Source: a virus. From it: DNA of 29,210 bases. Under the pieces are notes generated by a model. It saw nothing but the letters and a program-made list of their open reading frames with translations, was not told the DNA's origin and searched no databases. The translations under genes and the position numbers were made by a program. Where the stretch lies: IMG/VR virus record IMGVR_UViG_3300042691_002006, positions 1 to 29,210 of that record; one strand, 5' to 3'. The stretch's first letter is position 1; each line of letters opens with the position of its first letter. Of this stretch, positions 1-29,210 are shown one piece after another.

Positions 1-833
1 ATAGCGGGTACTTTTATGAATCCTTCCACTCCAAGCGGGAGTTTTGGAAGAATAAGATTGTGGACGCTAGGACGGTAGAAGGTACGGACAAAGCCGTGTA
101 TCAGCAGATCATTGACGAATATGGCGCGGATTCTGCCCAGGCGCACGTTGAGGTGTTTGGAGAATTTCCAAGCGCAAGTGACGATCAGTTTATTGGCGCT
201 GATATTGTCGATGAAGCCATGAATCGAGACAAGTACAAAGACCTATCCGCGCCCATCATATTGGGTGTTGATCCTGCACGGTTTGGGGCGGACTCGACTG
301 TAATTGCCGTGCGCCAAGGGCGTGACATTATTGCGATCAAGCGCTACAAAGGCGACGATACGATGGAAACGGTGGGGCGCATCATTGAGTGCATGGAAGA
401 ATATAAGCCGGTGTTGGTCAATATTGACGAAGGCGGGCTAGGCGCTGGTGTGGTGGATCGCTTAAAAGAACAGCGCTACAAGGTCAAAGGCGTGAACTTC
501 GCCAATAAGTCCAAGAACATGATGATGTATGGCAACAAACGGGCGGAGATGTGGGGCGACATGAGGGAATGGCTGCGCAGTGCCAGCATACCCAAGGACA
601 GAACGCTCAAGACCGACCTGATCTCACCGCTAATGAAGCCCGACAGTAAGGGCGCGATCTACTTGGAAGGCAAGAAGGAGATGAAGGCAAGAGGACTAGC
701 GTCGCCAGACGCAGCAGACGCTATCGCGCTGACGTTTGCGTTTCCTGTTGCAAACCGCGAATATAAAGGTACAATCCGCAAATCGACGTATCAATCACAG
801 GGCGCTGCCCTCAACTCATGGATGGGATCGTAA
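1..833 (+). CDS. Terminase large subunit, C-terminal part (partial at left edge)
   Basis: This is the nuclease half of the large terminase, the motor that cuts concatemeric phage DNA and pumps it into the prohead. The reading frame is open from base 3, so the GTG at 60 is internal and the ATPase domain lies outside the window. Visible motifs fit the RNase H-like nuclease of the family: GVDPARFGADS with the metal-binding Asp at 270-272, a second acidic site IDEGG (Asp at 426-428), and the late motif SPDAADAIAL with Asp codons at 708-710 and 717-719. The upstream stretch SGYFYESFHS followed by a Trp-rich segment is typical of the linker before the nuclease domain. The stop TAA overlaps the ATG of the next gene by one base, suggesting coupled translation. 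Its position ahead of the portal gene is the standard packaging-gene order. Confidence 0.93.
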   Translation, partial: SGYFYESFHSKREFWKNKIVDARTVEGTDKAVYQQIIDEYGADSAQAHVEVFGEFPSASDDQFIGADIVDEAMNRDKYKDLSAPIILGVDPARFGADSTVIAVRQGRDIIAIKRYKGDDTMETVGRIIECMEEYKPVLVNIDEGGLGAGVVDRLKEQRYKVKGVNFANKSKNMMMYGNKRAEMWGDMREWLRSASIPKDRTLKTDLISPLMKPDSKGAIYLEGKKEMKARGLASPDAADAIALTFAFPVANREYKGTIRKSTYQSQGAALNSWMGS

Positions 834-1120
834 TGGCTACGAAGAAACATGACAAACCCATAGCTCGTACAACCACGGGTAAAGGCGCGAACTACAAACC
901 CACCGAAAAAGGTGCGGGTATGACTGCCAAAGGAAGGGCTGAGTACAATGCAAAAAATAATGCAAATCTTAAGGCGCCTGCGCCAAATCCTAAGACTAAA
1001 GCCGACGCTGGCCGCAAATCCAGCTTCTGCGCCCGAATGTCAGGTGTCGTCGCCCACGCCAAAGGCGACGCCCCGCGCGCGAAAGCCGCGCTCAAAAGTT
1101 GGAATTGCGGTAAAAAATAA
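833..1120 (+). CDS. Small basic phage protein with RKSSFCARMSG motif
   Basis: This 95-residue, Lys/Ala-rich protein has no assigned function that I know. The C-terminal half carries the motif GRKSSFCARMSG followed by a helix-like tail ending in ALKSWNC. I recall this signature from small phage proteins near terminase and portal genes (DUF6321-like; the name is from memory). The reading frame also has an ATG at 818, but the ATG at 833 is preferred because it overlaps the terminase stop as TAATG. The high positive charge would suit a nucleic-acid-binding or packaged protein, which is inference only. It heads a run of three small basic genes before the co-chaperonin. Confidence 0.75.
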   Translation: MATKKHDKPIARTTTGKGANYKPTEKGAGMTAKGRAEYNAKNNANLKAPAPNPKTKADAGRKSSFCARMSGVVAHAKGDAPRAKAALKSWNCGKK

Positions 1121-1130
1121 GGAGAAAACT

Positions 1131-1295
1131 GTGGCTACTAAACCTGGATTGTATGCAAATATTCATGCTAAACAAAAGCGCATTGCGGCTGGTAGTGGTG
1201 AGAGGATGCGTAAAGTTGGCGCTAAGGGCGCGCCTACTGCGAAGGACTTTAAAGAATCAGCTAAAACGGCTAAACCCGCTAAGAAAGGCAAATGA
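1131..1295 (+). CDS. Small basic phage protein (KGAPTAKDF type)
   Basis: This is a 54-residue, very basic protein beginning VATKPGLYANIHAKQKRIAAG and containing GERMRKVGAKGAPTAKDFK. The same wording recurs in short conserved phage proteins next to portal genes. The open frame extends back to 948, but that part overlaps the previous gene out of frame. The GTG at 1131 is chosen because AAGGAG lies a few bases upstream at 1119-1124 and the conserved part starts there. Its stop at 1293-1295 overlaps the start of the next gene. No function is known to me; the charge suggests DNA or RNA contact. Confidence 0.72.
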   Translation: MATKPGLYANIHAKQKRIAAGSGERMRKVGAKGAPTAKDFKESAKTAKPAKKGK

Positions 1296-1438
1296 TGCCA
1301 CTCAAGAAAAGCACAAGCAAAGAAGCCTTCCGTCAGAACATCAAAGCTGAGGTCAAAAGTGGCAAGCCCGTCAAGCAGGCAGTGGCAATTGCGTATTCGG
1401 TAAAGCGTGAAGCAGCTAAAGGTAAAAGTAAAAAATGA
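1292..1438 (+). CDS. Short phage protein with KQAVAIAYS motif
   Basis: This is a 48-residue protein, MMPLKKSTSKEAFRQNIKAE then VKSGKPVKQAVAIAYSVKRE and a Lys-rich tail. The pattern 'PLKK(G/S)xSKxxxxxNIKxE...GKPxKQAVAIA' is a widespread signature of tiny phage proteins beside terminase and portal genes. The ATG at 1292 overlaps the preceding stop; the ATG at 1295 is an equally possible start. The stop TGA (1436-1438) forms an ATGA overlap with the co-chaperonin start at 1435, so the whole 833-1713 set is probably one translationally coupled series. Function unknown. Confidence 0.78.
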   Translation: MMPLKKSTSKEAFRQNIKAEVKSGKPVKQAVAIAYSVKREAAKGKSKK

Positions 1439-1713
1439 GTTTAAAGCCGTTAAGTAATTGCGTGTTAATTCGTCAAGATATAGAAAAGTTGTCGGATTTA
1501 ATAGTTTTACCCCAAAACAAACTTTTTAGCGGTATCATTGTGGCAATTGGTGAAGGTAAGAAAAGTCCTAAAGGGCATACCGAACCTATGAACGTCAAAG
1601 AAGGTGACCATGTGCTATTTGGTGAGTATTCCGGGCAAAAGGTTACTATTGACGGCGAAGAATTGTTGATGATGCGCGAACCTGATGTGATTGGAATACT
1701 AAATGGCGTATGA
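1435..1713 (+). CDS. GroES-like (Cpn10) co-chaperonin
   Basis: This 92-residue protein matches the length and layout of GroES/Cpn10. The N-terminus MSLKPLSNCVLIRQ corresponds to the GroES strand with 'RPLxDRVxV'. A mobile-loop segment at about residues 16-28 contains I23-V24-L25, the tripeptide that in GroES contacts GroEL. The core follows: SGIIVAIGEGKKSPKG, then VKEGDHVLFGEYSGQKVTIDGEELLMMREPDVIGIL, which is the 'VGDxVxFxxYxGxxxxxDGEEyLimrExDIlaIi' pattern. By family knowledge it would cap the host GroEL ring and help fold phage proteins, as T4 gp31 does for its coat protein. The usual Gly-Gly before IVL is missing. It overlaps the previous gene by ATGA and the portal by 11 bases, so it is made with the early head proteins. 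Confidence 0.9.
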   Translation: MSLKPLSNCVLIRQDIEKLSDLIVLPQNKLFSGIIVAIGEGKKSPKGHTEPMNVKEGDHVLFGEYSGQKVTIDGEELLMMREPDVIGILNGV

Positions 1714-3943
1714 CCAAACCTCGATGAATATCGTCGGCAAAGTAGCCGAAATAGGTAGCAACCCTACTAATACCCCAAATGAGCAATCAGATGTTTTAGC
1801 TACTATGCGCCATCGCTTTCAGATGGCAATGTCTGCATATTCTGAGTCGCGCGAAGATGAGTTAGATGATTTACGGTTTATGGCTGGTTCGCCAGACAAC
1901 CAATGGCAATGGCCTGCTGACGTATTGGCTACCCGCGGCTCTGTCCAAGGGCAAACCATCAACGCGCGCCCATGCCTGACCATCAACAAACTGCCGCAGC
2001 ACGTCAAACAGGTCACCAACGAACAGCGTCAGAATCGCCCATCTGGTAAGGTAATCCCTGCCGATGACAAGGGCGACATTGAGGTAGCAGAGATTTTTGA
2101 AGGTATGGTTCGCCATATCGAGTATATGTCTGACGCCGATGTGGTGTATGACACCGCCTGCGAGAACCAAGTAACGTACGGTGAAGGCTATTTCCGCATT
2201 TTGACCGAGTTTTGTAACGATGACTCGTTCGATCAAGACATCCGCTTAGGCCGTATCCGCAACGCTTTTTCAGTCTACATGGATCCAATGATCCAAGACC
2301 CTGCTGGCTGCGATGCCGAGTGGTGTTTTATCAGCCAAGACATTGAAAAAGACGAATACGAGCGCCAGTTCCCGAACGCCGCGCCCATCACAACGATTAT
2401 GTCCCAAGGCGTAGGCGATTCGTCCCTATCCCAATGGATTGACGAGAACACCATTCGGATTGTTGAGTATTTTTACTACAAACATATCCCAACAAAGCTA
2501 AATCTGTACCCAGGCAACCAGTCGTTTTACAACGGCAGCCTTGAAGATAAAAACATGAAAGAAATGGGCTTAAAACCCATTAAATCCCGCACCGTAGACG
2601 TCAAAAAAGTCATGTGGATAAAGTCCAACGGCTTTGAAGTGCTTGAAGAACAGGAATGGGCGGGTAAATGGATTCCCGTGATCCGTGTAATTGGCAACGA
2701 ATTTGAGGTAGATGGCCGTATCTATGTGTCTGGTTTGGTTAGAAACGCTAAAGATGCACAGCGTATGTACAACTACTGGGTATCCCAAGAGGCAGAAATG
2801 CTTGCATTGGCTCCAAAAGCACCGTTTATCGGTTACGGCGGTCAATTTGAGGGCTACGAACAACAATGGAAAACCGCTAACACGACCAATTGGCCGTATT
2901 TAGAGGTTAATCCCGACGTAACTGATGGAATGGGCGCAACTCTGCCACTTCCACAACGCGCCCCACCTCCTTTGGCACAAACTGGACTTATCCAAGCCAA
3001 AATGGGCGCGTCTGATGATATCAAGTCCACCACTGGACAGTATGACTCGAGCTTAGGTGCCACAAGCAACGAACGCTCGGGGAAAGCTATTCTTGCCCGC
3101 GAACGCCAAGGCGATGTGGGTACATTCCACTACGGCGACAACCTAACTAAAGCGATTCGCTATGCAACGCGGCAGTTAATTGACCTTATTCCTAAGATTT
3201 ACGACACCGAGCGCATTGCTCGCATCGTAGGTGTTGATGGTGAAGTGTCAATGGTTAAGCTAAACCCCGACCAGCCCGAAGCAGTCAAGAAAATCGTTGA
3301 CCAAACAGGCATTGTGATCGAAAAAGTCTACAACCCAAGCGTCGGTATCTATGATGTTGTGGCTACTACAGGCCCAGGCTACATGACTAAGCGCCAAGAA
3401 GCCCTTGAAGCTATGGCACAGATTCTTCAGGGTAATCCCGAACTTTGGAAAGTGGCTGGCGATCTGTTTGTTAAGAACATGGACTGGCCTGGCGCCCAAG
3501 AGATGTCTAAACGCTTGGCTAAGACGATTGATCCTAAGCTCATTTCCGATACAGACGAAGATCCAGCACTACAAGCTGCACAGCAACAAATGCAAGCGAT
3601 GGCGCAAGAGATGGAAGGCATGGCTCAAATGCTTGAAAACGTCAATAAATCAATGGAAGCACAAGATTTAGAGCGCAAGAACTTTGAGGCTGATATTAAG
3701 GCATACCAGGCTGAAACCCAGCGAATTAGCGCCGTTCAAGCTGGCATGACCCCAGAACAGATCCAAGATATTGTCATGGGTACTATTGCAGCCGCTTTAG
3801 ATACAGGCGATTTGGTTAGCGGCGAATTACAGCGTGAACCAATGGAAATGCCCGAAATGGCCCCTGAAATGATGCCACCTGAACAACAGATGGCTCCCGA
3901 AATGATGCCACCTGAGCAACCTGTACCCCCACAAGGAATGTAA
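1703..3943 (+). CDS. Portal protein, P22-like
   Basis: This 746-residue protein is the portal, the dodecameric ring at the capsid vertex through which DNA enters and leaves. Its length is close to P22 gp1 (about 725). Family-like segments include LDDLRFMAGSPDNQW near residue 55, ARPCLTINKLPQHVKQVTNEQRQNRP around 90-115, the YGEGYFRI and DAEWCFISQDI region, and SNERSGKAILARERQGD around 450. The region after about 620 is Gln/Met/Glu-rich and helical. The last 35 residues contain two copies of APEMMPPEQ in a Met/Pro-rich tail. It lies directly after the co-chaperonin and before the head genes, as expected for a portal. The stop is two bases from the next ATG. Confidence 0.92.
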   Translation: MAYDQTSMNIVGKVAEIGSNPTNTPNEQSDVLATMRHRFQMAMSAYSESREDELDDLRFMAGSPDNQWQWPADVLATRGSVQGQTINARPCLTINKLPQHVKQVTNEQRQNRPSGKVIPADDKGDIEVAEIFEGMVRHIEYMSDADVVYDTACENQVTYGEGYFRILTEFCNDDSFDQDIRLGRIRNAFSVYMDPMIQDPAGCDAEWCFISQDIEKDEYERQFPNAAPITTIMSQGVGDSSLSQWIDENTIRIVEYFYYKHIPTKLNLYPGNQSFYNGSLEDKNMKEMGLKPIKSRTVDVKKVMWIKSNGFEVLEEQEWAGKWIPVIRVIGNEFEVDGRIYVSGLVRNAKDAQRMYNYWVSQEAEMLALAPKAPFIGYGGQFEGYEQQWKTANTTNWPYLEVNPDVTDGMGATLPLPQRAPPPLAQTGLIQAKMGASDDIKSTTGQYDSSLGATSNERSGKAILARERQGDVGTFHYGDNLTKAIRYATRQLIDLIPKIYDTERIARIVGVDGEVSMVKLNPDQPEAVKKIVDQTGIVIEKVYNPSVGIYDVVATTGPGYMTKRQEALEAMAQILQGNPELWKVAGDLFVKNMDWPGAQEMSKRLAKTIDPKLISDTDEDPALQAAQQQMQAMAQEMEGMAQMLENVNKSMEAQDLERKNFEADIKAYQAETQRISAVQAGMTPEQIQDIVMGTIAAALDTGDLVSGELQREPMEMPEMAPEMMPPEQQMAPEMMPPEQPVPPQGM

Positions 3944-3945
3944 TT

Positions 3946-4308
3946 ATGAGCTGCGAAAAATTTATTGGGATGTTGTTTTTAGCACGGGATGTCACCCATT
4001 CAGCGCACCTCAATACCCGTAGCTATGCCAAACATAAGGCGTTACAAAAGTTTTACGAGAACATTATCGACAGAGCAGACGCGTTTGCCGAGGCCTACCA
4101 AGGCCGAAAAGGGCTGATTGGCCCGATTGCGTTAGCGTCAGCCAAAAAGACCAATAACGTCCTTGAGTTTTTAGAAGATCAACTTGCCGAGTTAGAAATC
4201 ATGCGTTACGATGTGTGTGATAAATCAGACGCGCCGTTGCAGAACTTAATTGACGGTATTATTGAGCTGTACCTTTCAACCCTCTATAAGTTGAGGTTTT
4301 TAGCATGA
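3946..4308 (+). CDS. Small all-helical phage protein (DUF5856-like)
   Basis: This is a 120-residue, mostly helical protein of unknown function. The pattern FIGMLFLARDVTHSAHLNTRSYAKHKAL, then FYENIIDRADAFAEAYQG, resembles a phage family I recall as DUF5856, which has a four-helix, ferritin- or Dps-like appearance. His18, His21 and later acidic residues could form a metal site, but that is speculation. The ATG follows the portal stop by two bases, and its own stop overlaps the next start (ATGA at 4305). Placement inside the head operon suggests a structural or head-assembly role. Confidence 0.72.
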   Translation: MSCEKFIGMLFLARDVTHSAHLNTRSYAKHKALQKFYENIIDRADAFAEAYQGRKGLIGPIALASAKKTNNVLEFLEDQLAELEIMRYDVCDKSDAPLQNLIDGIIELYLSTLYKLRFLA

Positions 4309-5084
4309 ACCTATACGCATCGCAGACCCAATATGGTAAGAACGAAGATTTTACCCTTCAAGTAGCCCGCGGATTAGTGCCAGGTCATAGCGTTATTACT
4401 GTTTTTGGTTATAATGCTGACGTTGACATCGGCGAAGAAACTGTGTGGCCTGACGGCGGCACAATCCCCCACCCAACCGCTGCGTCTGTTTTGAAAATTA
4501 GTTCGTCAAGCGCAAGTGATACATCTGCTGGTACTGGCGCACGTACAGTATTTATTGAAGGCGTAGACGGAAACTACAACGTTGTCAGTGAGACTGTAAT
4601 ACTAGCTGGTCAAACCGCAGTCGACACAATCAATTCTTACTTATATGTAAATTCGTTTTATGTGGCTACAGTAGGTTCTGGCGGCGAAAACGCTGGCAAT
4701 ATCAATGCAGGCACCGGAACCGTTACATCAGGTGTTCCTGCCGTGTTGTACGACATCATCGCCGCGGGCTATAACAACCGCACCACTGGACACTATTGTG
4801 TGCCCGCGGGCTACACCGGCTACATGGTCGAAGGTTTATTTTCCGCTGGTCAAGCGTCTGGATCAACTGCGGTCACTGGCTTTTTGAAACAGCACGGCCC
4901 TGACGGGATTCTTCGTGTTGGCGCCGTGGCAACAGTTAACAATAGTTCGGCTGTGTTTATGTTCCAATTCCCTTACGCAATCCCAGAAAAAAACTGCGTT
5001 GGCGCTACAGCAATTGGATCAGCAAACAACAATGCGGTAAGTTCATACTTTAATATTATTTTGATTAAAAATTATCAAGGCTAA
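4305..5084 (+). CDS. Putative virion protein, beta-rich
   Basis: This 259-residue Gly/Ser/Thr/Asn-rich protein looks like a beta-structured virion component. The N-terminal part includes DFTLQVARGLVPGHSVITVF and GYNADVDIGEETVWPDGGTI, followed by SASDTSAGTGARTVFIEGVDG and NYNVVSETVILAGQTAVDT. That arrangement is common in phage structural proteins encoded between portal and coat genes. No transmembrane segment or catalytic motif is visible. It is coupled to the previous gene by ATGA and followed two bases later by a small companion gene. A capsid-decoration or head-fibre role is possible but is inferred only from position and composition. Confidence 0.65.
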   Translation: MNLYASQTQYGKNEDFTLQVARGLVPGHSVITVFGYNADVDIGEETVWPDGGTIPHPTAASVLKISSSSASDTSAGTGARTVFIEGVDGNYNVVSETVILAGQTAVDTINSYLYVNSFYVATVGSGGENAGNINAGTGTVTSGVPAVLYDIIAAGYNNRTTGHYCVPAGYTGYMVEGLFSAGQASGSTAVTGFLKQHGPDGILRVGAVATVNNSSAVFMFQFPYAIPEKNCVGATAIGSANNNAVSSYFNIILIKNYQG

Positions 5085-5086
5085 TT

Positions 5087-5353
5087 ATGGCAAACTACAC
5101 ATATTCAGACGCAACCGTACAGGTAAAAGTCGGTGCAGGTAAACTTTACGGCATTTTTGTATCGACATCTTCTAGCGGCACTTTGACTGTTTATGACAGC
5201 CCTGCTAAAAGCGCTAGCGACCCAAAAATTGCAAACACCATTACAGTATCAGCAGGCACACAATATTTAAGTTTCCCTGCAGGCGTCTTTTTTAATAAAG
5301 GCTTGTATATTGTGCTTGCAAACACAGCTACTTTTACAGTAGTCTACGATTAA
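5087..5353 (+). CDS. Small beta-rich putative virion protein
   Basis: This is an 88-residue protein, MANYTYSDATVQVKVGAGKL onward, predicted from its alternating pattern to be almost all beta strand (for example GTLTVYDSPAKSASDPKIANTITVSAG, then LYIVLANTATFTVVYD). Small proteins of this kind, ending in a 'TFTVVYD' strand, occur in phage head regions and may be decoration proteins. It starts two bases after the previous stop and probably shares its transcript. I do not recognise a specific family. Confidence 0.62.
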   Translation: MANYTYSDATVQVKVGAGKLYGIFVSTSSSGTLTVYDSPAKSASDPKIANTITVSAGTQYLSFPAGVFFNKGLYIVLANTATFTVVYD

Positions 5354-5408
5354 TCAATTTTTAAATCGTACTGGCGCGATACACCAGGGTTTCTAAGGAA
5401 ACATCGAA

Positions 5409-6194
5409 ATGGACGAAAGTCAAGAAGTAGTACCAGCGGAAGTATCCGCGCCAGAGCAGGTGGCAACGGCTGCACCTGAACCTGAAGTAACAGCGCCGGA
5501 AGCAGTAGAACCAGCAGCAGAAGCACCTAAGACCTTCTCACAAGAAGAACTTGATGCCGCTATTGGTAAACGACTTGCTAGAGAACAACGTAAGTGGGAA
5601 AGAGAGCAGGCAGCTAAAGCCGCTGAAAAGCAGCTTAAAACTCCAGTAGAAATCCCGCCGATTGAGCAGTTTGCTTCACCAGACGAATATGCTGAAGTTT
5701 TGGCAGAACGTAAGGCAGAAGAATTGCTTGCTAGGCGTGAACAAGCTAGGGTGCAGTCCGAAACTCTTGAGGCATTTCACGACAGAGAAGAAGAAGCTCG
5801 GAATAAGTACGATGACTTTGAACAAGTAGCGTATAACCCCAAGCTCCCAATCACTAACGAGATGGCTCAAACGATTCAGTCTTCCGAGGTTGGCCCCGAC
5901 ATAGCTTATTACTTAGGGTCTAATCCAAAAGAAGCAGAACGTATTTCTCGTTTATCGCCGCTTTCGCAAGCCAAAGAATTAGGGAAAATTGAGGCTAAAT
6001 TAGCTGATAACCCAGTAGTAAAAAAGACTTCGAGCGCCCCAGCACCAATTGCTCCGATTACGGCAAGATCCTCTGGATCGCCTGCAACAGACACGACCGA
6101 CCCTCGTTCGATTAAATCGATGAGTACGTCAGAGTGGATTGAAGCAGAACGCCAACGTCAGATCAAGAAGTGGGAAGCGCAGAGAAACCGCTAA
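5409..6194 (+). CDS. Head scaffolding protein
   Basis: This 261-residue, highly charged protein sits immediately before the coat gene, where the scaffold is expected. It would assemble with coat subunits in the prohead and leave before packaging. Residues 1-45 are Pro/Ala/Glu-rich and probably disordered. Residues about 46-125 are charged helix (EELDAAIGKRLAREQRKWER onward). The C-terminus (about 235-261, SEWIEAERQRQIKKWEAQRN) is a basic helical segment like the coat-binding end of P22-type scaffolds. The start ATG follows TAAGGAAA. Length compares with about 303 in P22 gp8. Identity rests on position, composition and the basic tail rather than a strong motif. Confidence 0.82.
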   Translation: MDESQEVVPAEVSAPEQVATAAPEPEVTAPEAVEPAAEAPKTFSQEELDAAIGKRLAREQRKWEREQAAKAAEKQLKTPVEIPPIEQFASPDEYAEVLAERKAEELLARREQARVQSETLEAFHDREEEARNKYDDFEQVAYNPKLPITNEMAQTIQSSEVGPDIAYYLGSNPKEAERISRLSPLSQAKELGKIEAKLADNPVVKKTSSAPAPIAPITARSSGSPATDTTDPRSIKSMSTSEWIEAERQRQIKKWEAQRNR

Positions 6195-6220
6195 CTATTT
6201 TTTTTAATTAGGACTTTATT

Positions 6221-7435
6221 ATGTCAAATTCGATCTTAACCATCGACATGATTACAAGAAAAGCTCTCGAAATCCTCGAGAACAACCTTGTACTCACACG
6301 TAACGTAAACCGCCAGTATGACGATTCTTTCGCTGTTGAAGGCGCAAAAATCGGTTCTACTCTCCGTATCCGCTTACCAGACCGCGCTTTGGTAACTGAC
6401 GGTGCCGCCCTGCAAGTTCAGGACGACAACGAGCAGTTCACAACTTTGTCTGTTGCTAGTCAAAAGCACATTGGTGTTAACTTCACCTCTGCTGAATTGA
6501 CAATGCAGTTAGATGACTTCGCAGAGCGTGTTCTAAAACCACGTATTTCGCAGTTGGCTTCTTCTATTGATGCAGACGTAGCAAACAGCTACAAAGCAAT
6601 CTATAGCTCAGTTGGTACCCCTGGCACAACTCCTTCTACTTCTTTGGTGCTGTTACAAGCTCAACAGAAGCTGAACGAAAACGCTGCTGTTATGTCCCCA
6701 CGTTACGCTACTGTTAACCCAGCAGCCAACGCAGGTCTAGTTGAAGGCATGAAAGGTCTGTTTAATCCTACAGACACAATCAGCCGTCAATTCAAGAATG
6801 GCATGATGGGCATGGGCGTATTGGGCTTCGACGAAGTTAACATGAGCCAGTCTATCAAGCAACACACAACTGGTACACGTTCTACAAGCGATACTATCCT
6901 TGTAAACGGTACTGTAACAACTGAAGGCCAAACAACTATCAGTATTGATGGTGGTACTGGTTCTGCAACTGTTACCGTTGGCGATGTATTTACCATTGCT
7001 AACGTGTTTGCTGTTAACCCACAAACCCGCGAGTCAACAGGTAGCTTGCAACAGTTCACTGTAACTGCTGCTAACACTGCTTCTGGTGGTGCTTGGACTA
7101 ACATCGCTATTTCACCAGCTATGTTTACCTCAGCTAACGCTTTGGCAACTATCAATGCGTTCCCACAAGACGGCGCAGCGGTAACTTTCTTAGGCGCAGC
7201 TTCTACCCAGTACGCTCAAAACTTGGTTTACCACAAAGATGCGATCACTTTTGCGACCGCTGACTTGTTGTTGCCACAAGGTGTTGACATGGCGTCCCGC
7301 CAGGTTCACAACGGTATCTCTATGCGTGTTGTACGTCAGTACGACATCAATAACGACCGTTTACCTTGCCGTATTGACGTTCTGTACGGTTACAGCACAA
7401 TTCGTCCACAAATGGCTTGCCGTATCTGGGGCTAA
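6221..7435 (+). CDS. Major capsid (coat) protein, P22 gp5-like
   Basis: This 404-residue protein is the HK97-fold major coat protein of the P22 type. The N-terminus, SNSILTIDMITRKALEILEN and then NVNRQYDDSFAVEGAKIGST, followed by LRIRLPDRALVTDGAALQVQ and SQKHIGVNFTSAELTMQLDD, is characteristic of that family. Residues about 225-330 (TVTVGDVFTIANVFAVNPQT and surrounding) correspond to the inserted I-domain of P22 gp5. Length is slightly below P22 (430). The ATG follows TTAGGA about 10 bases upstream. A strong terminator lies just after the stop, consistent with a discrete high-level transcript ending. Codon use appears more biased to common codons than in its neighbours, as expected for an abundant protein. 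Confidence 0.93.
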   Translation: MSNSILTIDMITRKALEILENNLVLTRNVNRQYDDSFAVEGAKIGSTLRIRLPDRALVTDGAALQVQDDNEQFTTLSVASQKHIGVNFTSAELTMQLDDFAERVLKPRISQLASSIDADVANSYKAIYSSVGTPGTTPSTSLVLLQAQQKLNENAAVMSPRYATVNPAANAGLVEGMKGLFNPTDTISRQFKNGMMGMGVLGFDEVNMSQSIKQHTTGTRSTSDTILVNGTVTTEGQTTISIDGGTGSATVTVGDVFTIANVFAVNPQTRESTGSLQQFTVTAANTASGGAWTNIAISPAMFTSANALATINAFPQDGAAVTFLGAASTQYAQNLVYHKDAITFATADLLLPQGVDMASRQVHNGISMRVVRQYDINNDRLPCRIDVLYGYSTIRPQMACRIWG

Positions 7436-7443
7436 AACTAAAT

Positions 7444-7468
7444 GCTCCCGCGCAAGCGGGGGCTTTTT
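7444..7468 (+). terminator. Rho-independent terminator after coat gene
   Basis: GCTCCCGC (7444-7451) pairs with GCGGGGGC (7456-7463) around a GCAA tetraloop, with one G-T pair, followed by five T at 7464-7468. The GNRA loop, eight-pair GC-rich stem and T-run make this a clear intrinsic terminator nine bases after the coat stop. Confidence 0.9.
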
Positions 7469-7495
7469 AAATCAATTTTTTAAAGGAATTTCATC

Positions 7496-7894
7496 ATGGC
7501 TCTCCCAAATGGTGCAGGTGGTTATCAAGTTAATGACGGTAACGTCGGTGAGGCACTGCTGTTTGTACAAGGCGCTCCAACAAGTTTGACCGCTGGCGCA
7601 ACTGCAACGGCTGCTCAATTAGCAAATGGCTTGTTTGTATTTAACGGTACTGCTGGCAATTTAGTTCTGCCAACCGTAGCTTTGCTTGAAGCTGATATTT
7701 CTAGCGCAACTAAAGTAGACGCTGCGTTTGACTTTATCGTCATCAACGCTGATGCTTCAACTGACGACGTTACGTTGACTGTTGGCACAGGCTGGACAAT
7801 TGTTGGCAATGCAGTTGTAACTGAAGCTACTTCAGCTCAGTTCCGCGCCCGTAAAACCGGCGAAGGTACTTGGACTTGCTATCGTATTGCTTAA
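7496..7894 (+). CDS. Small putative virion protein between two terminators
   Basis: This 132-residue protein starts MALPNGAGGYQVNDGNVGEA and continues with an Ala/Thr/Val-rich beta pattern (NGLFVFNGTAGNLVLPTV, then VDDVTL-like and GTGWTIVGNAVVTEATSAQF), ending WTCYRIA. I recognise the general style of beta-rich capsid-associated proteins encoded after phage coat genes, but no named family. AAAGGA lies upstream of the ATG. The gene sits alone between two strong intrinsic terminators, so its level is probably set by readthrough or its own promoter. A decoration or head-fibre role is inference. Confidence 0.68.
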   Translation: MALPNGAGGYQVNDGNVGEALLFVQGAPTSLTAGATATAAQLANGLFVFNGTAGNLVLPTVALLEADISSATKVDAAFDFIVINADASTDDVTLTVGTGWTIVGNAVVTEATSAQFRARKTGEGTWTCYRIA

Positions 7895-7902
7895 TGTAAC
7901 GC

Positions 7903-7929
7903 CCCGCCCTTCGGGGCGGGTTTCTTTTT
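7903..7929 (+). terminator. Rho-independent terminator with TTCG loop
   Basis: CCCGCCC (7903-7909) pairs perfectly with GGGCGGG (7914-7920) around a TTCG tetraloop, followed by TTTCTTTTT to 7929. The very stable UUCG hairpin plus T-run is a textbook intrinsic terminator. Confidence 0.92.
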
Positions 7930-7940
7930 AAGGAAAAATT

Positions 7941-8222
7941 ATGTCTACAAATACCAAACCTATTGGGGTTGCGTATGCAGATCAATTATTAGACGGCGCC
8001 CGTTTTGTTCCTGAAGTTGCAGCTAACACTGCCGCTTTAACGACTATTACATCGACTGCTCCTGGCACTCCTGACTATGCAATTCAAGATTTAACACAAA
8101 CAACTCCTTTTGGCTTTGCAACTAAAGATGAAGGAAACTCTGTATTGGCGGTTATTGCTAACCTCCAAACCCGTGTTTCTCAACTTGAAACTAAGTTGGC
8201 TGTTTACGGCTTGCTGCCTTAA
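7941..8222 (+). CDS. Hypothetical phage protein with C-terminal coiled coil
   Basis: This is a 93-residue protein. The N-terminus STNTKPIGVAYADQLLDGAR and the middle are extended and polar. Residues about 70-88 (SVLAVIANLQTRVSQLETKL) form a clear heptad pattern and could trimerise. Small head-region proteins with a terminal coiled coil sometimes act as head fibres, but I cannot name this one. The start has AAGGAAAAATT ahead of it, directly after the upstream terminator. A GC-rich hairpin follows the stop. Confidence 0.65.
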   Translation: MSTNTKPIGVAYADQLLDGARFVPEVAANTAALTTITSTAPGTPDYAIQDLTQTTPFGFATKDEGNSVLAVIANLQTRVSQLETKLAVYGLLP

Positions 8223-8227
8223 TAAAA

Positions 8228-8248
8228 TAGGGGGCTAAACACCCCCTA
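8228..8248. terminator. Perfect GC hairpin without plus-strand T-run
   Basis: TAGGGGG (8228-8234) and CCCCCTA (8242-8248) form a perfect seven-pair stem with a CTAAACA loop. On the plus strand it is followed by ACTAAAT rather than a T-run, so termination would be weak. On the minus strand TTTTATT follows. It may slow transcription, protect the upstream mRNA 3' end, or affect the start at 8256, which is only seven bases away. Confidence 0.5.
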
Positions 8249-8255
8249 ACTAAAT

Positions 8256-8465
8256 ATGACAATTTACTTAAGACATCCTGACCACGGCACTAAAGTTGCC
8301 ACGATGGAATTAGAAGCAGAAAATGATGAACAAAACGGCTGGGTAAGATATACTCACGATACGCCATCAATTTCTGAGGAAGTTGAAACAGTAGAAGAAG
8401 CTACTGAAGTTGCGGCTCCTGTTAATACACTGGAAGTAAAAAGACGTCGTAAAACCGCACAGTAA
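8256..8465 (+). CDS. Hypothetical small acidic protein
   Basis: This 69-residue protein begins MTIYLRHPDHGTKVATMELE and is rich in Glu through the middle (EEVETVEEATEVAAPVN), ending in the basic patch EVKRRRKTAQ. Short acidic proteins beginning with 'YLRHPxHGTKVA' are found in phage head-tail regions, but I know of no function. No good Shine-Dalgarno is visible, and the ATG lies just after a stable hairpin, so translation may be low or depend on structure. It precedes the gp4-like gene by ten bases. Confidence 0.6.
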   Translation: MTIYLRHPDHGTKVATMELEAENDEQNGWVRYTHDTPSISEEVETVEEATEVAAPVNTLEVKRRRKTAQ

Positions 8466-8475
8466 GGAGTAGGCT

Positions 8476-9189
8476 ATGGCGACAACCGCCGGGGATCAAA
8501 TTAACGCAGCATTACGCTTAATCGGTATGCTCGCTGAGGGCGAAACGCCTTCTTCTAATACTTCTAATGATGCGTTAAACGCTTTGAATCAAATGATTGA
8601 TTCATGGAATACTGAGCGTTTATCTGTCTTTTCCACCCAAGATCAGATCGTATCTTGGCTGCCAAACACGTACGTTCATACTTTAGGGCCTACTGGCGAT
8701 ACCGTTGGTAACCGCCCCATTTTGGTTGACGACTCGTCTTACTTCCGCGACCCCCAGTCTGGCATCTCGTTTGGCATTAAGTTAATTAACCAACAACAAT
8801 ACAACGGTATTGCGGTTAAAACGGTGACTTCGACCTATCCACAAGTCATGTGGGTCAATATGGAATACCCCGACATTACTATGACGGTGTACCCAGTCCC
8901 CACTAAATTACTAGAATTTCACATTGTTTCTGTCAATGAATTGACCACGCCCGCTGTTTTAGCGACCAATTTAACCTTTCCACCAGGCTATTTAAGGTGT
9001 TTTAAATACAACTTAGCGTGTGAAATAGCTACTGAATTTGGTATTGCCCCACCAGCTAACGTAGCTAGAATCGCTATGACTTCCAAGCGCAACCTTAAGC
9101 GGATTAACAATCCTGACGATATTATGTCCTTGCCTTACAGCATTGTGGCTACCCGTCAGCGGTATAACATTTTTGCTGGTAATTATTAA
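8476..9189 (+). CDS. Tail accessory / head-completion protein, P22 gp4-like
   Basis: This 237-residue protein fits the P22 gp4 (tail accessory factor) family that binds below the portal and seals the head. The N-terminal helical part, DQINAALRLIGMLAEGETPS then ALNALNQMIDSWNTERLSVF, is the typical start of these adaptors. The C-terminal half with LTFPPGYLRCFKYNLACEIA and ARIAMTSKRNLKRIN also fits. It is longer than P22 gp4 (166). Its location directly before a gp10-like gene repeats the P22 order. The ATG follows AAGGAGTAGGCT, a good ribosome-binding site. The stop region overlaps the next ATG at 9189. Confidence 0.85.
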   Translation: MATTAGDQINAALRLIGMLAEGETPSSNTSNDALNALNQMIDSWNTERLSVFSTQDQIVSWLPNTYVHTLGPTGDTVGNRPILVDDSSYFRDPQSGISFGIKLINQQQYNGIAVKTVTSTYPQVMWVNMEYPDITMTVYPVPTKLLEFHIVSVNELTTPAVLATNLTFPPGYLRCFKYNLACEIATEFGIAPPANVARIAMTSKRNLKRINNPDDIMSLPYSIVATRQRYNIFAGNY

Positions 9190-10628
9190 TGAAATCGCAT
9201 ATTTTGGGGCAATCGTATGTTGCCCGCAGCATCAATGCTGCGGACAATGTAATGGTCAACTTGTTTCCAGAAGCTACGCCTGACGCGGGCAAAGAAAACG
9301 GTTTTTTAAATAGAACGCCTGGACTGCGTAAACTTGCCACTATTGGTAAAGGCCCCATCCGCGCCCTATGGTCGCATCAGACTAATGGCACAGACGCCTA
9401 TGTTGTGTCAGGCAATGAAGTTTTTAAAATTGACGCAGGGTATTTCCCAACTAAATTAGGCAATATTGCTGGTTCAGGCCCAGTATCGATTGCAGATAAC
9501 GGTACACAACTATTCTTTGCCGCCAATCCTCAAGGTTATATTTATGACGAAGTAGCCAATACTTTTGTTCAAATTACTGACCCAGACTTCCCCGGCGCAG
9601 TAACGGTAGGCTATTTAGACGGTTATTTTGTGTTTAATGAACCAAATAGCCAAAAACTTTGGGTTACTGAGATATTTGACGGCACCATAATTGAGCCGTT
9701 AGCGTTTGCTAGTGCTGAAGGATCGCCCGACTTAGTTCAAGCTATTAACGTAGACCAACGTGAGCTTTGGGTGTTTGGTACAGATACCGTTGAGGTATGG
9801 TACAACGCGGGTACCGCTAATTTCCCTTTTGCGCGCATCCAAGGCGCTTTTAACGAGTTAGGGTGCCTAGCCCCTTACTCCGTAGCAAAACTCGATAACA
9901 CGCTGTTTTGGCTTGGCAATGACCCCCGTGGCTATGGCATCGTTTACCGTGGCGAAGGGTATCGCGGTAAACGCGTATCTACCCACGCGGTTGAGTTTGC
10001 TATCCAAAGCTACGGCGATGTATCCAATGCGCTTGCGTACACATACCAGCAAGAAGGCCATGCTTTCTACGTTTTGATATTCCCAACAGTTGATAAGACC
10101 TGGGTGTTTGATGTGGCTACAGGCGCATGGCATGAGCGTGCAGGCTTTGATAATGGTTACTTTACCCGCCATCGTTCAAATTGTCAGATGAACTACCAAA
10201 GTCAAACCGTTATTGGCGATTATTTAAACGGCAATCTATACGCTTTTGACTTAAATGTTTATGACGATAATGGCGCTATTCAAAAATGGGTGCGCTCATG
10301 GAGAGCGCTTCCTACAGGCACTAATAACTTAAAACGCACCGCACAACACTCATTACAGCTTGATTGTGAGGCTGGCGTGGGTACAAACACAGGCCAAGCG
10401 CAAGATCCACAAGTCATGCTTCGCTGGTCAGATGACGGCGGTCACACTTGGTCAAACGAGCATTGGGTATCTGTTGGCAAAATTGGTGAATATTACCGCC
10501 GGGCTATCTGGCGTCGCCTTGGCATGACAATTAAACTTCGTGACCGCGTTTATGAAATTTCAGGCACCGACCCTTCCAAAATCGTTATTATGGGTGCTGA
10601 ATTGATTTTAAGCGGCACAGATGCCTAG
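9189..10628 (+). CDS. Packaged-DNA stabilisation protein, P22 gp10-like
   Basis: This 479-residue protein is close to P22 gp10 in length (472). That protein forms the hexameric tail hub under gp4. Characteristic parts are the N-terminus SYVARSINAADNVMVNLFPE with the TPGLRKLATIG segment, the propeller-like repeats (NGTQLFFAANPQGYIYDEVA), VDQRELWVFGTDTVEVWYNA, and SVAKLDNTLFWLGNDPRGYG. The Trp-rich C-terminal region (VMLRWSDDGGHTWSNEHWVS) also matches the family pattern. It starts on the last base of the gp4-like stop (TAATG) and its end overlaps the first fibre gene by eight bases. Confidence 0.9.
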   Translation: MKSHILGQSYVARSINAADNVMVNLFPEATPDAGKENGFLNRTPGLRKLATIGKGPIRALWSHQTNGTDAYVVSGNEVFKIDAGYFPTKLGNIAGSGPVSIADNGTQLFFAANPQGYIYDEVANTFVQITDPDFPGAVTVGYLDGYFVFNEPNSQKLWVTEIFDGTIIEPLAFASAEGSPDLVQAINVDQRELWVFGTDTVEVWYNAGTANFPFARIQGAFNELGCLAPYSVAKLDNTLFWLGNDPRGYGIVYRGEGYRGKRVSTHAVEFAIQSYGDVSNALAYTYQQEGHAFYVLIFPTVDKTWVFDVATGAWHERAGFDNGYFTRHRSNCQMNYQSQTVIGDYLNGNLYAFDLNVYDDNGAIQKWVRSWRALPTGTNNLKRTAQHSLQLDCEAGVGTNTGQAQDPQVMLRWSDDGGHTWSNEHWVSVGKIGEYYRRAIWRRLGMTIKLRDRVYEISGTDPSKIVIMGAELILSGTDA

Positions 10629-12339
10629 TAATCTAACTACCATTCCCGCCCCGCGGGTTCCGTTAATAAACGCCGATACAGGGCTTATATCAACTGAATG
10701 GTATCGCTTTCTATTTAACCTTTATACGCTTTCAGGTTCGGGTAGCAATCTAGTTTCTTTAGATGAACTGCAACTTGGCCCACCACCCCAACCCACTACT
10801 ACATCAGGCGGTGGCGGTAGTGGAACGGTCACTTCGGTAGCTACAGGCACAGGGCTAACAGGTGGCCCAATCACTACTACAGGCACCATTGATTTTGTTG
10901 TTGCTGCCGTAGGTACTTGGGCTGCAACGCCGTCTAGCGCCAACTTAGCCTTGGCAATGACTGACGAAACGGGTACTGGCGCCTTAGTGTTTGCCAACAC
11001 CCCTACGCTTGTAACCCCAATTCTAGGTACACCAACCTCGGGCGACTTTTCCACAGGCACGTTTACTTGGCCTACTTTTAACCAAAATACGACAGGCTAC
11101 GCAGCCGGGTTAGCGGGCGGTTTAATAGGCTCATTGCCGTACCAGTCTGCGGTAAACACCACCGTCTTTTTAGCCGCAGGCACAAACGGGCAAGTCCTTA
11201 CTTTAGCTGCGGGCGTACCCTCTTGGGCAACACCTACAACTGGCACAGTCACAAGCGTAAGTGGTACAGGAAGTGTCAATGGCATCACTCTGACTGGCAC
11301 AGTCACTAGCTCGGGAAGCCTAACCTTAGGAGGAACCCTAGGCGGTATCGGCAATAGCCAACTAACTAATAGTTCCGTGACCTTTAATGGCGTGGCGGTT
11401 GCATTAGGCGCAAGCGGTACGATTACAGCCACCGCAACCAACGCGTTGACCATCGGCACAGGCTTATCAGGCACGTCCTATAACGGATCAGCCCCTGTAA
11501 CTATTGCCAATACGGGCGTTCTTGGTGTTACTGGAACCGCGCCCGTAGCGTCGTCTGGCGGTCAAAACCCCATCATTAGTATGCCTGCGGCTACCACAAG
11601 CGTTGATGGCTACCTAACTAGCACCGACTGGAATACGTTTAACAACAAGCAACCTGCTGGCACTTACGTTACTTCAGTAAGCGGTACAGCAGGCAGAATA
11701 ACCAGTAGCGGTGGTACTACACCCGCGATTGACCTTGTTTCGGGGATCGCTACGCCAGGCACAACAGGGTCAGCTACGCTTATTCCCGTAGTGACGATTG
11801 ACACGTACGGGCGGGTAACTAGCATTACTACGGCTGCGAACCCACAAGGCACGGTTACTTCTGTAGGCGGTACTGGCACCGTTAACGGCATTACTTTGAC
11901 AGGCACCGTTACTTCTAGCGGTAACTTAACGCTTGGCGGTACATTGTCAGGAGTCAGCCTAACTACCCAAGTATCTGGCACTTTACCTATCGCCAATGGT
12001 GGTACAGGCCAAACTACCGCTAGTGCAGCGTTTAACGCGCTATCCCCAATCACAACTACTGGCGACCTAATAATAGGCAACGGCGCAAACAGCGCAACTA
12101 GATTGCCTATTGGTGCAAATACTTACGTTTTGACTTCTAATGGAACGACTGCTTCTTGGTCTGCCCCCGCAGGCGGCGGCTCTAACATTACCGCCTTTGG
12201 TCTGTGGGAAAATAACAGAACTATTAGCGCTAACTACAGTATTACATCAGGCAACAGCGCATCATCTGCTGGGCCAATCACAATTAATTCAGGTGTTGTC
12301 GTGACCGTACCGGCTGGCAGCCGTTGGATTGTCTTGTAA
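10621..12339 (+). CDS. Repeat-rich tail fibre-type protein
   Basis: This 572-residue Gly/Thr/Ser/Val-rich protein looks like a phage fibre. Residues 1-45 (PSNLTTIPAPRVPLINADTG then WYRFLFNLYTL) form a conserved N-terminal element that probably attaches to the tail hub. A Gly-rich linker follows. A repeat of about 36 residues beginning GTVTSVSGTGSVNGITLTGT occurs at residues 208-243 and again at 410-445, with shorter related 'VTSV' segments near 68 and 350. The motif YLTSTDWNTFNNKQPAG lies between them. The last 45 residues, ending VVVTVPAGSRWIVL, closely resemble the end of the next fibre gene. Start overlaps the upstream gene. The role as receptor-binding or adaptor fibre is inferred. Confidence 0.78.
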   Translation: MPSNLTTIPAPRVPLINADTGLISTEWYRFLFNLYTLSGSGSNLVSLDELQLGPPPQPTTTSGGGGSGTVTSVATGTGLTGGPITTTGTIDFVVAAVGTWAATPSSANLALAMTDETGTGALVFANTPTLVTPILGTPTSGDFSTGTFTWPTFNQNTTGYAAGLAGGLIGSLPYQSAVNTTVFLAAGTNGQVLTLAAGVPSWATPTTGTVTSVSGTGSVNGITLTGTVTSSGSLTLGGTLGGIGNSQLTNSSVTFNGVAVALGASGTITATATNALTIGTGLSGTSYNGSAPVTIANTGVLGVTGTAPVASSGGQNPIISMPAATTSVDGYLTSTDWNTFNNKQPAGTYVTSVSGTAGRITSSGGTTPAIDLVSGIATPGTTGSATLIPVVTIDTYGRVTSITTAANPQGTVTSVGGTGTVNGITLTGTVTSSGNLTLGGTLSGVSLTTQVSGTLPIANGGTGQTTASAAFNALSPITTTGDLIIGNGANSATRLPIGANTYVLTSNGTTASWSAPAGGGSNITAFGLWENNRTISANYSITSGNSASSAGPITINSGVVVTVPAGSRWIVL

Positions 12340-12399
12340 TATTATGGCGATTTTTTTATATCCTTCTGATACACTAGCACGAAAGCTATGAGGTAACTT
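12340..12399 (+). promoter_or_regulatory. Possible promoter upstream of second fibre gene
   Basis: The 60-base gap contains TGATACACT at 12367-12375, readable as an extended -10 (TG, one base, TACACT). The region upstream is T-rich with no good -35. A near-identical TGATACAGT lies in the divergent regulatory region at 25462-25470. A GAGGTAA ribosome-binding site precedes the ATG at 12400. Strength is uncertain. Confidence 0.35.
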
Positions 12400-13338
12400 A
12401 TGACAACAGCCTTATCACCATCACCGAAGCAACAATTCTTTACTGCTGGCGGTGTTCCTTTGGTCGCTGGTAAACTCTATACCTACGCCGCAGGCACTTC
12501 TACGCCTTTAGCTACCTATCAAGACTCTACTGGTAATGTTAGTAATACTAACCCAGTTATTTTGGACTCACGCGGCGAAGCAAACGTATGGCTTACGCCA
12601 AGCGATGCGTATAAATTTGTTTTACGCGACTCTACCGATGCGCTGATTTGGACTGTAGATAACATCAATATTGGCATTAACTTTGGTAACGTAATCATTA
12701 CCGGCGGTCAAATTAACGGCGCTGTAATTGGTAATATTACCCCCGCGGCTGGTTCGTTTACAGACCTTTCGGCAAGTGGCAATGTGGTGTTTAACTCTGT
12801 AACGCAGATGCAGATCCCTTCAGGCTTAACCTCTGAACGGTCGACAACCCCTGTAGACGGGATGCTGCGGTTTAACACCACCGTTGGCGAGTATGAGGGC
12901 AACGTATCCGTTGCCGGGCAAACGGTTTCTAGCTTAGTTAATACCGGCTCCCCAGCTACTACGGCGGTAGCAACTACCACCGCGCCTCATGGCCTATCAA
13001 CAGGGGACTACATTACCTTTAGCGGCTGTATTCCTACTAATTACAACGGTTCGTACAACATTACCTATATTGACGCTACATCGTTTAGCTATGTTATGGC
13101 GGCAGACCCTGGCAGCAGCGCTTCAACCGTAGGCACCTACGTTGTCCATACTTGGACACAAATTGGCGGCGGTGCGACAGGCGCTGGAGGTGACCAAGTA
13201 TTTGTAGAAAACGGTCAATTTGTTACGGCTACCTACGCTATTCCTGTAGGCAAAAACGCGTCAACAGTTTCGCCAATCACGATTAATAGCGGTGTCACCG
13301 TTACCGTTCCTAGCGATAGTAGGTGGGTAATTCTTTAA
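12400..13338 (+). CDS. Tail fibre / tailspike-type protein
   Basis: This is a 312-residue protein. Residues about 1-90 (PKQQFFTAGGVPLVAGKLYT, YAAGTSTPLATYQDSTGN, GEANVWLTPSDAYKFVLRDS) have the pattern of virion-binding N-domains of short-tailed phage tailspikes and fibres. A middle segment, SFTDLSASGNVVF then GMLRFNTTVGEYEGNV, resembles a shaft element. Residues about 190-245 contain TTAPHGLSTGDYITFSG and a further beta region, a small domain common in fibre proteins. The final 45 residues ending VTVTVPSDSRWVIL match the end of the preceding fibre. I see no enzymatic motif. It has a possible promoter of its own in the gap before it. Confidence 0.8.
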   Translation: MTTALSPSPKQQFFTAGGVPLVAGKLYTYAAGTSTPLATYQDSTGNVSNTNPVILDSRGEANVWLTPSDAYKFVLRDSTDALIWTVDNINIGINFGNVIITGGQINGAVIGNITPAAGSFTDLSASGNVVFNSVTQMQIPSGLTSERSTTPVDGMLRFNTTVGEYEGNVSVAGQTVSSLVNTGSPATTAVATTTAPHGLSTGDYITFSGCIPTNYNGSYNITYIDATSFSYVMAADPGSSASTVGTYVVHTWTQIGGGATGAGGDQVFVENGQFVTATYAIPVGKNASTVSPITINSGVTVTVPSDSRWVIL

Positions 13339-13348
13339 AGGAAAATAT

Positions 13349-13954
13349 ATGTCTATTGTCTTATTAGGCTCAACTAGCGGAAGCTGTACGCTACAAGAAC
13401 AAGCGGTAGCAGGTACTAGCGTTTTAACTTTACCCGTTGGCACAGGAACAGTCGTTGCTAATAATGTAAATAGTGCAATCGTTAGCGGAACTGCCGTAGC
13501 ATCAACAAGTGGCACTTCTGTTGACTTTACTAGTATTCCTAGTTGGGTTAAAAAGATTACTGTGATGTTAAGCGGAGTATCTACTAACGGAACAAGTAAT
13601 TATCAAATCCAAATTGGAGATTCTGGTGGAGTTGAAACTACTGGATATGGTGGTTCATCAAGTGCAGTTTCAGGTGGTACAGCCGCAGGACAAGTTTATG
13701 CAGGGGCTGGATTTACTTTATTTGGTACTTATGCAGCGGCTGGAACTTATTCAGGATATATAACAATTAGTTTATTAGATAGTTCTACAAATACATGGAA
13801 CGCTTTTGGTAGTTTGGCTAGGACAGATTCTGTTTATAGCATTTATACAACTGGTTCTAAATCATTGTCTGCAACATTAGACCGAGTCCGCATAACCACA
13901 GTAAACGGCACAGATACTTTTGACGCTGGCACTATTAACATTTTGTATGAATAA
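13349..13954 (+). CDS. Fibre paralogue 1 (shared C-terminal domain)
   Basis: This 201-residue protein is the first of three adjacent paralogues. Residues 1-45 (SIVLLGSTSGSCTLQEQAVA onward) form a short repeat-type N-terminus common in phage fibres. Residues about 47-201 are the shared domain: SGTSVDFTSIPSWVKKITVM, IQIGDSGGVETTGY, and the end RITTVNGTDTFDAGTINILY. The domain is beta-rich and has no catalytic motif. AAAGGAAAA precedes the ATG. By position after two fibre genes it is probably a tail tip or receptor-binding protein; this is inference. A conserved 20-base block lies at 13898-13917. Confidence 0.75.
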   Translation: MSIVLLGSTSGSCTLQEQAVAGTSVLTLPVGTGTVVANNVNSAIVSGTAVASTSGTSVDFTSIPSWVKKITVMLSGVSTNGTSNYQIQIGDSGGVETTGYGGSSSAVSGGTAAGQVYAGAGFTLFGTYAAAGTYSGYITISLLDSSTNTWNAFGSLARTDSVYSIYTTGSKSLSATLDRVRITTVNGTDTFDAGTINILYE

Positions 13955-13964
13955 GGAATAAATC

Positions 13965-14138
13965 ATGGAACGAATTGAAGTTAATATACAAACTGGTGAG
14001 CAAAAGACTGTTCAGTTAACTGCCGAAGAAATCGCCCAAGCAGAAGCCCAATATCAAGAGTGGCTTGCTAGTCAACCCACCAAAGAAGAACAGATTGCTA
14101 AACTGCAAGAGCAGATTGACGCATTGAAAGGGGCTTAA
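13965..14138 (+). CDS. Small acidic coiled-coil protein between fibre paralogues
   Basis: This 57-residue protein, MERIEVNIQTGEQKTVQLTA followed by an acidic helix and ending EEQIAKLQEQIDALKGA, has a strand-like N-terminus and a C-terminal heptad pattern. TAAGGA precedes the ATG, and the stop is one base from the start of the second paralogue (TAATATG), so it is clearly part of the operon. Small Gln/Glu-rich proteins of this kind next to fibre genes are often fibre-assembly chaperones, with which this is compatible. I cannot assign a family with certainty. Confidence 0.72.
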   Translation: MERIEVNIQTGEQKTVQLTAEEIAQAEAQYQEWLASQPTKEEQIAKLQEQIDALKGA

Positions 14139-14139
14139 T

Positions 14140-14775
14140 ATGGCTGTAACCTTAAACGCATCTACATCTAGCGGGTTTGTTTCTACAGCCGATACCTCTG
14201 GTACTGTAGAGATTCAATCTAATGGAACTACACGATTAACTGTAGCGTCAGGCGGTGTAACTGCTACTAACCTAACGGCTACAGGCACATTTGGTGGTGG
14301 TGTAGTCACTAGCGGAACTGCCGTTAATCTTGCTACTGGAAGCCCTACATCGGTTGACTTTAGTTCAATTCCATCTTGGGTAAAGCGTATTACTATTATG
14401 TTGGCTGGCGTTTCTTCTAACAGTACATCTTTAATTCAAGTTCAATTAGGTGATGCTGGCGGTATTGAAACAACTGGTTATTTGTCAACAGCACAAAACG
14501 CTGGGTCATCGGCAAACTCAACAACAGGTTATTTACTTACTCAAACAAACCCAGCCGCAGCGTCTTTAACAGGCAATGCGTTTTTGTGCAAAATTGACGG
14601 AAACACTTGGATTTTAAATGGTGACACAGCACAACAGCCTACTGTTTCTGCTTCTGTGTCGTCTTTAGGTGGGTCTAAAACATTGTCAGACACATTAACA
14701 ACAGTCCGCCTAACTACAGTAAACGGCACAGATACATTCGATGCTGGCTCAATCAATATTCTTTACGAGGGTTAA
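14140..14775 (+). CDS. Fibre paralogue 2 (shared C-terminal domain)
   Basis: This 211-residue protein is the second paralogue. Its N-terminal 55 residues (SGTVEIQSNGTTRLTVASGG then VTATNLTATGTFGG) are a shaft-like repeat unrelated to those of the other two. From about residue 57 the shared domain follows: SVDFSSIPSWVKRITIMLAG, VQLGDAGGIETTGY, SKTLSDTLTTVRLTTVNGTD and the NILYE end. The ribosome-binding site GAAAGGGG lies inside the end of the upstream small gene. The conserved 20-base block is at 14716-14735. The same inferred role applies as for its neighbours, with a different attachment segment. Confidence 0.75.
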   Translation: MAVTLNASTSSGFVSTADTSGTVEIQSNGTTRLTVASGGVTATNLTATGTFGGGVVTSGTAVNLATGSPTSVDFSSIPSWVKRITIMLAGVSSNSTSLIQVQLGDAGGIETTGYLSTAQNAGSSANSTTGYLLTQTNPAAASLTGNAFLCKIDGNTWILNGDTAQQPTVSASVSSLGGSKTLSDTLTTVRLTTVNGTDTFDAGSINILYEG

Positions 14776-14777
14776 TC

Positions 14778-15311
14778 ATGGCAGTAACTATTAACGGAAG
14801 TGCAGGAGTAACAACCAATACTGGTGCTGTTTATGACAGTATTCAAAGAGCAACCGCACAGGCTTCTACAAGCGGAACAAGCATTGACTTTACTGGTATT
14901 CCTAGCTGGGTGAAACGGATTACTGTGATGTTTAATGAAGTTTCTTCAAGCGGAACATCAAATTTTTTAATTCAATTAGGTGATTCAGGCGGAATTGAAA
15001 ATACTGGTTATGTTTCTACTTCTAACTATACAAACCAAGCAAGCACAACTGGTGGTTCAAACAGCACAGCAGGCTATTTACTTTTTAATTCAGCGTCAAG
15101 TGGTGCGGCTTTAATTTCAGGAACTTATACATTAGTAAATATTTCAGGAAATACTTGGATTGGAAGTGGTGTTCATAAAATGATTACAACGCAAATGCTT
15201 TTTTCAGGTGGAAGCAAAGCCCTTTCTGATGTTTTAACTCAAGTTCGCATTACGACAGTAAACGGCACAGATACATTCGATGCTGGTTCTATAAATATTC
15301 TTTACGAGTAA
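14778..15311 (+). CDS. Fibre paralogue 3 (shared C-terminal domain)
   Basis: This 177-residue protein is the shortest paralogue. It has only about 25 residues (AVTINGSAGVTTNTGAVYDS) before the shared domain, which then runs SGTSIDFTGIPSWVKRITVM, FLIQLGDSGGIENTGYVSTS, SKALSDVLTQVRITTVNGTD, NILYE. The variable middle (about residues 80-140) differs from the other copies, as would be expected if this part contacts a receptor. GAGGG lies upstream of the ATG, which comes two bases after the previous stop. The conserved DNA block is at 15255-15274. Confidence 0.75.
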   Translation: MAVTINGSAGVTTNTGAVYDSIQRATAQASTSGTSIDFTGIPSWVKRITVMFNEVSSSGTSNFLIQLGDSGGIENTGYVSTSNYTNQASTTGGSNSTAGYLLFNSASSGAALISGTYTLVNISGNTWIGSGVHKMITTQMLFSGGSKALSDVLTQVRITTVNGTDTFDAGSINILYE

Positions 15312-15314
15312 GCT

Positions 15315-15656
15315 ATGACCGTTTACGTCAAAGTTCTGATCCCCGCCAAGATTGCTGAAAACACGCAGACCACGCAGTACACTGCGGGTAACAACATCAG
15401 CGCTATCATTGACAAATTCACGGCGACTAACTTTAGTGGGTCTAGCGCCTCGTTGAGCGTGAACATTGTCACGGTAGCGGATACGTCGGGCAATAAGAAC
15501 TTGATTGTTAAGACTAAGAGCCTAGCCGCAGGCGAAACCTACACGTTTCCTGAGATCGTTGGGCAAGCGCTAGAACCAGGTGGCTTCATCTCAACCATTG
15601 CTAGTGCAGCCACCGCCATTAACATTCGGTCTAACGGCCGTGAGATCTCAAGCTAA
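15315..15656 (+). CDS. Hypothetical tail-region protein, beta-rich
   Basis: This 113-residue protein has the pattern TVYVKVLIPAKIAENTQTTQ, a strand-rich centre (SGSSASLSVNIVTVADTSGN) and ends with TAINIRSNGREISS. The layout, a small jelly-roll-like domain with 'YTAGNNISAIIDKFTATNFS', recurs in phage tail-tip neighbourhoods. I know of no proven function. It begins three bases after the third fibre paralogue, and its TAA overlaps the next ATG by one base, so it belongs to the same transcript. Confidence 0.65.
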   Translation: MTVYVKVLIPAKIAENTQTTQYTAGNNISAIIDKFTATNFSGSSASLSVNIVTVADTSGNKNLIVKTKSLAAGETYTFPEIVGQALEPGGFISTIASAATAINIRSNGREISS

Positions 15657-16522
15657 TGTTGCACACAGTCAACGTCACTTACGGCAAAGGGTTTAAGGTA
15701 CTGCTTCCTTTTGCACAAAAGATTGAGGCTTTACAAGAAAATCTTTTACAGATGCCTCAAGCTGACATTGTGACAACGCATACCTTTAAACCTAACATAT
15801 ACGAACGCGCTATCCGTATTCCCGCTTGGACTGTGCTAACAGGCGCAGAACATAAGACAGATTACAAGATTCGCCTTGAAAAAGGTACGATTGCGGTCAA
15901 TGTAGGTGATGAAGTCAAAATAATGACTGCGCCGTGTGAATTTGAAGCTAAAGCAGGCGCGCAACGCGTAGGCCGCGTGTTTGACGAAGAAGTAGTTTGG
16001 GTTGATATTTATGACAACCCAGACAATTGCAAAGATATTGCAGTGCTTGAAGAACGTTTGTACGTTGTACCTGCTTGCGGTTTAGGTGAAAATAGAGTTG
16101 CATTAATGATTCAAAACGCACAAAATGACTATAATCTGTTTGTATCTCAACTTGGTCTTGACCAAGCGCAAATAAATGCGATTGTGCAAATTGAGAGTGA
16201 CTTAATTGATATGCCTGAAGGATACGCTGTAGAGCTTAGAGATTCTAAGATCCACGGCAAAGGGTTGTTTGCAACCAAGCGTTTTGAAGCAGGTGAAGTC
16301 ATCTGCCCAGGACGAATTAACGGTAAACGTACGCCTGCAGGCCGATTTATTAATCATTCTTTTGATAGTAATGTTATCCCAACGCTGGTTGGTGATGATA
16401 TTAACGCCGTAGCTAAACGTATTATTCACATAGGTGAAGAATTATTAGTAGACTATAGATCATCAATGAGAGTTAATTTTGGTATTGCTTTACAAGGAGA
16501 ATTGCCATGTCAGGATGGGTAG
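15656..16522 (+). CDS. Cupin-like plus SET-domain protein (putative lysine methyltransferase)
   Basis: This 288-residue protein has two parts. Residues about 35-140 are strand-rich (IPAWTVLTGAEHKTDYKIRL, then GTIAVNVGDEVKIM) and look like a cupin-type barrel. Residues about 188-275 carry the SET signature in order: HGKGLFATKRFEAGEVI (GKG at 201-203), RFINHSFDSN (230-239), and GEELLVDYR (260-268). In SET enzymes these form the S-adenosylmethionine site, the NHS knot motif and the catalytic Tyr region. The post-SET Cys cluster is absent, as in many bacterial SET proteins. Product and target are unknown; protein lysine methylation is inferred from the family. Start overlaps the preceding stop (TAATG); the end overlaps the next gene by 16 bases. 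Confidence 0.85.
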   Translation: MLHTVNVTYGKGFKVLLPFAQKIEALQENLLQMPQADIVTTHTFKPNIYERAIRIPAWTVLTGAEHKTDYKIRLEKGTIAVNVGDEVKIMTAPCEFEAKAGAQRVGRVFDEEVVWVDIYDNPDNCKDIAVLEERLYVVPACGLGENRVALMIQNAQNDYNLFVSQLGLDQAQINAIVQIESDLIDMPEGYAVELRDSKIHGKGLFATKRFEAGEVICPGRINGKRTPAGRFINHSFDSNVIPTLVGDDINAVAKRIIHIGEELLVDYRSSMRVNFGIALQGELPCQDG

Positions 16523-17253
16523 CCGGTGCCGTAGTAGTAGGATCAGTAGCCTCTGGCTATATGAGTTCACAAGCCGCTAAAAGCGCCGCTAGAACACAGG
16601 CCGAGGCGTCAGATAGGGCTATTGCAGCGCAACAAGCGGGGTTGTCAGAACAACAAGCTATTAGCGCCCCTTATGTAGATAAAGGTACGGAAGCCATGAA
16701 CCGCCTTGCGGCCATGACTGAACCTGGCGGCGAGTATTATGAACCTTTCTCCCAGACCGATTTTAAACAAGACCCTGGTTACGCTTTTAGGCTTAAAGAA
16801 GGTATAAAAGCGCTCAACGCAAACGCAGCCGCTAGGGGTGGTTTAATCTCTGGTAACGCGCTAAGAGCCGCTACAGCCTACGGTCAAGAAATGGGATCGC
16901 AAGAGTACACCAACGCGTTCAATCGGTACTATGCCGAACGTAGCAACAAAATGGATCCGTTAAAATTCTTAACTGGTGTGGGGCAAGCTGCGGGTGCAGG
17001 GCAAGCGTCTAACATCGGCGCAGCAACAGGAAACATAGCTAATTTGACAACAGGCGCTGGAAACGCGATGGCAGCGGGGCAAGTTGGCTCTGCTAATGCG
17101 TATGCCAATGCTATTGGGCAAGGCATTAGCCAATATCAAACAAATCAATTAATAAATAGATTTACCCCACAAAACTCACCTAATTTTTACTCTAATACAA
17201 GAGCAGGTGGCCCCGCGCCCGTCACCGATTACAGCACTGCATATACAGGGTAA
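16507..17253 (+). CDS. DNA-ejection protein, P22 gp7-like
   Basis: This 248-residue Ala/Gly/Gln-rich protein resembles P22 gp7 (229), one of the proteins injected with DNA. The N-terminus SGWVAGAVVVGSVASGYMSS is a small-residue hydrophobic helix that could insert in a membrane. The central part has the recognisable DPGYAFRLKEGIKALNANAA, ARGGLISGNALRAATAYGQE and QEYTNAFNRYYAERSNK pattern. The C-terminal third is low complexity (GAGQASNIGAATGNIANLTT). A strong ribosome-binding site AAGGAGAA lies inside the end of the SET gene. It is the first of three ejection candidates in P22 order. Confidence 0.83.
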   Translation: MSGWVAGAVVVGSVASGYMSSQAAKSAARTQAEASDRAIAAQQAGLSEQQAISAPYVDKGTEAMNRLAAMTEPGGEYYEPFSQTDFKQDPGYAFRLKEGIKALNANAAARGGLISGNALRAATAYGQEMGSQEYTNAFNRYYAERSNKMDPLKFLTGVGQAAGAGQASNIGAATGNIANLTTGAGNAMAAGQVGSANAYANAIGQGISQYQTNQLINRFTPQNSPNFYSNTRAGGPAPVTDYSTAYTG

Positions 17254-17262
17254 GGAATAATT

Positions 17263-18546
17263 ATGCCAATCGATCCAAGTATTCCCTTACAAGTTAAGAA
17301 TATAAAACTAGAGTCGCCTATGAATCAATTGGCGATGATGGGTGAGGCCGTCAAATTAGGCGAAATGCAACGCGGCGTAGATACACAAAACAAGCTGCGC
17401 GAATTGTATTCCCAAGGCATCGACGTTAGTACACCTGAAGGGTTTAAGCAAGTAGCATCCCTTGACCCTGCAACCGCGCTAAAGCTAAGGGCTGACGCGT
17501 TGCAAGGGCAAAAACTTCAAGGCGAGATTAAGAAAACAGGTTTTGAACTTACCGAAAAAGGTATGAATATTATGCGCGAGCGTAGTAAAGACCTTCTTCA
17601 AAATCCATCAAACGAAAATTATATTGCCCATATACAAGAAGGTTTACGTGACGGTTTAATTAGCCCAGAACAAGCAAAGCGCAGCGTACAAATTTACACA
17701 GCTATCCCCGCTAATGAGCGTGTGGCGTACATTACACAAGGTTTAGCTAAAGCCGAAAAACTTTACGAAACAAAAACCATTAGTGCAGCGCAACAACAAT
17801 CTGATCTTACAGCGCGCCGTGGTCAAGACATTACCGCTCAAACAACCATGCGTGGTCAAGATATTGGTCGTATTCCTGTAGGCTACCGTATGACGCCAGA
17901 AGGTACAATTGAAGCAATTCCCGGTGGCCCAACTACTACGCCAATTTCGCCTAAAGAAATGCAAGTACGAGAGGCTAAGTTTCCACAAGCTACGTCCGCA
18001 CTTAAATCGTTTGACGCTAAATCTGATGAACTTATTCGCGATATTCAACGTTTGCGTAATCATCCTGGTCTTAACAGCATTACAGGTATTGTTTACGGTC
18101 GTACGCCTAGCGTTACTAAAGAAGGTCGTGAAGCACAGGCTTTATACGATAAAGTTACCGCAGGTTTGCAGTTTAAAGAACTTCAAGATATGCGTAACGC
18201 TTCACCCACAGGTGGCGCATTAGGTAACGTATCGAACCAAGAAGGTCAGTTCTTACGTCAAGCCGCAGGCGCACTAGATCGTACGCAAGAACCCGGAAGC
18301 GTTCAAGCTGAATTAGATCGTATTGCTAACTCTGTTAGTGGATCAAAACAACGGCTTCGTGAAGCCTACGATATGACCTATGATTACAAAGGTCTTGGTG
18401 GCGGTGCGGCTGCACCTAGCGCTGCGCCTGCTACTCCTTCCGCGCCAAGTGCAGGCGGTAACAGCGTAACAATCCCTGGCGGTAAAGTATTAACGTTCCC
18501 AACACCAGAAGCGGCAGCAGCGTACAAAAAAGCAGCGGGGTTATAA
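17263..18546 (+). CDS. Putative ejection / internal virion protein
   Basis: This 427-residue protein starts PIDPSIPLQVKNIKLESPMN and has a long, mostly helical, Gln/Lys/Glu-rich body (KLGEMQRGVDTQNKLRELYS, DPATALKLRADALQGQKLQG). A short repeat, RRGQDITAQTTMRGQDIG, lies near residue 190. The end is Pro/Ala-rich and then SVTIPGGKVLTFPTPEAAAA. It sits where P22 has gp20 (471 residues). The assignment as an ejection protein rests on position and helical composition. TAAGGAATAATT precedes the ATG. Confidence 0.68.
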   Translation: MPIDPSIPLQVKNIKLESPMNQLAMMGEAVKLGEMQRGVDTQNKLRELYSQGIDVSTPEGFKQVASLDPATALKLRADALQGQKLQGEIKKTGFELTEKGMNIMRERSKDLLQNPSNENYIAHIQEGLRDGLISPEQAKRSVQIYTAIPANERVAYITQGLAKAEKLYETKTISAAQQQSDLTARRGQDITAQTTMRGQDIGRIPVGYRMTPEGTIEAIPGGPTTTPISPKEMQVREAKFPQATSALKSFDAKSDELIRDIQRLRNHPGLNSITGIVYGRTPSVTKEGREAQALYDKVTAGLQFKELQDMRNASPTGGALGNVSNQEGQFLRQAAGALDRTQEPGSVQAELDRIANSVSGSKQRLREAYDMTYDYKGLGGGAAAPSAAPATPSAPSAGGNSVTIPGGKVLTFPTPEAAAAYKKAAGL

Positions 18547-18547
18547 C

Positions 18548-20872
18548 ATGGCCGTAGACTACGAAGCCCTTGCAAAGCAATTTGGTGGCTCGGCTGCCCC
18601 TGCGCCTGATACTAAGATTGACTATGAAGCCTTAGCCAAACAGTTTGGCGGTGGCGTAGCAGAACAAGTCAGCCCTCGTCGGCAAATGGTTGAGGCAGAG
18701 TTGCGTAGCGCTGTTGCGCCTTTTGCGGGTTTTAGTAAAGGTGCAGGCAACATTATGTTTGGTGGTCAGCGTTTAGTTGGTAAGGGTTTAGAAGCCGTAG
18801 GAAATTTATTCCCTGCCGATCAAACTTTATCTAGTTTAGTTACGGGGCAACGTGTATTAAATCCAGTTGAACAAGCTGGTCGTGCCTTAATTGAGGACGC
18901 TGCACGTCGCCAAGCCGAACAAGAAGCGTTTATAGTCCCCTATAAAGCCGTAGCACCTACCGCAACAGGCGCAGGTGAATTTACAGGTGAAGTTGTTAGT
19001 ACCTTGCCAGTTGGCGGTGTAATTGCCAAAGGCGTTAGCAAGATACCAGGCGCAGGCAATGTGGCAGAAGCCATTAGAACAGGTGGCTTTAGAACAGGCG
19101 CAGCTGCACCCACTACTTTTGGTGGCCGTGCTGCCGATGTAGCAACACGGGCTGGTGGCGGTGCTGTAGTGGGCGGTACATCCGCTGCCCTTATTAACCC
19201 TGAAGAAGCTGGTACAGGTACAGTAATTGGCGCTGCTGCGCCGTTTGTATTGCCTACTGTTGGCAAATATGTTGCCCAAGCAGGCGGTAAATTTATTGAT
19301 GCCGTAACAGGCAAATTAGCCAATGTTGAAGCGGGTAAAGTTGCCCGTGAAGTAGCAGGCGATCAGATCAATCAGATTCGTGCCGCTAACAAATTAGCGC
19401 CTTTAGACATTAGTGCAGCCCAAGCCGCTGCCGGTATTGACAACGATGTATATCAGGCGTTTTTAGACTTTGTGGCGGGTAAAGACAAGTCTAGTTACTT
19501 CCGCGTGTTAAAAGACACGCAAAAAGCAGATCAATTAAATCGTTTAGCGCAGTTAGCTGGTGGGCCAACTTTGACCGAAAACTTAACGTCGGTTGGTCAA
19601 TTTAAAAATGCGCTTAACAATTTAATGACCCCAATCCGTGAAACCGAGTTGGCAGCTGCCAATATTGCGGGTACAACCGGCAAGCGTTTGCAACAAGAAG
19701 CCAACGTATTAGCCGAAGCTGCTACAGGCAAGGTTCAAGATGTACGGCGCTTTGTAGGTGCTATACCCCGTGCAGAAGCACTAGCCAAAGGCAAAGTAAC
19801 TGTAACAGGATTACCTGCTAGTTCGCTTTACAACTATCCTGCTGAATTAGCCAAAAAAGCCGATGAGGTGGCTTCACAAGCTGCCGAGGCATCTTTACGC
19901 TTTGGTGAAGCTGGGCGGTTTAAACAAGCTGCCGTAGATAGCTTAGAGGCATACGGCCTTAGACCATTAACATCCGACTCTATTTTGAGCCGTTTGGGTG
20001 GCATTTTGCGTAACCCTGAGTTTGCGGGTAACGATGTCATTGAAGGCGCTGTCCGCAATTTTGGTGATGACGTAGTTAAGTGGACTGACCAAGGCGGTGT
20101 TATTGATGCTTTTGCCTTGGATAGCCTACGCAAGAACTCAGTCAATGCAGCCATTGAAAAGCTACGCCCAGGCTTAGATCAAACATCCAAAAAGAACTTG
20201 GCTGCGGGTGTGTTAGCTCAACTTAAAACACCAATTATTAACGCCGTTGAAGAAGCGGGCGGTACAGGCTATGGTCAATACTTGCGTGATTATGCTGCAA
20301 ACGCACAGTTAATTGACCGCCGTAAGTTGGCAGGCAAAGCCCTAGAAATGCTTAACAAGTCGCCTGACGAGTTTACGCGTCTAGTTAAAGGCAACAATCC
20401 TGATGCCGTAGAAGCCGTCTTTGGCCCCGGCAGTTTTAATATTTTTAAAGAGATGGGTACAGACATCAAGCCCATGCAACAAATTGCTGATGAGTTGTTG
20501 CGTGACGCTAAAATTGGCGAACAAGTCAAAGCAGGTCGCCGCGCTTTAGGTCTTGAAAAAGAAAGCATGGCAGAAAAGATTCCAGGCTTCGTAGGCTACA
20601 AGACTGCAATTGCCAAAAAAGTATTGCAAACGCTAGAAGGCAAAGTAAGCAAAAAGACTATTGGCATTTTGTCGGATGCAGCCAAAACAGGCAAAGCGAT
20701 GAATGAAGTGTTAGACACGCTCCCAGCTGATGAGCGTATTAAAGCGTTTGACCTTTTGACCAAAAGCAAAGATTGGAACCGCGCTGTAACATCTGGCGCA
20801 ATTATGCTTACAATACCCCCAGCTAACAACTTAGCACCTGACCAACAAAACCAAAATGCACTGGCTCGTTAA
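18548..20872 (+). CDS. Large putative ejection / internal virion protein
   Basis: This 774-residue, Ala-rich, mainly helical protein occupies the place of P22 gp16 (609). The N-terminus contains two copies of DYEALAKQFGG (residues 4-14 and 25-35), a repeat that also occurs in other phage internal proteins and may be a sorting or docking tag. Residues about 120-240 include Gly/Ala-rich hydrophobic stretches (GVIAKGVSKIPGAGNVAEAI; GGAVVGGTSAALINPEEAG) with possible membrane activity. The rest is long amphipathic helix. No lytic transglycosylase motif is visible. The start follows the previous stop by one base and the end overlaps the next ATG. Confidence 0.7.
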   Translation: MAVDYEALAKQFGGSAAPAPDTKIDYEALAKQFGGGVAEQVSPRRQMVEAELRSAVAPFAGFSKGAGNIMFGGQRLVGKGLEAVGNLFPADQTLSSLVTGQRVLNPVEQAGRALIEDAARRQAEQEAFIVPYKAVAPTATGAGEFTGEVVSTLPVGGVIAKGVSKIPGAGNVAEAIRTGGFRTGAAAPTTFGGRAADVATRAGGGAVVGGTSAALINPEEAGTGTVIGAAAPFVLPTVGKYVAQAGGKFIDAVTGKLANVEAGKVAREVAGDQINQIRAANKLAPLDISAAQAAAGIDNDVYQAFLDFVAGKDKSSYFRVLKDTQKADQLNRLAQLAGGPTLTENLTSVGQFKNALNNLMTPIRETELAAANIAGTTGKRLQQEANVLAEAATGKVQDVRRFVGAIPRAEALAKGKVTVTGLPASSLYNYPAELAKKADEVASQAAEASLRFGEAGRFKQAAVDSLEAYGLRPLTSDSILSRLGGILRNPEFAGNDVIEGAVRNFGDDVVKWTDQGGVIDAFALDSLRKNSVNAAIEKLRPGLDQTSKKNLAAGVLAQLKTPIINAVEEAGGTGYGQYLRDYAANAQLIDRRKLAGKALEMLNKSPDEFTRLVKGNNPDAVEAVFGPGSFNIFKEMGTDIKPMQQIADELLRDAKIGEQVKAGRRALGLEKESMAEKIPGFVGYKTAIAKKVLQTLEGKVSKKTIGILSDAAKTGKAMNEVLDTLPADERIKAFDLLTKSKDWNRAVTSGAIMLTIPPANNLAPDQQNQNALAR

Positions 20873-21126
20873 TGGAACAAACTCTTATCAACTGGATTTT
20901 TGCCGGCGGTGGCGCGGCTTTTGGCTGGGTGCTTAAAGTCGTGTGGGACGCTATTCAAGACTTAAAAAAGGACATTCGCCAGATCGAGCGTGATCTGCCC
21001 GAAGTCTATGTGCGCCGTGATGATTTTAAAGACGCCGTTAAAGAAATTAAAGATGACATGAAAGCGGGGTTTGCGAGTGTTGACTCTACCCTACGTTTAA
21101 TTTTTAAAAAACTTGACGAAAAATAA
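20872..21126 (+). CDS. Small membrane protein with coiled-coil tail
   Basis: This 84-residue protein has one N-terminal transmembrane segment (about residues 5-24, LINWIFAGGGAAFGWVLKVV) followed by a charged helix (AIQDLKKDIRQIERDLPEVY, then DFKDAVKEIKDDMKAGF). That topology occurs in several phage lysis-cassette or ejection-associated proteins. It lies between the ejection and lysis genes. It could be a lysis accessory protein or an inner-membrane spanin-like component; neither is proven. It overlaps the preceding stop as TAATG. Confidence 0.7.
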   Translation: MEQTLINWIFAGGGAAFGWVLKVVWDAIQDLKKDIRQIERDLPEVYVRRDDFKDAVKEIKDDMKAGFASVDSTLRLIFKKLDEK

Positions 21127-21164
21127 CTGCCACACTTTTAAAATGACCTACGTTAACTTAATTT

Positions 21165-21617
21165 ATGGCAGACGAACTTGGACTATCGGCAGGCGCCAAA
21201 GGCATTAGTGAAGGCTTTAAGACTGGTCGAGAAGCTGGGCGGGAGATTGGCAAGAATATTGAAGAAGTACAGAAGGAAGCGGTAGATGTAGCAAGACAAA
21301 GAGCGCAAGCCAAGATTCGTGAGCGCAGAGAAGCAGAATTAAAGAAGGAACGGGCAATATATAAAGCCCTTGAGCAGTACAAGCATGAAAAAAAGATTTC
21401 GGATGAAGAATACAAGTTACGGATTGATTTTATCAAGCAGTACGGAACTAAAGAGTGGCAAAAATTGATAGATATTAAGACCCAAATTGAGAAGTTAGAA
21501 AAAGCAGATAAGGCGTACTTTGACGCTGAATTAGCCAAAGTTCGTTGGGTGCAATTTTGGTGCTTTTTAATTGCTGCTTGGATTTCGTGGTATATCGTAT
21601 GGGGGAGTAAAAAATAA
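21165..21617 (+). CDS. Coiled-coil protein with C-terminal membrane anchor
   Basis: This 150-residue protein is mostly charged helix. Residues about 25-125 are Lys/Glu/Arg-rich, with RERREAELKKERAIYKALEQ typical. It ends with a Trp-rich transmembrane segment (about 128-146, WVQFWCFLIAAWISWYIVW) and a short basic tail, so it looks tail-anchored. Its start lacks a strong ribosome-binding site, and it is separated from the previous gene by 38 bases. Its stop overlaps the holin start by one base. A lysis-related function is suggested by position only. Confidence 0.68.
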   Translation: MADELGLSAGAKGISEGFKTGREAGREIGKNIEEVQKEAVDVARQRAQAKIRERREAELKKERAIYKALEQYKHEKKISDEEYKLRIDFIKQYGTKEWQKLIDIKTQIEKLEKADKAYFDAELAKVRWVQFWCFLIAAWISWYIVWGSKK

Positions 21618-22027
21618 TGTTTCCACTAACCGCATTAGTTGATGTTGGGATGAAGGTCTTAGACAAGTTCATCCCTGATCCAGAAGCCAAAGCCAAAGCC
21701 CAAGCCGAACTCCTCAAGATGCAGCAAGAGGGCAGACTAGCTGAACTAAACGCCGACATGAACGAGCAAAACAATATCTCGGATCGTTGGAAAGCTGACC
21801 TTGCTAGTGACTCGTGGTTGTCTAAAAACATACGGCCTATGTCATTGGTAGCTATTTTTGCAGGTTACTTCTTGTTTGCCATGATGTCTGCATTTGGCTA
21901 TGACGCTAAAGAATCGTATGTAAACCTGTTAGGTCAATGGGGTATGCTGATTATGAGCGCATATTTTGGCGGGCGTACCCTAGAAAAGATCATGGATATG
22001 AAATCCAAGGAAAAAAAAGATGCTTGA
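21617..22027 (+). CDS. Holin candidate, GTA-holin-like
   Basis: This 136-residue protein has an N-terminal segment LVDVGMKVLDKFIPDPEAKA, followed by an amphipathic helix. Two hydrophobic segments follow at about residues 74-95 (RPMSLVAIFAGYFLFAMMSA) and 101-120 (YVNLLGQWGMLIMSAYFGG). The 'FIPDPEAKAKAQAELLK...DSWLSKNIRP' arrangement matches the three-helix holin family described from gene-transfer-agent lysis cassettes. It would form inner-membrane holes that release the endolysin. Its stop overlaps the endolysin start by eight bases, which supports the role. Confidence 0.8.
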   Translation: MFPLTALVDVGMKVLDKFIPDPEAKAKAQAELLKMQQEGRLAELNADMNEQNNISDRWKADLASDSWLSKNIRPMSLVAIFAGYFLFAMMSAFGYDAKESYVNLLGQWGMLIMSAYFGGRTLEKIMDMKSKEKKDA

Positions 22028-22607
22028 GTCGCAACTGCTTGCCCTTGGCATTGACGGCAAATGGAAAGAGCCGTTAGAAGAAACCTTTGCTAAATACGAG
22101 ATCAACACCAATGACCGCCAGGCGTGCTTTCTTGGTCAATGTATGCACGAATCAGGCGGGTTTAAGTTCTTGCGTGAGAACCTCAATTACAGCGCCAAGG
22201 CGCTTATGGCTACATGGCCGTCCCGCTTTCCTGATTTAGACACGGCTACGGCGCATGAACGCCAGCCTGACAAGATCGCCAATAAGGTTTATGGCGGTCG
22301 GATGGGTAATACTGAAGATGGCGATGGAGCCAAGTACATTGGCAGAGGGCTAATCCAAACCACCGGCAAAGAGAACTATACGCACTGTGGTGAGGCGTTA
22401 GGCATCGACTTAGTATCTGCGCCCCAACTTTTAGAAGAACCGCGCTACGCTGCTTTATCGGCGGGTTGGTTCTGGAATAAACGGGGGTTAAACGCTTTAG
22501 CCGATCAAGGCGATATTGACACCATGACCAAACGGATCAATGGCGGCAATATCGGTCTAGCTGATCGTAAGGCTAAAATTGATAAAGTGCGGTCTATTCT
22601 TGGTTAA
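22020..22607 (+). CDS. Endolysin, glycoside hydrolase family 19
   Basis: This 195-residue protein is a single-domain chitinase-like (GH19) lysozyme that would cut peptidoglycan glycan strands. The catalytic pair is visible as HESGGF (Glu44) and LRENLNYSA (Glu53). Downstream are the family motifs YIGRGLIQTTGKENY, GWFWNKRGLN and TKRINGGNIGLADR. There is no signal peptide, so export depends on the holin. It overlaps the holin gene. Its 3' end is overlapped by a convergent minus-strand small gene. Confidence 0.93.
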   Translation: MLESQLLALGIDGKWKEPLEETFAKYEINTNDRQACFLGQCMHESGGFKFLRENLNYSAKALMATWPSRFPDLDTATAHERQPDKIANKVYGGRMGNTEDGDGAKYIGRGLIQTTGKENYTHCGEALGIDLVSAPQLLEEPRYAALSAGWFWNKRGLNALADQGDIDTMTKRINGGNIGLADRKAKIDKVRSILG

Positions 22608-22680
22608 TCATAAAAACAATAACCGCAATAAACCCTAAAATTATGATCGCATCAAAAAGTAGCGCTTCGTCGTTGCTCAT
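22594..22680 (-). CDS. Tiny membrane peptide (28 residues)
   Basis: This minus-strand reading frame encodes MSNDEALLFDAIIILGFIAV followed by IVFMINQE, a short polar N-terminus plus one transmembrane segment. Its ATG overlaps the stop of the upstream minus-strand gene as ATGA, the same coupling seen through this operon, which is the main reason to accept it. The last 14 bases lie on the opposite strand of the end of the endolysin gene. Small single-span peptides can modulate membranes or host complexes; no function can be assigned. Confidence 0.6.
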   Translation of the reverse strand: MSNDEALLFDAIIILGFIAVIVFMINQE

Positions 22681-22886
22681 CGGATTCTAGCTACCTTGGC
22701 TTTACGAAGAACCATTTCGTATTCTTCTTTAGCCTTATCGTCTAATTTGCGTAAGGGTAATTCCTGATAATACTTCCACTTCTGTTGATACTCGACTAGT
22801 TCAGAAGGGGGCGTCCAGCCGTGCTGGGTTCTCCAACGCTCGGCAATGTCGGTGCCAGAAGGTGTCCAAATATGTGGGTTTTTCAT
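22677..22886 (-). CDS. Conserved small phage protein (IWTPSGTD...WTPPSE)
   Basis: This 69-residue protein starts MKNPHIWTPSGTDIAERWRT, has GWTPPSELVEYQQKW and ends with a charged helix (KLDDKAKEEYEMVLRKAKVA). The pattern is one I have seen in short proteins of betaproteobacterial phages, without known function. GGGAGATAAGC before the ATG is a good ribosome-binding site. It is the eighth gene of the reverse operon and is coupled by ATGA to the 28-residue membrane peptide. Confidence 0.75.
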   Translation of the reverse strand: MKNPHIWTPSGTDIAERWRTQHGWTPPSELVEYQQKWKYYQELPLRKLDDKAKEEYEMVLRKAKVARIR

Positions 22887-22888
22887 GC

Positions 22889-23203
22889 TTATCTCCCAAA
22901 AATTGCGTCAAACTGTGGGGTCAGGGACGGCGATTGAAACATCGGTACAGGGATGACCAAGGGTACGTTGTTGTTAAAGAGTTGACCTTGGTATTGACCC
23001 GTTGCGCCGTATAGCGAAGTGGTATTACCGCTTTGAAACGCCTGCCCTTGATACTGACCTGTTGCGCCATAAAACGAAGTGACGTTGCCACTTTGGAAGG
23101 TCTGCCCCAAGTATTGCCCGTTGGGGCCATAGATCGAGGTTGATTGTGCTGCGACGTTAACGCTGATTAATGCTGTTGCTATTATTAGACTGAACTTCAT
23201 CAT
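22889..23203 (-). CDS. Secreted protein with three 20-residue repeats
   Basis: This is a 104-residue protein. Residues 1-19 form a signal peptide (MMKFSLIIATALISVNVAA) with a VAA site for signal peptidase I. The mature part has three consecutive repeats of exactly 20 residues at about 21-40, 41-60 and 61-78, of the form TS(I/F/L)YG(P/A)xGQYxGQxFQSGN. A Pro/Phe-rich tail follows (VPLVIPVPMFQSPS). Repeats 2 and 3 are more alike than either is to 1. AAGGAG lies 5 bases from the ATG at 23203 and 8 from the ATG at 23200; either may be used. It would act in the periplasm or outside. Function unknown. Confidence 0.8.
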   Translation of the reverse strand: MMKFSLIIATALISVNVAAQSTSIYGPNGQYLGQTFQSGNVTSFYGATGQYQGQAFQSGNTTSLYGATGQYQGQLFNNNVPLVIPVPMFQSPSLTPQFDAIFGR

Positions 23204-23342
23204 ATTTTCTCCTTTTGTTTAAATCGCGATACGCTTCTAGTGCTGTTTTTAAATCAGCTTGCAAGTGCAATATTTCTTGATAACTAGCGTTTGCAAACTG
23301 CTCTAAATTCTCACGGCTCCATGTCTTAAAGTCTGGTGTCAT
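23157..23342 (-). CDS. Small helical phage protein (MTPDFKTWSREN)
   Basis: This 61-residue protein reads MTPDFKTWSRENLEQFANAS then a helical, Glu/Lys/Arg-rich segment. Its beginning resembles other short phage proteins with 'TPDFKTWSRENLxxFA'. Its ATG overlaps the upstream stop as ATGA. Its last 47 bases overlap the start of the secreted repeat protein, whose ribosome-binding site lies within its codons. It belongs to the reverse operon; function unknown. Confidence 0.68.
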   Translation of the reverse strand: MTPDFKTWSRENLEQFANASYQEILHLQADLKTALEAYRDLNKRRKYDEVQSNNSNSINQR

Positions 23343-23533
23343 GGTTGCGTAGCTTCTTTCATCAGTTCAATGCGCTCTCTGGCGCACCGCAACATGGTGT
23401 AGCGCTGATGTAGGCGTTGTAATACAGACGACCTACGGCTATGAATCCTTTCTTCGTTTAGCATAGCCAAGACTTCTTGTTCCGTCAACTGACTTAAAAT
23501 GTCGTTAAGTTTTCGCCAAGTTACTTTTTGCAT
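23339..23533 (-). CDS. Small basic helical protein
   Basis: This 64-residue protein starts MQKVTWRKLNDILSQLTEQE and continues as Arg-rich helix (RRSSVLQRLHQRYTMLRCAR). The open frame extends to a TTG at 23560, but the ATG at 23533 is more plausible. It overlaps the 57-residue gene upstream and couples by ATGA to the gene downstream. The basic helices could bind nucleic acid or a protein partner. No family recognised. Confidence 0.62.
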   Translation of the reverse strand: MQKVTWRKLNDILSQLTEQEVLAMLNEERIHSRRSSVLQRLHQRYTMLRCARERIELMKEATQP

Positions 23534-23678
23534 ACTGTTCAACTTTCTTTTGTAATTCAATAACCTCTTTAGCAGTACGGGCTAACGCTCGTTGTGCCTG
23601 GTTGTATTCACGCACCCGAATAATCTCCTCGGCCTGCGCAGCCTTTAGTTTTGCTTTGTAATACAGTAAGCGATCCAT
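23505..23678 (-). CDS. Small coiled-coil protein (57 residues)
   Basis: The translation is MDRLLYYKAKLKAAQAEEII, then RVREYNQAQRALARTAKEVI, ELQKKVEQYAKSNLAKT. It is a continuous amphipathic charged helix with heptad spacing. GGGAG lies eight bases before the ATG. The ATG shares its first base with the last base of the preceding TGA (TGATG). Its 3' end overlaps the next gene by 29 bases. Function unknown. Confidence 0.66.
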   Translation of the reverse strand: MDRLLYYKAKLKAAQAEEIIRVREYNQAQRALARTAKEVIELQKKVEQYAKSNLAKT

Positions 23679-23827
23679 CAACATCTCCCGTCTATATCAA
23701 AATCTTCTTTGCCGTTAAGCCGGTCAATCTCGGCTACCAGACGGCGGATAACATCGGCAATATTGGTGTTTGGTGCATACTCGTCAATATCGTCGGCTAG
23801 TTTTAACGCTTCTTCTCGTAGGGTCAT
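23678..23827 (-). CDS. Small acidic protein (49 residues)
   Basis: The translation is MTLREEALKLADDIDEYAPN, TNIADVIRRLVAEIDRLNGK, EDFDIDGRC. It is acidic and helical, and similar wording ('ALxLADxLD...TxxDAAxLIRRLxAEID') is common in short phage proteins. It begins with ATGA on the helicase stop and ends with TGATG on the next gene, so it is translationally coupled on both sides. Function unknown. Confidence 0.68.
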   Translation of the reverse strand: MTLREEALKLADDIDEYAPNTNIADVIRRLVAEIDRLNGKEDFDIDGRC

Positions 23828-25158
23828 TTCAATTCCTCCAATGCAATATCTGAAATAGCGCGTTTGTCATGCAACGCTGCCCAAATCCGTTCATCCACGG
23901 ACTTATTGGTTAGCAAAATGTAACACCATACATCCTCGGTCTGCCCAGAGCGATGTAAGCGCCCAACAGTCTGCTCAAAGAGTTCTAGGCTCCACGGCAA
24001 AGATACAAAAACAATCTTGCTACCGCCGTGCTGTAGGTTCAAGCCATGCCCAGCCGACTTGGGGTGGATCAGCAACAGTTCAATCTTGCCCTCGTTCCAA
24101 CGCTCAATCGCCTTGAAGTCGTTAATCGTCTGGGCGTGTGGGTAACGGCGCTTGAGTTCAGCCAATTCCTCAACAAAGTTGTAAACCACGATAGTGTTAG
24201 CGTGTTGGTTTTCTTCCAGCAACTCGTCTAGCAAATCAAACTTGTGGCTAGAAAACCACACAGGCGTATTGGTGACGTTCATCTTGCCAGGCGTGTCCGA
24301 TGCCGTTGTTTCGCTCTTGTAAATAAAGCCTGACGACATCTGTTGTAGCTTACCTGTGACGACTGCAGCGTTCATGGCGGTAATCTGCTCGGTGCCAAAC
24401 TCAACGGCAAACTCTTTTTTCATCTTTTCGTATGGGGCGCGGTCTGCCATGTCGCAGCGCATCTCAATCGTATGCAAGTCAGGCAGCTTGTCTTTATACG
24501 CACCAGCTTCTAGCACAAAGGTTGCGGGTTTAATCTGTTTCATTACGGCCTCCAAAGAACCTACACGGGGCGCCCATTCGCCAAAATCCTTATTGATGCA
24601 CACAAAATACTGTTGCATGAACGCACCTTTGCTGCGCCCTAGCAAAGATTGATCGACAATCTTGCACTGCCCAAAGACGTCCTCAAGCCCGTTGCTAGTA
24701 AATGATCCGGTCAAGCCCCACCGCACCTTGATCTTGTCAATAATCTTGATAAGTGCCTTAAACCGCGCCCCGCTTGGGTTTTTAAGACGGGTCAATTCGT
24801 CAAACACAATGGCGTCAAAGTCTAATGGCTCTTGGGCTAACCATTGGATATTGTCGTAATTAGTTACCACTACGGGAAAACCCGAATGGAGTGCTTGGCT
24901 GCGCTGGGCAGCCGTGCCGACCGCTACGGCTAGTGGCATATCAGGCGCCCACTTAGGCTGCTCAATTGGCCATACGTCCGTACAGACCCGTTTAGGGGCT
25001 AAAACGAGCCACCGCTTGACGATCTTGTGCCTGAGCATCTCATCCATACCCGTGAGCGTAATGGCGGTCTTGCCAGCGCCTACAGGGGCTAGGATCATGC
25101 CTCGGTCGTTGGAGTACAAGAAGTCAACGGCACGCTCTTGGTAGGGGCGCAGATTCAT
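23824..25158 (-). CDS. SNF2-type DEAD/DEAH helicase
   Basis: This 444-residue superfamily 2 helicase/translocase has the SNF2-like layout. The N-terminal Q-like motif is LRPYQERAVDFL. Walker A is APVGAGKT (about residues 24-31), Walker B is VFDELTRLKN (DELT at 120-123), and motif III is WGLTGSF. The C-terminal RecA lobe has TIVVYNFVEEL, HGLNLQHGG and motif VI QTVGRLHRSGQ (from 396). It would use ATP to move on DNA, probably in phage replication or recombination. The frame extends to a TTG at 25176, but the ATG at 25158 forms ATGA with the VRR-NUC stop and is preferred. Phage SNF2 plus VRR-NUC pairs are a recurring module. Confidence 0.9.
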   Translation of the reverse strand: MNLRPYQERAVDFLYSNDRGMILAPVGAGKTAITLTGMDEMLRHKIVKRWLVLAPKRVCTDVWPIEQPKWAPDMPLAVAVGTAAQRSQALHSGFPVVVTNYDNIQWLAQEPLDFDAIVFDELTRLKNPSGARFKALIKIIDKIKVRWGLTGSFTSNGLEDVFGQCKIVDQSLLGRSKGAFMQQYFVCINKDFGEWAPRVGSLEAVMKQIKPATFVLEAGAYKDKLPDLHTIEMRCDMADRAPYEKMKKEFAVEFGTEQITAMNAAVVTGKLQQMSSGFIYKSETTASDTPGKMNVTNTPVWFSSHKFDLLDELLEENQHANTIVVYNFVEELAELKRRYPHAQTINDFKAIERWNEGKIELLLIHPKSAGHGLNLQHGGSKIVFVSLPWSLELFEQTVGRLHRSGQTEDVWCYILLTNKSVDERIWAALHDKRAISDIALEELK

Positions 25159-25430
25159 TGGTTCTCTTTCATCCAAGTGTCAATATGATCGGTTGACCAT
25201 AGGCAGGCGTAGTTCTGATGTAGGGTCTTGAGGTTATGGGCGTGAACCTTTTGTAACATGGACAGCTTGCCACCCTCGGTCTTGAGTTCCACAAACCACA
25301 CAATCCCGCCTGGCAAACAGACCACTCGATCCGTTACGCCACGTTGGTTTGGCGACTTAAACTTGTACGCAATCCCGCCCATCTTGCTGACGGCCCAAAC
25401 AAAATATTTTTCAATGTCTTTTTCTTTCAT
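25155..25430 (-). CDS. VRR-NUC domain nuclease
   Basis: This 91-residue protein consists of a single VRR-NUC domain, a PD-(D/E)XK-type nuclease fold that in viruses acts on branched or flap DNA. Visible parts are the N-terminal Glu6, YKFKSPNQRGVTDRVV (Asp34), VWFVELK (Glu48, Lys50) and GGKLSMLQ (Gln60), in the expected order and spacing. The ATG at 25430 is preferred to an upstream GTG at 25484 because the conserved domain begins there. No Shine-Dalgarno is visible before it. It is the first gene of the reverse operon and overlaps the helicase by ATGA. Confidence 0.9.
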   Translation of the reverse strand: MKEKDIEKYFVWAVSKMGGIAYKFKSPNQRGVTDRVVCLPGGIVWFVELKTEGGKLSMLQKVHAHNLKTLHQNYACLWSTDHIDTWMKENQ

Positions 25431-25502
25431 GTAAAAAAGTTTAGCACAACATTTATTTTTGTGATACAGTGAAGTTTCAATCACTACAGTAAAGGAAAGT
25501 AA
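25431..25502. promoter_or_regulatory. Divergent promoter region
   Basis: This is a 72-base AT-rich gap between the minus-strand operon and the plus-strand replication genes. Plus-strand candidate: extended -10 TGATACAGT at 25462-25470 with a weak -35 around 25441. Minus-strand candidate: TGCTAAACT read toward the VRR-NUC ATG, with its hexamer ending about ten bases before that ATG. TACAGTAAAGGA at 25485-25496 provides the ribosome-binding site for the gene at 25503. Assignments are by eye only. Confidence 0.5.
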
Positions 25503-26633
25503 ATGGCCTCACATTCTCAGATCGTCGGCGGCTCAACCGCCAAGCGGGTAATGAACTGCCCAGGCTCTGTCGCTCTATGCGCCAAGATGCCCCCACAGCC
25601 TTCTAGCAAGTACGCCGATGAAGGCACACTCTTACACAACATCATTGCCGAGGTGCTAGAACATGATAAAAAACCAACCGACTTCTTGGGAACCACGTAT
25701 GAGTCGATTACGTTCACTAAAGCTCTTTTGGAAGATAAGCTCTATCCTGCTCTTGATCTACTTAACCAGGTTGACCCTGACTGCCAAATGGATATTGCCG
25801 TCGAAACAAGAGTGGGTTTTGGGGATTTTCTTAGCGATGTTTTTGGTTCTACTGATTTGCTTGGTAGGATTGGGAAACGCGCTATCGTTTTGGATTGGAA
25901 GTTTGGTGACGGCGTAGCCGTAGAAGCCGAGGAGAATCCGCAACTGATGTTCTATGCGGCGGCTGCCATGCGTACCCCTGAAGTGCAATGGGTGTTTGAG
26001 GACTGCGACGAGATCGAGTGCATCATTGTGCAACCCCCTGAAATTAAACGCTGGACGACTACACCTGAGCGCATTAAAAAGTTTGAGCAAGAACTCAAGA
26101 TGGCCGTCAAGCTCTCGCAAGCCAAAGACGCACCGCTTAAAGTTGGCGATCATTGCCGTTGGTGCAGCGCAAAACCAACCTGCCCACTAATGACAGGCGC
26201 TGTTGATCGTGCCTTAGCCTTAGCGGTCAAGGACATTGATGTAAATCAAATTAGCGACTATCTCAACAAAGCCGATATGCTTGAACAATGGGTGACGGAC
26301 TTACGGGCATTGACTCACACCATGCTAGACGCTGGCGCAGTTGTGCCAGGCTGGAAGTTGGTTGCCAAGCGTGCTACACGCCAATGGGTCGATGAAGATC
26401 AAGCGCTAGTAGCCATGATGAATGAGGGTATTCCTGAAGAAGAACTCATGGTTTCTAAGGTAATATCTCCTGCTCAAGCAGAAAAAGTATTGAAAAAGCA
26501 TGGCAAACCATTGCCTGCCGATCAAGTAGTAGCAGTTAGTAGTGGCAGTACGTTGGCACCTGAGAGCGATCCCAGACCAGCGGTTTTACAACTAGGTAAG
26601 CAGTTATCTGCTGCCTTTTCTAAACTTCAATAA
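25503..26633 (+). CDS. DUF2800-type RecB/Cas4-like nuclease
   Basis: This 376-residue protein belongs to the DUF2800 group of phage PD-(D/E)XK nucleases. The motifs run in order: KRVMNCPGS (Cys19), EGTLLHNIIAEVLE (His45), FGSTDLLG (Asp118), VLDWKFGDG (Asp131, Lys133), and NPQLMFYAAAA (Gln147, Tyr151). The cluster DHCRWCSAKPTCP follows (Cys218, Cys221, Cys227). One Cys before and three after the nuclease core is the arrangement that holds an iron-sulfur cluster in Cas4/AddB-type enzymes. It probably processes DNA ends during replication or recombination. TAAAGGAAAG precedes the ATG. Adjacent VRR-NUC, SNF2 and polymerase genes form a known replication neighbourhood. Confidence 0.88.
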   Translation: MASHSQIVGGSTAKRVMNCPGSVALCAKMPPQPSSKYADEGTLLHNIIAEVLEHDKKPTDFLGTTYESITFTKALLEDKLYPALDLLNQVDPDCQMDIAVETRVGFGDFLSDVFGSTDLLGRIGKRAIVLDWKFGDGVAVEAEENPQLMFYAAAAMRTPEVQWVFEDCDEIECIIVQPPEIKRWTTTPERIKKFEQELKMAVKLSQAKDAPLKVGDHCRWCSAKPTCPLMTGAVDRALALAVKDIDVNQISDYLNKADMLEQWVTDLRALTHTMLDAGAVVPGWKLVAKRATRQWVDEDQALVAMMNEGIPEEELMVSKVISPAQAEKVLKKHGKPLPADQVVAVSSGSTLAPESDPRPAVLQLGKQLSAAFSKLQ

Positions 26634-26644
26634 AGGAAACAGTA

Positions 26645-27310
26645 ATGTCCAATAACATCGTAACTTTCGCAGGTGCAAACCTACCTTCCGTCAAAGACCT
26701 TTCCACCGCTTTGCGTTCCATCGAAGCTGAGATTGGGCCAGCAGGCACAGTCATCATTAAGATGGACAAGACCGGCCATTGGGTATTTGGTGCAGATCAA
26801 ACTGAAATTGAGGACGACTCCACTTGGGCTGTCAATCCATTGTCATTCGTGCATGGCTATATCGCTTGGGGTGATGGTGAAGTTCTTGGTGAGAAGATGG
26901 TGTCTGTATCTCAGCCATTGCCTGAACTAGAGCCTGCGCCACCTAACGCCAAAAAGGGTTGGGAAACGCAAGTTGGCTTGTCAATGAAGTGTATCTCTGG
27001 CGAGGACAAGGGCTTGGAAGCACGTTACACCACCACTTCGGTCGGCGGTAAGCGTAGCGTACAAACCCTAGCCGTAGCTATCGCTACGCAAGTGGATAAG
27101 GATCAAAGCAAACCTGTGCCGATTGTGACTCTTGGAAAAGAGCATTACACGCACAAGAGCTATGGTCGCATCTTTACACCGGTCTTTAATATTCAAGAGT
27201 GGGTAGGCATGGATGGTGATGCAAAAGAGGCAGAACCAAACTTGGAGATCGAATCTGAGTTTGAGGACGCTAAACCCGCAGCACCAGCACGTCGCCGTAG
27301 GGGTGCTTAA
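26645..27310 (+). CDS. Putative single-stranded DNA-binding protein
   Basis: This 221-residue protein has a strand-rich core (PAGTVIIKMDKTGHWVFGAD; MKCISGEDKGLEARYTTTSV; YTHKSYGRIFTPVFNIQEWV), then a Glu/Asp-rich segment and a final basic patch, ARRRRGA. It lies between the DUF2800 nuclease and the polymerase, where many related phages carry a DUF2815-like single-strand DNA-binding protein. The sequence itself is not an obvious DUF2815 member, so the role is inferred from context and beta-rich, aromatic content. A clear ribosome-binding site (AAAGGAAAC) precedes the ATG. Confidence 0.62.
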   Translation: MSNNIVTFAGANLPSVKDLSTALRSIEAEIGPAGTVIIKMDKTGHWVFGADQTEIEDDSTWAVNPLSFVHGYIAWGDGEVLGEKMVSVSQPLPELEPAPPNAKKGWETQVGLSMKCISGEDKGLEARYTTTSVGGKRSVQTLAVAIATQVDKDQSKPVPIVTLGKEHYTHKSYGRIFTPVFNIQEWVGMDGDAKEAEPNLEIESEFEDAKPAAPARRRRGA

Positions 27311-27311
27311 T

Positions 27312-27467
27312 ATGTTGATTAACGTACAACTGACGATTGAAGAAGTAAACCAAGTGCTGTCTGCTTTGAATGTTGGTCTAGTAGATAAGATCAAAACGCA
27401 AGCAATGGCACAGCTACAAGCGGCGCAAGCGCCTTCAGTCGTAACTGAAGAACCAATCGCCGAGTAA
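27312..27467 (+). CDS. Small helical phage protein (LTIEEVNQVLSAL)
   Basis: This 51-residue protein reads MLINVQLTIEEVNQVLSALN, then GLVDKIKTQAMAQLQAAQAP and an acidic end. The pattern 'V(Q/N)LTxEEVNxVLxALxxxPY/GxVxxLIxKIxxQA' is found in many short phage proteins. The open frame extends further upstream to 27213, but the ATG at 27312, one base after the previous stop, starts the conserved part. Function unknown. Confidence 0.75.
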   Translation: MLINVQLTIEEVNQVLSALNVGLVDKIKTQAMAQLQAAQAPSVVTEEPIAE

Positions 27468-27593
27468 CGGATAGGGGTGGTTAGGCAGACGTTCGAGGAT
27501 GTTGCAAGTGTGGGTTTTTTCTGCCTTCAACTACACAAGCATTAGCAACCAAATCGACACCCCAACCTATAAAGTACAGTAAAGGACAATAAA
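27468..27593 (+). promoter_or_regulatory. Intergenic region with nested complementary segments
   Basis: No gene is visible in these 126 bases. Complementary segments are present: GGGGT (27474-27478) with ACCCC (27559-27563); TGGTT (27478-27482) with AACCA (27547-27551); AGGCAGA (27483-27489) with TCTGCCT (27520-27526); GTGTGG (27508-27513) with CTACAC (27531-27536). TATAAA at 27568-27573 could be a -10. TACAGTAAAGGA at 27575-27586 repeats the leader found before the gene at 25503. It may be a regulatory RNA leader or a replication element. Confidence 0.4.
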
Positions 27594-27776
27594 GTGAACC
27601 CATATTTACAAGAAATTCTTGCTGATTTTTCTACACGCATAGCAAAATTAGAAAAACAAAATGCTTGGCAAAACGAAATAATTGATGAGTTGCGTATGAA
27701 ACTGCTTGGTGAAATAATTAAAAATACATACGCAAACAGAACTATAGAAAATCTACAAGCTAAGGATGATGAATGA
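27594..27776 (+). CDS. Small coiled-coil protein with GTG start
   Basis: This 60-residue protein reads MNPYLQEILADFSTRIAKLE (first codon GTG), KQNAWQNEIIDELRMKLLGE and a polar end. It is a continuous amphipathic helix likely to form a coiled coil. AAAGGACAATAAA precedes the GTG. The TGA overlaps the polymerase ATG as ATGA, so the two are coupled. Function unknown; a polymerase or replisome accessory role is possible from position only. Confidence 0.68.
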   Translation: MNPYLQEILADFSTRIAKLEKQNAWQNEIIDELRMKLLGEIIKNTYANRTIENLQAKDDE

Positions 27777-29210
27777 GTATCCTTTGGCTTGATTACGAAA
27801 CCCGTAGCCGTTGCGACTTACCTAGTCGCGGCGGGTACAACTATGCACGCGATCCGAGTACGCAAGTGCTGTGCATGAGCTATGCTTTTGACGATGAAGA
27901 TGTCGTTACGTGGCTTCCGGATCAACCATTTCCCGCCCGTGTAGCTAATTACACGGGTCAAATACGAGCGCACAACGCTGCCTTTGAGCGCCTAATCTGG
28001 TGGTATGTCCTGTGCGCAGACGAAGGTATCCCTGAACCAAAGCTAGAACAGTTCTATTGTACGGCAACCCAAGCCCGTGCCAACTGCGCTCCAGGCTCAT
28101 TAGAGGATGTCGGTCGTTTTGCTAGTAGCAATATGCGCAAGGATCACCGAGGCAATCAGTTAATCCGTGCCTTATCAATCCCACGCTCTGACGGGTCGTT
28201 TAATAACGACGCTGCTCTTATGGCCGAGATGGTGGCGTATTGCGAACAGGATGTGCGTGCCATGCGCTCAATCAGCAAGGCGATGCGTGACTTGTCAGAA
28301 CAAGAACTCATGGATTACCATGTCAATGAGCGCATCAATGATCGCGGTGTGTTGCTAGATAAAGCACTTGCCGAGTCTGCGATTCAGTACGCCAGCCATG
28401 AGTTAGGCGAGATTGAGTCCATTGTGGACGAAGTGACCAACGGAGAGATTACATCGGTGCGCTCCCCTCGCATGAGGGAGTGGGTGCTAGAGCGTGTTGG
28501 CTCTGAAGCCAAGAAGCTGATGGAGTCGTACAAAGATGGCGAGAAGAAGTACAGTATTGATAAGACTGTACGAGCCAATTTATTAATTTTAGCGGAGGAA
28601 AACCATGACGAAATCCCGCCCCACGTTGCTGACGTTATCCAATGCGCAGATGACCTCTGGGCATCCTCAGTCGCCAAGTTCAAACGAGCAGCAGACTTGG
28701 CAGACGAGGATGATGGCAGAGTCCGAGGAGCTTTTGTCTTTGCTGGTGGAAGTGCCACTGGGCGAGCTTCAAGCTATGGATTACAAGTACACAACTTCCC
28801 ACGACGTTGCGCTAGCGATCCTGAAGCCGTTAGACAGGCGATGGTTAGACGCCACGCAATCGTCCCTACCTTTGGACGACGAGTTACCGATGTCCTCAAA
28901 GGAATGTTACGGCCAGCTTTGGTACCCTCTGTGGGAAAAACCCTCGTCGTAGCCGATTGGTCTGCGATTGAGGCACGCGTTACGCCCTGGGCATCCGCCC
29001 ACCGTTCTAGCATTGATAAGCTCGACCTGTTCCGCACAGGCGAGGATGTTTACAAGGTCAATGCAGCTAAGACTTTTAATGTGCCGTTGCACGATGTTGA
29101 TAAGGATCAGCGTCAGATCGGCAAAGTGCAAGAGTTGGCGTGCGGATTCGCAGGCGGTGTGGGCGCGTTTGCCGCGATGGGTCGCATTTACGGCATCTTG
29201 ATGAACGAGT
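27773..29210 (+). CDS. DNA polymerase, family A, with 3'-5' exonuclease domain (partial)
   Basis: The frame is open from 27773 to the window edge, giving at least 479 residues. The N-terminal domain is a DEDD-type exonuclease: LDYETRS (Asp7, Glu9; Exo I), AHNAAFERLIW (His67, Asn68, Glu72; Exo II position, with Glu where Pol I has Asp), and YCEQDVRAM (Tyr156, Asp160; Exo III). The polymerase part includes a GRASSYGLQVHNFPR segment, motif A as VVADWSAIEARV (Asp395), and the start of motif B, RQIGKVQELACGFAGG (Arg447, Lys451). This matches the phage Pol A group that travels with DUF2800 genes. The end, including the catalytic HD motif C, lies outside. It is coupled to the preceding gene by ATGA. 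Confidence 0.92.
   Translation, partial: MSILWLDYETRSRCDLPSRGGYNYARDPSTQVLCMSYAFDDEDVVTWLPDQPFPARVANYTGQIRAHNAAFERLIWWYVLCADEGIPEPKLEQFYCTATQARANCAPGSLEDVGRFASSNMRKDHRGNQLIRALSIPRSDGSFNNDAALMAEMVAYCEQDVRAMRSISKAMRDLSEQELMDYHVNERINDRGVLLDKALAESAIQYASHELGEIESIVDEVTNGEITSVRSPRMREWVLERVGSEAKKLMESYKDGEKKYSIDKTVRANLLILAEENHDEIPPHVADVIQCADDLWASSVAKFKRAADLADEDDGRVRGAFVFAGGSATGRASSYGLQVHNFPRRCASDPEAVRQAMVRRHAIVPTFGRRVTDVLKGMLRPALVPSVGKTLVVADWSAIEARVTPWASAHRSSIDKLDLFRTGEDVYKVNAAKTFNVPLHDVDKDQRQIGKVQELACGFAGGVGAFAAMGRIYGILMNE

Follow-up and report, generated by a model that had tools for sequence, protein, structure and literature searches.

A viral SET protein comparable with the one studied here is vSET of the chlorovirus PBCV-1: the virions contain this enzyme, which methylates histone H3K27 of the host, and vSET is a precedent for a virion-packaged SET enzyme (PMC7019647). 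An earlier note on this DNA had described SET lysine methyltransferases as known mainly from eukaryotes and scattered bacteria, but this view is dated: bacteria widely carry SET genes (PMC3980110), and the combination of a cupin and a SET domain occurs in hundreds of viral contigs. The same full-length cupin-SET architecture is found in the family PHROG_34170, which has no function given and whose SET domain and cassette behaviour are unremarked. Rhodoferax phage P26218 and Pseudoalteromonas phage PH1 also encode it, with the product recorded as hypothetical in both cases. A related record takes its name from the structure of the PBCV-1 H3K27 methyltransferase, and an uncultured phage record contains a 263-aa 'SET domain containing protein'.

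The cupin part alone has homologues among the SET-less 'short tail fiber' proteins of the P22-like podoviruses Shewanella X14, Thalassomonas BA3 and Vibrio VvAW1 and VPMS1. In X14 and VPMS1 the cupin is in the same slot, directly ahead of the ejection gene, and the gene (186 aa and 164 aa, respectively) stops after the cupin, without the SET cassette; for BA3 and VvAW1 the match is confined to the cupin part. A literature search found no description of a cupin-SET phage protein: a phage SET ORF is merely listed in PMC9025141, and the SET mentioned in PMC3220722 is actually an Ig-like I-set domain. The cupin-SET architecture is already represented in databases, as PHROG_34170 and as 'SET domain containing protein'; the novelty lies in the minimal SET domain that forms an exchangeable cassette on a tail-type cupin of phages. 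To our knowledge, phage-encoded protein methylation is almost unexplored.

The cupin-SET gene and its virion gene block

The window, by which we mean the whole analysed stretch of 29,210 nucleotides (IMG/VR record IMGVR_UViG_3300042691_002006), is a contig of a P22-like podovirus that encodes portal, scaffold, coat, gp4-like and gp10-like head closure and fibre-like genes, followed by the cupin-SET gene; all features are on the plus strand unless stated otherwise. The ORF of cupin and SET is exactly 15656-16522 and encodes 288 aa, called from the ORF itself, Pfam SET and PHROG_34170 (5.1e-39, residues 20-277 against 17-287 of 296, thus full-length). The order of domains is a tail-type cupin barrel with an N-terminal helix (residues ~20-141, 15713-16078; PHROG_12032, PHROG_24280), a two-helix linker (residues ~144-188, 16085-16219) that moves with the SET domain and also begins the unfused SET proteins, and the SET domain core (residues ~189-275, 16220-16480), delimited by Pfam and predicted fold. 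The AlphaFold model of all 288 residues has a mean pLDDT of 84; linker and SET domain modelled alone reach 92.4.

Domain matches and placement both support a cupin-SET fusion within the virion block, as the earlier note had proposed. Its claim that virion genes overlap on both sides stands for the overlaps themselves, which measure 1 nt on the upstream side (gene at 15315-15656) and 16 nt on the downstream side, where the ejection gene starts at 16507, but not for the identity of the upstream gene as a fibre: this 113-aa protein, which often adjoins the cupin gene in relatives, has no PHROG match. Directly downstream follow a P22 gp7-like DNA ejection protein (16507-17253, PHROG_598), a P22 gp20-like ejection protein (17263-18546, PHROG_2534) and a third gene of internal or ejection type (18548-20872), assigned by its position in the P22 gp16 slot and without PHROG match. 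The gp7-like gene is the next gene in 237 of 264 fused loci and in 54 of 59 SET-less loci.

The start of this ejection gene is embedded in the last codons of the cupin-SET gene (16495-16509), with the Shine-Dalgarno sequence AGGAG at 16495-16499 and the ATG at 16507-16509, and similar overlaps occur in many relatives. The conserved C-terminal GE.LCQDG can therefore be rejected as a protein motif wherever the overlap exists, as the same codons provide Shine-Dalgarno and start of the ejection gene; the embedded start also explains why SET-less relatives retain the same short C-terminal tail.

That the N-terminal half is cupin-like, first noticed from its strands, is borne out by the fold: cupins are the top PDB matches of the full predicted model (best match 4e2g_A, E 1.8e-6). 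Pfam Cupin_2 is matched by just one of 54 homologues (E 0.008), and annotation comes from PHROG_12032 ('short tail fiber protein') and PHROG_24280 ('tail fiber adhesin'). The cupin also exists alone, in SET-less relatives. It is, judged from sequence, a common tail-type protein of P22-like phages, with a putative status as a virion or tail component that derives from annotation and synteny. The metal-histidine region reads AEHKTDY in the window protein and AVHRHEH, an HxHxxH-like motif, in some relatives (the clade L096-L101), and metal binding may therefore differ between cupin clades.

Several other genes of the window were recorded. A GroES-like co-chaperonin gene (1435-1713, PHROG_3188, 3.9e-16) is located just ahead of the portal gene, and a gene at 3946-4308, between portal and head genes, matches PHROG_858, a 'starvation-inducible transcriptional regulator' (2.5e-25). 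Three ORFs in succession (13349, 14140 and 14778, within 13349-15311) all match the same part of PHROG_29482, a pattern suggesting that a fibre-type C-terminal domain has been duplicated in tandem. The genes at 23824-25484, for a helicase (PHROG_62) and an endonuclease (PHROG_93), are encoded on the minus strand, unlike the rest of the window.

A compact SET domain with a conserved active site

The SET motifs noticed at first reading were all located at their positions: GKG, the GxG cofactor motif, at residues 201-203 (16256-16264), RFINHS, with the first half of NHSxxPN, at residues 230-235 (16343-16360) and GEELLVDY at residues 260-267, ending in the tyrosine of the catalytic position, Y267 (16454-16456), which is invariant in 54 homologues. 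GxG, NHSxxPN and the ELxxDY-type catalytic tyrosine are thus all present. Profile search agreed with the SET assignment: the window protein matches Pfam SET (PF00856) with E 6.3e-10 and 39.9 bits, above the curated cut-off of 22.4, and the profile also matched all 54 diverse homologues at E<=0.01. The predicted model of the SET part alone matches MLL1, SET8 and PBCV-1 vSET in a Foldseek search against the PDB (E ~1e-6). An NCBIfam search returned no useful family, and there was no PADLOC match that would place the protein in an anti-phage defence family.

Conservation across the family is high. The 176 unique homologous SET domains retain GxG in 98% of cases, NH[SA] in 100% and the E..DY-type tyrosine in 98%; the sequences that deviate in the last are two truncated ones and a divergent one that nevertheless has a tyrosine. 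Median dN/dS is about 0.10 for the SET part and about 0.05 for the cupin, which indicates purifying selection and thus that both parts are in use. A conserved SET active site is most naturally read as that of a methyltransferase. As the motifs for cofactor, NHS and catalytic tyrosine are nearly always kept, the protein is likely an active lysine methyltransferase that transfers methyl groups from S-adenosylmethionine.

The phage SET domain differs from that of MLL1 in the distance between GxG and NH: 32 residues in 171 of 172 phage sequences and 67 in MLL1, the latter counted from its alignment with the phage SET. This indicates that most of the SET-I insert is missing, and by these alignments the domain is a minimal, very compact SET domain. 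SET-I normally helps to form the peptide groove, although it varies within the SET family and is not strictly defining. With most of it gone, something else, such as the helical linker or the cupin, would have to help in holding the substrate.

Presence and absence of the SET cassette

Relatives of the cupin-SET protein are encoded by 332 IMG/VR contigs in one pattern scan. The relatives nearest to the window protein that lack SET are 55-72% identical to it in the cupin and end at residue ~150-170, and their virion gene order is the same. The part absent from close relatives corresponds to residues ~155-277 of the window protein (16118-16486) and is in frame. A particularly clear pair is L014, with SET, and L025, without: the flanking DNA is 87% identical on one side and 91% on the other, and the segment in between measures 398 nt and 29 nt, respectively, an in-frame difference of 369 nt. 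Between close relatives, the SET part appears as an optional, exchangeable cassette.

SET presence changes 7 times on a careful cupin tree (80 rows), with 5 changes forced by well-supported branches, and 13 times on a larger tree made with a quick method (216 rows), with 7 forced; both trees are enriched for SET-bearing rows because some of the scans used SET patterns. On these trees, at least five to seven well-supported switches would be required. In scans not depending on SET alone, 22 of 33 complete loci were fused in the lineage of the window; for the lineages of X14 and L109, the counts were 11 of 48 and 65 of 75. A search of 32 records with Pfam SET found one SET in each of the 13 SET-bearing records and none elsewhere in the 19 SET-less records, many of them 35-38 kb long; relocation of the SET domain within these genomes was therefore rejected. 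Cupin and SET identities are correlated across pairs of SET-bearing proteins (Spearman 0.85), indicating that most SET copies descended together with their cupin, with loss and perhaps regain by recombination.

The fused form is dominant (264 loci, a redundant count) and unfused copies are a handful. In Paraburkholderia ferrariae (L129), cupin and SET are two overlapping genes that adjoin genes for a DnaB-like helicase, assigned from sequence, and an O-like protein, assigned from PHROGs. Contigs of Comamonadaceae and Rhodocyclales (L132, L133) have a stand-alone SET gene near genes of primase/helicase type. Two viral contigs have a separate SET gene, in one case (L155) flanked by the genes for a minor coat protein and the gp7-like protein and in the other (L134) immediately upstream of a head-tail adaptor gene. 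The start of the module is given by these unfused SET proteins, whose first residues correspond to about residue 155-158 of the window protein. An alignment-based scan identified 11 relatives on bacterial genome contigs, including Paraburkholderia, Methylophaga and Lentisphaera, most of them metagenome bins; scanning bacterial genomes with a single SET-part protein as query found no relatives. Two distinct cupin-SET loci (L123, L131), about 80 kb apart, are present on one Paraburkholderia MAG contig (NZ_SCRP01000034.1). A divergent stand-alone SET gene of 102 aa (L044, 5959-6267) is present in Pelagibacter phage Kolga, adjoining a gene annotated 'AAA protein'.

Possible targets of the SET domain and comparison with known systems

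The explanation that we favour, with a probability of roughly 45%, is an optional, host-directed methyltransferase on a tail-type cupin, with the SET domain as an in-frame accessory cassette. The cupin-fold tail-type protein of a P22-like podovirus would carry at its C-terminus a compact SET domain that probably moves methyl groups from S-adenosylmethionine to lysines. The cassette would be gained and lost in frame downstream of the cupin and ahead of the embedded start of the gp7-like ejection gene, a site that would leave the rest of the virion module undisturbed. The cupin would keep the SET domain on or near the virion. The main target would be a host protein, since SET is optional and unfused copies are found beside prophage replication genes. 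Two points speak against this explanation: the predominance of the cupin-fused form hints at a function that is usually linked to the virion or to its assembly, and most of SET-I, with its part in the peptide groove, is absent.

A possible, if less probable, alternative, one of two roles suggested in the earlier note, is that during assembly SET methylates a virion protein of the phage, be it coat, tail, ejection protein or the cupin itself, and thereby tunes stability or ejection. The fusion to a protein of the virion block, directly ahead of the ejection genes in nearly all cases, and the dominance of the fused form are what would be expected, and methylated structural proteins are known from Cellulophaga infection, where the phages encode no known methyltransferase of their own (PMC13288928). 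However, close relatives that share the gene order may have or lack SET, and unfused copies adjoin replication genes. Moreover, the adjoining first ejection protein (gp7-like) has no conserved lysine among 50 relatives, the highest conservation being 52%, so its candidacy as substrate via a conserved lysine is unsupported. This negative test weakens, without excluding, a virion substrate and, together with the unchanged gene order in the absence of SET, argues against an obligatory step in virion maturation and for an optional activity.

A more specific form of the host-directed reading, in which the lysine methyltransferase is carried on the virion by the cupin, is delivered with the ejection proteins (the other role suggested in the earlier note) and methylates host proteins, would make the protein a prokaryotic counterpart of vSET, traded between phages as a cassette; we consider this rather unlikely. 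Unlikely, too, is that cupin-SET is a late non-structural assembly factor instead of a virion component, with SET acting in the infected cell. The gene does correspond in position to P22 gene 14, with the tail needle gene on one side and gene 7 on the other, and the tail-fibre names of the cupin are annotation, the literature search having found no proteomics. Yet in several records the cupin has a structural, tail fibre or adhesin annotation, and homology of the cupin to P22 gp14 has no sequence support (best E 0.057); what is shared is the genomic slot only.

A SET domain without catalytic activity, acting in binding or as a decoy, is improbable. Inactive SET proteins exist, as reported for MLL5 (PMC5094779) and SET-24 (PMC12886896), and most of SET-I is absent from the phage domain, but the cofactor and catalytic motifs are nearly invariant across sequences that are only ~30% identical. 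A chance motif match or assembly artefact can be dismissed, given the Pfam matches in all homologues with a score above the curated cut-off, the confident fold, the purifying selection and the independent contigs with 28-100% identity.

The family provides natural, near-identical pairs with and without a SET enzyme, as well as phage isolates of both kinds (with SET, P26218 and PH1; without it, X14 and VPMS1), so that the benefit of lysine methylation to a phage becomes directly testable.

Among known systems, the best matches in sequence and fold are MLL1/KMT2 and SET8, which share RFINHSxxPN, GxG and the catalytic tyrosine with the phage SET, whereas ~35 residues present between GxG and NH in MLL1 are missing from the phage domain, and the histone substrates of MLL1 and SET8 are not expected in the bacterial hosts of a phage. 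PBCV-1 vSET is likewise a small viral SET protein and matches in fold (3kma_A, TM 0.63 by target length). However, vSET is a stand-alone protein with eukaryotic chromatin as its target, while the SET domain of the window is fused to a cupin and belongs to a bacteriophage with relatives that infect bacteria or reside in them.
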